Source: an uncultured Nesterenkonia sp.
Lineage (GTDB): Bacteria > Actinomycetota > Actinomycetes > Actinomycetales > Micrococcaceae
Assembly (NCBI GenBank): GCA_947494195.1
Contig: CANLUC010000004.1
Span: forward strand, 248,188-312,187
Length of the DNA: 64,000 nt
Reading direction: 5' to 3'
The notes below the pieces were generated by a model. It was given only the letters and a program-made list of their open reading frames with translations, made no database searches and was not told where the DNA came from. The position numbers were made by a program, and so were the translations under genes. Of the stretch, positions 1 to 64,000 are shown one piece after another (position 1 is the stretch's first letter; each line of letters begins with the position of its first letter).

Positions 1-1
1 C

Positions 2-1240
2 TTCGCCGAAGATGAGCTTGAGGCCGCGGCCCAGGTCTTCCACGTCAGACAGGGCCGCATCCGGGGTCAGCGCGGCTGGGTCGTGGAGAAGGTCGAAGAC
101 ACCGACGCCGGCGCAATGGTCGAACAGCTGCTGATGCAGGTCTACGGCTCGATGGCCGACACCGAACGCATTCCGCCCGAGGTGCTCGTCCCGGCGCTGC
201 CGGACAACGCCGAGGAGATGACCACCTGGCTGCGTCAGCTGCGCAGCGACTCCGGCGAGGGCAAGGCGCAGATCAACCTGCGCGTGCCGCAGCGTGGCGA
301 CAAGGCCGCCCTGCTGGGAACCGTGCAGGAGAACGCTGAACAGGCGCTGCGACTGCACAAGGCCCGGCGCAGCTCGGACATCACCACGCGCTCCGCGGCG
401 CTGCGCGATCTCCAGGAGGCGCTCGGCGCCGTCGAGCCGCTGCTGCGCATCGAGTGCTTCGACATCTCGCACACCTCGGGCACCAATGTGGTGGCCTCGA
501 TGGTGGTGCTGGAGGACGGCCTGGCGAAGAAGCGTGACTACCGCAGGTTCTCGGTGAAGGGGGATGCCGCACGCGACGACACCTCGGCGATGTATGACGT
601 GATCTCCCGGCGCTTCGCGCGGCACCTGAAGGACCAGGAACAGGCCACCACCGCCGTCACCGATCCCGCCGACGAGACCGAAGCCACCGACGCGGGCGCC
701 GAGACCGCCACCCGTGTCGACCCGGCGGGCGAGGAGGTGCTGACCTCCACAGTGGTGGAGCGGGAGGCGGAGCGCTTCGCGTACCCGCCGAGCCTCGTCG
801 TCGTCGATGGGGGACAGCCGCAGGTCAACGTGGCCAAACAGGCTCTGGATGATCTCGGCATCACGGATCTCCCCGTGGTCGGGCTGGCCAAGCGTCTTGA
901 AGAGGTCTGGCTTCCCGGCGACGACTTCCCACTGGTGCTCCCTCGCTCCTCCGAGGCGCTGTACATGCTGCAGCGCATCCGCGACGAGGCGCACCGGTTC
1001 GCGATCGCCTACCACCGCTCCAAGCGGTCCAAGCAGATGACCGCCTCGGCGCTCGACGATGTGCCGGGTCTCGGGCCGAGCCGACGGGCCGCCATCGTGG
1101 CGCACTTCGGCTCGGTGGCGAACCTGAAGAAGGCCTCCGTGGAGGAGATCTCCGAGGTGCCCGGCCTGGGACGGGGCACCGCGCAGAAGATCCTTGACCA
1201 CCTGAACGCCGAGACCGAGACGGCCAGCTCAGCGTCCTGA
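2..1240 (+). CDS. uvrC: UvrABC nuclease subunit C (3' part, 412 residues visible)
   Basis: C-terminal portion of the excision nuclease subunit that makes both incisions around UvrB-bound DNA lesions. The reading frame is open from base 2, so the gene begins outside the window. The RNase H-like nuclease domain is visible around DISHTSGTNVVAS, followed by VVDGG and a paired helix-hairpin-helix at the end (VPGLGPSRRAAI and VPGLGRGTAQKI). Between the two nuclease segments, at about bases 640-765, lies a Thr/Ala/Asp/Glu-rich low-complexity insert that looks like a surface linker. uvrC followed by rapZ-yvcK-whiA is the usual actinobacterial order. Confidence 0.97.
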   Translation, partial: FAEDELEAAAQVFHVRQGRIRGQRGWVVEKVEDTDAGAMVEQLLMQVYGSMADTERIPPEVLVPALPDNAEEMTTWLRQLRSDSGEGKAQINLRVPQRGDKAALLGTVQENAEQALRLHKARRSSDITTRSAALRDLQEALGAVEPLLRIECFDISHTSGTNVVASMVVLEDGLAKKRDYRRFSVKGDAARDDTSAMYDVISRRFARHLKDQEQATTAVTDPADETEATDAGAETATRVDPAGEEVLTSTVVEREAERFAYPPSLVVVDGGQPQVNVAKQALDDLGITDLPVVGLAKRLEEVWLPGDDFPLVLPRSSEALYMLQRIRDEAHRFAIAYHRSKRSKQMTASALDDVPGLGPSRRAAIVAHFGSVANLKKASVEEISEVPGLGRGTAQKILDHLNAETETASSAS

Positions 1241-1276
1241 CGGGTCATCTGCTTCACCCCATCCGCGCATCACGGC

Positions 1277-1282
1277 TAAGGT
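1277..1282 (+). promoter_or_regulatory. -10 box of leaderless rapZ promoter
   Basis: TAAGGT is followed by exactly 6 nt and then the ATG at 1289. No Shine-Dalgarno fits in that gap, so transcription should start at or next to the start codon. The same geometry recurs at eight other genes here. Confidence 0.6.
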
Positions 1283-1288
1283 CTAAGC

Positions 1289-2182
1289 ATGGATGTTGGT
1301 CTGACCCCGGTGAAGCCTCCCGAGAACGAACTGTTGATCGTGACCGGCATGTCCGGCGCCGGCCGCACCACTGCTGCCCACGCCCTGGAGGATCTGGGCT
1401 GGTACGTGGTGGAAGGGCTGCCGCCCGAGCTGATCACCACCATGATCGACATCATCTCCCGCCACCCCGGCTCCATGGAGAAGCTTGCCGTGGTGATCGA
1501 TGTCCGGACCCGCGCCCTCTTCTCGAACATGCTCGGCGCTCTGGAGCAGCTCAAGGCCACCGGCGTGAACTACCGGATGCTCTTCCTGGACTCCTCGGAT
1601 GACCTTCTGGTCCGCCGGTTCGAACAGGGGAGGCGCCCGCACCCGCTGCAGGGCTCCGGCCGCATCCTCGACGGCATCACCGCCGAGCGTGACCTGCTCA
1701 AGGAGGTCAAGGCCGCGGCAGAGATCGTGTTGGACACCACCGATCTCAACGTGCACGGGCTGGCCAAGGAGATCATCGAGATCTTCAACGAGGACGGGCC
1801 GGTCCAGCTGCGGCTGAACGTGATGAGCTTCGGCTTCAAGTACGGAGTCCCGGCGGACGCGAACTTCATCGCTGATATGCGCTTCATCCCGAACCCGCAC
1901 TGGGTGCCCGAGCTTCGCCCGTTCACCGGTCAGGACGCCGCGGTGAGCGAGTACGTGCTGGGCAACGAGGGGGCCGGCGAGTTCATCGATCGCTATGTCG
2001 AGGCCATCCAACCGGTCATCGAGGGCTACCGGCGTGAGAACAAGCACTATGCCAACATCTCGGTGGGCTGCACCGGCGGCAAGCATCGCTCGGTCGCCGT
2101 GGCGGAAGAGCTCTCCCGGCGCCTGGGCCAGCTCCCGAACGTCACCGTGAACACCATCCACCGTGATCTGGGACGTGAGTGA
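1289..2182 (+). CDS. rapZ: RapZ/YvcJ-family nucleotide-binding protein
   Basis: 297-residue P-loop protein of the RapZ/YvcJ family. In E. coli RapZ controls small-RNA turnover in the GlmS circuit; the actinobacterial role is less defined. The P-loop is at residues 20-27, GMSGAGRT, with Arg where Lys is usual. I recall the same change in other actinobacterial members, so I do not read it as damage. The C-terminal domain contains the family's SVGCTGGKHRSV segment. The ATG at 1289 is chosen because a -10 box sits 6 nt before it. The stop overlaps the yvcK start, so the two are translationally coupled. Confidence 0.95.
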   Translation: MDVGLTPVKPPENELLIVTGMSGAGRTTAAHALEDLGWYVVEGLPPELITTMIDIISRHPGSMEKLAVVIDVRTRALFSNMLGALEQLKATGVNYRMLFLDSSDDLLVRRFEQGRRPHPLQGSGRILDGITAERDLLKEVKAAAEIVLDTTDLNVHGLAKEIIEIFNEDGPVQLRLNVMSFGFKYGVPADANFIADMRFIPNPHWVPELRPFTGQDAAVSEYVLGNEGAGEFIDRYVEAIQPVIEGYRRENKHYANISVGCTGGKHRSVAVAEELSRRLGQLPNVTVNTIHRDLGRE

Positions 2183-3195
2183 GCGTGAGTCAGCCCCCGC
2201 TTCCGCTGAACCGCGGCACCTTCAGGGTCTCTGCCCTCGGCGGGGGACACGGCCTCTCCGCCACCCTCTCTGCGCTGCGAGTGATCGCCGCCGAGCACCT
2301 GACGGCGATCGTGACCGTGGCCGACGACGGCGGCTCCTCAGGCAGGCTCCGTCAAGACATGGATGTGCTGCCTCCCGGGGATCTGCGCATGGCGCTGGCC
2401 GCGCTCTGTGACGACACCGACTGGGGGCGGACCTGGGCCCAGGTGATGCAGCACCGGTTCCGTTCGCGCGAAGGCGTCACCGGGAGCCTGGATGACCACG
2501 CGATGGGAAACCTGCTGATCGTCGCGCTCTGGGAGCTGATCGGGGACTCCGTGGAGGGCCTGCGCTGGGCCGGGACTCTGCTGGGTGCGCGCGGCCAGGT
2601 GCTCCCGATGTCGCGGCAGCCGCTGACCATGTCCGGAACGGTGGAGCCCGCAGAGGGTCAGTCGCCCTCCGATCCAGCCTTCAACAACGGCGAGCGGCTC
2701 TCCTCGCAGGTCGCGCTGGCGCATGCCGGAAGCATGGGCCGGCTTCGAGACGTGCAGCTTCACCCGCAGGAGGCGGCGGCCTGTGCCGAGGCCCTCACCG
2801 CCATCGAGCTCAGCGACTGGGTCGTGCTCGGCCCGGGGTCCTGGTACACCTCGGTGCTGCCTCACGTGCTGCTCCCGGAGCTCCGGGACGCGCTCTATGA
2901 GACCGAAGCCCAGCGGTGTATCGTGATGAACCTCACACCACACACCGATGAGACTGCTGGCATGAGCCCGGCCGATCACCTGCGGGTGCTGCACCAGTAC
3001 GCCCCAGGTCTGCGCATCCACCGGATCATCGCGGACCCGGCTTCTGTCCCTGCCCAGGAACGGGCGGAGTTCGCCGAGGCCGCTGACGCGCTCGGGGCCC
3101 GGGTCTGCTATCACGACGTCGCGAAGGCGGGGCAGCCCGAGATCCACGATCCGCTCCGGCTCGCCATCGCCTTCAGCGAGGTCTTCACCGACTGA
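2179..3195 (+). CDS. yvcK: YvcK/CofD-like protein (gluconeogenesis factor family)
   Basis: 338-residue member of the YvcK/CofD-like family, linked in Bacillus and mycobacteria to carbon-source-dependent growth and cell-wall precursor synthesis through UDP-sugar binding. The N-terminus carries the glycine-rich LGGGHGLSATL motif. VADDGGSSGRLR and the DDHAMGNL segment are typical of the family. The GTG at 2179 overlaps the rapZ stop as GTGA. A second GTG at 2185 is a possible alternative start. No promoter of its own is seen, so it is most likely co-transcribed with rapZ. Confidence 0.94.
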   Translation: MSVSQPPLPLNRGTFRVSALGGGHGLSATLSALRVIAAEHLTAIVTVADDGGSSGRLRQDMDVLPPGDLRMALAALCDDTDWGRTWAQVMQHRFRSREGVTGSLDDHAMGNLLIVALWELIGDSVEGLRWAGTLLGARGQVLPMSRQPLTMSGTVEPAEGQSPSDPAFNNGERLSSQVALAHAGSMGRLRDVQLHPQEAAACAEALTAIELSDWVVLGPGSWYTSVLPHVLLPELRDALYETEAQRCIVMNLTPHTDETAGMSPADHLRVLHQYAPGLRIHRIIADPASVPAQERAEFAEAADALGARVCYHDVAKAGQPEIHDPLRLAIAFSEVFTD

Positions 3196-3250
3196 ACCCG
3201 GCCGCCGCCCGTGGCCGCACCCGTGAGAGGGTCACGGTGAGGGCATTGGG

Positions 3251-3256
3251 TACGAT
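3251..3256 (+). promoter_or_regulatory. -10 box upstream of whiA
   Basis: TACGAT lies 39 nt before the whiA ATG in the 100-nt gap after yvcK. Unlike the leaderless genes it leaves room for a short 5' UTR containing an AGAGGA-type ribosome site at about 3283. Confidence 0.4.
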
Positions 3257-3295
3257 GGCTGAGCTGCATCACACGAAGACCAGAGGACTATACAT

Positions 3296-4276
3296 ATGGC
3301 GCTGACCGAGTCGGTCAAAGAAGAGCTCTCCCGCCAGCACGTCAAGACCACCTCGGAGCGCAAGGCCGAAGTCTCGGCGATGCTCCGGTTCGCCGGGGGG
3401 CTGCACATCATCTCTGGTCGCATCGTGATCGAGGCCGAGCTGGACCACGCCGCCACCGCTCGGCGGCTCAAGACCACCGTCATGGAGGTCTACGGGCACA
3501 ACCCCGAGGTGATCGTGGTCTCCGGCAACGGCATCAAGCGCGGCTCACGCTATGTGGTCCGCGTCGTCCGTGAGGGCGAGGCGCTGGCCCGGCAGACCGG
3601 CCTGCTCGACGCGCGCGGCCGACCCGTCCGGGGCCTGCCCTCCGTGGTGGTCAACGGTTCGATGGCCGACGCCGTCTCCGCCTGGCGCGGAGCATTCCTC
3701 GCCCATGGATCACTGACCGAGCCGGGCCGGTCGTCGTCGTTGGAGGTCACCTGCCCCGGCCCCGAGGCGGCGCTCGCCCTGGTGGGATCCGCGCGCAGGC
3801 TCGGCATTCCCGCCAAAGCTCGTGAGGTCCGCAACGTGGACCGTGTGGTGATCCGCGACGGGGACTCCATCGCGAAGCTGCTCACCCTCATGGGGGCCCA
3901 CCAGACGCTGCTGGTCTGGGAAGAGCGGCGGATGCGCAAAGAGGTCCGCGCCACTGCCAACCGTCTGGCAAACTTCGACGACGCGAACCTTCGGCGATCC
4001 GCACAGGCCGCCGTGGCGGCTGGGGCGCGGGTGGAGCGTGCGCTGGAGATCCTCGGCGCTGAGGCGCCGTATCACCTGAAGTACGCGGGCGAGCTGCGCC
4101 TGGCGCATAAGCAGGCCTCGCTCGACGAGCTCGGACGGCTGGCCGATCCGCCGATGACCAAGGACGCGATCGCAGGCCGGATCCGCAGGCTTCTGGCCAT
4201 GGCGGACAAACGCGCCGGAGAGCTGAACATTCCAGGCACAGAGTCCAGCGTGACTCCTGACATGCTCGAGAGCTGA
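3296..4276 (+). CDS. whiA: WhiA sporulation/cell-division regulator homologue
   Basis: 326-residue DNA-binding protein related to homing endonucleases: an N-terminal LAGLIDADG-like region and a C-terminal helix-turn-helix (about residues 220-300, [25 protein letters not shown]). In Streptomyces WhiA works with WhiB at developmental promoters. In non-sporulating actinobacteria it is retained, probably for division and chromosome organisation. The position directly after yvcK is diagnostic. The ATG at 3296 is preceded by a weak purine-rich ribosome site. Confidence 0.96.
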
Positions 4277-4381
4277 CGCGAGCTCGGGCAGCCGTCTGCA
4301 GCTCCCGCCGCGAAGTTACTCCAGTGGTGAACACCGCAGGTCATAGGCCGTCAACTCCTTTCTGGCCCGGGGTCGACGGCA

Positions 4382-4387
4382 TAGGAT
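4382..4387 (+). promoter_or_regulatory. Candidate sodA promoter (-10)
   Basis: TAGGAT at 4382-4387, with a possible TTCTGG -35 at 4360-4365 (16-nt spacer), upstream of the strong sodA Shine-Dalgarno. Confidence 0.4.
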
Positions 4388-4444
4388 GAGCAGTGAGTCG
4401 AGGTGCTGTCGGCCTCGACGAACCCCCGTCACTAGGAGGACATT

Positions 4445-5068
4445 TTGACTGATTTCACGCTTCCTGAACTGGACTATGACTACTCCGCGCTGGAGCCCCA
4501 CATCTCCGCGCGGATCATGGAGCTTCATCACTCCAAGCACCATCAGACCTATGTCACCGGTGCGAACACCGCGCTGGAGAAGCTGGCCGAAGCCCGCGAA
4601 AAGGGCGATTACGCCACGACCCCCAAGCTTCTCAAGGACCTGCAGTTCAACCTCGGCGGGCACACCAACCACTCGATCTTCTGGAAGAACCTCTCCCCAG
4701 AGGGCCAGGAGCGCCCCGAGGGTGAACTGGCCGCAGCCATCGATGAGTACTTCGGCTCCTTCGAGGCGTTCCAGCAGCAGTTCACCCAGGCCGCGCTGAC
4801 CATTCAGGGCTCCGGCTGGGCGATCCTCGCCTACGAGCCCATCGGCGGCAACGTGGTGATCGAGCAGTTCTACGATCAGCAGAACGGCGTGCCCGTGGGC
4901 ACCATCCCGCTGCTGATGCTGGACATGTGGGAGCACGCCTTCTACCTCGACTACCAGAACGTGAAGCCTGACTACGTGAAGGCCTTCTGGAACATCATCA
5001 ACTGGACCGACGTCGCCTCACGCCTGGAAGCCGCCCGCTCGGGTGCTTCCAAGCTCGTCACGCCCTGA
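4445..5068 (+). CDS. sodA: Superoxide dismutase, Mn/Fe family (Mn-type features)
   Basis: 207-residue superoxide dismutase converting superoxide to peroxide and oxygen. Metal ligands are visible as MELHHSKHH, GGHTNHSIFW, LDMWEHAFYLDY. Gly rather than Gln in LGGHTNH, together with the DQQNG segment, points to the manganese form, but cambialistic use cannot be excluded. There is no signal peptide, so it is cytosolic. The start is TTG at 4445, chosen for the excellent AGGAGGA at 4434-4440; no ATG is available nearby. It sits alone between whiA and gap with its own promoter. Confidence 0.96.
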   Translation: MTDFTLPELDYDYSALEPHISARIMELHHSKHHQTYVTGANTALEKLAEAREKGDYATTPKLLKDLQFNLGGHTNHSIFWKNLSPEGQERPEGELAAAIDEYFGSFEAFQQQFTQAALTIQGSGWAILAYEPIGGNVVIEQFYDQQNGVPVGTIPLLMLDMWEHAFYLDYQNVKPDYVKAFWNIINWTDVASRLEAARSGASKLVTP

Positions 5069-5189
5069 TCACGTCCAGTTCCTGATCCTGCCGCGCGAGC
5101 ACCGGCCCGCAGATGTTTGGGCCAGTCGCGGCGGCGTGATTGAATAAGACACAGGAAAACTGAAAATCGCGTTCTGCAGACAGCCTGAG

Positions 5190-5204
5190 AACAACGATGT
5201 TGTT
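5190..5204. promoter_or_regulatory. Palindrome AACAAC-GAT-GTTGTT upstream of gap
   Basis: Perfect 6-bp inverted repeat with a 3-nt centre, inside an AT-richer stretch (about 5136-5205) of the 286-nt sodA-gap gap. It could be an operator or the first hairpin of the gap leader. The transcription start is not obvious from sequence. Confidence 0.4.
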
Positions 5205-5205
5205 G

Positions 5206-5251
5206 GGGGTCAGCGGTTCGACTACGGTCGAGCTGCTGATCCCCAACGCGT
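5206..5251 (+). other. Two-tier hairpin in the gap leader
   Basis: GGGGTCAGC pairs with GCTGATCCCC (one bulged T). An internal loop leads to a second stem, TCGAC/GTCGA, closed by a TACG tetraloop. This sits about 105-150 nt before the gap start. Confidence 0.5.
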
Positions 5252-5291
5252 GTCTAGGGACATGTTGCCCGGAGAGATCTCGGCGGGCTGA

Positions 5292-6359
<1,068 letters not shown>

Positions 6360-6377
6360 TCCAGACCGAGTGACGAA

Positions 6378-6415
6378 GGCCCCGGTCTCGACGAATCCCC
6401 GTCGAGACCGGGGCC
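6378..6415 (+). terminator. Strong intrinsic terminator after gap
   Basis: A perfect 15-bp stem, GGCCCCGGTCTCGAC with GTCGAGACCGGGGCC, and an 8-nt loop, 18 nt after the gap stop. There is no T-run, as is common for high-GC actinobacterial terminators. Confidence 0.85.
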
Positions 6416-6456
6416 TCTCGCATGCCGAGTCCCTGTTTGCCCCTTCCAGCGATTGG

Positions 6457-6462
6457 TACCCT
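6457..6462 (+). promoter_or_regulatory. -10 box of leaderless pgk promoter
   Basis: TACCCT, 6 nt, then the pgk ATG. No Shine-Dalgarno is present. It lies just after the gap terminator. Confidence 0.55.
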
Positions 6463-6468
6463 GAACTC

Positions 6469-7695
6469 ATGACTGCAGCCACCCTTGACGCCCTGATCTC
6501 CGAAGGCCTCACCGGCCGCCGTGTCCTGGTCCGCTCCGACCTCAACGTGCCGCTCAAGGACGGTGTGGTCACCGACGACGGCCGCATCCGTGCCTCACTG
6601 CCGGTGCTCGAGAAGCTCGCCGCCGCCGGTGCCCGCGTTCTGGTCACCGCCCACCTGGGGCGCCCCAAGGGTGAGCCCGACCCGCAGTACTCCCTCGCCC
6701 CCGTCGCAGTCCGCATGTCCGAGCTGACCGAGGTGCCCGTGCGGCGCGCGGAGGACCTGGTCGGGGAGAGCGCCACCACCGCCAGCAAAGAGCTGGGCGA
6801 GGGCGAGATCCTGCTTCTGGAGAACGTCCGCTTCGACCCCCGCGAGACCTCCAAGGACGACGACGAGCGCGCCGCCCTCGCGGCAGAGCTCGCCGCGCTG
6901 GTCGGTGAGAGCGGAGCCTACGTCAACGACGCCTTCGGCGCCGTGCACCGCCGGCATGCCTCGGTTGCAGACATCACCGCGAAGCTGCCCGCCTACCAGG
7001 GAGACCTGGTCCGCGACGAGCTCGAGGTGCTGAAACGACTGACCGAGACTCCGCAGCGCCCCTACACGGTGGTGCTGGGCGGCTCCAAGGTCTCGGACAA
7101 GCTGGCAGTGATCGAGAATCTGATGAGCCGCGCTGACACGCTGCTCATCGGCGGCGGCATGGTCTTCACCTTCCTGAAGGCGCAGGGCTACGGCATCGGC
7201 AAGTCCCTCGTGGAGGACGACAAGCTCGAGACCGTCAAGGGCTTCCTCGCGGAGGCCGAGCGGATGAACTGCCGCATCGTTCTTCCCACCGATATCGCCA
7301 TGGCGTCCGCCTTCGCCGCCGACGCCGAGGTCGAGGTGCTGCCCACCGAGTCGCTGGAGTCCGGGAAGCACGGCGATCAGGCGCTCGGACTCGACATCGG
7401 GCCGGACACCGCCGCAGCATTCAGCAAGGAGATCGCCCAGTCCAACACCGTCTTCTGGAACGGCCCCATGGGCGTCTTTGAGATGGAGGCGTTCGCCAAG
7501 GGGACCGCAGCGGTCGCCGAGGCGCTCACCGCCACCGAAGGCTTCACCGTGGTCGGCGGCGGCGACTCCGCAGCTGCGGTGCGTGCCCTCGGCTTCGACG
7601 AGCAGAGCTTCGGACACATCTCCACCGGCGGCGGCGCGAGCCTGGAGTACCTGGAGGGCAAGACCCTTCCGGGCATCGAGGCGCTCGGCTCCTGA
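6469..7695 (+). CDS. pgk: Phosphoglycerate kinase
   Basis: 408-residue enzyme that makes ATP from 1,3-bisphosphoglycerate. Signature RVLVRSDLNVPL is at residues 16-27, the substrate segment TAHLGRPKG follows, and the C-terminal nucleotide site reads FWNGPMGVFE and GGGDSAAA. The open frame extends upstream to 6370 across the terminator; the ATG at 6469 gives the normal family N-terminus and carries the leaderless -10 geometry. An apparent variation is VHRRHAS where many homologues read AHRAHAS, which is minor. Confidence 0.97.
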   Translation: MTAATLDALISEGLTGRRVLVRSDLNVPLKDGVVTDDGRIRASLPVLEKLAAAGARVLVTAHLGRPKGEPDPQYSLAPVAVRMSELTEVPVRRAEDLVGESATTASKELGEGEILLLENVRFDPRETSKDDDERAALAAELAALVGESGAYVNDAFGAVHRRHASVADITAKLPAYQGDLVRDELEVLKRLTETPQRPYTVVLGGSKVSDKLAVIENLMSRADTLLIGGGMVFTFLKAQGYGIGKSLVEDDKLETVKGFLAEAERMNCRIVLPTDIAMASAFAADAEVEVLPTESLESGKHGDQALGLDIGPDTAAAFSKEIAQSNTVFWNGPMGVFEMEAFAKGTAAVAEALTATEGFTVVGGGDSAAAVRALGFDEQSFGHISTGGGASLEYLEGKTLPGIEALGS

Positions 7696-7824
7696 GCCTC
7701 AGCCGCAGCCGCAGTCGATGACCTGCTGCTGCTGAGAGCAACGCTTCACCTGACCCATCCCGCAGAGACCCTGACCACCACGTCGGGACTCTGAGAACCC
7801 CGTCAAGACAAGGACACAGCCTCC

Positions 7825-8643
7825 ATGACCACACAGAAGAACGGCCAGTACGTGCGCCGGCCGCTGATCGCCGGCAACTGGAAGATGAACATCGACCATA
7901 TGGAAGCGATCGCGCTGGTGCAGAAGCTCGCGTGGACGCTCGACGACGCCGGCCACGACTACGAGCGCGTCCAGGTCTCTGTCTTCCCGCCCTTCACTGA
8001 TCTGCGCGGGGTCCAGACTCTGGTCTCCGGAGACAAGCTGAATGTCGACTACGGCGCTCAGGATCTCTCGGACCAGGACTCCGGCGCCTATACCGGAGAC
8101 ATCTCCGGAGCGTTCCTGAAGAAGCTCGGCTGCACGCAGGTCCTCATCGGACACTCGGAGCGTCGCGAGGTCCACGGCGAGACCGACTATCAGCTGGGCG
8201 CGAAGCTCTCTGCCGCGCTGCGCCACGACCTCGCACCGGTGCTCTGCGTGGGCGAAGGTCTCGAGGTGCGCGAAGCGGGGAACCACGTGTCTCACACGCT
8301 GGCTCAGCTCGAGGGTGCCCTGAAGGGTCTCTCCGCGGAGGATCTCACCGAGCTCGTCGTCGCCTATGAGCCAGTCTGGGCCATCGGCACCGGCAAGGTC
8401 GCCGGCCCCGAGGATGCACAGGAGATGTCTGCTGCCGTGCGCACCAAGCTGGCGGAGCTCTATTCTCAGGAGTTCGCCGACACCGTGCGAGTGCTCTACG
8501 GCGGTTCGGTCAAGTCCAAGAACGTCGCCGCGGTGCTGGCCGGACCGGACGTGGACGGCGCCCTCGTGGGCGGAGCAAGCCTGGATCCCGAGGAGTTCGC
8601 GAAGATCATCTCCTTCGAGAAGCACATCGCCGCCCAGGGCTGA
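7825..8643 (+). CDS. tpiA: Triosephosphate isomerase
   Basis: 272-residue TIM-barrel enzyme interconverting dihydroxyacetone phosphate and glyceraldehyde-3-phosphate. Motifs present: GNWKMN near the N-terminus, catalytic His in LIGHSERR, catalytic Glu in [12 protein letters not shown], and the phosphate-binding YGGSVK near the end. It starts with ATG at 7825 after a moderate AAGGA ribosome site. The 129-nt gap from pgk has GCCGCA and GCT repeats but no clear terminator, so read-through from pgk is plausible. Confidence 0.97.
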
Positions 8644-8671
8644 CCCGCCCATGGGTGACCCCGTCCCGGGT

Positions 8672-8677
8672 TATCCT
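8672..8677 (+). promoter_or_regulatory. Candidate secG promoter (-10)
   Basis: TATCCT, 39 nt before the secG GTG. A GAAAGG ribosome site lies in between at about 8705. Confidence 0.4.
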
Positions 8678-8716
8678 GGTAGCTGATAAGCCCACGATTC
8701 ATCACGAAAGGTCGCT

Positions 8717-8968
8717 GTGTCTGCGCTGACCATCGCACTCCAGGTTATCCTGGCGCTCATCAGCATCATGCTGATCATGCTCATCCTGCTCCATAAGGGG
8801 CGTGGCGGTGGCATGTCCGATATGTTCGGCGGCGGTGTGACATCCTCGCTGGGCTCCTCCGGCGTCGCCGAGCGGAACCTCAACCGACTGACCATCACCC
8901 TGGGGGTCGCCTGGGGCCTGATCGTCGTCGCACTGGCGCTGCTCGTTCAGGTCGGCGCCGACATCTGA
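8717..8968 (+). CDS. secG: Preprotein translocase subunit SecG
   Basis: 83-residue membrane protein of the SecYEG channel. Two hydrophobic helices (about residues 4-25 and 55-78) flank the conserved cytosolic loop with HKGRGGGMSDMFGGG. It starts with GTG at 8717 after GAAAGG. The location after tpiA is standard in actinobacteria. It ends the plus-strand block at a bidirectional terminator. Confidence 0.95.
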   Translation: MSALTIALQVILALISIMLIMLILLHKGRGGGMSDMFGGGVTSSLGSSGVAERNLNRLTITLGVAWGLIVVALALLVQVGADI

Positions 8969-8990
8969 CCGAGAACCCGTTCAGGCTCGT

Positions 8991-9028
8991 GGAGTGCTCC
9001 GGTGGCTATGCAGCCGCCGGAGCACTCC
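8991..9028. terminator. Bidirectional terminator between secG and pgl
   Basis: GGAGTGCTCCGG and CCGGAGCACTCC form a perfect 12-bp stem with a 14-nt loop in the short gap between the convergent genes. Confidence 0.85.
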
Positions 9029-9049
9029 GCTGCGTGGGATGAAGGGGAC

Positions 9050-9853
9050 TCAGCCCAGATCTGCCGCGGCTGCCTGGTCCAGGTGCCAGATCGTCTCCAT
9101 GGTCCCGGCGACGCGAGTGGCCGGGATCTCGCGCGGATCCGTGCCCTCGGTGAGTGCCTTCGCGGCGGCCGCCGCCTTGTCCTGACCCACCACCACCGTC
9201 CAGACGCGATCCGCAGTGTGGATCGCGTCGAAGGTCAGCGACACGCGCTGCGGCGGCGGTTTGGGGGAGTCCTCCTCGCCCACCGTGACCACGCCGCTCA
9301 CGCCCAGCGAGTCCTTGCCGGGGAAGAGGCTCGCGATGTGCCCGTCCGGGCCGACGCCGAGCAGCAGCACGTCGAAGCGGGGGAGCGCGAGGGAAGAACG
9401 GCCGCCCTCTTCGGCGAAGGCCTCCAGGCTCGCTGCATACATCTCTGCGCCCACGATCGGCGATGCCGCATCCTCGGAGGTGGGCATGCGGTGCACGTTC
9501 TGCGCGGGGAGCCCGTGCTCCGCGATGAGCGCATCCAGCAGGGCCGCATGGGCCTGCATGGCGTTGCGCTCGGGGTCATCACTGGGGAGCAGGCGCTCGT
9601 CGCCCCACCAGAAGTGCACGGCCGACCAGGACGGGGTCTCCGTGCCGGGTTCGGCGACCAGCTCGGCGACCTTCTCCAGCACGGCGATGCCGGCGCTGCC
9701 GCCGGTCAGCACCGCATGCGCGCTGCCGTGGTCTGCCACCGCGTCGACCAGGACTGCCAGCAGCCGCTCGGCGACGACGTTCACCAGTTCGTCCTTGCCT
9801 GCGTAGATCTCGGTGCGCGGCGCGGCCACTGCCGCCTTGGCGGGATCAGTCAT
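9050..9853 (-). CDS. pgl: 6-phosphogluconolactonase
   Basis: 267-residue enzyme of the glucosamine-6-phosphate isomerase/6-phosphogluconolactonase fold, hydrolysing 6-phosphogluconolactone in the oxidative pentose-phosphate pathway. VLTGGSAG near residue 50, HFWWGDERLL and LGVGPDGHIASLFPG are the expected active-site segments. It is the last gene of the minus-strand tkt-to-pgl cluster, 59 nt after opcA, with an AGAGG ribosome site. It ends at the terminator shared with secG. Confidence 0.95.
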   Translation of the reverse strand: MTDPAKAAVAAPRTEIYAGKDELVNVVAERLLAVLVDAVADHGSAHAVLTGGSAGIAVLEKVAELVAEPGTETPSWSAVHFWWGDERLLPSDDPERNAMQAHAALLDALIAEHGLPAQNVHRMPTSEDAASPIVGAEMYAASLEAFAEEGGRSSLALPRFDVLLLGVGPDGHIASLFPGKDSLGVSGVVTVGEEDSPKPPPQRVSLTFDAIHTADRVWTVVVGQDKAAAAAKALTEGTDPREIPATRVAGTMETIWHLDQAAAADLG

Positions 9854-9912
9854 GTCTGTAGGTCCTCTCAGTGCTGTCGTGCAGTGCTCGTCGTCCGAGC
9901 ATAGTCGCTGAG

Positions 9913-10875
9913 TCAGTCGGCGGAGCTGGCGGTCTCCGGGAAATCAGTGGCCGGGAGGGCTCGGGTGAGCACTTCACCGAAGATCTCGTCGGAATCGAGC
10001 CGGCGCAGCTCCTCTGCGAGGCAGTCTTGCAGCGTGCGCACCGGGAGCGGAACCCCCTGGACGAGGCCGTCGGCAGAATGCAGCACCGCGATCTCCTCAC
10101 CGCGCGGGCGTGAGAGGCTGACATCGCCGTTCTCGCGGTGGAAGGTGACGGCGGTCAGCGTCAACGGCAGCTCCGAGTCCTCCGGCGCTGCCGTCGAGAC
10201 CAGTTCCACCGGAATCTCCAGGGCCATCTTCAGCCAGGCCGCGAGCAGGGCGGCGCTGGGCAGATCCGCGGCCGCCTCCACCGTCACCGACGCGATCGCC
10301 TCGGGATCCAGCGTGTCCAGAATGCTCGCCAGCTGAATCCGCCAGCCGGTCAGCCGGGTCCAGGCCAGGTCCGTGTCACCCTCGCTGTAGTGCGCGGAGA
10401 GCCGCCGCAGCGCCTCCAGCGGGCGAGGATCCATGGCTGTGTCGGTGATCCGCCGGTGAGCGATCTGCCCGATGGGTGTCTCGCTGACACCGTTGGGCAG
10501 CTCATCGGCCCACCAGGCGACGATGGGAGCATCGGGAAGCAGCAGCGCGGAGACCATCGCCTCGTTCTGCTCAGCGAGCTCCCCGGAGGCCTCCAAGACG
10601 ATCACTTCGGAGGCCCCGGCGTCTCCGCCGACCCTGATCTGTGCATCCAGGCGGGTCTCATCCGTGGCCCTGCCGGAGGCGAGGACGATGATTCGGCAGG
10701 GGTGCTCTCGGGAGGCGAGATTGGCCGCGTCGATGGCCGGTTCGGCGTTGTCCTTGGACGTGAGGATCACCAGGGTCAGCACCCGGGTCAGCGCGACCAC
10801 GCCCCCTGCTTCACGGAGTTCGCGCAGCTTCTTCGAGACCTGCGAGGTGGTGGTGTTCTCGATATCGACGATCAT
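9913..10875 (-). CDS. opcA: Glucose-6-phosphate dehydrogenase assembly protein OpcA
   Basis: 320-residue OpcA/OxPP-cycle protein, an activator or assembly factor of Zwf in cyanobacteria and actinobacteria. The N-terminus MIVDIENTTTSQVSKKLREL matches the family well. The frame runs on upstream to 11043 inside zwf, but the ATG at 10875 has a clear AAGGAGA ribosome site on the minus strand, so the longer form is rejected. It begins 10 nt after the zwf stop, fitting a co-translated pair. Confidence 0.95.
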   Translation of the reverse strand: MIVDIENTTTSQVSKKLRELREAGGVVALTRVLTLVILTSKDNAEPAIDAANLASREHPCRIIVLASGRATDETRLDAQIRVGGDAGASEVIVLEASGELAEQNEAMVSALLLPDAPIVAWWADELPNGVSETPIGQIAHRRITDTAMDPRPLEALRRLSAHYSEGDTDLAWTRLTGWRIQLASILDTLDPEAIASVTVEAAADLPSAALLAAWLKMALEIPVELVSTAAPEDSELPLTLTAVTFHRENGDVSLSRPRGEEIAVLHSADGLVQGVPLPVRTLQDCLAEELRRLDSDEIFGEVLTRALPATDFPETASSAD

Positions 10876-10885
10876 GGGGTTCTCC

Positions 10886-12439
10886 TTATGGCCTGCGCCA
10901 GGTGCGGCCATCTCGGGCGAGCAGGTCATGGGCGGACTGCGGCCCCCACCCGCCGGGGGCGTAGGGCTCAGGCTGCTCCTGCTTCGCGGCCCAGTGCTCC
11001 TCGAAGGGATCGAGGATCTTCCAGGAGAGCTCGACCTCCTCATGCCGCGGGAACAGCGGCGGTTCGCCGAGCAGGACGTCGAGGATCAGGCGTTCATAGG
11101 CTTCCGGGCTGTCCTCGGTGAAGGCATGTCCGTAGCCGAAGTCCATGGTGACATCGCGGACCTCCATCTGGGTGCCCGGCACCTTGGAGGCGAAGCGGAT
11201 GGTCGCCCCCTCGTCCGGCTGGACCCTGATGACGACGGCGTTCTGGCCGAACTCATGATCGTCGTGATCCTGGAAGAGCAGGTTCGGGGCGCGCTTGAAG
11301 ATCACGGCGATCTCCGTGACACGGCGCCCGAGCCGCTTTCCGGCACGCAGGTAGAAGGGGGCTCCGGCCCAGCGGCGAGTGTTGATGTCCAGCTTCAGTG
11401 CGGCGAAGGTCTCCGTGGTCGACTCAGGGTTGAACCCCTCCTCGTCCAAGAAGCCCACCACCTCTTCACCGCCCTGCCATCCCGAGGTGTACTGGCCTCG
11501 GGCGGAGGCGGCGTCGAGGTCCTTCGGCAGCCGGACGGCGGCGAGCACCTTCTCCTTCTCCGCACGCAGGTGGTGCGCATCGAAGGAGATCGGCTCCTCC
11601 ATCGCGGTCAGTGCGAGGAGCTGCAGCAGGTGGTTCTGGATCACGTCGCGTGCGGCGCCGACGCCGTCGTAGTAGCTCGCGCGGCCCCCGATGCCGATGT
11701 CCTCGGCCATGGTGATCTGCACATGGTCCACGTACTGGGCATTCCAGAGGGGTTCGAAGAGCTGGTTCGCGAACCGCAGCGCCAGCAGGTTCTGCACCGT
11801 CTCTTTGCCGAGGTAGTGGTCGATGCGGAAGACGGCGTCGGGCGGGAAGACCGATTCCACCACCTTGTTCAGCTCCTGGGCCGACTTCAGATCGTGTCCG
11901 AAGGGCTTCTCGATGACCACCCGGCTCCAGGGATCCTCATCTGACTCCTTCGGAGCCGCCAGACCGTGGGAGGAGAGCCGCTGGCACACGATCTCGAAGG
12001 AATTGGGTGGGATCGAGAGGTAATAGGCGTGATTGCCCCGGGTGCCGCGGGACTCCTCGAGCTCCTCGAGGGTCTCGCCGAGCCGGGCATAGGCGTCGTC
12101 GTCGTCGAAGCCCTCGGCCTGCACGAAGCGCAGCCCGGCCGCCAGCTGGTCCCAGACCTGCTGGTCAAAGTTCGTGCGTGCGGAGGCCTTCACATGGTCG
12201 AGGACCTCGGCGGCGAACTGCTCGTGGGTCCAGTCCCGACGTCCGAAGCCGACCAGTGAGAAGCTCGGCGGCAGCAGGCCGCGGTTCGCCAGATCGTAGA
12301 TGGCGGGCAGCAGCTTCTTGCGGGCCAGGTCACCGGTGACGCCGAACATGACCATCGCCGAGGGGCCCGCGATCCGGTTGAGCCGCCGGTCCCGGGCGTC
12401 CCGGAGGGGATTGCTGCTTCTGGTGCGGGAGCCGCTCAC
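10886..12439 (-). CDS. zwf: Glucose-6-phosphate 1-dehydrogenase
   Basis: 517-residue entry enzyme of the oxidative pentose-phosphate pathway, oxidising glucose-6-phosphate and making NADPH. The nucleotide-binding FGVTGDLARKKLLPA is near residue 33. The catalytic region RIDHYLGKETVQNLLALRFAN and the EKPFGHD segment are intact. The ATG at 12439 overlaps the pgi stop as ATGA, so the genes are translationally coupled. The context pgi-zwf-opcA-pgl is the conserved actinobacterial cluster. Confidence 0.97.
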   Translation of the reverse strand: MSGSRTRSSNPLRDARDRRLNRIAGPSAMVMFGVTGDLARKKLLPAIYDLANRGLLPPSFSLVGFGRRDWTHEQFAAEVLDHVKASARTNFDQQVWDQLAAGLRFVQAEGFDDDDAYARLGETLEELEESRGTRGNHAYYLSIPPNSFEIVCQRLSSHGLAAPKESDEDPWSRVVIEKPFGHDLKSAQELNKVVESVFPPDAVFRIDHYLGKETVQNLLALRFANQLFEPLWNAQYVDHVQITMAEDIGIGGRASYYDGVGAARDVIQNHLLQLLALTAMEEPISFDAHHLRAEKEKVLAAVRLPKDLDAASARGQYTSGWQGGEEVVGFLDEEGFNPESTTETFAALKLDINTRRWAGAPFYLRAGKRLGRRVTEIAVIFKRAPNLLFQDHDDHEFGQNAVVIRVQPDEGATIRFASKVPGTQMEVRDVTMDFGYGHAFTEDSPEAYERLILDVLLGEPPLFPRHEEVELSWKILDPFEEHWAAKQEQPEPYAPGGWGPQSAHDLLARDGRTWRRP

Positions 12440-14085
12440 AGGGCCTCCACCGTCTCGATGAGCTGGGCCAGTCCGGCCTGCCGATCCTGCAGATGCACGC
12501 GCAGCACGGGCATGCCGTGGTCGGCCAGCACCTCGGCATCGCCGGCCGCCTGGGCTGCGATGAGCTTGGCCAGCGTGAAGGGGCGATCGGGAACTTCGAC
12601 GTCGCCCTCGGAATCGGTGGTGATCTGCAGGAACGCCCCGATATGCGGTCCGCCCTTGTGGAACTGACCGGTGGAGTGCAGGAATCGCGGACCCCAGCCG
12701 AAGGTCACCGGGCGGCCGGCCAGTGAGGAGAGCTGCGCGCGGATGCTCTCGAGCTCGTGCTCGCTGGTGCGGTCGAGATAGGCCATCACGGCGAGATAGC
12801 CGTCCTGCGGGACGGTCTCCAGCAGCGCCTGCAGTGCCGCCTGAAGGCTGGCGGTGTCGGCGTCAGTAAGTGCGGAGCTGCCCAGCGTGCGGATCTCCAC
12901 GGCCCCGTCGAGCTCTGCCTCGGTGGATTCCGGGGTCTCGGCGTCGAGCATCCCGCGGGCGGCGACCTTTGCGGACTCCACATCGGGCTGATCGAAGGGG
13001 TTGATGCCCAGCAGGGCGCCCGCGACGGCCGTGGCGACCTCCCAGAGCATGAACTGCGCGCCGAGGCTGCCGCCGGTGCGGACCTTGTGCGAGCTAACGA
13101 CCAGGTCGGCGATGTCATTGTCCACGGAGGCGCCGTCCTCGGCGTCGACGTCGATGATCTGCGCGGTCAGCACGTCATCGGCATCGCGGTGCAGCTCGGG
13201 CTCGCCGTCGCCCACGATCACCGGGAGCAGCCCGGTGCCGTTCTTGCCGGTGGATTCAGCGATGAGCTGCTCGATCCAGGCGCCCAGGCCCAGCAGCGGG
13301 GAGCCGGCGTCGACGATGACGAGCTTGTTCCGCAGCGGGTCGGTGCCGCTGATGGCGGCGCCGAGGCGCAGACCGGGATTGTCGGCGTCGTCCTCGGCGA
13401 GGATGGCCAGGGTCTCCTCGGCGTCGTCGAGGAGCGATTCGAGGTCGGCACCGGCCAGTCCGGAGGGGACCAGCCCGAAGGCGGTCAGTGCGGAGTAGCG
13501 GCCGCCGACGGTGGGGTCGGCCTCGAACACCGCGCGCACGCCTGCCTCTGCGGAGGACTTGGCCAGCGGCGAGCCGGGGTCGGTGACGATCACGGTGCGG
13601 GACTGGGCATCGATGCCGGCGTCGGTCATCGCCTGCTGCACGATCCGCCGCTGGGAGTCAGTCTCCACGGTGGAGCCTGACTTTGAGGACACCACGAGCA
13701 CGGTCTTCGCGATGTCGGTGCCGATGACCGAGGCGACGTGCTGAGGGTCGGTGGAGTCCAGCACGGTCAGTTCGACGCCGGCCGTGGCGCAGATGACTTC
13801 GGGGGCCAGCGAGGATCCGCCCATGCCTGCGAGCACCACGCGGGTGACGCCCTCACCGGCGAGCTCTTCGCGCAGCGCGGTGATCTGGGGCAGAAGCTGG
13901 CGGGAATCCTCGAAGAGGTCCACCCAGCCGAGGCGCTTGCTGGCCTCGTCCTCGGCCTCGACTCCCCAGAGGGTGTGGTCCTTCGCCGCCAGCCGGGAGG
14001 CGAACTCGTGATCCAGCAGGCCGGGGACCTGGTTCTCAGCGGCTTCGCGGGCCGCCCCGGTCAGTGTCAGGGAGAGTGAGCTCAT
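12436..14085 (-). CDS. pgi: Glucose-6-phosphate isomerase
   Basis: 549-residue isomerase linking glucose-6-phosphate and fructose-6-phosphate. The sugar-phosphate SIS motif SSKSGSTVETDSQRR and the C-terminal HIGAFLQITTD region are visible. It belongs to the branch found inside actinobacterial pentose-phosphate clusters rather than the E. coli-like branch (inference from sequence and context). It starts with ATG at 14085 behind GAAAGGAAG. It probably opens the pgi-zwf-opcA-pgl transcript, since a 240-nt gap with a candidate promoter precedes it. Confidence 0.94.
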   Translation of the reverse strand: MSSLSLTLTGAAREAAENQVPGLLDHEFASRLAAKDHTLWGVEAEDEASKRLGWVDLFEDSRQLLPQITALREELAGEGVTRVVLAGMGGSSLAPEVICATAGVELTVLDSTDPQHVASVIGTDIAKTVLVVSSKSGSTVETDSQRRIVQQAMTDAGIDAQSRTVIVTDPGSPLAKSSAEAGVRAVFEADPTVGGRYSALTAFGLVPSGLAGADLESLLDDAEETLAILAEDDADNPGLRLGAAISGTDPLRNKLVIVDAGSPLLGLGAWIEQLIAESTGKNGTGLLPVIVGDGEPELHRDADDVLTAQIIDVDAEDGASVDNDIADLVVSSHKVRTGGSLGAQFMLWEVATAVAGALLGINPFDQPDVESAKVAARGMLDAETPESTEAELDGAVEIRTLGSSALTDADTASLQAALQALLETVPQDGYLAVMAYLDRTSEHELESIRAQLSSLAGRPVTFGWGPRFLHSTGQFHKGGPHIGAFLQITTDSEGDVEVPDRPFTLAKLIAAQAAGDAEVLADHGMPVLRVHLQDRQAGLAQLIETVEAL

Positions 14086-14139
14086 GACGTGCTTCCTTTC
14101 TCAGCCGAACACCTGGGTTCGACCTGGCCAGCATCTGCA

Positions 14140-14145
14140 CTTATA
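14140..14145 (-). promoter_or_regulatory. Candidate promoter of the pgi operon (-10)
   Basis: Minus-strand TATAAG about 55 nt before the pgi ATG, within the 240-nt tal-pgi gap. No convincing -35 is seen. Confidence 0.35.
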
Positions 14146-14238
14146 GGGGGCCGGTGGGATTCACACGGCTGTTGACCCTGACCGGCGCCCGGTCGAGATC
14201 TGGACTCTCGAGATCCGTGGAGCTCGAGGGCTCAGACC

Positions 14239-14257
14239 CTGGGTTTGTGAAACCCAG
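14239..14257. repeat. Perfect palindrome CTGGGTTT-GTG-AAACCCAG
   Basis: An 8-bp perfect inverted repeat with a 3-nt centre in the tal-pgi gap. It may be a hairpin ending tal transcription or an operator for pgi. A weaker hairpin, GCCCGT-GCGG-ACGGGC, lies closer to the tal stop at 14296-14311. Confidence 0.45.
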
Positions 14258-14325
14258 TGACCGGGCACCGTACGGAGTGAACAGTCGCCGGGACCGCCCG
14301 TGCGGACGGGCCCTGCGGAGTCAGC

Positions 14326-15447
14326 TCAGCTGTTGCGCTTCAGGCCATCCTCGATGGTGCCCAGCAGGCCCTTCCAGGAGACCTCGAACTTCTGCAGGCC
14401 TTCATTCTCCAGCGCGTCGACGACCTCGCGGTAGCTGATGCCTGCCGCGGAGATGCCGTCGAGGACCCGGTTGGCCTCCACATAGGTGCCGGAGAGCGTG
14501 TCACGCTCCACCACGCCATGATCCGCCAGTGCCAGGAGCGTCTTCTCCGGCATGGTGTTGACCACGTCGGCACCTGCGAGCTCGGTGACGTAGAGGGTGT
14601 CGGAGAGGTTGGGGTCCTTGGTCCCGGTGGAGGCGAGGAGCAGGCGCTGCGGGCGGCCGCCGCGCTCGGCCAGCAGCTGCCAGCGCTCGGAGGAGAAGGT
14701 CTCCACCGCGATCTGGTGTGCCAGGCGAGCGTTCGCGACGGCGGCCTGAGACTTCAGCTTCTCGGTCCCGGGCTTGCCCTCCTCGGCTGCCAGTTCCAGG
14801 CGCTTATCGACCTCGGCGTCCACACGGGACACGAAGAAGGACGCCACAGAGTGGATCTTGGAGATGTCGATGCCCTCAGAGTGGGCCTTCTCCAGGCCGA
14901 GCATGAACGCGTTGATGACCGCGCGGTAGCGCTCGAGCGAGAAGACCAGCGTGACGTTGACGCTGATGCCCTCCGAGACCACGGCGGCGATCGCCTCGAT
15001 GCCCTCGACGGTGGCGGGGATCTTGATCATCACGTTTTCGCGGTCCACGGCCTTGTACAGCTCGCGGGCCTGGGCGATGGTGCCTGCGGTGTCGCGGGCG
15101 AGGCGGGGATCGACCTCGATGGACACCCGACCGTCGACGCCGTTGGTGGCGGCGTAGACGCCGGCGAAGACGTCGCAGGCCTCGCGCACATCGGAGGTGG
15201 TGATGTCGAAGACGGCCTTCTCGGCGTCGGCCCCGGCGTCGGCCAGCTCGGCGAGCTGCTGCTCGTACGCCTCACCGTCCTTCAGTGCGGATTCAAAGAT
15301 GGTCGGGTTCGTGGTCACGCCGACGACGTTGTGGGTGTCGATCAGCTTCGCCAGCGAACCTGAGTTCAGCCGTTCGCGGGAGAGGTCATCGAGCCAGATG
15401 GAGACGCCGAGGTCGGACAGCGCCTGAGTGTTGGTGTTTGCAGTCAT
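14326..15447 (-). CDS. tal: Transaldolase
   Basis: 373-residue enzyme of the non-oxidative pentose-phosphate branch, transferring a three-carbon unit from sedoheptulose-7-phosphate. The Schiff-base lysine lies in NVMIKIPAT, with [15 protein letters not shown] and the C-terminal [13 protein letters not shown] segments also present. The frame is open upstream to 15783, but [20 protein letters not shown] at 15447 is the family N-terminus. It lies 92 nt after tkt, beyond a terminator-like hairpin, so tal may be expressed at a different level from tkt. Confidence 0.96.
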
Positions 15448-15497
15448 ATTCAATGCTCCTGATGCCAGGGGGTGGGTATGGGGTGGGCCGACCGCCC

Positions 15498-15527
15498 CGG
15501 TCCCCGCAGACTCAGCTGCGGGGACCG
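15498..15527 (-). terminator. Terminator/attenuator between tkt and tal
   Basis: CGGTCCCCGCAG and CTGCGGGGACCG form a 12-bp stem with a 6-nt loop, 13 nt after the tkt stop. Confidence 0.75.
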
Positions 15528-15539
15528 CGGCGGACTGCC

Positions 15540-17651
15540 TCAGGAGGCCGCGGCGATGGACTCCTGGGCGGCCTCGGTGACGGCTGCTGCGGTGATGCCG
15601 AACTGCTCGTAGAGCACCTTGTAGTCGGCGGAGGCGCCGAAGTGATCCAGTCCGACGATCCGGCCGGCGTCGCCGACGATGTCGCGCCAGCCCATCGGGG
15701 AGGCTGCCTCCACGGAGACGCGCGCCTTGACGGCTGCAGGAATGACGCTCTCGCGGTAGGCCTCGTCCTGCTCGAAGAACCACTCGCGGCAGGTCATGGA
15801 GACCACGCGGGCGGCGACGCCCTGCTCGGCGAGTGCCTCGCGGGCCTCGACGGCCAGCTGCACCTCGGAGCCGGTGCCGATCAGCACGACGTCGGGGGTC
15901 ACCACGGCGCCGTCCTTGACGGACTCGGCCAGCACGTAGGCGCCCTTGGCGGCGCCCTCCACCGAGCCGAACTCCGTGGCGGTGGCCGCTCCCGTGCCGC
16001 GTGCGTAGGTGGGGATTCCCTGGCGGGTCAGCGCCAGGCCGGCCGGACGGTCGCTGCGGCGCAGCACCTCGCGCCAGGCGATGGCCACCTCATTGGGGTC
16101 GCCGGGGCGCACCACATCGAGGTTCGGGATCGCACGCAGCGTCGCAAGCTGCTCCACCGGCTGGTGGGTGGGTCCGTCTTCGCCCAGGCCGATGGAGTCA
16201 TGGGTCCAGACGAAGATCGAGCCGATGCCCATCAGCGCCGCCAGGCGGATCGCCGGACGCTGGTAGTCGGAGAAGATCAGGAAGGTGCCGTTATAGGTCC
16301 GCAGCGGCGTGGACAGCGAGATGCCGTTGGTGATGGCCGCGGCTGCATGCTCACGGATGCCGAAGTGCAGATTGCGTCCGTAGGGGTTGCCGCTGAACTT
16401 CTCGGTGGAGTGGGACTCCGGGACGAAGGACTCGTAGCCGTCGAGGTGCGTGTTGTTCGACCCCGCGAGGTCGGCTGAGCCGCCCCAGAGCTCGGGAAGG
16501 ATCTCTGCGATGCCATTAAGCACCTTGCCGGAGGCGGCGCGGGTGGCCATGTCCTCCCCGGCGGGGAACTCGGGCAGCTGGGACTCCCAGTCCTCGGGAA
16601 GCTCGCCGGCGGTCAGCCGGTCCAGCAGCTTCGCCTCATCGGTGTTCGCCTCACGCCAGGACTGGTACTTCTCGTCCCATTCCTGGCGGGTCTCGACGCT
16701 GCGCTCCAGGATCTTGCGTGCGTGGGTCAGGACCTCGTCCTCCACCGCGAAGTGCGCCTCGGTGTCGAAGCCGAGGAGCTCCTTGAGGGCCACCAGCTCA
16801 TCGGTGCCCAGCTTGGAGCCGTGGACGGCGCCGGTGTTCTGCTTCTTCGGGGAGGGGTAGCCGATGATGGTGCGCAGCGCGATGAGCGATGGCTTGGAGG
16901 TCTCTGCCTTCGCGGCCAGCACGGCCCGGTGGAGCTCGTTGATGTCCTCGTCGTAGTCGCCGGACTTCTTCCAGTCCACGCGCTGCACGTGCCAGCCATA
17001 GGCTTCATAGCGCGCGGCGACGTCTTCGGTGAAGGCGATGTCAGTGTCGTCTTCGATGGAGATCTTGTTGTCGTCCCAGATCACCACGAGGTTGCCGAGC
17101 TCCTGATGGCCCGCCAGCGAGGAGGCCTCGGAGGTCACGCCCTCCTGGAGGTCGCCGTCGGAGGCGATGACATAGACCGTGTGGTCGAAGGGCGAGTCCC
17201 CGACAGGTGCATCCGGGTCCAGCAGACCGCGCATCCGGCGCTGACCGTAGGCGAATCCGACCGAGGAGGCCAGACCCTGGCCGAGTGGGCCGGTGGTGAT
17301 CTCGACGCCGGCGGTGTGGCCGTACTCAGGGTGGCCCGGGGTCAGCGAGTCCCAGGTGCGCAGCGCACCCAGGTCTTCGACCTCCAGGCCGTAGCCGGAG
17401 AAGTAGAGCTGGAGGTAAAGAGTCAGCGAGGTGTGTCCGGGGGAGAGGATGAAGCGGTCGCGACCGATCCAGTGGGGATCGGTGGGATCATGCTTCATCA
17501 CCTTCTGGAAGAGCAGGTAGGCGGCGGGGGCCAGCGACATCGCGGTGCCTGGGTGGCCTGAGCCGACCTTCTCCACGGAGTCGGCGGCCAGCACGCGCAG
17601 CGTGTCGACTGCCCGCTTGTCCAGATCGGTGAATACGGCATTCTCGGTCAC
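15540..17651 (-). CDS. tkt: Transketolase
   Basis: 703-residue thiamine-diphosphate enzyme moving two-carbon units between sugar phosphates. Motifs include [35 protein letters not shown], the cofactor-binding [11 protein letters not shown] with WDDNKIS, and the pyrimidine-domain [13 protein letters not shown]. The frame opens at 17687, but an ideal GGAGGA lies inside that extension, 7 nt before the GTG at 17651, so the GTG is preferred. It is the first gene of the minus-strand pentose-phosphate block. Confidence 0.97.
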
Positions 17652-17877
17652 GAGGGGTTCCTCCAAAGGGTGAGTGACGGTGGACAACGAGGTCCGCGCA
17701 CATCGTTGTGCCGCGCAGGAACAACCCTACCGGGGCAGAGGCTATTCCTGGCAGATCATCACGGCATTCCAGGTTGTCTGCGCGTGATGACCGCGGAATT
17801 GAGAGCTTCGATATCGGATCTGAGTGCCTGCGCCGATGCAGGGCGATCTGTGGTGCTGCGTCGTCTGTGGTGCGGGG

Positions 17878-18840
17878 TCAGCCCAATCCCAGTGCCAGCG
17901 AGATGAACTCGAAGGACCGGTGGCGGATGACCAGGTCAGCCTGCTCTTCCAGGGCAGGCTTCGCGCAGAACGCGATCCCCACTCCGGCGGCCGCGATCAT
18001 GTCGAGGTCATTGGCTCCATCGCCGACGGCGACGACGTTTCGAGGCCGCAGCCCCTGTGATGCCGACCACTGTTCAAGATACCCCTTCTTGGCTGCCCGG
18101 TCGACGACGGCGCCGCGCACCGTCCCCTCGAGGGTGCCGGTCGCAGAGATGGCGAGGTCATTGGCATGGAACCCGGTGAGCCCGAGTCGCTGGGCCAGCG
18201 GAGCCAGGACCTGGAGAAACCCGCCCGAGACGGCATAGCTCGGCCACCCACGGCTGGCCAGCTCGGCCAGCAGGGTCTCGGCGCCCTGGGTGGGAGTGAT
18301 CGAAGCGAGGGTCGAGGTGATCACGTCTTCAGGGAGACCGCTCAGCGCGGCGACCCGCTGGTGCAGCGAGGCCTCGAAGTCGATCTCGCCGCGCATGGCT
18401 CTCTCCGTGACCTCCGCGACCTCGGCTTCACGTCCGGCTCCCCGGGCCAGCAGCTCGATGACCTCCTGATCGATCAGCGTGGAGTCCACGTCCATGAGCA
18501 GCATCAGCCGGCCGTCCTCGGCGTGCAGCGTCGCACGCTGCGCTCCGGGCAGCACCGTCTGGGTGACGGGGCCCTCCAATTGATCGGCGGCGTCCTCCAG
18601 AAGCGAGACCGCGAGCTGTGCTCCGTAGGAGTCGTCGGCGTCATCCAGCGTCACGGACCAGCGGGCGGCCTGGATCTCGTCCCCGCCGGCGACAAGGACG
18701 TTTCGCAGCTCCACGCTGTGCACCACGCCGCGACGGGAGAACTCATGGGTCAGCGAGCGGATGAGCGGGCCGTCCAGGGAGGAGGCCGCCAGGAGGGCCA
18801 CGGTGCCTTGTGGGACGTCAGGGTGGGGGAGCGCAGTCAT
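17878..18840 (-). CDS. serB: Phosphoserine phosphatase
   Basis: 320-residue HAD-family phosphatase making serine from phosphoserine, the last step of the phosphorylated serine pathway. The nucleophile motif MDVDSTLIDQEVIELLA lies mid-protein, with GGFLQVLAPLAQRLG and GDGANDLDMIAAAGVGIAF further on. The first ~120 residues form an ACT-like N-terminal region. It diverges from the ABC ATPase gene across 48 nt. The minus-strand TAGGCT 9 nt before the ATG suggests a very short or absent leader. Confidence 0.93.
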   Translation of the reverse strand: MTALPHPDVPQGTVALLAASSLDGPLIRSLTHEFSRRGVVHSVELRNVLVAGGDEIQAARWSVTLDDADDSYGAQLAVSLLEDAADQLEGPVTQTVLPGAQRATLHAEDGRLMLLMDVDSTLIDQEVIELLARGAGREAEVAEVTERAMRGEIDFEASLHQRVAALSGLPEDVITSTLASITPTQGAETLLAELASRGWPSYAVSGGFLQVLAPLAQRLGLTGFHANDLAISATGTLEGTVRGAVVDRAAKKGYLEQWSASQGLRPRNVVAVGDGANDLDMIAAAGVGIAFCAKPALEEQADLVIRHRSFEFISLALGLG

Positions 18841-18888
18841 AGCGTGTTCAGCCTATAGCTCCAGGTCGCGTTCGATAGTGTTGAGGCC

Positions 18889-19686
18889 ATGAGCCCTGTC
18901 CTCGAAATCCAGAATGTCACCGTGCGCCGGGGGCGCAAGAATCTTCTCAACAACGTCTCCTGGACGGTGAATGAGGACGAGCGCTGGGTGATCCTGGGCC
19001 CGAATGGCGCCGGCAAGACCACCCTGCTGCAGATCGCCGCAGCCCGGCTGTTTCCCACCACCGGCACCGCCCGGATCCTCGATGAGCAGCTGGGCGCCGT
19101 CGATGTCTTCGAGCTGCGTCCGCTGATCGGCTTCAGCTCGAATTCACTGACCAGCACCATGCCGATGCAGGAGACCGCGCTGAACGTCGTCGTCACCGCC
19201 GCCTACGGAGTGACCGGACGGTGGCGCGAGGAGTACGAGCAGCTGGACGAGCGGCGTGCCTTCGAGCTGCTCAATGAATGGGGTGTGGGCACGGTCTTCG
19301 ATCGGCCCTTCGGGACGCTTTCGGAGGGTGAGCGCAAGCGGGTGCAGATCGCACGGGCGCTGATGACCGATCCGGAGCTGCTGCTGCTCGACGAGCCCGG
19401 TGCAGGTCTGGACCTCGGTGGCCGAGAGGCGCTCGTGGAGCGCACCAGCCAGCTGGTCACCCAGGAGGAGTCTCCCACCACCGTCCTGGTGACCCACCAC
19501 CTCGAGGAGATCCCGCCCGGCTTCACCCACGTCCTGCTGCTGCGCGACGGCGCGCCGGTCGCCTCCGGGCCCATCGAGGAGACCATGACCTCGGCGAACC
19601 TCTCGAGGACCTTCGACACCGAGCTGGACCTGGTGCATCGGGACGGCCGCTACTCGGCGTTCAAGAAGCAGCCGGCGCAGCGCTGA
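18889..19686 (+). CDS. ABC transporter ATP-binding protein
   Basis: 265-residue stand-alone ATPase. Walker A is GPNGAGKTT, signature LSEGERKRVQIARAL, Walker B LLLLDEPGAGLDL, and a switch histidine follows in VTHHLEEIP. It resembles the ModF/YfmJ-like type often annotated as an iron or molybdate importer ATPase. No permease or binding-protein gene is next to it, so the substrate is unknown. A -10-like TAGTGT lies 7 nt before the ATG, suggesting a leaderless message. Confidence 0.88.
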   Translation: MSPVLEIQNVTVRRGRKNLLNNVSWTVNEDERWVILGPNGAGKTTLLQIAAARLFPTTGTARILDEQLGAVDVFELRPLIGFSSNSLTSTMPMQETALNVVVTAAYGVTGRWREEYEQLDERRAFELLNEWGVGTVFDRPFGTLSEGERKRVQIARALMTDPELLLLDEPGAGLDLGGREALVERTSQLVTQEESPTTVLVTHHLEEIPPGFTHVLLLRDGAPVASGPIEETMTSANLSRTFDTELDLVHRDGRYSAFKKQPAQR

Positions 19687-20612
19687 TGGAGGCGCTCAGC
19701 GATATCGCCCTGCATGGGCTCGGCCTGGAGATGCTGGCGCTGATCTTCGTCGCCGGCATCTGGGCTGGAGCCATCAACACCGTGGTCGGCTCCGGCACCC
19801 TGGTGACGTTTCCCGTGCTGGTGGCCATGGGCGTGCCTCCGGTCTCGGCCACCGTGTCCAACGCGATGGGTCTGATCGCCGGCAACTTCACCGGTGCCTG
19901 GGGCTACCGCCGGGAGATCCGCCAGGTGAAGTCGGTGCTGATCAAGCTGATTCCGGCCTCGGTGCTCGGCGGAGTGATCGGCGCGGCGCTGCTGATCACG
20001 CTGCCCGAGGAGGTCTTCGGACGGGTCGCGCCGATCCTGATCGTGATCTCGCTGATCTTTGTGCTCGCGCAGCCCAGGCTCTCGGCCTGGGTCAGAGCGC
20101 GCGCCGCCCGGCGGGAAGCGGGGGCGGAAGGTTCCGCCGAGGGCCCCCAGGGAGCTGCACGCGCCTCGGCCGCCACGCAAGATACACCGGCGGAGCCCCC
20201 GAAGACTCCTTCCATGCCCACGGTGAGCCTGGTGCTCATGCTGCTCGTCTTCGCGGCCGGGATCTACGGCGGATACTTCGTCGCTGCTCAGGGCATTCTG
20301 CTGATGGGCATCCTGGGCATCTTCCTGATGGCAAACATCCAGCAGGCCAACGGGGTGAAGAACCTGCTGGTCGCCGTCGTGAACCTCACTGCCGCGATCA
20401 GCTACGTCCTGGTGGACTATCTGCTGCGTGAGCCGGATGAGCGGGTGATCCTCTGGGGCGTCGTCGCCATCATCGCGGTGGCCTCCACGCTCGGCGGACT
20501 CATCGGGGCGTGGGTCGGCCGGCGACTCTCTCCGCTGCTGCTCCGGGCCGTCATCGTCACGCTCGGGCTGGTGGCGCTGTTCGTGATGCTGCGCAACCTC
20601 TTCGTCGGGTGA
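19686..20612 (+). CDS. TauE/SafE-family membrane permease
   Basis: 308-residue polytopic protein of the TauE/SafE (DUF81) family, linked elsewhere to export of sulfite or organosulfur anions. Two halves of hydrophobic helices are separated by a hydrophilic Ala/Glu/Pro-rich loop at about residues 135-180. GAINTVVGSGTLVTFPVL and the second-half GIYGGYFVAAQGILLM are the duplicated family motifs. Its ATG overlaps the ATPase stop (TGATG), so the pair is co-translated. The substrate cannot be read from sequence. Confidence 0.88.
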   Translation: MEALSDIALHGLGLEMLALIFVAGIWAGAINTVVGSGTLVTFPVLVAMGVPPVSATVSNAMGLIAGNFTGAWGYRREIRQVKSVLIKLIPASVLGGVIGAALLITLPEEVFGRVAPILIVISLIFVLAQPRLSAWVRARAARREAGAEGSAEGPQGAARASAATQDTPAEPPKTPSMPTVSLVLMLLVFAAGIYGGYFVAAQGILLMGILGIFLMANIQQANGVKNLLVAVVNLTAAISYVLVDYLLREPDERVILWGVVAIIAVASTLGGLIGAWVGRRLSPLLLRAVIVTLGLVALFVMLRNLFVG

Positions 20613-20670
20613 GAACCGGCTTCGCGACGTCGTCCTGGAGGGCTTCAGGGCGGGGGGAGGCCTGATTTGA

Positions 20671-20676
20671 TATAGT
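20671..20676 (+). promoter_or_regulatory. Candidate promoter of the L31 gene (-10)
   Basis: TATAGT in an AT-richer patch, 80 nt before the rpmE2 ATG. I searched the leader for an obvious zinc-regulator palindrome and did not find one. Confidence 0.45.
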
Positions 20677-20755
20677 GCTGTGTTGGTCCATTCTGGCCAC
20701 GCCTCAGTTCCACGCTTCTGGCAAAATCCAGCGGCAGATGAAAAGGACACACCTC

Positions 20756-21013
20756 ATGAAGTCTGAAATCCACCCCAAGTACGAGCCGGTCATCTTCAAC
20801 GATCTGGCCTCCGGCGAGAAGATCCTGACCCGCTCCACCACTTCGTCCAACAAGACGATGGAATGGGAAGACGGCAACACCTACCCGGTCATCGACGTTG
20901 AGATCTCCGCTGCGTCGCACCCGTTCTACACCGGCAAGCAGCGCATCATGGACTCCGCCGGCCGCGTCGAGCGCTTCAACGCTCGCTTCAAGGGCTTCGG
21001 CGGCAAGAAGTAA
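20756..21013 (+). CDS. rpmE2: 50S ribosomal protein L31 type B (cysteine-free)
   Basis: 85-residue ribosomal protein, [20 protein letters not shown] at the start. It contains no cysteine, so it is the zinc-independent form that replaces the CxxC form when zinc is scarce. The frame opens at 20675, but the ATG at 20756 matches the family N-terminus. It is monocistronic, with a strong terminator 34 nt downstream. Confidence 0.95.
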
Positions 21014-21046
21014 GGAACCTTCCTGCTTCACACCCCCAGCTTTCAC

Positions 21047-21077
21047 GAAGGGCCGCAGTCATCGACTGCGGCCCTTC
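21047..21077 (+). terminator. Terminator after rpmE2
   Basis: GAAGGGCCGCAGTC, loop ATC, GACTGCGGCCCTTC: a 14-bp perfect stem followed by TGCTGT. Confidence 0.85.
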
Positions 21078-21108
21078 TGCTGTCTGCAGGTCCGCTCGGC
21101 GACAGGAA

Positions 21109-21114
21109 TAGGAT
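21109..21114 (+). promoter_or_regulatory. -10 box of leaderless lipoate-ligase promoter
   Basis: TAGGAT, 6 nt, then the ATG at 21121. No Shine-Dalgarno is present. Confidence 0.6.
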
Positions 21115-21120
21115 TGTCCT

Positions 21121-22212
21121 ATGACGGACACGCATCAGCATCACGGTGAATACAAGGTCGTCGGCGGCAAGCTCGTCGTCGTCGATCTCCAGACCGACCT
21201 CGACCCGCGCAGCCATCCGCGAGAAGCAACGATCACGGTCGCCTCGGTCAACGGTGACTTCTTCCTGGAGCCCGATGAGGCGCTGGACGCGCTCAACGCC
21301 GCCCTGGTCGGACTGCCGGTGCGCGCGACGCGGGAAGAGATCGCCGAATCCGTGCGTGCCCAGCTTCCCGCTGAGGCGCATATGTTCGGCTTCGACGAGT
21401 ACGCCATCGCCACTGCGGTGCGCCGCGCTCTGGGCCACGCCACGCGCTGGGAGGACCATGAGTGGGAGGTCATGCCCGCGGTGCAGCTGCCCGTGGAGAT
21501 GCATGTGGCGCTGGACCAGGTGCTCACGGAAGAGGTGGGACTGGGCAACCGCCCTCCGCTGATGCGCATGTGGGACTACTCGGGCCGGGCCGTCGTGATC
21601 GGGTCCTTCCAGTCGCTGGCCAACGAGGTTGATTCCGAGGCGGCCGAGCGCATGGGCGCCACCGTGGTGCGTCGAATCACCGGCGGGGGAGCGATGTACA
21701 TGGACGAAGGCAGCTTCGTCACCTACTCGCTCTCCGTGCCGCAGTCACTGGTGGACGGGCTCAGCTTCGCCGACTCCTATCCGTTCCTCGACGCCTGGGC
21801 CATGGAGGCGCTGACCGAGATCGGGATCTCCGCCTCGTACAAGCCGCTCAACGACATCGTCTCCACCGAGGGCAAGATCGGCGGGGCCGCGCAGAAGCGG
21901 CTGGCCAGCGGCGCGATGGTGCACCACGTGACGATGAGCTACGACATGAACGCCGATGACATGCTCCAGGTCCTGCGCATCGGTCGGGAAAAGATCTCCG
22001 ACAAGGGGATCACCTCGGCGGCGAAGCGCGTGGACCCGCTGCGCAGCCAGACGGGGCTGGCGCGGGAGGAGATCCTGAAGGTGTTCGTGGAGACCTTCGC
22101 GCGGAAGTACGACGCCACGATCGCCGAGATCCGTCCCGAGGAGCTCGCACGTGCGGAGAAGCTCGTGCAGGAGAAGTTCAGCACCAGGGAATGGACCGCA
22201 CGGGTGCCCTGA
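21121..22212 (+). CDS. Lipoate-protein ligase with N-terminal LplB-like domain
   Basis: 363-residue enzyme expected to attach lipoate to 2-oxoacid dehydrogenase and glycine-cleavage proteins. Residues ~9-105 (GGKLVVVDLQTD, NGDFFLEPDEALDALNAAL) resemble the LplB/LplA C-terminal accessory domain. Residues ~120-330 form the catalytic LplA domain, with RRITGGGAMYMDEG and NDIVSTEGKIGGAAQKR. The accessory domain is therefore N-terminal, the reverse of E. coli LplA. Met replaces the His usually seen after GGGAVY. The catalytic-region lysine is kept. Confidence 0.88.
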   Translation: MTDTHQHHGEYKVVGGKLVVVDLQTDLDPRSHPREATITVASVNGDFFLEPDEALDALNAALVGLPVRATREEIAESVRAQLPAEAHMFGFDEYAIATAVRRALGHATRWEDHEWEVMPAVQLPVEMHVALDQVLTEEVGLGNRPPLMRMWDYSGRAVVIGSFQSLANEVDSEAAERMGATVVRRITGGGAMYMDEGSFVTYSLSVPQSLVDGLSFADSYPFLDAWAMEALTEIGISASYKPLNDIVSTEGKIGGAAQKRLASGAMVHHVTMSYDMNADDMLQVLRIGREKISDKGITSAAKRVDPLRSQTGLAREEILKVFVETFARKYDATIAEIRPEELARAEKLVQEKFSTREWTARVP

Positions 22213-22293
22213 GCTGGGAGGATCGTGCGACCGAAGAGGACGACGACGGCCCGTGCCGAGGTCCCCGATTCGCTGTCTGGTTCCGCGCCGTGC

Positions 22294-22299
22294 TAATGT
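22294..22299 (+). promoter_or_regulatory. Candidate tRNA-Leu promoter (-10)
   Basis: TAATGT, 31 nt before the mature tRNA 5' end. Confidence 0.4.
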
Positions 22300-22330
22300 T
22301 TCTTGTCGCTGCCAATGAGGCAGAAACAAT

Positions 22331-22416
22331 GCGCGGGTGGCGGAATAGGTAGACGCGCTAGCTTGAGGTGCTAGTCCTCGTATAAGAGGGTAGGGGTTCA
22401 AGTCCCCTTCCGCGCA
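22331..22416 (+). tRNA. tRNA-Leu (anticodon GAG)
   Basis: An 86-nt class II tRNA. The acceptor GCGCGGG pairs with TCCGCGC (one G-U), with discriminator A at 22416. The anticodon stem CTAGC/GCTAG encloses TTGAGGT, giving GAG for CUC/CUU codons. A long variable arm is present, and the T arm is AGGGG-TTCAAGT-CCCCT. CCA is not encoded. Confidence 0.96.
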
Positions 22417-22425
22417 CATTGTGAA

Positions 22426-22445
22426 TGCGGCATTCAGATGCCGCA
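22426..22445 (+). terminator. Hairpin immediately after tRNA-Leu
   Basis: TGCGGCAT, loop TCAG, ATGCCGCA, starting 10 nt after the tRNA. It may guide 3'-end processing or assist termination. Confidence 0.5.
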
Positions 22446-22449
22446 CAGA

Positions 22450-22489
22450 CCCCGGTCTGACGAGGAGAGATCCCGTCGGCCGGGGTTTT
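22450..22489 (+). terminator. Rho-independent terminator of tRNA-Leu
   Basis: CCCCGG pairs with CCGGGG, with an inner GACG/CGTC stem, followed by TTTT. It is one of the few terminators here with a T-run. Confidence 0.75.
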
Positions 22490-22522
22490 CTGTGTCCCCA
22501 CCGCGTTTCCTGTGTCCCCACG

Positions 22523-22596
22523 CATTGAGCGGCGGATTCTCCGAGCATCTCCTGCGGTTCTAGACCCGTACTGCCCGGTATTTCCGCCACTCAACG
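22523..22596. repeat. Palindromic element, copy A
   Basis: Imperfect inverted repeat of about 73 nt. The outer arms TTGAGCGGCGGA and TCCGCCACTCAA differ at one base. It aligns along its whole length with copy B at 23458-23530, sharing GGCGGATTCT near the left end and CTCAACG at the right. It begins 9 nt after the stop of the minus-strand lipoprotein gene. Confidence 0.65.
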
Positions 22597-22604
22597 AAGG
22601 GGTG

Positions 22605-23234
22605 TCAGCTGTCGCCGGCGTTGTCGGCGTAGGAGTAATCTTCTGGCTCGTCACCGTTGTTCGCTGCCCACTGTTCAGCGCAGGTCCCCCCGGCGGGAAT
22701 CTGTTCCCACTCGGCGCGAGCCTGGGACTGCTCCCACAGAAACTCATCGATCTCTTCCTGAGACAACCCTGCTCCCACGAGCGTGGAGGTTTCGATTCCC
22801 TCCCAGCAGGCGAAGTGGGCGTCAAAGTCCTCCCACTCGCCGATCTCGAGATAATCAGGGTGGCACAGCGGATCTGGCATCGCTCCCGTGCCGTCCCACT
22901 CCTGCGGCCAGCCGATGGGCTGAGCACCGTCATTGTGCTCTGCCTTCTCCGCGAGAGCGGCGTCGTCAGAGCATTCCAGGTGAGCGACCTCGGAGTTGCG
23001 GGCCTCCTCGGGGGAGATGTCCGGGGCCGCCGCGTCCTGAGAGTCGGCCGCATCTTCCTCGGCGGCGTCGGTGGTGACCTCGGCAGCCTCATCGGAACTG
23101 GACGCCAGCTCCTGTCCAGCGGCAGAGGCATCAGCAGAAGAGGACTCGGTGTCCGGCTGATCCGATGCGCAGGAAGGGAGCAGCACCAGTGCGGCCGCGG
23201 CCGACATCGCGGGAATCAAGGTTTTTCTCAGCAT
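22605..23234 (-). CDS. Predicted secreted lipoprotein of unknown function
   Basis: 209-residue protein not assigned to a family. A basic, hydrophobic signal peptide ends in the lipobox LLPSC, so it should be a diacylated surface lipoprotein. A long Ser/Ala/Asp/Glu-rich linker follows (about residues 25-80), and then a compact acidic domain with four cysteines (LECSDD, PLCHPDY, FACWEG, GGTCAEQW) that could form two disulfides. The ATG at 23234 is chosen over the frame start at 23249 because a -10 box sits 6 nt before it. Palindromic elements lie on both sides. Confidence 0.75.
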   Translation of the reverse strand: MLRKTLIPAMSAAAALVLLPSCASDQPDTESSSADASAAGQELASSSDEAAEVTTDAAEEDAADSQDAAAPDISPEEARNSEVAHLECSDDAALAEKAEHNDGAQPIGWPQEWDGTGAMPDPLCHPDYLEIGEWEDFDAHFACWEGIETSTLVGAGLSQEEIDEFLWEQSQARAEWEQIPAGGTCAEQWAANNGDEPEDYSYADNAGDS

Positions 23235-23240
23235 GAACAC

Positions 23241-23246
23241 ACCATA
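23241..23246 (-). promoter_or_regulatory. -10 box of leaderless lipoprotein promoter
   Basis: On the minus strand TATGGT, then 6 nt, then the ATG at 23234. Confidence 0.55.
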
Positions 23247-23362
23247 CATATTCTGCCTTGATATATGAATGGGAACAGGTATTCACATTGACATTGCAGC
23301 GAACGCTCACTCGGGAGTGTTGCCGAAAGAGGCGGAACGTGGAGTCCCACGCCATGGTGTTG

Positions 23363-23404
23363 CCAGGGGCGGCATCGAAGGAGTGCTTACCGCCCAGCCC
23401 CTGG
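23363..23404. repeat. Inverted repeat CCAGGGGC...GCCCCTGG
   Basis: Perfect 8-bp arms separated by 26 nt, with an inner GG/CC partial extension. It lies midway between the lipoprotein promoter and element B. Confidence 0.5.
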
Positions 23405-23457
23405 AGAGGGGCCTCCAAAGCATGTCGGCTGACCCGGAAAAGAAGCTTCCCATCATG

Positions 23458-23530
23458 CACTGAGGGGCGGATTCTACGAACACTTCATGGGGCTGTAGGC
23501 CCCAAGTACTCGGAGAATCCGCCCCTCAAC
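23458..23530. repeat. Palindromic element, copy B
   Basis: Related to copy A but with better arms: TGAGGGGCGGATTCT and AGAATCCGCCCCTCA pair perfectly over 15 bp. An inner hairpin, GGGGC-TGTAG-GCCCC, sits at 23489-23503. It ends 39 nt from the stop of the small minus-strand ORF. Confidence 0.7.
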
Positions 23531-23569
23531 GTGGAGTGGGGTCCGCCCGTCAGTGCGGGCGGCGGTGGG

Positions 23570-23671
23570 TCAATTGGTGGGGGTGCCTGAACCGGGGTTC
23601 TTCCGCGAGCGGTTGCGGAACATCCGGAAGAGCTTTCGGCCGAGCCACATGAGTACTGTTCTGAAGATCAT
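23570..23671 (-). CDS. Small basic peptide, 33 residues, leaderless
   Basis: A short frame starting MIFRTVLMWLGRKLFRMF. The first half is an amphipathic or short hydrophobic helix; the second half is rich in Arg, Lys and Asn. I do not recognise it. Support comes from context: a TATGCT -10 box exactly 6 nt before the ATG, the same geometry as at larger genes, and a palindromic element just beyond the stop. It could be a small membrane-associated protein. Confidence 0.45.
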   Translation of the reverse strand: MIFRTVLMWLGRKLFRMFRNRSRKNPGSGTPTN

Positions 23672-23677
23672 GTCAGG

Positions 23678-23683
23678 AGCATA
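23678..23683 (-). promoter_or_regulatory. -10 box of the small-peptide promoter
   Basis: Minus-strand TATGCT, 6 nt before the ATG at 23671. Confidence 0.45.
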
Positions 23684-23705
23684 TCCGAGTACCCCTGTGT
23701 GGGCA

Positions 23706-23719
23706 CGTCTGGCCAGACG
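23706..23719. promoter_or_regulatory. Perfect 14-bp palindrome CGTCTGGCCAGACG
   Basis: Lies between the divergent small ORF and the M20 peptidase gene, near where the -35 of the small-ORF promoter would fall. A possible operator. Confidence 0.4.
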
Positions 23720-23824
23720 GATGCAGAGGAGTCCAAAGGGACCGAGTATGCGCAAGACTCCGCGGGCGCATGCCGAAGTGGCTAGGCTGGGCACAGAGAT
23801 CCCTACCCCATGAGGAGAGCATCT

Positions 23825-25150
23825 GTGAGCACCGCATCCGGCGCGACCCCCGCAGCAGCGGCCGAAGCAGAGGTCGTCGACTTCTGCCGAGACCTGATCC
23901 GGCTCGACACCTCGAACTGGGGGGAGGGACGCTCCAACGGTGAGCGCGAGGCCGCCGAATACTGTGCGGCCATCATGCGACAGGCGGGGCTGGAGCCGGA
24001 GATCTTCGAGTCCGCGCCGGGCCGCACGTCCGTCGTCGCCCGGATGAGCGGCAGCACCCCGGAGCTGGGCGCACTGGTCGTGCACGGGCACCTCGACGTG
24101 GTCCCCGCACAGGCGCAGGACTGGCAGGTGGACCCCTTCGCCGCGGAGATCCGCGACGGCATGATCTGGGGCCGCGGCGCCGTGGACATGAAGGACATGG
24201 ACGCGATGATCCTGGCCTCGATGCTGCGGATGCACCGCGAGGGCCACCAGCCGCAGCGTGATCTCATCTTCGCCTTCTTCGCGGACGAGGAGGACAACGG
24301 CAACTTCGGGGCCAAGTGGATGGTCAAGCATCACCCCGAGGTCTTCGAGGGTGCCACCGAGGCCATCAGCGAGGTCGGAGGGTTCTCCACCGACGTCGCG
24401 GGTCAGCGCGCGTACCTGATCCAGACCGGCGAGAAGGGCCTGCACTGGACCAAGATGACCGCCTCGGGGACGGCTGGGCATGGTTCCGCCATTCACAGTG
24501 ACAATCCCGTGGTCCGGCTCGGCGCCGCTGTGGCTGCCATTGGAGAGTACGAATGGCCGCTGGACTACACGAAGACCACGCGCGCGCTGATGGAGCAGCT
24601 CTCCGAGCTCACCGGCATCCCCTTCGACGAGGAGGATCCCTCCGAGCTGCTCGCCGCCACCGGCAGTGCCTCGAAGTTCATCTCCGCGACGCTGCGCAAC
24701 ACCTCGAACCCGACCCTGCTCGAGGCCGGATACAAGCACAATGTGGTCCCCGGCTCGGCCTCCGCGCTGGTGGACGCCCGCACGCTGCCCGAACAGGACG
24801 CCCAGGTCGCCGCGAAGCTCGAGGAGCTCGCCGGCGAGAAGGTCAGCTTCGAGCTGCTCAACGGCGGGCCGTCCCTGGAGGTCCCGTTCTCGGGACTGCT
24901 GGTCGAGCAGATGGTCGCCTCGCTCAAGGCGGAGGACCCCGAGGCTGCAGTGCTGCCCTACATGCTCGGCGGCGGCACCGACAACAAGCACCTGGCCTCG
25001 CTGGGCATCTCGGGGTACGGCTTCGCCCCGCTGCAGCTGCCCGCCGAGCTGGACTTCACCGGCATGTTCCACGGAGTCGACGAGCGCGTCCCGCTGGAGG
25101 CGCTGACCTTCGGAGTGCGCGTGCTCCACCGCTTCCTCGCAGCCCAGTAG
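23825..25150 (+). CDS. M20-family metallopeptidase/deacylase
   Basis: 441-residue zinc hydrolase of the M20 clan (dipeptidase/ArgE/DapE-like). Zinc ligands and the catalytic base are visible in HGHLDVVP, GRGAVDMKDMDAM and FADEEDNGNFGAKW, and a late ligand region in GGGTDNKHLASLG. A dimerisation domain occupies about residues 190-310. The substrate cannot be fixed; the family cleaves peptides or N-acyl amino acids. The frame starts at an ATG at 23810, but that ATG is part of the GAGGAG ribosome site, so the GTG at 23825 is preferred. Confidence 0.9.
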   Translation: MSTASGATPAAAAEAEVVDFCRDLIRLDTSNWGEGRSNGEREAAEYCAAIMRQAGLEPEIFESAPGRTSVVARMSGSTPELGALVVHGHLDVVPAQAQDWQVDPFAAEIRDGMIWGRGAVDMKDMDAMILASMLRMHREGHQPQRDLIFAFFADEEDNGNFGAKWMVKHHPEVFEGATEAISEVGGFSTDVAGQRAYLIQTGEKGLHWTKMTASGTAGHGSAIHSDNPVVRLGAAVAAIGEYEWPLDYTKTTRALMEQLSELTGIPFDEEDPSELLAATGSASKFISATLRNTSNPTLLEAGYKHNVVPGSASALVDARTLPEQDAQVAAKLEELAGEKVSFELLNGGPSLEVPFSGLLVEQMVASLKAEDPEAAVLPYMLGGGTDNKHLASLGISGYGFAPLQLPAELDFTGMFHGVDERVPLEALTFGVRVLHRFLAAQ

Positions 25151-25208
25151 ACCCGCCCGGTAGAGTCCCACGTCGCCACCGATGAGCCACGACCTCCAGG
25201 AGCATCCC

Positions 25209-26369
25209 ATGGACCCGATCACCGCCGTGCTGAGCGAGGAGCTGCTGAGCCGCATCGCCGCCAGGGCACCCGGCTACGACGAGCGCAACGAGTTCTGCCA
25301 TGAGGACCTCGCCGAGCTCACGGCCGCCGGGTATCTGCGTGCGCTGGTCCCCGTGGATCGAGGGGGGCTGGGCTGGGACCTGCCCACTCTCGTCGCCGCT
25401 CAGCGCCGCCTCGCCGCGGCCGCGCCGGCGACCGCACTGGCCGTGAACATGCACCATATATGGGTCAATGTGTCCCGGCAGATGGTCGAGCGCGGCCACA
25501 CCGAGTTCGAGCAGGTGCTCCAGGAGGCGGCAGCCGGCGAGGTCTTCGCCTTCGGCATCTCCGAGGCCGGCAACGACGCGGTGCTCTTCGACTCCACGAC
25601 CGAGGCGACGGTCGACGACGACGGCTCGGTCACCTTCACGGGAACCAAGATCTTCACCACGCTCGCCCCGGTATGGACCCGGCTCGGGCTCTTCGGAAAA
25701 GACACCGCAGCCACGGGGGCCGAGGGCGAGACCCCGCTGATCTTCGGCTTCCTCGAACGAGAGACGCCCGGCTGGCGCACCCTCGAGAACTGGGACACGC
25801 TCGGGATGCGGGCGACGCAGTCACATGCCACCTCCCTGGAGGGTGCGCGAATCCCTGCGGAGCGGATCGTCCGACGGCTTCCCGTCGGCCCGAACCCGGA
25901 CCCGCTGGTCTTCGCGATCTTCTCCTCGTTCCTGACCCTGCTCGCTGCCGTCTACACCGGTATCGGTGATCGCGCCCTCACCCTCGGTGCGGAGCTGGTG
26001 ACCCAGCGCACCTCACTGATCAGTGGGGAGTCCATGGATCGGGACCCAGACGTGCGCTACAAGCTCGCGGAGGCTCAGCTCGGGCAGCTCTCCCTGGACT
26101 CACAGCTGCGCGGGATCGCCGGGGAGGTGGAGTCAGTGGCGGAGCACGGCCCCTCCTGGTTCCCGCGCCTCGCGGCGCTGCGGACCACGGCGACCCGGAC
26201 CGCGCGGCAGGTCGTGGACCAGGTGCTCAGCGTCAGCGGCGGTGCACAGTATCACCGGGAATCGGAGCTCAGCAGGCTCTACCGGGACTCACTGGCCGGA
26301 ATCCATCACCCCTCCGATGACGAGTCCGCGCACCGCACCCTGGCCAGCTACACCCTGGGCCCCCTCTGA
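25209..26369 (+). CDS. Acyl-CoA dehydrogenase family flavoprotein
   Basis: 386-residue FAD enzyme of the acyl-CoA dehydrogenase fold. An N-terminal helical domain is followed by the middle domain with AFGISEAGNDAVLF and FTGTKIFTTLAPVWTRLGLFG, and a C-terminal helical bundle. The substitutions relative to fatty-acyl enzymes, and an isolated position, suggest a non-canonical substrate. The ATG at 25209 has AGGAG 6 nt upstream, so an upstream in-frame ATG at 25182 is rejected. Confidence 0.87.
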   Translation: MDPITAVLSEELLSRIAARAPGYDERNEFCHEDLAELTAAGYLRALVPVDRGGLGWDLPTLVAAQRRLAAAAPATALAVNMHHIWVNVSRQMVERGHTEFEQVLQEAAAGEVFAFGISEAGNDAVLFDSTTEATVDDDGSVTFTGTKIFTTLAPVWTRLGLFGKDTAATGAEGETPLIFGFLERETPGWRTLENWDTLGMRATQSHATSLEGARIPAERIVRRLPVGPNPDPLVFAIFSSFLTLLAAVYTGIGDRALTLGAELVTQRTSLISGESMDRDPDVRYKLAEAQLGQLSLDSQLRGIAGEVESVAEHGPSWFPRLAALRTTATRTARQVVDQVLSVSGGAQYHRESELSRLYRDSLAGIHHPSDDESAHRTLASYTLGPL

Positions 26370-26416
26370 GCCACAGCGCTTGCGGCGAGCAGGCCCTCCG
26401 GGAGCGGCCCCTCCAG

Positions 26417-26486
26417 GGACCAGCCCCGCGACAGGACCAGCACCGCGACAGCGGGGCAGCATCGCGACAGCGGGGCAGTCGGCGGG
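26417..26486. repeat. Imperfect 17-19 nt tandem repeats
   Basis: Two 17-nt units at 26417-26433 and 26434-26450 (GGACCAGCCCCGCGACA and a one-base variant), then related 19-nt units with GCGGGGCAG. They fill the gap between the convergent acyl-CoA dehydrogenase and DUF5703 genes. Confidence 0.6.
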
Positions 26487-26735
26487 TCAGAGCGTGCGCT
26501 GAACCCGCATCACGCGCCGGCGCAGCCAATATCGGCGCAGCCCGCCGGTGTACATCACCGAGCGCCGGAGCTCCCATTTGCCGTACTCGGCATGGTCGAT
26601 GACCCGCCTGCGCACCTGGTTCAAGGACTCCTGCGGCTGGCAGGTGATGACCATGTACTCCCAGGTCGGGCCCGCGTCGTCGACCTCGGAATAGAGCTCG
26701 GCGGTGGGCTGGGACCACCAGTTCTGCTGCGCCAT
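26487..26735 (-). CDS. DUF5703 family protein
   Basis: 82-residue conserved actinobacterial protein. Core segment TWEYMVITCQPQESLNQVRRRVIDHAEYGKWEL continues into an Arg-rich end (YWLRRRVMRVQRTL). It is small and basic, with no membrane helix; the function is unknown. The frame opens at 26804, but the ATG at 26735 gives the compact family form, with a GAAGGTG purine stretch upstream. It is known in conserved neighbourhoods near uppP and mshC. Confidence 0.8.
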   Translation of the reverse strand: MAQQNWWSQPTAELYSEVDDAGPTWEYMVITCQPQESLNQVRRRVIDHAEYGKWELRRSVMYTGGLRRYWLRRRVMRVQRTL

Positions 26736-26836
26736 CGGGTGTTCACCTTCACTTTCGCCGGGGAGCCTCAGCCTACGTGGGAAGGCCCCTGACTCCGAGT
26801 TCATGACCAGGACTTACCGAAGTGGTGTCTCGTTGG

Positions 26837-26842
26837 TACGGT
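26837..26842 (+). promoter_or_regulatory. -10 box of leaderless acidic-protein promoter
   Basis: TACGGT, 6 nt, then the ATG at 26849. Confidence 0.55.
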
Positions 26843-26848
26843 GAGCGT

Positions 26849-27160
26849 ATGACTATGGATCCTCGCGTGGCACTCAACGCGCTGACAAACGCTCTCGAAG
26901 AGCACCTCTCCGCCTCGATGAACCGCCGTGGAGATGAGGATCCGGCAGTCGAATCAGCCTTCTACAACATCTCCGACGCCTTCGAGGCCTACGAGGACGC
27001 GCTCTTCGCCGCCAGCGGTGAGGTGACTCCGCTGGATCTCTACGATGACGATGACGAGGACGGCGAGGATGACCTCGATGAGGATGAGGATTCCGAGGAT
27101 GACCCGGACCTCGATTCGGAGGAAGAGATCTACGAGGACGAGGAAGAAGAACAGCGCTAG
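26849..27160 (+). CDS. Small acidic conserved protein
   Basis: 103-residue protein. Residues 1-60 are a predicted helical domain (MTMDPRVALNALTNALEEHLSASMNRRGDE). The remaining third is almost entirely Asp and Glu, giving an extremely acidic tail. Similar proteins occur next to uppP in Micrococcaceae; I recall them sometimes carrying misleading primosomal labels. No catalytic motif is visible. The start is set by the leaderless -10 rather than by a GTG at 26822. Confidence 0.75.
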   Translation: MTMDPRVALNALTNALEEHLSASMNRRGDEDPAVESAFYNISDAFEAYEDALFAASGEVTPLDLYDDDDEDGEDDLDEDEDSEDDPDLDSEEEIYEDEEEEQR

Positions 27161-27236
27161 CTCCCTGCGGCCCGCGAGCCGTATCTGATCAGCACCGACA
27201 CCGCCGTCGCTCACCCCAGGCCGAGCTCTGATGCTC

Positions 27237-27242
27237 TAAGCT
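27237..27242 (+). promoter_or_regulatory. -10 box of leaderless uppP promoter
   Basis: TAAGCT, 6 nt, then the GTG at 27249. It shows that the leaderless geometry also accepts GTG starts. Confidence 0.55.
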
Positions 27243-27248
27243 CGGCGT

Positions 27249-28076
27249 GTGCAGTGGATTGAAGCGATCATACTCGGACTGGTCCAGGGGCTGACCGAAT
27301 TCCTCCCCATCTCCTCCTCTGCGCACCTGCGCATCGTGGGGGAGTTCCTGCCCGGTGCGGCAGACCCAGGGGCGGCGTTCACGGCCATCACCCAGCTCGG
27401 CACCGAGCTGGCGGTGCTGGTCTACTTCTGGCGCGACATCGTGCGGATCGTCAAGGCCTGGTTCGCGGCTCTCGCCGGCAAGCTGCCGCATTCAGATGCC
27501 GATGTGCGAATGGGCTGGCTGATCATCATCGGCACCATCCCGATCGTGGTGCTCGGACTGCTGCTCGAGGACATGATCGAATCGGTGTTCCGCACGCTCT
27601 GGCTCACCGCGACCATGCTGGTCGTCTTCGCCGTGGCGCTGGCCTTCGCCGACGCCTACGGCAAACAGCGCAAGCCGCTGGACCAGCTCAGCGTGCGCGA
27701 CGGCATCATCTTCGGCTTCGCCCAGGCCATGGCGCTGATCCCGGGCGTCTCCCGCTCGGGCGGCTCCATCACGGCAGGCCTGCTTCTGGGATACACCCGC
27801 GAGGCCGCAGCCCGGTACTCCTTCCTGCTCGCCATTCCCGCCGTGTTCGGCTCGGGGTTCTACAAGCTCTTTGGTTCGTTGGGCGAACAGGCTGGCCCCT
27901 ACTCGATGGGACAGACCCTGCTGGCCACGACCGTCGGCTTCTTCGTCGCCTATGTGATCATCGGCTGGTTCCTGAAATACGTGTCCAACAACTCGTACAC
28001 GATCTTCGTGAACTACCGGATCCTGCTGGGCCTCTTCGTCTACATCATGCTGGGCCTCGGAATCATCAACGCCTGA
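27249..28076 (+). CDS. uppP: Undecaprenyl-diphosphatase
   Basis: 275-residue polytopic membrane enzyme (BacA/UppP) that dephosphorylates undecaprenyl pyrophosphate, recycling the lipid carrier for peptidoglycan; loss gives bacitracin sensitivity in other species. The motifs [18 protein letters not shown] at residues ~11-28 and [13 protein letters not shown] further on form the active site. About seven or eight membrane helices are predicted. Confidence 0.96.
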
Positions 28077-28156
28077 TCCGCGTTGGACCTCTGAGACCTG
28101 TTGCGCCGACGACCCCGTCGCCTGACCCCTGACCCCAACGGTGAAAGGATCCCTGC

Positions 28157-29527
28157 GTGAAATCGTGGACCTCCCCGGACGTGCCTGCCCTGCCTGCGCT
28201 GCCCGAAAACCTGCAGCTGCACGACACCTCCACGGGGGCGCTGGTGCCGGTGACGTCCGACGACGGCGTGGGGTCGCTCTACGTCTGCGGCATCACCCCC
28301 TATGACGCCACCCACCTGGGTCACGCCAACACCTATGTGCAGTTCGACCTGCTGGTCCGCTATTGGCGGGCTGCCGGACTGGACGTGAACTACGTGCAGA
28401 ACGTCACCGACATCGACGATCCGCTGCTCGAGCGAGCCACCGCCACCGGCGTCGACTGGTTCGAGCTGGCGCAGGAGCAGACCGAGCTCTTCCGCGAGGA
28501 CATGTCAGCGCTGGGCGTGATCGCCCCCGATGCCTATCTCGGCGCGGTCGAGACGATCCCGGTGGTCGCCCAGGATGTGGAACGCCTGGTCGAGCTCGGC
28601 ATGGCCTACCCCGTGCCCGTGCCGACCCAGGAGCTCGCCGACGGCGTGGTGCCCGGTTCCGCTGAAGCCTTCGACATCTACTTCGACACCGCTCAGGCTG
28701 AAGCCAGCACTCCGTGGACCCTGGGCAGCATCGGCAACTACGATCGCGCCCAGATGGAGGAGCTCTTTCCGGAGCGCGGCGGGGACCCGCAGCGGCCGCA
28801 TAAGCGTGATCCGCTGGATCCTCTGCTCTGGCGAGCCCGCCGCGACGGGGAGCCGCACTGGGACGGCCGCAGCCTCGGCGAGGGACGGCCCGGATGGCAC
28901 ATCGAATGTTCGGTGATCGCCCGGCGCCATCTCCCCGCCCCCTTCATGGTCCAGGGAGGCGGATCCGATCTGCGCTTCCCGCACCACGAGTTCAGCGCCG
29001 CACACGCCACAGCGGCCGACGGCGTCGCCCTGGCCGGCACGTACATGCACACCGGAATGGTCGGCCTCGACGGCGAGAAGATGTCCAAGTCCAAGGGCAA
29101 CCTGGTGCTCTCCTCACGTTTGCGCGCCGAGGGCATCGACCCCCAGGTGATCCGCACGCTGCTGCTCTCGCATCACTACCGCGAGGACTGGAGCTACGCG
29201 CCGGATCAGCTGCGCACCGCGGCGCAGCGCTGGACGCGGTGGAACCAGGCACTCGCCTCGGCGCCGGAGACCGACGCCTACGGCGAGCTGGGCACCGACT
29301 CCGCCGTCCCGGACGACCTCCAGTACGCCCTGCACTCGGCGCTGTCACAGAACCTGAACGCCCCCGCCGCGCTGGAGACGCTCGACATGTGGGCCGACGG
29401 TCGGCTGGCAGCAGATTCAAGCCGCACGCGCGTGGCCGCAGTGGTCAAGGCGCTGCTGGGGATCGAGCTCCTGGCCGCCGAGCCGGCGCACAGCATGGCG
29501 GCCTCGGGGGTCCAGGCGCTGGACTGA
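28157..29527 (+). CDS. mshC: Mycothiol synthesis cysteine ligase MshC
   Basis: 456-residue ATP-dependent ligase joining cysteine to GlcN-Ins in mycothiol synthesis, the main actinobacterial thiol. It is related to cysteinyl-tRNA synthetase. The zinc and HIGH-like region is CGITPYDATHLGHA, the KMSKS-like motif is KMSKSKGN, and FPHHEFSAAHA lies near the cysteine site. The shorter C-terminus without a tRNA-binding domain separates it from CysS. The start is GTG at 28157 after AAAGGAT. It converges with the PAC2 gene with only 10 nt between stops. Confidence 0.95.
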   Translation: MKSWTSPDVPALPALPENLQLHDTSTGALVPVTSDDGVGSLYVCGITPYDATHLGHANTYVQFDLLVRYWRAAGLDVNYVQNVTDIDDPLLERATATGVDWFELAQEQTELFREDMSALGVIAPDAYLGAVETIPVVAQDVERLVELGMAYPVPVPTQELADGVVPGSAEAFDIYFDTAQAEASTPWTLGSIGNYDRAQMEELFPERGGDPQRPHKRDPLDPLLWRARRDGEPHWDGRSLGEGRPGWHIECSVIARRHLPAPFMVQGGGSDLRFPHHEFSAAHATAADGVALAGTYMHTGMVGLDGEKMSKSKGNLVLSSRLRAEGIDPQVIRTLLLSHHYREDWSYAPDQLRTAAQRWTRWNQALASAPETDAYGELGTDSAVPDDLQYALHSALSQNLNAPAALETLDMWADGRLAADSSRTRVAAVVKALLGIELLAAEPAHSMAASGVQALD

Positions 29528-29537
29528 GCCCTCGAGC

Positions 29538-30545
29538 TCAGTTCTCCGGCGGTTTGCGGCGGCGCAGGTAGCGTTCGAACTCCTGGGCGATCGCCTCGCC
29601 GCTGGCCTCGGGCAGGTTCGTCGTATCCGTGGCCTCTTCAAGCTGCTTGACGTAGTCGGCGATCTCCGTGTCCTCCTCAGCCAGATCGTCGACCCCGCGC
29701 TCCCAGGCCTCCGCGTCCTCCGCGACTTCGCTCTCATCCAACGTCAGACCCAGCAGATCTTCGAGCTCCCGCATGATCGCGAGCTGCGCCTTCGGTGAGG
29801 GCGCCTGCCCCACGTAATGGGGGATCGCGGCCCACAGCGACACCGCGGGCAGCCCCGCCTGGGCGGCCGTGTGCGCGAGCACCCCGACGATCCCGGTGGG
29901 GCCTTCATAGCTGGGTTCATCGATCTCGAGGATCTCCTGCAGCGCCACATCCTCGCTGGAGAGCGAGGCTGGGATCGGCCGGGTGTGCGGGACATCGGCG
30001 AGCAGCGCGCCCACCAGGACGATCCCGGAGACGTCGTTCTCCGCGGCGCGAGTGAGGATGTCTGCGGTGAAGGCCTGCCAGCGGAAGCTCGGTTCCACGC
30101 CGTGGACCAGCAGCAGGTCGACGGCGGCGCGCGCCGGCCGGGCACGGTAGATCTTCGTCGAGGGCCAGATGATCTCCCGATGACCGCCGGTGCTGCGCAC
30201 CTTGGGACGGGAGAACTGGTAGTCGTAATATCCCTCGTCCTCGACCTTGCCGATCAGCTCCGCGCCGCAGGCCTGACCGACTGCACGCACGGCGGAGGAG
30301 GCGGCCGCGCCGGCGTCGTTCCATCCCTCGAAGGCCATGACCATCACGGTGGGACGGGCCCCTGCACGCTGGTCCTCCTCACCGGTGGCCGCGGCAGACT
30401 GTGTCGCACGCAGATGATCCGCGAAGCGCTGGGCGAAGCCCTCAGGCACGGAGCTGTCTCCCGTGTGGCCATCTCCGGTGCGCCGTTCAGCTCCCGGATC
30501 AGTGCCGTCGGCGGAGGTCTCGTCCGGGGGGATCTCTTCATTCAC
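29538..30545 (-). CDS. PAC2 family protein
   Basis: 335-residue protein with the PAC2 (proteasome assembly chaperone 2-like) fold. PTVMVMAFEGWNDAGAAASSAV opens the domain at about residue 60, and LLVHGVEPSFRWQAFTADIL follows. The bacterial function is unknown. Its occurrence near pupylation genes is conserved in actinobacteria (recalled, not computed). The first 55 residues are hydrophilic and disordered-looking. The frame continues to 30710, but the GTG at 30545 has a minus-strand TAGTGT 7 nt upstream and is preferred. Confidence 0.87.
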   Translation of the reverse strand: MNEEIPPDETSADGTDPGAERRTGDGHTGDSSVPEGFAQRFADHLRATQSAAATGEEDQRAGARPTVMVMAFEGWNDAGAAASSAVRAVGQACGAELIGKVEDEGYYDYQFSRPKVRSTGGHREIIWPSTKIYRARPARAAVDLLLVHGVEPSFRWQAFTADILTRAAENDVSGIVLVGALLADVPHTRPIPASLSSEDVALQEILEIDEPSYEGPTGIVGVLAHTAAQAGLPAVSLWAAIPHYVGQAPSPKAQLAIMRELEDLLGLTLDESEVAEDAEAWERGVDDLAEEDTEIADYVKQLEEATDTTNLPEASGEAIAQEFERYLRRRKPPEN

Positions 30546-30552
30546 GCAACTC

Positions 30553-30558
30553 ACACTA
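30553..30558 (-). promoter_or_regulatory. -10 box of near-leaderless PAC2 promoter
   Basis: Minus-strand TAGTGT, 7 nt before the GTG at 30545. It shares a 52-nt divergent region with the HAD gene. Confidence 0.45.
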
Positions 30559-30584
30559 TCCCCCTGGGGAGGGCATGAGAAGCG

Positions 30585-30590
30585 TACGAT
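30585..30590 (+). promoter_or_regulatory. -10 box of near-leaderless HAD gene promoter
   Basis: TACGAT, 7 nt before the ATG at 30598. Confidence 0.5.
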
Positions 30591-30597
30591 GTTGCCC

Positions 30598-31347
30598 ATG
30601 TCTTCGACCTTCCCCTCAGCAGTGCAGACCAGGACAGAGCAGCCAGATGATGCCCCCGAGGGGGTCACCGGAGCGCTGCAGGCGGTGTTCTGGGACATGG
30701 ATGGCACCATGGTCGATACCGAGCCGTTCTGGATCGATGAGGAGCGCAGCCTGGTCGAGGCGCACGGCGGTGTCTGGACTGAGGAGCAGGCGCACAGCCT
30801 CGTCGGACAAGCCCTGACTCATAGCGCGGCCGTGCTTCAGGAGGCCGGCGTGGCGATGACCTCCCGCGAGATCATCGACCACCTCATCACCCGCGTGGCG
30901 GCTCGTGCCCAGGCCGATATGCCCTGGCGCCCCGGGGCCCGCGAGCTGCTCGCCGATCTCAACGCCGCCGGTGTGCGCTGCGCGCTGGTGACCATGAGCG
31001 AGAAGCCGCTCGCCCAAGCGGTCGTCGAGGCGCTGCCGAGCGGACAGATGGAGTTCATCGTCAGCGGTGACATGGTCTCCCGGGGCAAGCCCGATCCGGA
31101 GGCCTATCTGCAGGCCTTCCAGAAGATGGCGGCGGACCACCTCCAGCGCACCGGTGTCGAGCTGCAGATGAACCGCTGCATCGCGATCGAAGATTCGATT
31201 CCCGGAGTCTCCTCCGCGGCCGACTCGGGTCTGGTCACCATCGCCGTGCCGCACTACACGCCGATCCCCGAGGACGACCGCTGGCAGCTGCTCCCGGGTC
31301 TCAGCGGAGTCGACGCGGCCAGCCTCGAACAGCTCCTGCCCCGATGA
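30598..31347 (+). CDS. HAD-family hydrolase (phosphatase-like)
   Basis: 249-residue haloacid dehalogenase-type hydrolase, beta-phosphoglucomutase/phosphatase subclass. The nucleophile motif FWDMDGTMVDTEPFW is near residue 30, then a helical cap, motif II/III ALVTMSEKP and SRGKPDPEAYL, and motif IV IAIEDSIPGVSSAADSG. The substrate is unknown. The start at 30598 is taken because the -10 box lies just upstream. The stop overlaps the M50 gene start (ATGA). Confidence 0.88.
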   Translation: MSSTFPSAVQTRTEQPDDAPEGVTGALQAVFWDMDGTMVDTEPFWIDEERSLVEAHGGVWTEEQAHSLVGQALTHSAAVLQEAGVAMTSREIIDHLITRVAARAQADMPWRPGARELLADLNAAGVRCALVTMSEKPLAQAVVEALPSGQMEFIVSGDMVSRGKPDPEAYLQAFQKMAADHLQRTGVELQMNRCIAIEDSIPGVSSAADSGLVTIAVPHYTPIPEDDRWQLLPGLSGVDAASLEQLLPR

Positions 31348-32099
31348 CGCCCCGCCCCGGCGCCGGCGCACGCCGCTCCGCGCGGATGCGGATCGCCGGG
31401 GTGCCCGTCCGCTTCCGGGCCTCCTGGTTCCTGGTCAGCGGTGCCATCGTGCTGCTGTTCGGCCCTCAGGTGCAGCGCATCTTTCCAGAACTGGGATTCC
31501 TGGCCTACGCCGTCGCCCTGGGCTACGCGCTGCTGCTGATGCTCTCGGTGCTCGCCCACGAACTGGCCCACGCCCTGGCCGCGAGATCGTTCGGCTGGCC
31601 CGCCACCGAGATCGAACTCAACCTCTGGGGCGGGCACACCGAGTTTCTCGCACACCGCGCCACACCGGTGAAGTCGCTTGCCGTTTCCCTGGCCGGCCCG
31701 GCGGCGAACCTGGTGATCGCCGGACTCGGCTGGTACTTCTCCGGACTCTTCGACCTGACCGGGGTGGCCGCCCTGCTGGTCCAGGTCACCGTCCTTGTGA
31801 ACTTCATGGTCGGAGTCTTCAACCTGCTGCCTGGTCTGCCGCTGGACGGTGGACGCATTGTGGAATCCGCCGTCTGGGGTGCCACGGGCAGCCAGGACCG
31901 CGGACTGCGCGCAGCGGGGTGGGCGGGGCGCGTCGTCGTCGTGCTGCTGCTGAGCGGACTGGCTGTGCTGGTGATCACCGGGATCCGCGAGATCAGCCTG
32001 GTGGTGGTCGTGGTGGCGGTGATGGTGAGCTTCTTCCTCTGGCAGGGCGCCTCGGAGAGCATCCGGGTGGCCAACGCGCGGCTGAGCAGGTCCCGCTGA
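31344..32099 (+). CDS. M50 site-2-protease-family membrane metalloprotease
   Basis: 251-residue intramembrane zinc protease. LAHELAHALAARSFGW (HExxH) is at about residue 70, and NLLPGLPLDGGRIVE supplies the third ligand. Roughly six membrane helices are predicted. There is no PDZ or CBS domain, so it is the compact type. Substrates are unknown; relatives cut membrane-bound regulators. It is translationally coupled to the HAD gene and lies just before trmI, an arrangement I recall from related genomes. Confidence 0.87.
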   Translation: MTPRPGAGARRSARMRIAGVPVRFRASWFLVSGAIVLLFGPQVQRIFPELGFLAYAVALGYALLLMLSVLAHELAHALAARSFGWPATEIELNLWGGHTEFLAHRATPVKSLAVSLAGPAANLVIAGLGWYFSGLFDLTGVAALLVQVTVLVNFMVGVFNLLPGLPLDGGRIVESAVWGATGSQDRGLRAAGWAGRVVVVLLLSGLAVLVITGIREISLVVVVVAVMVSFFLWQGASESIRVANARLSRSR

Positions 32100-32153
32100 G
32101 CGAGCGCCTTCTCGGTGCATGACCGTCCACAGCGCCGACGGCCTCGACAGCGA

Positions 32154-32159
32154 TAGGCT
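32154..32159 (+). promoter_or_regulatory. Candidate promoter of trmI-pupylation operon (-10)
   Basis: TAGGCT, 72 nt before the trmI GTG, in the 132-nt gap after the M50 gene. Confidence 0.35.
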
Positions 32160-32231
32160 GAACTCAGAACACAGCTGCGGCGGCCGCCTCCCTGGCCTCC
32201 GGAGCGACAGCCCCTCAGAGAGCGAGATTCA

Positions 32232-33299
32232 GTGAGCACCAGCGCCTCCGGCGAGTCCCCGTCGACGACCACCTCCGGCCCCATCGGAGCACATATGCGC
32301 TCAGGACCGCTGCGCGCAGGTCAGCGGGTGCAGCTCACCGACCGCCGGGGCCGGCCCAGCACCATCACGCTGCAGCCCGGCGGAGAATGGCACACCCATC
32401 AGGGCGTGCTCCGCCACGATCTGCTCATCGGCGCCAGCGAGGGCATCCTCGTGGCCAATGACGCGGGTCATGAGTACCAGGTGCTGCGTCCGCTGCTCAA
32501 CGACTTCGTGCTCTCCATGCCCCGCGGCGCGACCGTGGTCTACCCGAAGGACTCCGCGCAGATCGTGCAGGTCGCCGACATCTTCCCGGGCGCTCGGGTG
32601 GTCGAGGCCGGCGTGGGCTCCGGCGCGCTGTCGATCTCGCTGCTGCGCGCCGTCGGGGAGAACGGGGTGCTGCACTCCTACGAGCGGCGTGCCGACTTCA
32701 AGGACATCGCGGTCGGAAACGTCGAGGCCTTCTTCGGCGAGTCCCACCCAGGCTGGGAGGTCTACCTCGGGGACATGCAGGAGGAGGTCCTCACCGTGGA
32801 GGAGCCCGGCAGCGTGGACCGGGTGGTGCTGGACATGCTCGCACCCTGGGAATGCCTGGACGCGGTGAAGACCGTCCTGGCGCCCGGGGGAGTCTGGGTC
32901 AGCTATGTGGCCTCCGTGACCCAGCTGTCCCGTCTGGCCGAGGAGATCCGCGCCTCACAGGGCTTCACCGAGCCCGAGGCCCACGAGACCATGCTGCGCA
33001 CCTGGCATTTGGACGGACTGGCCGTACGACCGGATCACCGCATGGTGGCACACACCGGATTCCTGCTCTCCGCGCGACGGCTCGCCGATGACCAGACTCC
33101 CTTGCAGCTCAAGAAGCGCGAGAAGGTCTCCACCGTGAGCGAGGAGGACCGCGCCGCATGGCCCGCCAACGATCCAGAGGCAGTCTGGGACGAGGCAAGC
33201 CTGAAGACCCGCACCGTCTCGGGGAAGAAGAGCCGCAAGGCCGCGGCCTACTCGCAGAAGATCGCCGCACAGGCCAAGGAGGTGTTCACTCGTGAGTGA
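32232..33299 (+). CDS. trmI: tRNA (adenine-58-N1)-methyltransferase TrmI
   Basis: 355-residue SAM-dependent enzyme methylating A58 in the tRNA T loop. The N-terminal beta domain (RAGQRVQLTDRRGR, GEWHTHQGVLRHDLLIG) precedes PRGATVVYPKDSAQIV and the SAM site ARVVEAGVGSGALSISLLRAVG. The C-terminal ~75 residues are a charged extension beyond the typical core. The start is taken as GTG at 32232; an internal ATG at 32295 is possible. It overlaps the arc start by 8 nt. The linkage of trmI with the pupylation locus is conserved in actinobacteria. Confidence 0.93.
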   Translation: MSTSASGESPSTTTSGPIGAHMRSGPLRAGQRVQLTDRRGRPSTITLQPGGEWHTHQGVLRHDLLIGASEGILVANDAGHEYQVLRPLLNDFVLSMPRGATVVYPKDSAQIVQVADIFPGARVVEAGVGSGALSISLLRAVGENGVLHSYERRADFKDIAVGNVEAFFGESHPGWEVYLGDMQEEVLTVEEPGSVDRVVLDMLAPWECLDAVKTVLAPGGVWVSYVASVTQLSRLAEEIRASQGFTEPEAHETMLRTWHLDGLAVRPDHRMVAHTGFLLSARRLADDQTPLQLKKREKVSTVSEEDRAAWPANDPEAVWDEASLKTRTVSGKKSRKAAAYSQKIAAQAKEVFTRE

Positions 33300-35124
33300 G
33301 CAGACAGGCAATGAGGCCCAGAAGCAGAGCCGCGAGGCCCAGCAGCTGCAGGACCGGCTGAACCAGGCCCACCGCCAGCTGGACACGCTGCGCAGCCGCG
33401 CCAAGCAGCTGGAGACCCAGCTGCAGACCGCAGGGCGGAACAACCAGCGCATGGTGGATCTGCTGGAGACCACCCGCAACGAGATCTCTGAGCTGCGCAA
33501 TGCGCTGCAGGCTGATGGACAGGCGCCCTTCACCTTCGGCACCGTGATCGGCTACCGCCCGGCCCACGAACAGGTGGCCGGCCGGGAGATCCAGGCCACC
33601 ACGGTGGCCGGGGTCGACGTCCTCCAGGCCGGGCGCAAGCTGCGCGTGAGCCTCTCCCCGCTGATCACCCCCGAGGAGCTTCAGGCCGGCGACGAGGTGC
33701 TGCTCAACGAGAACTTCACCGTCGTGGCGGTCCTGGGGGCCGAGCCGACCGGCGAGCTCGCGCGGGTCAGGGAAGTGCTGCCCGACTCCCGCCTGGTGAT
33801 CGTCTCGCGCGGCGAGGACGAACGCGTGGTGACCCTCACCGCTGCCGCCCAGGCCCAGGCCAAGGCCGAGGGGCTGCACAGCGCCCGCGTCGGCGACGCC
33901 GTGATGGTGGACCTGCGCACCGGCACCGCCACCGAGATCGTTCCCCTCTCGGAGGTCGAGGATGTGGTGCTCGAAGAGTCACCCGACGTCTCCTACTCGG
34001 ACATCGGCGGGCTCTCCGAGCAGATCGAGGCCATCCGCGACGCCGTGGAGCTGCCGTTCCTGCACGCTGACCTGTACCAGGAGCACGGTCTGCGCGCCCC
34101 CAAGGGCATCCTGCTCTACGGCCCGCCTGGCTGCGGCAAGACCATGATTGCGAAAGCCGTCGCCAGCTCCCTGGCCGGGGGCGGCAGCGGCGCACGGCCC
34201 GGGGGAGCTGAGACGAAGGTCGGGAACGCACTGTCCGACGGCGGCGATGCAGCCTCCGAGGGCCAGGGCACGGGGGCCTTCTTCCTGAACATCAAGGGCC
34301 CCGAGCTGCTGAACAAGTACGTCGGTGAGACCGAACGGCATATCCGGGTGATCTTCTCCCGCGCTCGCGAACGCGCCTCCTCGGGCCAGCCCGTGGTGGT
34401 CTTCTTCGATGAGATGGAGGCCCTGTTCCGCACGCGCGGCAGCGGCGTCTCCTCCGACGTGGAGACCACCATCGTGCCGCAGCTGCTGGCGGAGATCGAC
34501 GGCGTGGAGTCGCTGGAGAACGTGATCGTCATCGGTGCCTCCAACCGCGAAGACATGATCGACCCGGCCATCCTGAGGCCCGGCCGGCTGGATGTGAAGA
34601 TCCGTGTCCATCGACCCGGCCGCGAAGGTGCCGGAGAGATCCTCGGCATCCACCTCGGCGGGGCCGTCCCGCTGCACCCTGACCTGCTCGCCGAGCACGG
34701 CGACCGGTCCTCGGCGGTGGCGTTCCTCGTCGATTCGCTGTTGGACCGGCTCTTCCCGCAGACCCAGCAGGCGCGCCTGCGCCTGATCCATGCCGATGGA
34801 ACCTCCACTCCCTTCCAGGCCGCCGACTTCATGTCCGGGGCGGTGCTCAGCAACATCGTGGACCGGGCGAAGAAGGCCGCGATCAAGGACTTCCTGGGCT
34901 CCGGCACCGATCCGGCGCAGAAGGGCCTCACCCTGGACCACCTCTTCGACGCCGCCGAAGAGGAGCTCCGAGACCAGGAGGACCTGGTGAACACCTCGGA
35001 TCCGCAGGCCTGGTCCCGCGTCGTCGGCGCCTCGAGCTCTCCCGTGGTGCGCATCGAGCGGCCTGCCGCCGGGACTGACGGCAGCGCCGCCGGGGCCCCT
35101 GCGCAGCAGCGGGGCCGGCGATGA
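33292..35124 (+). CDS. arc: ARC/Mpa-type proteasome-associated AAA ATPase without docking tail
   Basis: 610-residue hexameric ATPase that recognises Pup through its coiled coil. The coiled coil is at residues ~10-75, tandem OB domains at ~80-230, Walker A GPPGCGKT at 277-284, Walker B VFFDE at ~370-374, and sensor/arginine-finger segments follow. Residues ~296-328 are a Gly/Ala/Ser-rich insert that I do not recall in mycobacterial Mpa. The C-terminus ends QQRGRR; the GQYL-type motif that docks Mpa on the 20S core is absent. The GTG at 33292 has a strong AAGGAGGTG. Dop overlaps its stop. Confidence 0.94.
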   Translation: MSEQTGNEAQKQSREAQQLQDRLNQAHRQLDTLRSRAKQLETQLQTAGRNNQRMVDLLETTRNEISELRNALQADGQAPFTFGTVIGYRPAHEQVAGREIQATTVAGVDVLQAGRKLRVSLSPLITPEELQAGDEVLLNENFTVVAVLGAEPTGELARVREVLPDSRLVIVSRGEDERVVTLTAAAQAQAKAEGLHSARVGDAVMVDLRTGTATEIVPLSEVEDVVLEESPDVSYSDIGGLSEQIEAIRDAVELPFLHADLYQEHGLRAPKGILLYGPPGCGKTMIAKAVASSLAGGGSGARPGGAETKVGNALSDGGDAASEGQGTGAFFLNIKGPELLNKYVGETERHIRVIFSRARERASSGQPVVVFFDEMEALFRTRGSGVSSDVETTIVPQLLAEIDGVESLENVIVIGASNREDMIDPAILRPGRLDVKIRVHRPGREGAGEILGIHLGGAVPLHPDLLAEHGDRSSAVAFLVDSLLDRLFPQTQQARLRLIHADGTSTPFQAADFMSGAVLSNIVDRAKKAAIKDFLGSGTDPAQKGLTLDHLFDAAEEELRDQEDLVNTSDPQAWSRVVGASSSPVVRIERPAAGTDGSAAGAPAQQRGRR

Positions 35125-36860
35125 GCGTGCGCAGGCTGATCGGGATGGAGACCGAGTACGGGATCCACGCCCCCGCCAACCCCAGGGCCAGCCATGTGGC
35201 GCTGTCCATCGAGCTGGTCAACGCCTATGCCGCCCACGTGACCGAGACCGGCGGGGCTGTGGCGGGCACCGAGTGGGACTATCAGTCGGAGTCCCCGCTG
35301 GTGGACGCCCGCGGCTGGGTGCTTCCGCGCTCCGCCGCCCATCCCTCGCAGCTCACCGACACCGGGGAGGCCCTGGACCACGCACGCCACGATGACGCGT
35401 TGAGCTATGCCACCGAGCAGGAGTCCGGCCAGGGGCCGGTCCGCGACGCGCTGGGGAATGTCAGTGGGGGAGACCCCAGCCCGGCCGATGTCGCAGGGGC
35501 CTACCACGCGCCGGGATCGGCGCACTGGCGCGGCGACTACTTCCAGCCGCGGGAGGGTCAGCCGCAGCTGCTGATGAACCTGGTGCTGGGCAACGGCGCA
35601 CGGTTCTATGTCGATCACGCCCACCCGGAATATTCCTCTCCCGAGGCGCTCGGAGCGCGCCGGGCGGTGCTCTATGACGTCGCCGGCGACCGGGTGGTCC
35701 GCGCTGCGGCGCAGCGGCTGAGCCGAGAGGAGCACTCCCCGCAGGTGCTGCTGTACAAGAACAACACGGACAACAAGTCCGTCTCCTACGGCGCCCATGA
35801 GAACTACCTGGTTCCGCGAGCGGTCCGGTTCGACGCATTGGTCGCCGGGCTGCTTCCGTTCTTCGCCTCTCGGCAGGTCATCTGCGGCGCCGGACGAGTC
35901 GGGATCGGCCAGACCAGCGGGGAGCCGGGGTACCAGATCTCCCAGCGCGCCGACTTCTTCGAGGAGGAGGTCGGTCTGGAGACGACCGTGCGTCGACCCA
36001 TCATCAACACCCGCGACGAGCCCCATGCGGATCAGGACCGGTTCCGGCGACTGCATGTCATCATCGGCGATGCCAATATGAGTGAATATTCTGCCTGGCT
36101 GCGGGTGGGCACCACCGCGCTGGTGCTGGACCTGATCGAGTCCGGGCGCGCTCCGGAGATCACCCTCGAGGACCCTGTGGCGGCGCTCAAGACGATCTCC
36201 CATGACCCGAGCCTGCGCGCCACGGTGCCCACCTCTCGGGGCGCGCTCACCGCCGTGGACATCCAGCACCTGTACCTGCAGGCCGCCATGGACTGGGCTC
36301 AGGAGAAGACCGGGCCCGAGTCGACCCCTGCGGTTCCCGATACCGAGACAGCAGAGGTCCTCGAGGCCTGGCAGGAGCTGCTGCGGGACCTCACCGAAGA
36401 CGTCTTCAGCGCCGCAGACCGGGTCGACTGGGTGGCGAAGCTCTCCCTGCTCGAGTCCTACCGGCGCCGCGACTCTCTGGACTGGGATGCCCCCGTCCTG
36501 GCCATGGTGGATCTGCAGTACGCCGATCTCCGTGAGGAGAAGGGGCTCTACTACAAGCTGGCGCGCGCGGGAAGGATGCGGCGGCTCTTCACCGATCAAC
36601 AGATCGCCTCGGCCGCGGAGCATCCACCCGAGGAGACCAGAGCCTGGCTTCGCGGACGCCTGGTGAGTCAACACCCCGACGTCGTCGTCGGTGCCAGCTG
36701 GGACCAGGTCCTGCTGCGGGCCGATGCCGTGGCCCCGACGGTGCGCCTGGGGCTCCCGGACCCCTATTCGGGGACCCGTGCGGCTGCGGAGAATACACTT
36801 GTCAGCGCGGAGACCAACGCGGACCTCATCACCGGACTTCAGCGTCTGCTGGGGCGATGA
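35121..36860 (+). CDS. dop: Depupylase/Pup deamidase Dop
   Basis: 579-residue carboxylate-amine ligase-fold enzyme that removes Pup from substrates and, elsewhere, deamidates Pup-Gln. METEYGIHAP opens the nucleotide site; GARFYVDHAHPEYSSPE and KNNTDNKSVSYGAHENYL are conserved Pup/ATP-binding segments. The Dop-specific loop after SESPLVDARG is unusually long here (about residues 65-147). That accounts for much of the excess over the ~500 residues I recall for mycobacterial Dop. The ATG overlaps the arc stop (ATGA). Confidence 0.94.
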   Translation: MSVRRLIGMETEYGIHAPANPRASHVALSIELVNAYAAHVTETGGAVAGTEWDYQSESPLVDARGWVLPRSAAHPSQLTDTGEALDHARHDDALSYATEQESGQGPVRDALGNVSGGDPSPADVAGAYHAPGSAHWRGDYFQPREGQPQLLMNLVLGNGARFYVDHAHPEYSSPEALGARRAVLYDVAGDRVVRAAAQRLSREEHSPQVLLYKNNTDNKSVSYGAHENYLVPRAVRFDALVAGLLPFFASRQVICGAGRVGIGQTSGEPGYQISQRADFFEEEVGLETTVRRPIINTRDEPHADQDRFRRLHVIIGDANMSEYSAWLRVGTTALVLDLIESGRAPEITLEDPVAALKTISHDPSLRATVPTSRGALTAVDIQHLYLQAAMDWAQEKTGPESTPAVPDTETAEVLEAWQELLRDLTEDVFSAADRVDWVAKLSLLESYRRRDSLDWDAPVLAMVDLQYADLREEKGLYYKLARAGRMRRLFTDQQIASAAEHPPEETRAWLRGRLVSQHPDVVVGASWDQVLLRADAVAPTVRLGLPDPYSGTRAAAENTLVSAETNADLITGLQRLLGR

Positions 36861-36888
36861 CGTCGCTCGGCCATCAAAGGAGAGAACC

Positions 36889-37089
36889 ATGTCCACTCAA
36901 CCGCAGAAGCGACCCCACGGCGGAGACGAGAACGGCGGGCCCGCCGCCGAGGCGACACCAGTGAGCGGAAGCGCCCAGGCTCAGAAGCGCGCCGGGGAGC
37001 TGGACAGCATGTTGGACGAGATCGACTCGGTGCTGGAGTCCAACGCCGAGGAGTTCGTCAAGGGGTTCGTCCAGAAGGGCGGCGAGTAG
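36889..37089 (+). CDS. pup: Prokaryotic ubiquitin-like protein Pup (ends in Glu)
   Basis: 66-residue largely disordered tag protein. The C-terminal half DSMLDEIDSVLESNAEEFVK is the helix that binds the ATPase coiled coil. It ends in GGE, so the conjugation-ready glutamate is encoded directly and deamidation by Dop is unnecessary. The ATG at 36889 has AAAGGAGAG upstream. It is 28 nt after dop and only 6 nt before pafA, with no prcB or prcA between them. Confidence 0.96.
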   Translation: MSTQPQKRPHGGDENGGPAAEATPVSGSAQAQKRAGELDSMLDEIDSVLESNAEEFVKGFVQKGGE

Positions 37090-37095
37090 CACTCC

Positions 37096-38589
37096 ATGGA
37101 GCGCCGTGTCTTCGGGGTGGAGACCGAGTTCGGGATCACCCACCAGGGTGGCGAGCACCGCGGGCTGCCGCCTGACGAGCTGGCCCGCTACATCTTCCGG
37201 CCCGTGCTGAAATGGGGTCGCAGCTCCAACGTCTTCATCCCCAATGCCTCGCGGCTCTATCTCGATGTCGGATCGCACCCCGAGTACGCCACCGCTGAAT
37301 GCGACGACCTGCTGGACCTGATCGCCTCTGATCGGGCCGGCGAGCTGATCATGCATGATCTGGCACAGCGTGCCGAGGCAGCCATGGCTGAGGACGGATT
37401 CGACGGCAGCGTCTATCTGCTCAAGAACAACGTGGACTCCCAGGGCAACTCCTATGGCAGCCACGAGAACTACATGATCCCGCGCACCACCCACTTCCGC
37501 CGGCTCTCCACGATCCTGCTGCCCTTCCTGGTGACCCGGCAGATCCTCGTCGGTGCCGGACGACTCGTGCCGGCCACTGACGAGACGCCGGCGCACTACG
37601 CGTTCTCCCAGCGCGCCGATCACATGTGGGAAGGCATCTCTTCGGCCACCACGCGCTCACGCCCGATCATCAACACTCGGGATGAGCCGCATGCCGATGC
37701 GGCGCTGCACCGCCGGCTGCATGTGATCGTCGGAGACTCGAACATGTCCGAGACCACGAGCCTGCTGCGCTACGGCGCCACCGACCTGGTGCTGCGCATG
37801 GTCGAGTCCGGCGTCCCGGTGGGAGACTTCGAGCTGGAGAACCCGATCGGGGCGATCCGCCACATCAGCCACGACATCAGCGGAACTGCCACCGTGAAGG
37901 TCCGCAACGGCCCCGAGATGACCGCTGTGGACATCCAGTCGGGTCTGCTGGACCGCGCCCGGCGCTTCGTGCGGGAGAACGGGGCGCATCATGACCAGGT
38001 GGAGCAGATCTTCGAGCTCTGGGAACGCACGCTGCAGGCGGTCGCCAGCGGAGACCACAGCTCGATCGAACGGGACATCGATTGGGCGATCAAGAAGCGC
38101 CTGCTCACCGATGTCGCCGAACGAGGCGGCCTTCCCCAGGGACATCCGAAGCTGGAGCAGCTGGACATGGCCTACCACGACGTCCACCCGCGTCGCGGGG
38201 TCTTCAATGTGCTCGCAGCGCACGGCCGGGTCAGCACCCAGCTGGAGCCGGAGCGGATCGAGCGTGCCGTCGTCGACCCGCCGAGCACCACCCGCGCGGC
38301 GCTGCGCGGTCGGTTCCTCTCCACAGCGCGCGCGCTGGGAGCCGAGCACACCGTGGACTGGGTGCACCACAAACTGGTGGACCGTCCCTTGGACGCGCTC
38401 ATGCTCAAGGATCCGCTGCTCGCGGAGGATCCGCGCCTGGACACGCTGTTGGCAAAGCTGGGTGATCGTGTCGAGACGCTGCGCGAGCAGAACCTGGCGC
38501 AGCGCCGGGAACAGGCGGTGCCGCTGGCGCTGAGTGAGCGCTATACGCTTGCCTCCCCCCGGGAGTTTGCTGAGCCTCCGCTGATCTGA
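37096..38589 (+). CDS. pafA: Pup-protein ligase PafA
   Basis: 497-residue ligase that attaches the Pup C-terminal glutamate to substrate lysines using ATP. RRVFGVETEFGITH opens the active site; SRLYLDVGSHPEYATAEC, LLKNNVDSQGNSYGSHENYM and RPIINTRDEPHADA are conserved. It lacks the Dop loop after the first strand pair, separating it from dop. The ribosome site is weak, so coupling to pup translation is likely. Confidence 0.95.
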   Translation: MERRVFGVETEFGITHQGGEHRGLPPDELARYIFRPVLKWGRSSNVFIPNASRLYLDVGSHPEYATAECDDLLDLIASDRAGELIMHDLAQRAEAAMAEDGFDGSVYLLKNNVDSQGNSYGSHENYMIPRTTHFRRLSTILLPFLVTRQILVGAGRLVPATDETPAHYAFSQRADHMWEGISSATTRSRPIINTRDEPHADAALHRRLHVIVGDSNMSETTSLLRYGATDLVLRMVESGVPVGDFELENPIGAIRHISHDISGTATVKVRNGPEMTAVDIQSGLLDRARRFVRENGAHHDQVEQIFELWERTLQAVASGDHSSIERDIDWAIKKRLLTDVAERGGLPQGHPKLEQLDMAYHDVHPRRGVFNVLAAHGRVSTQLEPERIERAVVDPPSTTRAALRGRFLSTARALGAEHTVDWVHHKLVDRPLDALMLKDPLLAEDPRLDTLLAKLGDRVETLREQNLAQRREQAVPLALSERYTLASPREFAEPPLI

Positions 38590-38609
38590 CGAACCTGGTA
38601 TTCGGCCTG

Positions 38610-38615
38610 TACAGT
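38610..38615 (+). promoter_or_regulatory. Candidate promoter of the FKBP-pafBC-tat genes (-10)
   Basis: TACAGT, 53 nt before the FKBP lipoprotein start; a GAAGGAA ribosome site follows. Confidence 0.4.
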
Positions 38616-38668
38616 GCTGGCAGGCCCCAGACCGTGTATCGGTCGCTGTCCACCTCGAAGGAATCATT

Positions 38669-39805
38669 GTGCATCGTTCGTTCCGCCGCACCACTGTGGC
38701 ACTTTCCGTTCCGGCGGTCCTGCTGCTGTCCTCCTGCTCCACCGAGGGTCTGGGTGACACCGATGCCCTCTCCGGCGTCGAGCTGCACTACACCGAGGAG
38801 GGCGTCCCCGAGGTCATCCTGCGCAGCCCCCTGGAGATCGAGGAGGAGGCCTCCCGGGTCCTCGACCGTGGTGATGGAGAGGACCTGGACGAGGAACAGA
38901 TCCTCGAGGTGTCCCACGCCGTGGTCGACCCCGAGACCGGCGAGGTCCAGCAGGAGAGCTTCACGGAGGGCACTCCCTCCATGGTCTTCCTGCCCCAGAT
39001 GCAGGAGCAGAGCGAGTTCATCTACGACTCGCTGACCGACACAGATTTGACGGTGGGCTCCGAGATCGCCCTCTTCGAACCTGCCAACGTGGAGTCACAG
39101 GCGCCAGCCACGCTGCTGGTGCTGCGTGTGGAGGGCCAGTCCGAGGCCTACGCCTCCGGTGAGGCCCAGGAGCAGAGCGGGGACCTCCCGGAGATCGAGA
39201 GCACCGAGGGCGAGGCTCCCGAGCTTGCCGGAGAGATCACCGGCGACGCCCCCGAGGAGACCACCTCCGAGGTTCTGATCCAGGGCGACGGCGAAGAGAT
39301 CGCCGCCGACGATCAGGTCGTGGTCCGCTACACCGGCTGGAAGTACTCCGACGGCGAGCAGTTCGACTCCAACTGGCCGGCCGACGACGAGGAGGCCGAT
39401 CCGGGCCCGGCAGGATTCCCGCTGGCGAACCTGGTGCCAGGCTGGGCCGAGGGTCTCGAAGGCAAGCAGGTGGGTTCCCGGGTGCTGATGGTCATCCCAC
39501 CGGAGGCCGGCTATGGCGAGGTCGACGAGGACGCCGAAGAAGACGATCAGCACGAGCTCGCGGGGGAGACCCTGATCTTCGTGGTGGACCTTATCGCCTC
39601 CGCGGACGCGCCAGAGGCCGCTCCGGCGCAGCCGGGCGGTCAGCCTGAGCTCACCGAAGAAGAGATCCAAGAGATGATGGAAGAGATGGAGAGCCAGCAG
39701 GAGGGCGGCGCCGAGGGTGGCGAGGCTGACTCCGGCGGCGACGCTGAGAACAGCGACTCTGAGAACACCGACTCTGAAAACCAGAACGAAGAGGAGACCG
39801 AGTAA
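38669..39805 (+). CDS. FKBP-type peptidyl-prolyl isomerase lipoprotein
   Basis: 378-residue predicted lipoprotein. The signal peptide ends with LLLSSC, giving lipidated Cys23. Residues ~24-200 are an acidic, unassigned region that resembles a degenerate first FKBP domain (VFLPQMQEQSEF, LTVGSEIALF). A recognisable FKBP domain runs from ~205 to 312 (DQVVVRYTGWKYSDGEQFDSNW, GWAEGLEGKQVGSRVLMVIPP). The last ~65 residues are a Glu/Asp/Asn-rich tail. It probably helps fold exported proteins. The start is GTG with GAAGGAA. Confidence 0.88.
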   Translation: MHRSFRRTTVALSVPAVLLLSSCSTEGLGDTDALSGVELHYTEEGVPEVILRSPLEIEEEASRVLDRGDGEDLDEEQILEVSHAVVDPETGEVQQESFTEGTPSMVFLPQMQEQSEFIYDSLTDTDLTVGSEIALFEPANVESQAPATLLVLRVEGQSEAYASGEAQEQSGDLPEIESTEGEAPELAGEITGDAPEETTSEVLIQGDGEEIAADDQVVVRYTGWKYSDGEQFDSNWPADDEEADPGPAGFPLANLVPGWAEGLEGKQVGSRVLMVIPPEAGYGEVDEDAEEDDQHELAGETLIFVVDLIASADAPEAAPAQPGGQPELTEEEIQEMMEEMESQQEGGAEGGEADSGGDAENSDSENTDSENQNEEETE

Positions 39806-40209
39806 TGTCCTTCGGCCAGCGCAGCTATGACCGCACCCGCCCCGAGGTCGACTTTCCCGGAGACACCCCGCCGCAGGAGCTGGTCATCGAGGAGCTGATC
39901 TCCGGCGGCGGTCACGCCGTGGAGCCGGGGGACCAGATCTCCTGCCACTACGTGGGCGTCTCCTGGTCCACCGGCGAGGAGTTCGACGCCTCCTGGAACC
40001 GTGGTGAGACCCTTGACTTCACTGCCGGCATCGGACAGGTCATCCAGGGCTGGGACCAGGGGCTCATCGGCATGAAAGAGGGTGCTCGGCGTCGCTTCGA
40101 GATCCCTCCGCACCTGGCCTACGGTGAGCAGGGTGCTGGCGCGGCCATCGGTCCGAACGAGACCCTGATCTTCGTGGTGGACCTGGTCAGCGTCCGCAAG
40201 GCCTCCTGA
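39805..40209 (+). CDS. Cytosolic FKBP-type peptidyl-prolyl isomerase
   Basis: 134-residue single-domain FKBP. GDQISCHYVGVSWSTGEEFDASW, FTAGIGQVIQGWDQGLIGMKEGARRRFEIPP and AYGEQGAGAAIGPNETLIFVVDLV cover the whole domain, with the key aromatic pocket residues intact. There is no signal peptide. Its ATG overlaps the stop of the FKBP lipoprotein gene (TAATG), so the two isomerases are made together in different compartments. Confidence 0.93.
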   Translation: MSFGQRSYDRTRPEVDFPGDTPPQELVIEELISGGGHAVEPGDQISCHYVGVSWSTGEEFDASWNRGETLDFTAGIGQVIQGWDQGLIGMKEGARRRFEIPPHLAYGEQGAGAAIGPNETLIFVVDLVSVRKAS

Positions 40210-40218
40210 CCTGCGGCT

Positions 40219-42204
40219 GTGACGGATCCGCAGCACGCCGACACGGCCGCGCCTCTCGAGTCCACGCAGCCTGAGCCCCCCGCGGAGCCGGAGTCAGCCT
40301 CCGCTCAGGAGGAGGACGAGCTCCAGGACGTCTACGCCGACTACGGCGTAGCGCGGGCCTTCTCGCTGGCTGCCAGCATCCTCGATGCGGGCAGCGGCGG
40401 GCTGACCAAGACCGAGATCCGCGAGCGGGTGGAGCACTACCGCTCCTTCGGCGAGGGCCAGTCCGAGGACGCCTGGGAGCGGCTGTTCAGCCGGGACAAG
40501 GATCACCTGCGCGGCTGCGGGATCGCCATCGCCGAACCAGCTGCCGACCGAGACGACTACCGGTACCGCATCGACCCGGACGACTACGGACTGCCGGCGC
40601 TGCAGCTCACCGACGCCGAGAGGCTCGTGCTCACCCGTGCCACCCAGCTGTGGTCGGGAAGTCGGACGCGCTCCTGGCTGGAGCAGGCGAGCTGGGCGCT
40701 GTCCACGGAGTCCGCAGCCTCGCCTCGATTCGAGGACCAGGCCGGTGTGCTGAGCTTCAACCTGGGCAGCGACGACGAGTTCGACCGGCTCACTGAGCTC
40801 GCCGCGCTCGATGCCGGCACGGTCGTCGGTTTCGACTACACCGCTCGCGGCGCCGCCCGGCCAGAGCCTCGGCGGGTCGGGCTGCTGGACTACGCAGCCC
40901 GCGGACACTGGTACCTGATCGGTCATGACCTGGACCGCGACGCGCCTCGCGTGTTCCGGCTCGATCGTGTGCGCGGTGGCATCAGGGCGCTGACACCGCA
41001 GCCCCGGCTCACCGAGGAGCAGCGCAGCGCCGTCGCCGGAGTCGACGCCCGTGCGGCGCTCGACGGGTTCACAGGTGCCGAGGACCCCGCAGAGCTTCTC
41101 CGTGGCGTGCTCGAGGCGCACAGCGCTCCGACCCCCAGGCTTCCGCGGCTCGCTCGAGCGGCACCCGCACGTCAGGCGGACCCGGCGCACCGCAAGGTGG
41201 AGCGGGTGCTCTCCATCGCCGCGTATCTGCTCAGCTCCCCGGGCGTGCGCCCCTCGGAGCTGCTGCGCCGACACCAGATCACTCCCAAGCAGCTGCTCAA
41301 AGACCTGCTCTCCATCCAGCAGTCAGGCAGCTTCGGTCCAGGGCAGTATGGGGAGTTCATCGACGTCGACCCTGCCCCGCCGCTGAACCTTGCGCAGTTC
41401 ACCGAGGAGTACCTGCCCGCCGATGAGCCGATCACTCTCGCGATGCCCTCCGCGCGCACCGGAGACGTGCTGGCACGGCCGCTGACGCTGACCAAACCCG
41501 GAGCGCTTTCACTCTTGATCGCGCTGAACACGATCATCGGTGAGGCTGATGCGGCGCTCGACCTCTGGCTGCCGGCGGCGATCTCGCTGCGGGAGAAGAT
41601 CACCACGGTGCTTCCGGGCGGGCTGCAGCGCGCAGCCACCCAGGTCGCCGCTGGAGCGCAGGCGCAGACCCGAGAAGTTTCGGCGCTGCGCGAGGCGGTC
41701 CGGGCGGGCACCTGCCTGGAGCTCGTCTACGAGGACGCCGAGGGCACGCGCACTCGCCGGGTGGTGGAGCCCGCGCAGGTCTATATCGACGGACCGCGCA
41801 TCTACCTGCAGGCCTGGTGCCGACTGGCTCAGGCACCGCGCAACTTTCTCAGTTCGCGCATCCTCGAGCACACGGCCCTGCCCGAAGATCCGATCGGTGC
41901 CCAGGCCCGCGCGCTCGCGCAGGCTCCGGTGGAGCCTCCTCAGCCGCCGCGCGGAGCGGGCGCCCTCGACGTCGTCCTGCGCTTCTCCCCGGCAGCCGCC
42001 GGGCTCGCCGACCGGTACGCACCGCAGCGCCAGCGCACCCACGCCGATGGGGCCCGCAGCATCAGCACCTGGTTCCAGAGCCGAGAGGCGCTGATCAGGC
42101 TGTGCCTGCAGGCGGGCGGTGATGTGGCAGTGCTCGCCCCCGCCGAACTGCGCCGTGAAGTTCTTGATCGAGCCCAGGCCCAGCTGTCTGAGCTCATGGC
42201 TTGA
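40219..42204 (+). CDS. pafBC: PafBC, fused WYL-domain DNA-damage transcription activator
   Basis: 661-residue protein equal to PafB and PafC joined in one chain. Each half has a winged helix, a WYL domain and a C-terminal extension: the first half covers residues ~30-290 and the second ~325-661, separated by a Pro/Ala-rich linker. In mycobacteria PafBC activates the LexA-independent DNA-damage response. Natural fusions are known in Arthrobacter, where one was crystallised (recalled). It starts with GTG at 40219. The genomic link to pafA is conserved. Confidence 0.92.
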   Translation: MTDPQHADTAAPLESTQPEPPAEPESASAQEEDELQDVYADYGVARAFSLAASILDAGSGGLTKTEIRERVEHYRSFGEGQSEDAWERLFSRDKDHLRGCGIAIAEPAADRDDYRYRIDPDDYGLPALQLTDAERLVLTRATQLWSGSRTRSWLEQASWALSTESAASPRFEDQAGVLSFNLGSDDEFDRLTELAALDAGTVVGFDYTARGAARPEPRRVGLLDYAARGHWYLIGHDLDRDAPRVFRLDRVRGGIRALTPQPRLTEEQRSAVAGVDARAALDGFTGAEDPAELLRGVLEAHSAPTPRLPRLARAAPARQADPAHRKVERVLSIAAYLLSSPGVRPSELLRRHQITPKQLLKDLLSIQQSGSFGPGQYGEFIDVDPAPPLNLAQFTEEYLPADEPITLAMPSARTGDVLARPLTLTKPGALSLLIALNTIIGEADAALDLWLPAAISLREKITTVLPGGLQRAATQVAAGAQAQTREVSALREAVRAGTCLELVYEDAEGTRTRRVVEPAQVYIDGPRIYLQAWCRLAQAPRNFLSSRILEHTALPEDPIGAQARALAQAPVEPPQPPRGAGALDVVLRFSPAAAGLADRYAPQRQRTHADGARSISTWFQSREALIRLCLQAGGDVAVLAPAELRREVLDRAQAQLSELMA

Positions 42205-42241
42205 GTGGCGTAGCATTGGCCTCGAGGAAAGGACCTGCGCT

Positions 42242-42547
42242 ATGAACATCACCGGCTGGCAGATCGCGATCATCGCACTGCTCATCATCCTGCTCTTCGG
42301 AGCCCCCAAACTGCCCAAACTGGCCAAGTCACTGGGCCAGTCCATGCGCATCTTCCGGTCTGAGGTGCGCACGATGAGCGAGGAATCGCGGAAGAACTCC
42401 GATGACTCCACAGGCTCGACCGGCTCGAGCGCGGAGGACTCCACGCAGGACCGTGCCCCCGTCGAGGGCCGCGTGCTCAACCCGAATGACCCGACTGCCG
42501 AGCAGAACCGCTCCGGCGAGCGGGAGCCACGGGGAGACCACCGCTAA
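42242..42547 (+). CDS. tatA: Sec-independent translocase protein TatA
   Basis: 101-residue membrane protein forming the protein-conducting assembly of the twin-arginine pathway. One N-terminal helix (WQIAIIALLIILLFG) is followed by the hinge and amphipathic helix APKLPKLAKSLGQSMRIFRSEV and a disordered hydrophilic tail. The ATG at 42242 follows GAGGAAAGGA; the frame runs upstream into pafBC but lacks a better start. tatC starts 5 nt downstream. Confidence 0.95.
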   Translation: MNITGWQIAIIALLIILLFGAPKLPKLAKSLGQSMRIFRSEVRTMSEESRKNSDDSTGSTGSSAEDSTQDRAPVEGRVLNPNDPTAEQNRSGEREPRGDHR

Positions 42548-42552
42548 CTCGC

Positions 42553-43356
42553 ATGGCCACCACGCAGAAGAGGCGGCGCGACCCCGAGCGGACGATGGCG
42601 CTGAAAGACCATCTCCGTGAGCTGCGCAATCGCCTCATCAAGGCTGCACTGGGGATCCTGGCCGGCGCCGTCGCCGGCTTCTTCCTCTACGACTGGCTGG
42701 TCCAGGTCCTCGCCGAACCCATCCTCGGCTATGAGGACGACGGGCGCCTGGCCGATATCGCGTTCAGCACTGTGGGCGGTCCGCTGGACCTGATGATCCG
42801 GCTTTCGCTCTTCGTCGGCTTCGTGATCTCCTCGCCCATCTGGCTCTACCAGATCTGGGCCTTCATCATGCCTGGGCTGCGCAAGACCGAGAAACGCTAC
42901 GCCATCGGGTTCATCGGCGCCTCCGTGCCGCTGTTCCTCGCCGGCATTGCGGCAGCCTACAGCGTGCTTCCGCAGGCCATCGACTTCTTCCTCGCACTGA
43001 ATCCTGAAGGCACGTCCAACATCATCGACCCGGACGTGTACTTCACCTTTGTGCTGCACCTGTTCCTGGCCTTCGGCCTGGCCATGATCATCCCCGTCGT
43101 GCTCGTCGGGGTGAACATGATGGGGCTGGTCAGCGGCAAGCAGGTGCTCAAGGCCTGGCGCGGGGTGGTCATGCTCATCGCGGTGGTCTCGGCGCTGGCG
43201 GCCCCCGGCGGCGACGCGGTCACGATGTTCTTCCTTGCGATCCCGCTCGCCGTGCTCTTCGGCATCGCCATCCTGCTGTGCCTGCTCAATGACAAGCGCC
43301 GCGCCAAACGAGAAGCCGAGACCGACGCCGAGATGGAAGAGCTCATCCGGGACTGA
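42553..43356 (+). CDS. tatC: Sec-independent translocase protein TatC
   Basis: 267-residue polytopic receptor for twin-arginine signal peptides. Six membrane helices are predicted. MALKDHLRELRNRLIKAALG and PIWLYQIWAFIMPGLRKTEKRY are the family landmarks. It completes a tatA-tatC pair without tatB, as in many actinobacterial loci. It ends before a 194-nt convergent region with a large inverted repeat. Confidence 0.96.
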   Translation: MATTQKRRRDPERTMALKDHLRELRNRLIKAALGILAGAVAGFFLYDWLVQVLAEPILGYEDDGRLADIAFSTVGGPLDLMIRLSLFVGFVISSPIWLYQIWAFIMPGLRKTEKRYAIGFIGASVPLFLAGIAAAYSVLPQAIDFFLALNPEGTSNIIDPDVYFTFVLHLFLAFGLAMIIPVVLVGVNMMGLVSGKQVLKAWRGVVMLIAVVSALAAPGGDAVTMFFLAIPLAVLFGIAILLCLLNDKRRAKREAETDAEMEELIRD

Positions 43357-43418
43357 TCTCCTGGCGGAACTGCGTGGCGTCCCGCCGATCCCGCGAGCTG
43401 AGCGTCCCACCCACTGGT

Positions 43419-43492
43419 CTGTCGCACGTCTATGCCATGTCCCATCGCTTTGAACGGAAATAACGGGGGGACATGGCATAGGGATGCGACAG
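43419..43492. repeat. Large interrupted palindrome between tatC and pepN
   Basis: CTGTCGCA, 3 nt, CTATGCCATGTCCC, a 24-nt loop, GGGACATGGCATAG, 3 nt, TGCGACAG. The arms pair over 22 bp around one internal 3x3 loop. It may act as a bidirectional terminator for the convergent genes or be a dispersed palindromic element. Confidence 0.75.
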
Positions 43493-43506
43493 GTGTGTTG
43501 AGCGGC

Positions 43507-43558
43507 GACGCTCAGGCCCGACGCTCAGGCCCGACGCTCAGGCCCGACGCTCAGGCCT
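43507..43558. repeat. Four 13-bp tandem repeats spanning the pepN stop
   Basis: GACGCTCAGGCCC three times and GACGCTCAGGCCT once, head to tail. Every unit contains TCA, which is TGA on the minus strand; the last unit holds the actual pepN stop at 43551. The final unit is also part of the palindrome GCTCAGGCCTGAGC. Confidence 0.8.
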
Positions 43559-46271
43559 GAGCGGCGGCCTGGGCGCGGAGGCCGCGGAGCAGGTGGTCCT
43601 GCTCCTCGATCAGCAGCCGGCGCAGCGCGGCGGGGGCCTCGGCGTTCTCCTGCAGCCACGCGGCGGTGCGCAGCACCAGCGGGTGCTCCTCCGGCACCTG
43701 ACCCTCCTCGAGATCCTGAGCCCCGGGATAGAGGCCTGAGATGACCCGGGTGGCCTGTCCCTGGCTCATCTGCTCCCAGACTCGCAGCAGAGACTCGAAA
43801 TAAGCCTCCGTCGCTCCGGCGACGAGCGACGCCGTGGCGGGATCCGGGGCGATGCCGAAGCCCTCCACCGTGGCGGTGAGGTGATCATTGGAGAGCTCGC
43901 GTCCGTCCCCGTCGGTCCCGCGGAGGGCCTGTTCGAACGCGTCGGCCTTCACCCGGCGGTCAGGACGCGCGGCAGCGGCCAGCCGGTGTGCGATGCGTGC
44001 CCGCGCGGTGGTCTTGGCGGCGAGCTCCGCGTCGAGCTGGCCGATGTCCACCCGACCATGGGCGGTGAGCGCCTGCAGGAAGGCCCAGCGCAGCTCCTCG
44101 TCGATGCGCAGTCCAGAGATCCCGTAGTCCTCGCCCGAGCCATCGAGCAGGGCCTCGAGCAGATCCAGCTGCGAACCCTCCCGCCGGGAGAGGACCGCGA
44201 GGCTTCGGGCGATGGCGCGCTGATGGTCTCCGCGCCTCCGGGTCAGCTCCCCGGCCAGCCGAGCTGCGAGGTCCTGCTGCAGCGCAGGGCGCTGGGCCGG
44301 CGGGGTGAAGCGCTCCAGAGCGGTGAGTGACTGCCGCAGCAGCCCCTGGACGACGACGATCTCATCAATGCCCAGACCCATGGTCTGTACGGCCTGCAGG
44401 AAGCGGCGGGAGGAGAGCTCGCCGTCGCGCACCATGGACCACAGGGCGGCCCAGACGGTGGCCCGGGCAAGCGGGTCCGCCACCGGGTAGCTGAGCACCG
44501 CGGCCAGTGATTCGGCGTCGAGGCTGATCTTGGCGTAGGTCAGGTCGTCCTCGTTCGGCAGCAGCAGCCGTGGCTGGTCTCTCGGCACGCTGAGCCCGGG
44601 GACCTCGGTCAGTCCACCTGGGGCAGCAGGGTCCAGGAAGACGTCCTGGGCTGCGTGAAGCGTCAAGGTGCCCGTGGAGGGATCCAAGACGTGGACCCCC
44701 ACCCGGATGCGGTGCGGGCGCGCCACGGGCTCTCCGCTGGCCGGGTCTGTGCCCTGCTGACGGACCACCACGGCGCCGCCGGGGGAGTCCTTATGCGAGT
44801 CGTCGATCTCCGCGGAGAGCACCGGAACGCCGGCGGTCTGCAGCCAGGCCTGCGCCCAGCTGTCCATATTGGCTCCGGTGACCTCTTCGAGGACCGCGAG
44901 GAAGTCCGCGAGGGTGGCATTGCCGAAGGCATGCCGGGCGAAGTAGCGCTGGGCTGCCTCACGGAAGGACTCGCGACCGGCGTAGGCAGCCAGCTGCTTG
45001 AGCACCGAGGCGCCCTTGGCGTAGGTGATCCCATCGAAGTTCTGGTCCGCCGCTTCGAGGTCACCGATGTCCGCCACGATCGGATGTGTGGTCGGCAGCT
45101 GATCCTGCACATAGGCCCAGGCCTTGCGGCCGTTGGCGAAGGAGATCCAGGAGGTCGTCCAGTCGGTGGCCTCGTCGACCGCGAGGGAGCCCATATAGTC
45201 CGCGAAGGACTCCTTGAGCCACAGGTCGTCCCACCAGTTCATGGTCACCAGATCGCCGAACCACATATGCGCCATCTCATGCATCAGCGTGTTCGCGCGG
45301 GTCTCGTACTGTGCGTCGGTGGCGGCGGTGTCGAAGACGTACTTCTCGGTGAAGGTGACGAGACCGGGGTTCTCCATCGCACCCAGGTTGTACTCCGGCA
45401 CGAAGACCTGATCGTACTTCCCCCACGGGTAGGCGTAGCCGAACTCATGGTGGAAGAAGTCCAGCCCGCGCCGGGTCAGCTCCAGCAGCGCCTCGGCGTC
45501 GAAATGCTCCGCGAGCGACGCGCGGCACAGCACCCCGAGCTCGATCTCCAACGGATCACCGCCGGGCATGCCGGTGGTGTCTCCGGCCTGCTCCTGGCGA
45601 CTGTAGTGCCCCTGGACGCGGTGGTATGGCCCCGCCAAGACGGCCGTGATGTAGGAGGACATCCGGGGAGTCTTCTCGAAGGTCACGCGGACCGGCTGCT
45701 GGGCAGCCGCGCCGTCGTCGAGCACCTCGCGGGAGATCTCCGCACCGTTGGACCGCAGCTGCCAGTCCTGCGGGCCGATGATCGAGAAGCCGAACCGCGC
45801 CTTGAGGTCGGGCTGTTCGAAGACCGGGAAGACCCGCCGGGAATCGGCGGGCTCGTACTGGGTGTAGAGATACACCTGGTCATCGGCTGGATCCACGAAC
45901 CGGTGCAGACCTTCACCCGAGCGGGAGTACCGAGCGGTGGAGGAGATCTCCACCAGGTTGGCTGACTGGAGCTCCGGCAGCAGGATCCGTGCCGGACCCA
46001 CATGGGTCGAGGTCTCCAGCGCCACCCCGTTGAGCACCAAGGACTCGACCGAATCCCCGAGATGATCCAAGAAGGTCGAGGCCCCAGGCTCGGCGGCCTC
46101 GAAGCGGATCGTGGTGTGCACGGGGTAGGTCACCGCATCGGCGGCCCCGGCGGCACGCAGGTCCACCTCGACCTCATAGTCCTGGACCGTGAGCAGGGCG
46201 CTGCGCCGGGCGGCCTCCTCGCGGGTCAGGTTCTCTTCATCGGCACGGGGGAACGCAAGCTCGGAATCCAT
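43551..46271 (-). CDS. pepN: Aminopeptidase N (M1 family)
   Basis: 906-residue zinc aminopeptidase releasing N-terminal residues from peptides in the cytosol. The exopeptidase motif GAMEN is at residues 297-301, and zinc-binding HEMAHMWFGD starts at 331 with the distal Glu in WLKESFADYMG. Beta-sandwich N-terminal and ERAP1-like C-terminal helical domains complete the usual length. The frame begins with a TTG at 46283; the ATG at 46271 is preferred. The 3' end lies in a 13-bp tandem repeat. Confidence 0.94.
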   Translation of the reverse strand: MDSELAFPRADEENLTREEAARRSALLTVQDYEVEVDLRAAGAADAVTYPVHTTIRFEAAEPGASTFLDHLGDSVESLVLNGVALETSTHVGPARILLPELQSANLVEISSTARYSRSGEGLHRFVDPADDQVYLYTQYEPADSRRVFPVFEQPDLKARFGFSIIGPQDWQLRSNGAEISREVLDDGAAAQQPVRVTFEKTPRMSSYITAVLAGPYHRVQGHYSRQEQAGDTTGMPGGDPLEIELGVLCRASLAEHFDAEALLELTRRGLDFFHHEFGYAYPWGKYDQVFVPEYNLGAMENPGLVTFTEKYVFDTAATDAQYETRANTLMHEMAHMWFGDLVTMNWWDDLWLKESFADYMGSLAVDEATDWTTSWISFANGRKAWAYVQDQLPTTHPIVADIGDLEAADQNFDGITYAKGASVLKQLAAYAGRESFREAAQRYFARHAFGNATLADFLAVLEEVTGANMDSWAQAWLQTAGVPVLSAEIDDSHKDSPGGAVVVRQQGTDPASGEPVARPHRIRVGVHVLDPSTGTLTLHAAQDVFLDPAAPGGLTEVPGLSVPRDQPRLLLPNEDDLTYAKISLDAESLAAVLSYPVADPLARATVWAALWSMVRDGELSSRRFLQAVQTMGLGIDEIVVVQGLLRQSLTALERFTPPAQRPALQQDLAARLAGELTRRRGDHQRAIARSLAVLSRREGSQLDLLEALLDGSGEDYGISGLRIDEELRWAFLQALTAHGRVDIGQLDAELAAKTTARARIAHRLAAAARPDRRVKADAFEQALRGTDGDGRELSNDHLTATVEGFGIAPDPATASLVAGATEAYFESLLRVWEQMSQGQATRVISGLYPGAQDLEEGQVPEEHPLVLRTAAWLQENAEAPAALRRLLIEEQDHLLRGLRAQAAAQA

Positions 46272-46308
46272 CCTGCTATTCAAGCAGAAGCCCGCTCAGG
46301 CGTGGTGT

Positions 46309-48366
46309 TCACTTCTTCCGCGACTGCATCAGCTTCTCGTCCACCGGGCCGTCCGGGGAGGCACGCAGAGCCCGGTAGTACTCCATGGACTCGTCCTGGC
46401 GCCGCTGCTCGGACCCCGAGGTGATCTCCATGCGCACATGCTCGGGGGAGTAGCCGAAGGAATCCACGATGTCCTGGGCATGGGGGCGCAGCCGCTCGAG
46501 CAGCCGGTTCACGTACGGGGTCAGCGTGCGCGCCCGCTGGGATGAGATCCGGCCGTTGAGCAGATACCAGTCAAGGGTCTCCTCGATGCGGGTCAGCGCG
46601 TACAGGTCTCGCAGCCAGGTCATGATCTGCTTGGTGCCCGGATCGCTCACCCGCTCCAGCGCTTCGGTGAAGGACTCCCAGAGCAGCAGGTCCGCATGGG
46701 CCTTCGCGGCATTGATGATCTCGAACTGGTGCTCGTTGAAGATCGCTGCCTGCTTGGCGGCGGGCAGCTTCGAGGCCGAGCGCAGCTCACCGGCGACGTC
46801 GATGACCATCTGCCGGGAGCGTTCGGTGAGCAGCTGGCGCTGCACCTCGGTCTGCTTGAACCAGTTGGCGCTGCGCCGCTCGTCGCCGGTGTCCTGGACC
46901 GACTGCACGGCACGGCGCAGGCCGAAGCGGTTCAGCACCGTGGACTGCGCCTGATTGGCCACGTAGCGCGAGAGCGCACCGAAGTCGGCGTCCTTGAACT
47001 CCGCGGCATAGTCGCTGAGCAGGCGCTTGGCGACCAGCTGAAGCAACACGTTGTTGTCGCCTTCGAAGGTGACGTAGACGTCGAGGTCAGCACGCAGCGA
47101 GACCAGGCGGTTCTCGGAGATGAAGCCAGCCCCGCCGCAGGCCTCGCGGGCCTCCTGCAGCGTGTCCAGCGCGTGCCAGGTGGTGATGGATTTGATCGCG
47201 GCGGCGAGGGTCTCGAGCTCCTGGCGGTTCTCGTCGGAAGCATCCTTGCCGGAGAAGACGTCATCGAGCTTGGTCAGCAGGTTCTCGTGGGCGAAGTTCG
47301 CTGCGAAGGTGGTGGCCAGGCGTGGCAGCAGGCGGCGCTGGTGGAGCTGGTAGTCCAGCAGCACCTCTTCTTCGATCGTGGAGGAGGCGTTGAACTGGCG
47401 GCGTTGGTTGCCGTAGGTGATCGCGCCGATGAGAGCCAGCTTCGAGGCTGCCACCGAGGCGCCGGTCAGCGAGACGCGTCCCTGCACCAGGGTGCCGAGC
47501 ATCGTGAAGAAGCGACGACCGGGGGAGTCGATCGGGGAGCTGTAGGTGCCGTCGGCGGCGACGTCGCCATAACGGTTGAGCAGGTTGGTCCGCGGCACCC
47601 GGATGTTGTCGAAGCTGAAGCAGCCGTTGTCCACCCCGTTGAGGCCGCCCTTCTGACCCTCGTCGGTGATGGTGATGCCGGCCAGCGGCTTGCCGTCCTC
47701 GCCGCGGATATTGGTGTAGAGGCAGTGCACGCCGTGGTTGACCCCGTTGGTGATCAGCTGGGCGAAGACGACGGCGTCCTTGGCGTCATTCGCCGCATTG
47801 CCGAGGTAGCGCTTGGTGGCAGCGGGGAATGGGGTGTTGAGGATGAACTCCTCGGTGGGCGGGTCATAGGTGGCGGTGGTGCCGATGGAGGCGACGTCGG
47901 AGCCGTGGCCGAACTCGGTCATCGCGAAGGCGCCAGGAGCGCGGAGATCCATGGTGGCGGGCAGGAACCTGCGGTGATGGTCCTCGGACCCCAGATGCAG
48001 CACGGCCGCGGCGAAGAGGCCCCACTGCACGCCCGCCTTGATCTGCAGCGAGGGATCTGCAGTGACGAGCTCTTCGAAGGCGGCGATGTTCGCGCCGTGG
48101 GCATCGGAGCCGCCGAACTCCTTCGGGAACGCCCGGTGCACGGCGCCGTCCTCGGCGAGCAGGTGCATCTGCTTGAAGACGCGCTCGCGGTGATCCTCCT
48201 TGGACATGCCCTCCACCTTGTGGAAGGCCTCGTCTTTGAGCAGCTCCCGGGCGTGGCGACGGGTGTCGGCCCAGGGCCCGAGTAGCACGTCCTCCATCAC
48301 CTTCTTGTCCACGCGGACTTCGGTGTCGGCGGCGTCGATGGGGTCGGGGACCGATGGGTGGGACAT
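46309..48366 (-). CDS. Acyl-CoA dehydrogenase/acyl-CoA oxidase-like protein
   Basis: 685-residue flavoenzyme, longer than classical acyl-CoA dehydrogenases. The FAD domain contains FAMTEFGHGSDVASIGTTATYD and VVFAQLITNGVNHGVHCLY; the helical part has ACGGAGFISENRLVSLRADLDVYVTFEGDNNVL, typical of the acyl-CoA oxidase branch. It probably performs the first step of beta-oxidation. The ATG at 48366 has TGAGGAGAC upstream. It is divergent from the thiolase gene across a 169-nt region with a palindromic operator candidate. Confidence 0.9.
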   Translation of the reverse strand: MSHPSVPDPIDAADTEVRVDKKVMEDVLLGPWADTRRHARELLKDEAFHKVEGMSKEDHRERVFKQMHLLAEDGAVHRAFPKEFGGSDAHGANIAAFEELVTADPSLQIKAGVQWGLFAAAVLHLGSEDHHRRFLPATMDLRAPGAFAMTEFGHGSDVASIGTTATYDPPTEEFILNTPFPAATKRYLGNAANDAKDAVVFAQLITNGVNHGVHCLYTNIRGEDGKPLAGITITDEGQKGGLNGVDNGCFSFDNIRVPRTNLLNRYGDVAADGTYSSPIDSPGRRFFTMLGTLVQGRVSLTGASVAASKLALIGAITYGNQRRQFNASSTIEEEVLLDYQLHQRRLLPRLATTFAANFAHENLLTKLDDVFSGKDASDENRQELETLAAAIKSITTWHALDTLQEAREACGGAGFISENRLVSLRADLDVYVTFEGDNNVLLQLVAKRLLSDYAAEFKDADFGALSRYVANQAQSTVLNRFGLRRAVQSVQDTGDERRSANWFKQTEVQRQLLTERSRQMVIDVAGELRSASKLPAAKQAAIFNEHQFEIINAAKAHADLLLWESFTEALERVSDPGTKQIMTWLRDLYALTRIEETLDWYLLNGRISSQRARTLTPYVNRLLERLRPHAQDIVDSFGYSPEHVRMEITSGSEQRRQDESMEYYRALRASPDGPVDEKLMQSRKK

Positions 48367-48437
48367 GGAGTCTCCTCAGAGCTGGGATGAGCGGGCGGGC
48401 CACTCGGATGGTCAGTGATCCTGCACACAAAATAGTC

Positions 48438-48443
48438 TATGAT
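48438..48443 (+). promoter_or_regulatory. Thiolase-operon -10 box
   Basis: TATGAT, directly abutting and sharing its last base with the TACTGACCAGTA palindrome. Confidence 0.5.
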
Positions 48444-48454
48444 ACTGACCAGTA
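48443..48454. promoter_or_regulatory. TetR-like operator TACTGACCAGTA
   Basis: Inverted TACTG/CAGTA halves with a 2-nt centre, in the divergent fatty-acid promoter region just after the thiolase -10 box. The form resembles TetR-family operators controlling fatty-acid genes. No repressor gene is in the window. Confidence 0.5.
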
Positions 48455-48535
48455 ACAAATGCAAGACCTGCGCGTCCGGCCCCACCGGGCCGCGACCCGG
48501 CAGGACCTGCAACCCCCAGACCAGGAGTGAGTTCC

Positions 48536-49828
48536 ATGAGTGCACAGAACGTCCGCGACGCCGTCATCATCGGCGGAAACCGCATCCCCTTTGCCCGGGC
48601 CCACAGCGCCTACGCCACCGCCGGAAATCAGGACATGCTGACCTCCACCCTGAACGGGCTGGTGGCGCGGTTCGGCCTCCAGGGCCAGCAGCTGGGCACC
48701 GTCGCAGCAGGTGCGGTCATGAAGCACTCGAAGAACTTCAACCTGACCCGTGAATCGGTGCTGGGCACCCCGCTGGACCCGAAGACTCCGGCCTTTGACG
48801 TGCAGATGGCGTGTGCCACCGGAATGGAGGCCATCGGCTCCCTGGCGAACAAGATCAAGCTGGGGCAGATCGATTCGGCGATCGGCGGCGGCGTGGACTC
48901 GATCTCGGACGCCCCGATCGTGGTGACCGATGAGCTGCGCGGCATCCTGATGGAGGCCAACCGCGCCAAGACCCTGAGCCAGCGGCTCAAGGCGCTGTCC
49001 AAGATCCGGCCCGGGCACCTGGCCCCGCAGGCCCCCGGGGTCAACGAGCCGCGCACCGGACTGTCCATGGGCGAGCATATGGCGATCACCGCGCACGCCT
49101 GGGGCATCACCCGGGCGGAGCAGGACGAGCTCGCGCTGGCCAGCCACAAGAACCTCGCCGCCGCCTACGACCGTGGATTCTTCGATGACCTGGTCACCCC
49201 CTTCAAGGGACTGAGCCGGGACAACAACATGCGCGCCGACTCGACCCTGGAGAAGCTGGGCAAGCTCTCTCCGGCGTTCGGCCGGGACCTGGGGGAGGAT
49301 GCCACCATGACGGCGGCGAACTCCACCGCGCTGACCGACGGCGCCTCCGCCGTCCTGCTCGGCTCGGAGGAATGGGCCGACGCGCACGATCTGCCGAAGC
49401 TGGCGAACTTCATCGACTACGAAGAGGGTGCCGTGGACTTCGTGGACGGTGCCGAGGGGCTGCTGATGGCACCGGCCTATGCCGCGGCCCGGATGCTCAA
49501 GCGAAACAATCTCAGCTTCGAGGACTTCGAGTACCTCGAGATCCACGAGGCCTTCGCCTCCACCGTGCTGGCCCAGATCAAGGCCTGGGAGTCCGAGGAG
49601 TTCTGCAAGAACAAGCTCGGGCTGGATGCCTCGCTGGGCACGATCGACCGGAGCCGGCTCAACGTCAACGGCTCCTCGCTGGCGGCCGGGCACCCCTTCG
49701 CCGCCACCGGCGGACGGATCGTCGCCTCACTCGCCAAGGAGCTCCACGGCAAGCCGGGCAAGCTCGGGTTCATCTCGGTGTGCGCCGCCGGCGGCCAGGG
49801 CATCACCGCGATCATCGAAGGACGGTGA
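48536..49828 (+). CDS. Acetyl-CoA C-acyltransferase (thiolase, FadA/FadI-like)
   Basis: 430-residue thiolase for the last step of beta-oxidation. The nucleophile Cys93 lies in QMACATGMEAIGS, His in GHPFAATGGR, and the second Cys in SVCAAGGQG. The ATG at 48536 has AGGAG 8 nt upstream; an in-frame GTG at 48527 overlaps that site and is rejected. The order thiolase, long FabG, MaoC dehydratase matches the mycobacterial fadA2-fabG4-htdX group. Confidence 0.93.
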   Translation: MSAQNVRDAVIIGGNRIPFARAHSAYATAGNQDMLTSTLNGLVARFGLQGQQLGTVAAGAVMKHSKNFNLTRESVLGTPLDPKTPAFDVQMACATGMEAIGSLANKIKLGQIDSAIGGGVDSISDAPIVVTDELRGILMEANRAKTLSQRLKALSKIRPGHLAPQAPGVNEPRTGLSMGEHMAITAHAWGITRAEQDELALASHKNLAAAYDRGFFDDLVTPFKGLSRDNNMRADSTLEKLGKLSPAFGRDLGEDATMTAANSTALTDGASAVLLGSEEWADAHDLPKLANFIDYEEGAVDFVDGAEGLLMAPAYAAARMLKRNNLSFEDFEYLEIHEAFASTVLAQIKAWESEEFCKNKLGLDASLGTIDRSRLNVNGSSLAAGHPFAATGGRIVASLAKELHGKPGKLGFISVCAAGGQGITAIIEGR

Positions 49829-49836
49829 ACCCACCC

Positions 49837-51204
49837 ATGCCCAAGGACATCTACACGGACTTCGCCAACACCGGCTTCGGTCGGACGCTGACCAAGAACC
49901 TCGGTCTTCCGCAGCCCGCCCGACTCCGACGCCATCGCCCCGGTCAGGCTCTGGCTCGGGGTCCGGTGGTCGTGCTCGGCGCCACGGAGGCCTCCGCGGC
50001 GCTCGCGGATCGCATGCTCGGCTGGGGCCTTGATGTGCGGCGCCATATCGGACCCAAGGAGAAGGTGGCCGCCGTCGTCGCCTGCTTCGACTCTGTCTCG
50101 ACTCCAGCCCAGCTCAGCGAGGTGGTCCTGGAACTGGGGTCGCTGCTCAAGCAGCTGATGCCCTCCGGTCGCGTCATCACGGTCTTTCGTGACCCGACCG
50201 GCACCCGCGATCCTGCCGTGCGCGCCGCACGGTCAGCCGTGCAGGGCCTCACCCGCTCCACCGCACATGAGATGCGCGTCGGCGGCACCGCCAACGGGAT
50301 CGTGCTGGCGGATTCGCTGGACGCCTCGGCGCCCGGTGCTGCGGGAGCCCTGCGCTTCCTGCTCTCGGGCCGCTCGGCCTTCGTCTCCGGGCAGTTCATC
50401 TCGGTGGACACCGTCAACGGTGCGCTGCCCCAGGACTGGGACCAACCGCTGCGCGACCAGGTTGCGGTGGTGACGGGAGCTGCCCGCGGCATCGGAGCCG
50501 CCATCGCTCGCGTGCTGCGTCGCGATGGGGCCTCCGTGATCCTGGTGGACATCCCCGCCGCGGGCGAGCAGCTGGCGGCGGTGGCCAATGAGGTCTCCGG
50601 CACGGCCCTGCAGCTGGACATCACAGCGCTGGACGCGGGGGAGCGGATCCTCGCCCACGCCGCCCAGCACTATGGCCGGCTCGACATCGTGGTGCACAAC
50701 GCCGGCATCACGCGGGACAAGCTGCTTGCCAATATGGACGACTCCCGCTGGAACTCGGTGATCGCTGTCAACATCGAGTCCCAGCTGCGCATGAACCGTG
50801 CCTTCCTGGCCTCCGAGCTCTTCAACTCCGATGCCCATGGCGGCTCCGGAATGGGTCCGCGGATCGTCTCGCTGGCCTCGACCTCCGGGATCGCCGGCAA
50901 TCGTGGGCAGACCAACTATGCCGCCTCCAAGGCCGGTGTCATGGGGATGGTCGCGGCGACCTCCGCGCAGATGGCCTCTCGGCACGGCACGATCAATGCG
51001 GTGGCTCCCGGTTTCATCGAGACCGAGATGACCGCGAAGATCCCGTTCGCCACCCGCGAGGTGGCGCGGCGGCTGAATTCGCTGAACCAGGGCGGCCTGC
51101 CGGTGGACGTGGCGGAGACCATCGCGTTCCTCGCCTCACCCCAGGCCGGCGGCACCTCCGGGCTGACCCTGCGGGTCTGTGGCCAGAACCTCGTGGGAGC
51201 CTGA
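49837..51204 (+). CDS. High-molecular-weight 3-oxoacyl reductase (FabG4-like)
   Basis: 455-residue reductase. Residues ~1-205 form a flavodoxin-like N-terminal domain lacking an intact NAD motif. Residues ~210-455 are the catalytic SDR domain, with VTGAARGIGAAIA, NAG, and the Ser/Tyr/Lys set in SLASTSGIAGNRGQTNYAASK. The length and layout match mycobacterial FabG4, which reduces long 3-oxoacyl-CoA with NADH. The frame extends upstream through the thiolase gene; the ATG at 49837, 8 nt after the thiolase stop, is the family start. Confidence 0.93.
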   Translation: MPKDIYTDFANTGFGRTLTKNLGLPQPARLRRHRPGQALARGPVVVLGATEASAALADRMLGWGLDVRRHIGPKEKVAAVVACFDSVSTPAQLSEVVLELGSLLKQLMPSGRVITVFRDPTGTRDPAVRAARSAVQGLTRSTAHEMRVGGTANGIVLADSLDASAPGAAGALRFLLSGRSAFVSGQFISVDTVNGALPQDWDQPLRDQVAVVTGAARGIGAAIARVLRRDGASVILVDIPAAGEQLAAVANEVSGTALQLDITALDAGERILAHAAQHYGRLDIVVHNAGITRDKLLANMDDSRWNSVIAVNIESQLRMNRAFLASELFNSDAHGGSGMGPRIVSLASTSGIAGNRGQTNYAASKAGVMGMVAATSAQMASRHGTINAVAPGFIETEMTAKIPFATREVARRLNSLNQGGLPVDVAETIAFLASPQAGGTSGLTLRVCGQNLVGA

Positions 51205-51207
51205 GCC

Positions 51208-52134
51208 GTGGCCACCCGCATCGAGATGCCCCAGCTCAGCGCCCTCTACGGCCAGGCGGCGCTGGGAGCAGCGCGCGCCAAGCTTCCCGGGTTGCGCTCC
51301 ACGCCGGCCACGAGCGAGCTGCCGCAGGAGTCGCTGGTGGTCCGCCACCCTGGAGTCAGCCTGGAACAGGCCGAGCGCTACCGCAGGCTCTTCTCCGGAG
51401 AACCCTTCGACGGCGCACATCGCACCGCGCTGCCCTCGGTGTTGGTGCACATCATCGGATTCCCGGTCCAGATGGCGCTGATGAGCCGCGAGGACTTTCC
51501 GCTGCCGCTGATGGGACTGGTGCACCTGGCCAACCGGGTCGAGCACCTGCGGCCGATCACGCTCGCCCAGCCGGTGCAGGTGCTGGTCAGTGCCGAGAAC
51601 CTGCGCGCGCATCGGCGGGGCACCCAGGTCGACATCCGGGTCATGGTCCTGGAGGATTCCGCAGACCCGGAGAGTCTCGAGGAGCACGCCGTGCTGTGGC
51701 GCGGGGTCTCCACCTACCTGAGCCGTGGGATCCATGTCGTGGAGGAGACCGCACCTCAGGCTGCGGACTCCACGCGGCAGGAGTTCGTCCCTCCGGTGAA
51801 GACCGCCTCGTGGCGCCTGAGCGCGGGGACCGGCAGGTCCTATGCCGCCGTGTCGGGGGACTACAACCCGATCCACGTCTCGAACCTCGCCGCGAAGGCA
51901 CTGGGCATGCCAGCGGCGATCGTCCACGGCATGTACTCGGCAGGACGGATGCTCGAAGGACGGGAGCCTGAGGGCGCCGGTCACCGCTGGTCCATCGACT
52001 TCGCCGCACCCGTCGCGCTTCCAGCGACGGTGGCGTTCGCCGCGGAGCATGTCGACGCGCAGCAGCTGCGCTTCACGGGATGGAATCCACGGAAGTCCCG
52101 CCTGCACTTCAGCGGAGAGCTTCGGCTGGGCTGA
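51208..52134 (+). CDS. MaoC-family hydroxyacyl dehydratase (HtdX-like)
   Basis: 308-residue double hot-dog protein. The C-terminal half has the hydratase-2 motif YAAVSGDYNPIHVSNLAAKALGMPAAIVHGMYSAG with the catalytic Asp and His; the N-terminal half is a non-catalytic hot-dog. Expected reaction: hydration of 2-enoyl thioesters or the reverse, in line with the preceding reductase and thiolase. It starts with GTG at 51208, 3 nt after fabG, with GGGAG upstream. Confidence 0.9.
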   Translation: MATRIEMPQLSALYGQAALGAARAKLPGLRSTPATSELPQESLVVRHPGVSLEQAERYRRLFSGEPFDGAHRTALPSVLVHIIGFPVQMALMSREDFPLPLMGLVHLANRVEHLRPITLAQPVQVLVSAENLRAHRRGTQVDIRVMVLEDSADPESLEEHAVLWRGVSTYLSRGIHVVEETAPQAADSTRQEFVPPVKTASWRLSAGTGRSYAAVSGDYNPIHVSNLAAKALGMPAAIVHGMYSAGRMLEGREPEGAGHRWSIDFAAPVALPATVAFAAEHVDAQQLRFTGWNPRKSRLHFSGELRLG

Positions 52135-52184
52135 GCGGGTCTGGTGAGAGCCGCACCCGGCCGGAACGTGTCCCACCTGGCGGA

Positions 52185-52190
52185 TACGAT
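52185..52190 (+). promoter_or_regulatory. -10 box of leaderless holA promoter
   Basis: TACGAT, 6 nt, then the ATG at 52197. Confidence 0.6.
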
Positions 52191-52196
52191 GGAGCT

Positions 52197-53225
52197 ATGG
52201 CGACGCAACGAGCAGGCACAGCACGCAGCGGCGCGGGACGGGGTACGAAGACGGCCGAAGGGCCCGACTTTCGCACCCTTGAGCCTGCGCCGCTGATTCT
52301 GCTCAAGGGCGGCGAGGACTATCTCGCCAGCCGTGCCGTGGACCGCGTCAAGCGGGCGCTGCGTCAGGAACATCCCGACCTCGAATTCACCCGGATGGAC
52401 GTCTCGGCCGCGTCGCCGGGGGAGCTGGCCACCATCGCCTCTCCCTCGCTCTTCGGAGAACCTCGGCTCATCCTTGCAGAGGACCTCGCCGCCATGAATG
52501 ACACCTTCCTCGCCGATGCCCTGGCGTACCTCGAGGAGGAGACCGCTGATGTCACGCTCATGATGCGTCACAGCGGAGGCAACCGGGGCAAGAAGCTGCT
52601 CGACGCGCTGGGCCGACGCGCCGTCGTCGTCGACTGCGCCGGGGCGAAGAACGACCACGAGAAGCTCGACTTCGTGCGCCGAGAATTCCGTGCCGCGGGC
52701 CGCGAGATTCACGCTGATGCAGCCCGAGCGCTCGTCGCCGCGGCCGGGTCGACGCTCTCGGACCTCGGCGGCGCCTGCAAGCAGCTCATGGCTGATGTCT
52801 CCGGGGACATCACTGAGGACCACGTGGACCGCTACCACGGGGGCCGGGTGGAGGCGACCGCCTTCAAGGTCGCAGATGCGGCCTTCGAGGGTCGGCAGGA
52901 GGCCGCGACGCGGCTCTACCGGCACGCGATCGCCACCGGCGTCTCGCCCATCGCGGTGACCGCCGCACTGGCGCGCAAGGGACGGCATATCGCCGCTCTC
53001 GTGGACCACCGGGGGAGCCCCGCGTCACTGGCGTCCTCCCTGGGTGCTGCGCCCTGGCAGCTCGCCCAGGTGGCGGAGACGGCTCGCCGGTGGCACCCGC
53101 AGCGCGCTGCCGAGGCCATCGAGGCAGTGGCCCGTGCCGACGCCGAGGCCAAGGGAGCCTCCCGCACACCCGAATATGCCGTGGAGCGGGCGATCACGGC
53201 CATCGCCTCGGCGGTCGGACGCTGA
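52197..53225 (+). CDS. holA: DNA polymerase III subunit delta
   Basis: 342-residue clamp-loader subunit that opens the sliding clamp. After a short basic disordered N-terminus, PAPLILLKGGEDYLASRAVDRV begins domain I of the degenerate AAA fold; domain III helices fill the last third. The frame opens upstream at 52080, inside htdX, but the ATG at 52197 has the leaderless -10 geometry and gives the usual length. It is immediately upstream of rpsT, an order widely conserved in actinobacteria. Confidence 0.94.
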   Translation: MATQRAGTARSGAGRGTKTAEGPDFRTLEPAPLILLKGGEDYLASRAVDRVKRALRQEHPDLEFTRMDVSAASPGELATIASPSLFGEPRLILAEDLAAMNDTFLADALAYLEEETADVTLMMRHSGGNRGKKLLDALGRRAVVVDCAGAKNDHEKLDFVRREFRAAGREIHADAARALVAAAGSTLSDLGGACKQLMADVSGDITEDHVDRYHGGRVEATAFKVADAAFEGRQEAATRLYRHAIATGVSPIAVTAALARKGRHIAALVDHRGSPASLASSLGAAPWQLAQVAETARRWHPQRAAEAIEAVARADAEAKGASRTPEYAVERAITAIASAVGR

Positions 53226-53269
53226 CACGTCGCGGGGCCTGCTCGGTGGCCCGACTCCTGCTTCTCTGC

Positions 53270-53275
53270 TAGCAT
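53270..53275 (+). promoter_or_regulatory. Candidate rpsT promoter (-10)
   Basis: TAGCAT in the holA-rpsT gap (TATAGG at 53276-53281 is an alternative). Either gives a leader of about 175-185 nt. Confidence 0.45.
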
Positions 53276-53289
53276 CTATAGGCAGTGTC

Positions 53290-53309
53290 TGGGGTTCGAA
53301 AGAGCCCCA
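53290..53309 (+). other. GAAA-tetraloop hairpin in the rpsT leader
   Basis: TGGGGTTC, loop GAAA, GAGCCCCA: an 8-bp stem with one G-U pair, at the 5' end of the predicted leader. Confidence 0.55.
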
Positions 53310-53331
53310 AAGCCCTGCGGCAGTAAGTCCC

Positions 53332-53367
53332 GCGCAGTCCTGGGCCCTCTACCTCAAGGGTCTGCGC
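53332..53367 (+). other. Second stem in the rpsT leader
   Basis: GCGCAG pairs with CTGCGC, with an inner CCT/AGG pairing and a large loop. Together with the tetraloop hairpin it suggests a folded regulatory leader. Confidence 0.45.
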
Positions 53368-53462
53368 AATCGCCATGGCAACCCCACGCCACTAGAGTCT
53401 GTCTGCTGCCGGACAACAGGGATAGCCCTCACGACCAGTGAACTCAGACAGAAAGACTACTC

Positions 53463-53723
53463 GTGGCCAACATCAAGTCCCAGAAGAAGCGCATTCTCAC
53501 CAACGAGAAGGCGCGCCAGCGCAACCAGGGCGTGAAGTCCCAGCTGCGGACCGCCATCAAGAAGGTGCGCAACGCTGTCGCCGCCGGTGACAAGGACGCA
53601 GCGATCTCCGCCAACCGCGAGGCCGCTCGCAAGCTCGACAAGGCCGTCTCCAAGGGCGTGCTGCACAAGAACAACGCCGCCAACCGCAAGTCCGGTCTGG
53701 CCGCCAAGGTCAACGCTCTCTAG
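53463..53723 (+). CDS. rpsT: 30S ribosomal protein S20
   Basis: 86-residue basic helical primary-binding protein of 16S r[24 protein letters not shown] and the C-terminal [20 protein letters not shown] match the family over the full length. The start is GTG at 53463, unusual for a ribosomal protein but conserved in many actinobacteria. A structured leader of about 180 nt precedes it and a strong terminator follows 41 nt later, so it is a single-gene unit. Confidence 0.97.
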
Positions 53724-53763
53724 AGTCTGACGCACTAGAACGCCTGCTCTCTCGAGCGAGCAT

Positions 53764-53796
53764 ACGGGGGCCCTGCGCGCTGCGCGGGGCCCCCGT
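53764..53796 (+). terminator. Terminator after rpsT
   Basis: ACGGGGGCCC pairs with GGGCCCCCGT and the helix continues through GCGC/GCGC around a GCT loop, about 15 bp, followed by TCTTGT. Confidence 0.85.
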
Positions 53797-53797
53797 T

Positions 53798-53831
53798 CTT
53801 GTACGACCTCCTGTCTTGTACGACCTCCTGC
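53798..53831 (+). repeat. 17-bp tandem duplication
   Basis: CTTGTACGACCTCCTGT followed by CTTGTACGACCTCCTGC, directly after the rpsT terminator and upstream of lepA. Confidence 0.8.
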
Positions 53832-53927
53832 CATGCGCAGGTCATGCTCGACGATAATCATGGAACAATGAACTGCCAGGTGCAGCACAATGCCCGGCGT
53901 CTCGACCAGCAAAGGACTCCCACCACC

Positions 53928-55790
53928 GTGTCTCCGAAGGCCGCCAGCACGCAGGTGCCCGCCGCAACTGATCCCAGGGCGATCCGGAATTTCTGCATCA
54001 TCGCGCATATCGACCACGGCAAGTCCACGCTCGCGGATCGCATGCTGCAGCTGACCGGCGTCGTGCAGTCCCGGGACATGAAGGCCCAGTACCTGGACCG
54101 GATGGACATCGAACGCGACCGCGGCATCACGATCAAGTCCCAGGCAGTCCGGATGCCCTGGGACTTCGAGGGCAAGAGCTACGCCTTCCATATGATCGAC
54201 ACCCCCGGGCACGTGGACTTCGCCTATGAGGTCTCCCGCTCGCTGGCAGCCTGCGAGGGCGCTCTGCTGCTGGTCGACGCCGCGCAGGGCATCGAGGCGC
54301 AGACTCTTGCGAACCTGTACCTCGCCATGGAGCATGATCTGGCGATCATCCCGGTGCTCAACAAGATCGATCTGCCCTCCGCCCAGCCGGACAAGTATGC
54401 CGAGGAGATCGCGTACCTCATCGGCTGCGAGCCCGAGGACGTGCTGCGCGTGTCCGGCAAGACCGGCGACGGCGTGGAGGAGCTGCTGGACCGCATCGTC
54501 GCGCAGGTGCCGGCCCCCGAGGGCGACGCCGACGCTCCCGCCCGCGCGATGATCTTCGACTCCGTCTATGACACCTATCGCGGCGTGGTCACCTTCGTGC
54601 GCGTGGTGGACGGCAGGCTCTCGCACCGGGAGAAGATCAAGATGATGTCCACCGGCGCCACGCACGAGCTCCTCGAGATCGGAGTGTCCTCCCCGGAGCC
54701 TGAAGCCACCAAGGGGCTCGGCGTCGGCGAGGTCGGCTACCTGATCACCGGTGTCAAGGACGTCCGGCTCTCCAAGGTCGGCGACACCGTCACCTCACAG
54801 AACCGCCCCGCGGACGAGATCATCGGCGGCTACGACGATCCTTCCCCGATGGTCTTCTCCGGACTCTTCCCGCTGGACGGCTCGGACTTCCCGGTGCTGC
54901 GCGAGGCCCTGGAGAAGCTGCAGCTCAACGACGCCGCGCTGAACTTCGAGCCCGAGACCTCCACCGCGCTGGGCTTCGGCTTCCGCGTGGGCTTCCTCGG
55001 GCTGCTGCACCTGGAGATCACCCGAGAGCGGCTGGAGAGCGAGTACAACCTCGACCTGATCTCCACCGCGCCCAACGTGATCTATGAGGTCACCGCCGAA
55101 GACGGAGAAGTCCACCGCGTCACGAATCCCTCCGAGTTCCCCGAGGGCAAGGTCCTCGAGATCCGCGAACCCATCGTGGATGCGACCGTGATCGTCCCGG
55201 CCGAGTTCATCGGACCCGTCATGGAGCTCTGCCAGTCCCGGCGCGGCTCCATGGAAGGCATGGACTACCTCTCCGAGGAACGCGTGGAGATCCGCTACCG
55301 CATGCCCCTGGCGGAGATCGTGTTCGACTTCTTCGACCAGCTCAAGTCCCGCACGAAGGGCTACGCCTCGCTGAACTGGCAGGGCACGGGCCAGCAGCCG
55401 GCCGATCTGGTGAAGGTGGACATCCTGTTGCAGGGCGACCAGGTCGACGCGTTCTCCGCGATCACCCACCGCGACTCCGCCTACGCCTACGGGGTGAAGA
55501 TGGCCTCTCGGCTGAAGGACCTGATCCCACGGCAGCAGTTCGAGGTGCCGATCCAGGCCGCCATCGGATCACGCATCATCGCCCGTGAGAACATCCGAGC
55601 CATCCGCAAGGACGTGCTCTCCAAGTGCTACGGCGGCGACATCAGCCGCAAGCGCAAGCTGCTGGAGAAGCAGAAGGAGGGCAAGAAGCGGATGAAGATG
55701 GTCGGCACCGTGGAGGTCCCGCAGGAGGCCTTCATCGCCGCACTCTCCTCCGACGAGGAGGCCGGCAAGGAGAAGGCTGGGAAGAAGTAG
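53928..55790 (+). CDS. lepA: Translation elongation factor 4
   Basis: 620-residue ribosome-bound GTPase of the LepA/EF4 family. G1 [10 protein letters not shown]3 [12 protein letters not shown] and G4 NKIDLP are all present; the LepA-specific C-terminal domain begins about residue 490. An open frame starts at 53799 within the tandem repeat, but the GTG at 53928 ([22 protein letters not shown]) gives the family N-terminus with AAAGGA 12 nt upstream. hemW follows after 2 nt. Confidence 0.95.
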
Positions 55791-55792
55791 GC

Positions 55793-57079
55793 TTGCCCTC
55801 CACCCTTCCCCTCGGCGACCCGGTCCCTGCTGATGGCAGCTTCCCGGCGGCGGTGCAGCAGGCGCTCCCGTCCCGGGCTGAGGTCCCCTTCGGCCTCTAC
55901 GTCCACATCCCCTTCTGCAGCGTGCGCTGCGGCTACTGCGACTTCAACACCTACACCGCCGAAGACCTCGGCCCCGGTGCCTCGCAGCTGTCCTATCCGG
56001 ACACGCTGATCTCCGAGCTGGTCTTCGCCCGCGGCGTGCTGAATTCCATGGAGGCCCCCGAGCGGGCGCTCTCCACGGTGTTCTTCGGCGGCGGCACACC
56101 GACTCTGCTGCCCCCGGAGGAGCTCGCCCGCATCCTCACCCGGGCACGCGAGCTCTTCGGCTTCATGCCCGGGGCTGAGATCACCACCGAGGCGAATCCC
56201 GACACGATCACCGAAGAGACCGCCCACATCCTGGCCCGGGCCGGGTTCACCCGGCTGAGCCTCGGCATGCAGTCCGCAGTGCCCGCCGTGCTCAAGACGC
56301 TGGACCGGACACACGACCCCGCCAACGTCGAGCGCGCGGTCAAGGCTGCACGAGCAGCCGGTCTGCAGGTCAGCCTGGACCTCATCTCCGGGACACCGGG
56401 GGAGAGCCTCGAGGACTGGCGCAGCAGCCTCGAGCACGCCGTCGCCCTGCGGCCAGATCACATCTCCGCCTATTCGCTGATCATCGAAGAGGGCACGGCC
56501 ATGGCGGCGAAGATCCGCCGGGGTGTGCTGGCGGACATCGACCCTGACGACCAGGCCGACAAGTACCTGCTCACCGAGGAGGTCCTCGGTGCAGCCGGTT
56601 TCGACTGGTACGAGGTGTCCAACTTCTCGACCAGCCGGGCAACCAGGTCAGCGCACAACCTGAACTATTGGGTGGACTCCGACTGGTGGGGCGCCGGCCC
56701 AGGGTCACACTCGCACATGGCGGGGCTTCGCTGGTGGAACGTCAAGCACCCCGCTGCCTACGCCCAGCGCCTGAGCAGCGGGACCACTCCGGGCCATGGA
56801 CGCGAAGAGCTCCAGGACGAGGACAAGGTTCTCGAGCACCTGATGCTGCGGCTGAGACTGGCCGACGGACTGGACATCGCGGAGTACAACGCGCTGCCAG
56901 AGCTGGTACGCACCCAGGGGGAGCAGATCACCCCCGCGACAGTGGATTCCCTGGTCCAGGACGGACTGATCAGCGTGCAGGCAGCTGCACCGACGGCCGA
57001 TCACCGTGAAGGCCGGGCAGTGCTGACCCTTCGTGGGAGGCTGCTGGCCGATGCGGTGACGCGGCGCCTCGCCCCCTGA
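55793..57079 (+). CDS. hemW: Radical SAM heme chaperone HemW
   Basis: 428-residue radical SAM protein related to oxygen-independent coproporphyrinogen oxidase and often misannotated as it; HemW is regarded as a heme-transfer chaperone. The cluster motif [17 protein letters not shown] has the C-x3-C-x2-C spacing, followed by [10 protein letters not shown] and [12 protein letters not shown]. The start is TTG at 55793, 2 nt after the lepA stop. A frame extending to 55625 lies inside lepA and is rejected. Confidence 0.92.
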
Positions 57080-57098
57080 GCGGGAGCCTCCGAGCGGC

Positions 57099-57530
57099 TC
57101 AGTGGATGAGGCGCAGGTTCATCGGGTAGCGGTACGGGCGTCCCTTATTGCACTGAATGCCGGCCACCAGGCCGGAGAGCGTCATGTAGACCCAGAGCAG
57201 CACGGCGATGATGCCGAAGACCCAGCCGATGGCGGGGATCAGCGCCAGGATGTAGCAGGCGAGCATCACCGCGGTGACCGGAAGGGTGAAGTTCAGCGCC
57301 TCCTTGGACTCCTGGGCGGTGAACGGGCCCCGGTCACGGTAGACCAGGTAGATCGCCAGTGCCGGGAAACAGCCGATGAGCGCGCCGAAGTGGGCCAGTG
57401 TGGCCCAGCGACGGTCCTCGGCAGGGGTCAGCGGAGGTGCTGCAGCGGCAGAGCCCTTCAGGCGCTCGGAAGAATCCGATCTGGCATACTGCCTCGACCG
57501 GTCGCCCTGGGGTTCCTGGTTATGCGCCAC
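57099..57530 (-). CDS. DUF4870 membrane protein
   Basis: 143-residue protein with a hydrophilic N-terminus (~40 residues) and three hydrophobic helices. RRWATLAHFGALIGCFPALAIYLVYRDRGPF, SKEALNFTLPVTAVMLACYIL and IPAIGWVFGIIAVLLWVYMTLSG are the typical DUF4870/Tic20-like arrangement. The function is unknown. The GTG at 57530 lies only 4 nt after GGAGG of a near-complete anti-SD match, an unusually short spacing. It converges with hemW. Confidence 0.85.
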   Translation of the reverse strand: MAHNQEPQGDRSRQYARSDSSERLKGSAAAAPPLTPAEDRRWATLAHFGALIGCFPALAIYLVYRDRGPFTAQESKEALNFTLPVTAVMLACYILALIPAIGWVFGIIAVLLWVYMTLSGLVAGIQCNKGRPYRYPMNLRLIH

Positions 57531-57662
57531 TTCACCTCCGTGATTCAGATGTCAGACTCTCAGACACCTACATGCTTCAGGTGGGAATTCTAGCGAATCT
57601 CCCTGGACGGACACTGGCCCCGGGCTGCGTGTCGGAGTCTCGTTGGACACATCCGCTCGTGC

Positions 57663-58553
57663 TCAGTCCTCCACCGTGACGAAGTCGATGAGCTCCTCAA
57701 CCCGGCCGAGCAGGGAAGGTTCCAGATCGGCATAGCTGGTGACCTGACCAAGAATCCGTCTCCATCCCTGGGCGATGTCACGCTGCTGGGCATGCGGCCA
57801 GCCCAGCGCCTTCAGCGTGCCGACCTTGATGTCCTCGCTTCGCGGGATGTCGGGCCAACGCTGCAGCCCGAGCAGATGCGGCTTCACCGCCTGCCAGACG
57901 TCCACATAGGGATGCCCCAGCACCAGCAGGTTTCCTCTGGCACCCGAGGCCTGCATCGCCTCCTGGGCGATGCGCGTTTCTTTGGACCCCGGGACGAGAT
58001 GGTCCAGCAGGACCCCCACTCGGCGTCGCGGGCCGGGCTGGAACTCGCGGACCGCGGCGAGCAGGTCATCGGCGCCGTGCAGCGGCTCCACGACGATGCC
58101 CTCGATCCGCAGGTCCTCGCCCCACACCTTCTCGACCAGCTCTGCGTCGTGGGTGCCTTCGACCCAGATGCGTGAGGCGCGGGCCACCCGTGCGCGGGCA
58201 TCTGCGACCGCCACCGAGCCCGACGCGGTGCGCGTGGGCACTGGGGTCGCGGTGCGCGACGTCGGGGGAGTCAGCTCCACCGGCTGGCCTTCATAGAGGA
58301 AGCCGTACCCCAGCGGGAAGGAACGGACCCGTCCCATGCGGTCCTCCAGGCTCACCACGTGCACGCCGCCGGAGGCCTCCACGGAGACCACCGCGCCGAC
58401 CCAGCCCGACTCGACCTCCTCGATCACCGTGCCATGGTCCGCCGGCAGCGGAGGCACTGTGATCTGCTGCGATGCGCGCAGGCTCGAGAGGTCCTGGGCG
58501 CCCCACCCAGGTGAGGAGGAGGAACGCCGGCCGGGGAAGTGAGAAGGACTCAT
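57663..58553 (-). CDS. DUF3097 family protein
   Basis: 296-residue actinobacterial conserved protein. WVGAVVSVEASGGVHVVSLEDRMGRVRSFPLGYGFLYEG lies in the N-terminal half. The C-terminal half (RIWVEGTHDAELVEKVWGEDLRIEGIVVEPLHGADDL, GVLLDHLVPGSKETRIA) recalls a Toprim-like fold with acidic residues (inference). The function is unknown. The minus-strand TACAAT 8 nt before the ATG at 58553 suggests a near-leaderless message. Its -10 overlaps that of hrcA on the other strand, beside a CIRCE element. Confidence 0.85.
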   Translation of the reverse strand: MSPSHFPGRRSSSSPGWGAQDLSSLRASQQITVPPLPADHGTVIEEVESGWVGAVVSVEASGGVHVVSLEDRMGRVRSFPLGYGFLYEGQPVELTPPTSRTATPVPTRTASGSVAVADARARVARASRIWVEGTHDAELVEKVWGEDLRIEGIVVEPLHGADDLLAAVREFQPGPRRRVGVLLDHLVPGSKETRIAQEAMQASGARGNLLVLGHPYVDVWQAVKPHLLGLQRWPDIPRSEDIKVGTLKALGWPHAQQRDIAQGWRRILGQVTSYADLEPSLLGRVEELIDFVTVED

Positions 58554-58561
58554 GGTCACCC

Positions 58562-58571
58562 ATTGTAGAAT
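58562..58571. promoter_or_regulatory. Overlapping divergent -10 boxes (DUF3097 and hrcA)
   Basis: Minus-strand TACAAT (58562-58567) and plus-strand TAGAAT (58566-58571) share two bases. RNA polymerase should not occupy both at once. Confidence 0.5.
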
Positions 58572-58597
58572 TAGCACTTGTACTCATCGAGTGCCAG
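58571..58597 (+). promoter_or_regulatory. CIRCE operator (HrcA binding site)
   Basis: TTAGCACTT-N9-GAGTGCCAG, matching 15 of 18 positions of the CIRCE consensus TTAGCACTC-N9-GAGTGCTAA. It covers the predicted hrcA transcription start and touches the -10 box, consistent with autorepression. Confidence 0.85.
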
Positions 58598-58619
58598 AGG
58601 TTCAGGAGGCCCGAGCAGC

Positions 58620-59645
58620 ATGTCAGACACCCGCCGTCTGCAGGTCCTGCGTGCCATCGTCGAGGACTACGTCCAGACCCGGGAGCCGGTGGGCTCCCGC
58701 GCGCTGGTGGAGCGCCACGACCTGGAGGTGTCCCCCGCCACGATCCGCAACGATATGGCCCACCTCGAAGAGGAGGGCCTGATCGCCGCTCCGCATACCT
58801 CTGCCGGGAGGATCCCCACCGATCTGGGCTACCGCCGGTTCGTGGACAAGATCACCGAGGTGCGTCCCCTCTCGGCGGCGGAGCGCCGGGCGATGGACAC
58901 GCTGGTCGAGTCCGCCGACGATCATGATTCGATGCTGGAGCAGACGGTGCGTCTGCTGGCCATGCTCACCAACCAGGTGGCCGTGATCCAGCATCCGCAG
59001 CGCTCCACCGCGACGATCCGTCACATCGACGTCGTCTCCATGTCCCCGCACAAGGCGCTGACCATCGTGATCCTCTCCTCGGGCAAGGTGGAGCAGCGCA
59101 TGGTCACCCTCGCGGACGCGATCGGTGACGACTCGCTGCACCGGCTGGGCCAGGTGCTCTCGACCGAACTCTTCAACCGCCGGACCTCCACGCTCCCGCT
59201 GCCCGTGGATGCCCTCATCAGCCGGGTGGAGCCGGTGCTGCGTCCCACGATGGCCGTGATCGCGCAGGCGGTGGAGACCATACTGGAATCGGGCCGCGTA
59301 GATCGCATCATCATGGCCGGGACTGCTAACCTCGCCAGGTCGGGCCGCGACCTCGGGCCCTCCATCGGTCCCATCCTTGAAGCGCTTGAGGAACAAGTCG
59401 TGCTGCTTCGGTTGTTGACCGAGATGGAGCAGGACCGGCGAGGCCTCTCGATCCGGATCGGTCACGAGACGAGTCACGACTCGCTGGTCGAGACCGCCGT
59501 CGTCGCTGCCGAGTATGGCACCCATGCGGGTGCCGAGGGCGCCAAGCTCGGCGTCGTCGGTCCTACCCGCATGGACTACGGCTCCACAATGTCCGCAGTG
59601 CGCGCCATGGCGCGCTACCTGTCCCGAATTCTTTCCGAAGGGTGA
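58620..59645 (+). CDS. hrcA: Heat-inducible transcription repressor HrcA
   Basis: 341-residue repressor of class I heat-shock genes that binds CIRCE and is stabilised by GroEL. The N-terminal winged helix (RRLQVLRAIVEDYVQTREPVGSRALVERHDLEVSPATIRNDMAHLEEEGLI) and the GAF-like core are complete. The start at 58620 has AGGAGG 10 nt upstream; an in-frame TTG at 58578 lies within CIRCE and is rejected. It forms an operon with dnaJ. Confidence 0.96.
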   Translation: MSDTRRLQVLRAIVEDYVQTREPVGSRALVERHDLEVSPATIRNDMAHLEEEGLIAAPHTSAGRIPTDLGYRRFVDKITEVRPLSAAERRAMDTLVESADDHDSMLEQTVRLLAMLTNQVAVIQHPQRSTATIRHIDVVSMSPHKALTIVILSSGKVEQRMVTLADAIGDDSLHRLGQVLSTELFNRRTSTLPLPVDALISRVEPVLRPTMAVIAQAVETILESGRVDRIIMAGTANLARSGRDLGPSIGPILEALEEQVVLLRLLTEMEQDRRGLSIRIGHETSHDSLVETAVVAAEYGTHAGAEGAKLGVVGPTRMDYGSTMSAVRAMARYLSRILSEG

Positions 59646-59657
59646 ACGTCTACGAAG

Positions 59658-60779
59658 ATGACGACTGACTACTACGAAGCGCTCGGCGTCAGCCGCTCGG
59701 CGTCGACCGAAGAGATCAAGAAGGCCTACCGCAAACAGGCCCGCAAACTCCACCCTGACGTGAACCCCTCGGAGGACGCGGCGGAGCAGTTCAAGGTGCT
59801 CGGCCGCGCCTACGAGGTGCTCTCCGACTCGCAGAAGCGGCAGAACTACGACGCCACCGGTGACGAGAACGGCCGCTCCGGCTTCCCCGGCGGCGGCGCC
59901 GGCGGAGGGTTCGGCGGATTCGGCGACATCTTCGAGACCTTCTTCGGCGGGGGAGGCGGAGGCCCGGCCTCCCGCACCCGCCGCGGCCAGGACTCGCTGA
60001 TCCGCGTGCGCATCGACCTGCGCGACGCGGTCTTCGGAACCACCAAGGAGGTCGAGGTCGAGACGGCCGTGACCTGTACCGTCTGTGACGGCTCCTGCTC
60101 ACGCCCGGGGACCTCGCCCACCACCTGCCCGGACTGCCACGGCCAGGGTCAGGTCCAGCGGCCGATGCGCTCGATCCTCGGCACCGTCATCCAGACCCAG
60201 ACCTGTGCGCGCTGCGCCGGGTTCGGCAGCATCATCGAAGATCCCTGCCAGGAATGCGATGGTCAGGGCCGGGTCCGTGAGCGCAAGTCGCTCAAGGTCA
60301 AGGTTCCCGCCGGCGTCGATCGCGGCAATCGCATCCACCTCGCCGGTGAGGGTGAGGCAGGCCTGGCCGGCGGTCCCTCCGGCGACCTGTTCATCGAGGT
60401 GGAGGTCAAGCCGCACGAGGTCTTCACCCGCCGCGGCAACGACCTCCACGCCACCGTCTCCATCCCGATGACGGCAGCGGCGCTGGGCACCACGGTGGAG
60501 CTGGACACCTTCGACGGCGCCGAGGCGCTCACCGTGAAGCCAGGCACCCAGTCCGGCGAGGTCCTCACGCTCAAGGAGCGCGGGGTCACCCACCTGCGCG
60601 GCGGTGGTCGCGGCGCGCTGAAGGTGCACCTGAAGGTGGAGACGCCCACCAAGGTCTCGGACCGTGAGGCCGAGCTGCTGCGTGAGCTCGCCGCCGAGCG
60701 CGGCGAGGAGCGCGGAGAATCCACCACCGAGCATCGCGGCGTCTTCGCCAAGTTGCGGGAACGCTGGGACGCCCTCTGA
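59658..60779 (+). CDS. dnaJ: Chaperone protein DnaJ (DnaJ2 type)
   Basis: 373-residue Hsp40 co-chaperone stimulating DnaK. The J domain, residues 1-70, has HPD in [10 protein letters not shown] Gly/Phe region follows, then four zinc-binding repeats ([32 protein letters not shown]), the first ending in Cys rather than Gly. C-terminal substrate-binding domains complete the protein. It is 12 nt after hrcA, so it should be under the same CIRCE control. It is the hrcA-linked paralogue rather than the one in the dnaK operon. Confidence 0.95.
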
Positions 60780-60780
60780 G

Positions 60781-61590
60781 ATGACAGCCCCGCTGTTCCA
60801 CCTCAGCCCCGGAGCGCTCGACGACGCCGCACCCGGCGCTACGGTCGTGCTCTCCGGGGCCGAGGGGCATCATGCGGCCACCGTCATGCGACTCAAACCG
60901 GGAGAGCAGGTGATCCTCTCCGACACCGTGGGCAGCCGCGCCGAGGGGATCGTCCGGGACGCCGGCGTCGGGGAGCTCAGTGTGGAGATCGTGCAGCTGA
61001 CCCGGGAGCCGGTCCTTGAACCCCGGCTGGTCCTGGTCCAGGCGCTGGCGAAGGATCGCCGCGATCTCCAGGGAGTGGAGTCCGCCACCGAGCTCGGCGT
61101 GGACGCGATCATCCCGTGGCAGGCGGAGCGATCAGTGGCCCGCTGGAAGGCCGGTCGAGAAGCCAAAAAGCACGCGGAATGGGTCGCCACGGTCACCAGC
61201 GCGGCGAAGCAGACCCGCCGCACCAGCGTCCCCACCGTTCGCGCGCTGCAGACGACGACCCAATACCTGGAGATGCTGCGCAGCACCGAGCGCCGGATCG
61301 CCACCATCGTGCTCCACGAGACCGACGAGACCTCCCTGGCTCAGGCGATCGCAGGGCACTGCGCCAGCGAGCCCGGGCCGGAGGAGCTGCACCTGGTGAT
61401 CGGGCCCGAGGGTGGCATCAGCGACCGGGAGATCGAGCTGCTCGGCGCAGCAGGCGCCCGGATCGCCCGGCTGGGCCCCACAGTTCTGCGGTCATCCACC
61501 GCAGGCCCGGCGGCCCTGGCCGCCACTCAGCTGCTGCTGGGCCGCTGGGACTGGTCCGCCGGTGCTGGTCAGACTGAGCACACCGCCTAG
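60781..61590 (+). CDS. rsmE: 16S rRNA (uracil-1498-N3)-methyltransferase RsmE
   Basis: 269-residue SPOUT-class methyltransferase. The N-terminal PUA-like domain (GAEGHHAATVMRLKPGEQVILSD) is followed by the knotted SAM site: VESATELGVDAIIPWQAERSV, LHLVIGPEGGISDREIELL and ILRSSTAGPAAL-like VLRSSTAGPAAL. The frame extends into dnaJ upstream; the ATG at 60781, one base after the dnaJ stop, is the natural start. It is co-transcribed in the hrcA-dnaJ-rsmE-phoH-ybeY order common in actinobacteria. Confidence 0.95.
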   Translation: MTAPLFHLSPGALDDAAPGATVVLSGAEGHHAATVMRLKPGEQVILSDTVGSRAEGIVRDAGVGELSVEIVQLTREPVLEPRLVLVQALAKDRRDLQGVESATELGVDAIIPWQAERSVARWKAGREAKKHAEWVATVTSAAKQTRRTSVPTVRALQTTTQYLEMLRSTERRIATIVLHETDETSLAQAIAGHCASEPGPEELHLVIGPEGGISDREIELLGAAGARIARLGPTVLRSSTAGPAALAATQLLLGRWDWSAGAGQTEHTA

Positions 61591-61593
61591 ACT
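61588..61593 (+). promoter_or_regulatory. Possible internal promoter before phoH (-10)
   Basis: TAGACT, 8 nt before the phoH ATG and overlapping the rsmE stop. It may give a near-leaderless phoH transcript, though GAGGAT could also serve as a ribosome site. Confidence 0.35.
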
Positions 61594-61601
61594 GAGGATC
61601 A

Positions 61602-62696
61602 ATGACTGAGACTTCGCAGAACACGACAGGTTCACAGACTTCCACGGGGCAGAACCTGACCGGGCAGTCGATGTCCGGGGCGGCCCGTGGCGCCACGGCT
61701 GCCGCCGTCGGCAACATCGAGCGACAGGTGTACTTCGCCGACGCCGAGACGATGTTCCGCAGCCTCGGCGCGTCGGACCTTGCGCTGCGCATCCTGCAGG
61801 GCCTGTACCCCTCCGCCTCCATCGGGCTGCGCGATCAGCTCGTCACCGTGGCCGGAGCCTCCAGCGAGGTCACCGGGATTGTGGAGATCCTGACCCAGCT
61901 GAAGACCCTCGCCGCCTCCGGCACCACGGTCAGCGAGGAGATCATCGAGCAGGTCTCCACGATGGTCCGTGCCGACGCAGCCCAGGACTCGGCGCGGATC
62001 GTGACCACCAACATCCTTTCGCACCGCGGCCGCACCATCCGCCCCAAGACCAAGAACCAGCAGACCTATGTGGACACCATCGATGAGTCCACGGTGGTCT
62101 TCGGCATCGGCCCCGCCGGCACCGGCAAGACCTATCTGGCCATGGCCAAGGCGGTCCAGGCGCTGCAGGCTCGTGAGGTGAACCGGATCATCCTGACCCG
62201 GCCGGCGGTGGAGGCTGGGGAGAAGCTGGGGTTCCTGCCCGGCAGCCTCAACGACAAGATCGACCCCTACCTGCGCCCCCTCTACGATGCGCTGCACGAC
62301 ATGATCGATCCGGACTCCATCCCGCGGCTCATGGAATCGGGCATCATCGAGGTCGCCCCGCTGGCCTATATGCGCGGTCGCACGCTCAACGACTCCTTCA
62401 TCATCCTGGACGAGGCGCAGAACACCACGGCGGAGCAGATGAAGATGTTCTTGACCCGGCTCGGCTTCAACTCCAAGATCGTGGTCACCGGTGACATCAC
62501 CCAGGTCGACCTGCCCCGCGGCACCGATTCCGGTCTGCGCACCGTCATCGACATCCTTGAAGGCGTCGAAGGCATCGCCATGTCGCGCTTCGGCTCCGAG
62601 GACGTGGTCCGCCACGCACTGGTCGGCCGGATCGTGGACGCCTACGAGCGGCACCAGGACAAGGCGCCCGCCCCGCGCCGCGGCGGCCGACGATGA
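61602..62696 (+). CDS. phoH: PhoH-like ATPase
   Basis: 364-residue P-loop ATPase of the PhoH/YbeZ type, functionally linked to RNA processing with YbeY. Walker A is GIGPAGTGKTYLAMA around residue 168, and Walker B with the downstream motif reads FIILDEAQNTTAEQMKMFLTRLG, VTGDITQVDLP. The N-terminal ~120 residues include a disordered Thr/Ser-rich start. ybeY overlaps its stop (ATGA), the usual coupling. Confidence 0.94.
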   Translation: MTETSQNTTGSQTSTGQNLTGQSMSGAARGATAAAVGNIERQVYFADAETMFRSLGASDLALRILQGLYPSASIGLRDQLVTVAGASSEVTGIVEILTQLKTLAASGTTVSEEIIEQVSTMVRADAAQDSARIVTTNILSHRGRTIRPKTKNQQTYVDTIDESTVVFGIGPAGTGKTYLAMAKAVQALQAREVNRIILTRPAVEAGEKLGFLPGSLNDKIDPYLRPLYDALHDMIDPDSIPRLMESGIIEVAPLAYMRGRTLNDSFIILDEAQNTTAEQMKMFLTRLGFNSKIVVTGDITQVDLPRGTDSGLRTVIDILEGVEGIAMSRFGSEDVVRHALVGRIVDAYERHQDKAPAPRRGGRR

Positions 62697-63187
62697 GCAG
62701 CGAGGTGCAGGTCACCGTCGAGGACAGCTCCGGCTCGGACCTGATCTCCGGGAATCATCTGGCCACGCTGCTCGACCTCAGCTGCTTCCTCTACGCCAAG
62801 CTGCACCTGAGCCGCGACGTCGCACTGTCCATCACGCTGGTGGACGAGGAGGCGATGGAACAGCTGCACCTGGACTGGATGAACCTGCCCGGTGCCACCG
62901 ATGTGATGAGCTTTCCGATGGATGAGCTGATCGCCGGCACCGCGGACGATCCGGTCACCGAGGGCGTGCTGGGTGACATCGTGATCTGCCCGGCCATCGC
63001 GCAGCACCAGGCAGTGGCCAACGGCCACGGCCTGGGCGACGAGCTCGCCCTGCTGACCACGCACGGCGTGCTGCATCTGCTCGGTCACGACCACGCCGAG
63101 CCTGAGGATCGAGAGACGATGTTCACCCTGCAACGAGTGCTCCTCGAGGAGTACCTCGGTCATACCGCCCCCACCCCGACGGTCTGA
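62693..63187 (+). CDS. ybeY: Endoribonuclease YbeY
   Basis: 164-residue zinc metalloprotein involved in 16S rRNA 3'-end maturation and ribosome quality control. The H3XH5XH zinc motif is THGVLHLLGHDHAEPEDRETMF. MNLPGATDVMSFPMDE is the other family signature. It is translationally coupled to phoH and followed 2 nt later by the CNNM protein gene. Confidence 0.95.
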   Translation: MSSEVQVTVEDSSGSDLISGNHLATLLDLSCFLYAKLHLSRDVALSITLVDEEAMEQLHLDWMNLPGATDVMSFPMDELIAGTADDPVTEGVLGDIVICPAIAQHQAVANGHGLGDELALLTTHGVLHLLGHDHAEPEDRETMFTLQRVLLEEYLGHTAPTPTV

Positions 63188-63189
63188 GC

Positions 63190-64000
63190 ATGACCCTGGG
63201 AATCCTGATCCTCCTCGCGCTGGCCAGCGCCGTGCTGTCCTTCACCCTCTCCGCCGCAGACTCCGCCTTCCTTCGGCTGAGCCGCCGCGAGGCTGAAGAG
63301 ATCGCCGATCAGCGCGGCTCCACCGCCGTCGAGATGATCCTGGCGCAGCCGGTGGCTCACACTCTGGCGCTGCAGATGTGGCGCTGGCTCTTCACCACGG
63401 CCATGGTCGTGCTGATCGTCCTCGCCTCCGCCCTCACGCTGCACGGCCTCGCCGCCGGCGCGCTGCTCGGCTCCGGCATCCTGCTGCTCGGCGGACTCGT
63501 GACCGCCGCGCTCTCGCCGAGCCGGGTGGGACGCGGACATCATCTGCTCGTCGCTGCAGCCACGGCACGGCTGGTGCGCGGACTGCGCGTGGTCCTGGGA
63601 CCGCTTCCCGTCGCGCTGAGCCGCATCGGTGCGCGCACCGTGCCCGGAACGGCGGACACCGATCGTGGGTTCTTCGACGACGAGGAGTTCCGCGAGTTCG
63701 TCACCCGCGCCTCGGAGACGGACATCATCGAGGACACCGAGGCGGAGCTGATCCAGTCAGTCTTCGACCTCTCCGCGACCCGCGTGCGAGCGGTCATGGT
63801 GCCCCGCACCGACATGGTCACCGTGGAGTCCGGCACCACGCTCTCCGAAGTGATGACGCTGTTCCTGCGCTCGGGCTACTCCCGCATCCCGGTGGTGCGC
63901 GGCTCCGCCGATGACATCACCGGCATGATCTACCTCAAGGACGCCGCGTACCTGCAGCATCGCCTGCTCGGCAGCGAGGCCCCGAGCGCCTTCGTCGGGC
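63190..64000 (+). CDS. CNNM/CorC-HlyC family transporter-like protein (5' part)
   Basis: The first 270 residues of a protein running off the window. An N-terminal CNNM (DUF21) membrane domain with about four helices (residues ~1-135) is followed by an acidic linker with DDEEFREFVTRASETDIIEDTEAELI and the first CBS motif (TRVRAVMVPRTDMVTVE, SGYSRIPVVRGSADDITGMIYLKD). The family is associated with magnesium or cobalt efflux and resistance. It often sits between ybeY and era in actinobacteria. Confidence 0.93.
   Translation, partial: MTLGILILLALASAVLSFTLSAADSAFLRLSRREAEEIADQRGSTAVEMILAQPVAHTLALQMWRWLFTTAMVVLIVLASALTLHGLAAGALLGSGILLLGGLVTAALSPSRVGRGHHLLVAAATARLVRGLRVVLGPLPVALSRIGARTVPGTADTDRGFFDDEEFREFVTRASETDIIEDTEAELIQSVFDLSATRVRAVMVPRTDMVTVESGTTLSEVMTLFLRSGYSRIPVVRGSADDITGMIYLKDAAYLQHRLLGSEAPSAFVG

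Follow-up and report, generated by a model that had tools for sequence, protein, structure and literature searches.

The locus presented here raises the question of what pupylation does in an actinobacterium whose pupylation genes are not accompanied by genes for the proteasome core. In the window (the whole stretch of 64,000 nucleotides that was analysed, from an uncultured Nesterenkonia sp.), arc, dop, pup and pafA follow one another in the canonical order, as an earlier note had stated and as both family models and ORF coordinates confirm. The features of the region are listed below by window coordinates.

32232..33299, forward strand: methyltransferase-like gene from the ORF list (called TrmI here), upstream of arc and overlapping the arc start by 8 nt
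33292..35124, forward strand: arc, proteasomal-type AAA+ ATPase (ARC/Mpa) with a coiled coil, two OB domains and an AAA domain; end QQRGRR, not GQYL; hairpin ADGTS; pore loop YVG
35121..36860, forward strand: dop, depupylase/deamidase, its start overlapping the arc stop
36889..37089, forward strand: pup, 66 residues, C-terminus QKGGE
37090..37095, forward strand: 6-nt gap, the site of prcB-prcA in relatives
37096..38589, forward strand: pafA, Pup ligase, with its ATG at 37096
38669..39805, forward strand: FKBP-type isomerase, the downstream neighbour of pafA
39805..40209, forward strand: second FKBP-type isomerase (ORF list and Pfam)
40219..42204, forward strand: WYL regulator of the PafB-PafC type, 661 residues, an apparent fusion with two WYL stretches, HTH_PafC and WCX

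The four pupylation proteins all exceed the curated cut-offs of their family models: ARC scores 673 bits with TIGR03689 (cut-off 504.75), Dop 593.5 bits with TIGR03688 (492.3), Pup 71.3 bits with TIGR03687 (41.45) and PafA 653.7 bits with TIGR03686 (551.3), so the genes of a pupylation system are present. The C-terminus of Pup is Gly-Gly-Glu, one of the two endings (Gly-Gly-Glu/Gln) that mark such a system. The window ARC matches the mycobacterial 7px9 over its full length (E 1.9e-150), and PafA matches 4b0t (E 8.3e-138). The gene upstream of arc has only weak matches to methyltransferase families in the family-model search; it is called TrmI here, and it has a relative in nearly all of the named loci listed, with few exceptions. 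Since pup ends at 37089 and pafA starts at 37096, the 6-nt gap leaves no room for any remnant of prcBA, in agreement with what the earlier note had claimed.

A search of the rest of the genome for PrcA/PrcB, the check that had been proposed beforehand, returned no 20S gene: PF00227 (20S subunits) has no match at E <= 0.1 anywhere in the window genome (G000), an assembly of 2.78 Mb in 27 contigs that is 99.91% complete and holds the locus inside a 388-kb contig. Of 14 control genomes, E. coli included, 10 exceeded the cut-off of the same model. Among 80 PrcB-less genomes, of which 7 belong to family f19 (15 members in all) and 73 do not, it gave a match at E <= 0.1 in 5 and over cut-off in none. 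Bpa (PF10759) was likewise not found in the window genome; it is over cut-off in 17 of 23 PrcB-bearing genomes versus 0 of 19 PrcB-less ones, one of the latter having a match below the cut-off. Bpa is stated in a published account to occur in every proteasome-bearing species (PMC8223512), and Cpa is stated to co-occur with prcBA (PMC6017811). Contrary to the printed claim of co-occurrence, PF10759 is unmatched in six of the 23 PrcB-bearing genomes (G113, G141, G169, G062, G174 and G170). Near the pupylation locus, in this genome without 20S genes, the reverse-strand stretch 29538-30710 of the window weakly matches TIGR00161, a family of proteasome assembly chaperones (27 bits, against a cut-off of 199).

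The nearest named ARCs, by identity over the best segment, are those of Nesterenkonia halophila and N. ebinurensis (67%), N. sphaerica (64%) and a Micrococcus MAG (58%). The three Nesterenkonia species are the nearest named kin, lack prcBA at their locus, and are grouped with the window in the trees of neighbouring genes. The window is accordingly placed in Micrococcaceae and very probably in Nesterenkonia. In our sample of the window's family, PrcB is found in 11 genomes of four genera and is absent from 5 genomes of two genera, including the window's own. All 11 PrcB-bearing genomes have the order arc-dop-pup-prcB-prcA-pafA and an ARC ending GQYL, and the 5 PrcB-less ones have arc-dop-pup-pafA and an ARC without GQYL. 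Further named loci without prcBA at the locus are three labelled Kocuria, Arthrobacter sp. MYb229 and UM1, and the Micrococcus MAG. Loss of prcBA within Micrococcaceae is likely to have happened at least twice, because MYb229 is the sister of the prcBA-bearing Paeniglutamicibacter (SH-aLRT 99 and 100) and because a single loss, with the nine prcBA-less rows held together, is rejected on an MshC+TrmI tree (AU p 1.7e-54; a quick tree with long branches). For the coupling between the ARC tail and prcBA in this family, just 2 pairs that are independent of kinship sit on well-supported branches (sign test p 0.5), so it carries no phylogeny-corrected significance there.

Across the order, PrcB was found in 130 of 218 sampled genomes and not in 88; among the genomes that are at least 90% complete, 87 of 205 have no PrcB match. 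ARC is over cut-off in 68 of the 73 PrcB-less genomes when f19 is left out, and Pup was found in 69 of the 80 PrcB-less genomes examined. In family f19, 0 of 15 genomes have an ARC-level match, with generic AAA-level matches only, and Pup was not found in the 7 that were looked at, so the pupylation set can be lost. Two genomes of family f11, G062 and G174 (L079 and L080), keep a divergent prcBA (PrcB 226 and 199 bits), have an ARC without GQYL or the hairpin Asp and show no Bpa match; G211, a congener of G174, is without PrcB. These three genomes look like stages of proteasome loss. Two PrcB-less genomes of family f3, G179 (L021) and G151 (L023), have a second arc and pup beside a pafA, besides the ordinary locus, and no Dop was found at L023. 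In another PrcB-less genome an ARC match (G131:C2:50597-52030) is interrupted by one internal TGA.

To compare the ATPases, 55 loci from 53 of the 68 PrcB-less ARC-bearing genomes were set beside 45 loci from genomes that have PrcB and a further 80 named loci; PrcB was sought genome-wide for the sampled genomes (45 and 55 loci) and at the locus only for the named ones. The 105 ARCs with PrcB are thus the 45 plus 60 named loci with adjacent PrcB, and the 64 without it are the 55 plus 9 named loci; 11 of the 80 named loci, which show neither PrcB nor a pup-pafA stretch and whose ARCs end GQYL, are excluded from the 105. Of the 130 PrcB-bearing genomes, 45 enter this main count, and 11 more (family f6) were read separately. 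The earlier note had observed that the window ARC ends QQRGRR and has no docking motif of the GQYL type, which the translation bears out. GQYL ends 97 of the 105 ARCs with PrcB (37 of the 45 sampled loci, where 2 more end GPYL and 6 have neither, and 60 of 60 named loci) versus 0 of the 64 without.

For its second contact with the 20S particle, mycobacterial Mpa uses a hairpin whose charged Asp-Lys pair is turned towards 20S, a feature described as not conserved in C. glutamicum (PMC8755798). The 20S-facing Asp is found in 96 of the 105 ARCs with PrcB versus 8 of the 64 without; the window hairpin reads ADGTS, and that of its PrcB-bearing relatives mostly ANGDT. The Lys position separates the two sets less clearly (Lys or Arg in 58 of 105 versus 14 of 64). 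In ten of the 64 PrcB-less ARCs, namely those of the congener G071, N. sphaerica and N. ebinurensis and of 7 loci of family f9 (7 loci read of 15 genomes), the hairpin is missing and the chain stops about 50 model positions short. Both sets keep the pore loop Y/F-V-G without exception (105 of 105 with PrcB, 64 of 64 without), and in the window ARC it is intact, as are the Walker motifs. A predicted model of this protein (mean pLDDT 73, pTM 0.50, with values <50 in parts of the AAA core) has an N-terminal helix at 5-75, the OB strands, the hairpin, a last strand at 585-589 and a disordered tail at 594-610. With GQYL absent and the hairpin Asp mostly absent from the PrcB-less ARCs while the pore loop is universal, the 20S-docking face of ARC decays and the motor stays.

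The ending of Pup is less informative. That the window Pup ends GGE is correct, but it does not belong to a signature of proteasome loss, as had been proposed: Pup ends GGQ in the congener G071 and in the three named Nesterenkonia, all of which lack prcBA at the locus. The ending GGE is found at 18 of 54 PrcB-less loci versus 3 of 44 PrcB-bearing ones (Fisher 0.0014, with the loci treated without correction for kinship). Since the ending varies inside the window's own genus, GGE is not diagnostic and was rejected as a mark of the loss.

The best explanation for these observations, and in our judgement a reasonably probable one, is that the Nesterenkonia-type lineage lost prcBA and kept pupylation, together with remodelling by ARC and depupylation by Dop. 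PafA would attach Pup to lysines; with a Pup that ends in Glu, deamidation would not be needed. The ARC ring would bind Pup through its coiled coil and thread the disordered Pup N-terminus, and by pulling on the tagged protein it could remodel the target or dismantle complexes. With no 20S behind ARC the chain would be released, and Dop would take Pup off. The 2012 review reports that Mpa enhances depupylation in vitro (PMC3511204). The gene content, the lack of any 20S or Bpa match, the loss of both described 20S contacts and the intact motifs can be read from the sequences themselves; threading, remodelling and depupylation by ARC and Dop of the Nesterenkonia type are most likely, by analogy with work on other species. 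The earlier note had suggested that ARC acts on pupylated proteins for recycling or storage and not for 20S degradation. Use independent of 20S stands as the best reading (no 20S, both contacts gone, pore loop kept, no Bpa), but the route through ferritin and iron storage is weakened by the ferritin-family genes.

In C. glutamicum, ARC is described as disassembling pupylated ferritin (PMC12288473, PMC8223512), and the machinery of the window could by the same token serve iron, with ARC dismantling pupylated storage cages (ferritin or, here, Dps). The window genome does have a Dps-like gene, its sole PF00210 match (72.8 bits), for which the best family model is Dps, at a score below that model's cut-off; no ferritin-class match was found there with PF00210 and the family models. 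The congener G071 has an additional ferritin-like PF00210 protein. PF00210 goes unmatched at E <= 1e-5 in 7 of the 68 PrcB-less ARC-bearing genomes and reaches at least 95 bits in 32; these scores serve as a guide to the class of protein, which was checked by family search for three proteins, each of them below the cut-off of its best model. ARC and Pup are kept in all 7 of the proteasome-less genomes without a PF00210 match. With Dps as the better fit for the only candidate in the window genome and no candidate at all in 7 of 68 genomes, the iron-storage explanation seems unlikely for the window, and the same two observations make ferritin disassembly unlikely as the general job of proteasome-less pupylation.

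The genus f6/g11, in which PrcB is present in 15 of 15 sampled genomes, may occupy an in-between state. In none of the 15 does ARC (L101-L104 and L199-L209) end GQYL or carry Asp at the aligned hairpin position; 13 of the tails end [SP][DS]L[LVI], for example NSDLV, and 2 end otherwise. Bpa was found in 3 of 4 genomes tested, and all three proteins (L210-L212) end GNYL. By these sequences, either the group has a changed form of ARC docking, or its ARC is uncoupled and the 20S particle is left to Bpa. Against uncoupling, the NSDLV-like tail shared by 13 of 15 may itself be a docking motif in altered form. The 7 genomes without PF00210 that keep ARC and Pup, taken with a group that keeps PrcB and Bpa beside an ARC without contacts, would fit a joint proposal that pupylation has a general job needing neither 20S nor ferritin and that uncoupling of ARC from 20S can precede the loss of 20S; we offer this tentatively, as a possible but doubtful reading.

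It might also be supposed that ARC feeds another protease, for instance a Clp peptidase, through its changed C-terminus, and that pupylation still means degradation. The motor and pore loop of ARC are kept, and C-terminal tails are alike within some proteasome-less groups, such as the 7 f9 loci read. However, the tails differ between groups, and three ARCs of the Nesterenkonia type (G071, L106 and L109) are missing the hairpin as well as most of the C-terminal region, so no common new docking motif is seen. Lon as the substitute was rejected: it was unmatched at E <= 1e-100 in all 42 genomes tested, PrcB-bearing or not, and this result also speaks against the present proposal, which we consider quite improbable.

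For the pair from the window's own genus (G000-G071), pN/pS is 0.50 for ARC, 0.34 for Dop, 0.40 for Pup and 0.41 for PafA; over the four genes in six PrcB-less pairs it is 0.25-0.59. These ratios were taken on stop-to-stop frames, which include a few upstream codons, with synonymous sites partly saturated. As judged from them, the pupylation genes are under purifying selection. For ARC the ratio is 0.25-0.50 in the six PrcB-less pairs and lower, 0.10-0.35, in four PrcB-bearing pairs. The distance to an outgroup, relative to two neighbour genes, is 1.01 versus 0.73 for ARC, 0.96 versus 0.71 for PafA and 1.29 versus 1.27 for Dop in 9 prcBA-less versus 31 other Micrococcaceae loci, which are non-independent draws; for the two neighbour genes, too, the distance is the larger in prcBA-less loci (0.65 versus 0.57). 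The greater divergence of ARC and PafA is compatible both with relaxed constraint and with a new job, and greater divergence in proteasome-less species was already noted in the 2012 review (PMC3511204).

The divergence of ARC and PafA, together with the erosion of the ARC tail, the loss of a domain and the f19 genomes without ARC, could be taken to mean that the genes are a decaying remnant that persists after the loss of 20S without a selected function. Such decay is very unlikely given the pN/pS of 0.25-0.59 over four genes in six pairs, the retention of ARC in 68 of 73 PrcB-less genomes (without f19) and of Pup in 69 of 80, and the preserved Walker and pore motifs. That prcBA is present yet was missed, through an assembly gap, a plasmid or strong divergence, is almost certainly wrong: the assembly is split over 27 contigs, but its completeness of 99.91%, the contiguous locus, the absence of a PF00227 match at E <= 0.1, the unmatched Bpa, the lost 20S contacts of ARC and the absence of prcBA at the same site in three Nesterenkonia species all count against it.

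Pupylation without a proteasome is already known, and the earlier note was right to name Corynebacterium as the precedent (PMC3511204, PMC12288473). According to the 2012 review, pup lies immediately upstream of pafA in actinobacteria that lack a proteasome, and their ATPase has no docking motif (PMC3511204); the retention of dop beside a Pup that already ends in Glu and a role independent of degradation have also been published for other actinobacteria (PMC3511204; PMC8223512). As in C. glutamicum, according to the same review, the window keeps the pupylation genes and the ATPase with prcBA gone and pup directly before pafA, the ATPase has no docking motif, Pup ends in Glu and dop is kept (PMC3511204). 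In its gene layout and its ATPase the window fits the Corynebacterium type: pup adjacent to pafA, arc and dop kept, no prcBA and no docking motif. Unlike C. glutamicum, it belongs to a family whose other genera keep prcBA, and its genome has a Dps-like gene and no ferritin-class match.

The Pup locus of Micrococcus luteus, abbreviated in the legend of Fig. 2 of the source (PMC8223512), is from the same family but another genus; the locus read here is that of the Micrococcus MAG (L107), which is without prcBA and GQYL. With the mycobacterial Pup-proteasome system (Mpa/ARC with 20S) the window shares the same enzymes (ARC with 7px9, PafA with 4b0t), but has no PrcA/PrcB, GQYL, hairpin Asp or Bpa. 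The literature search found no paper joining Nesterenkonia and pupylation. What this analysis adds is the finding that ARC selectively loses its docking face, together with the ferritin count.

In the published accounts, as far as their available text goes, the role of proteasome-less pupylation rests on one species and one substrate. With no ferritin-class match in the window genome and in other such genomes, ferritin is unlikely to be the general answer. Within a single family, Nesterenkonia and its kin supply closely related pairs that differ in whether prcBA is present, and they show which surfaces of ARC disappear along with the 20S particle.
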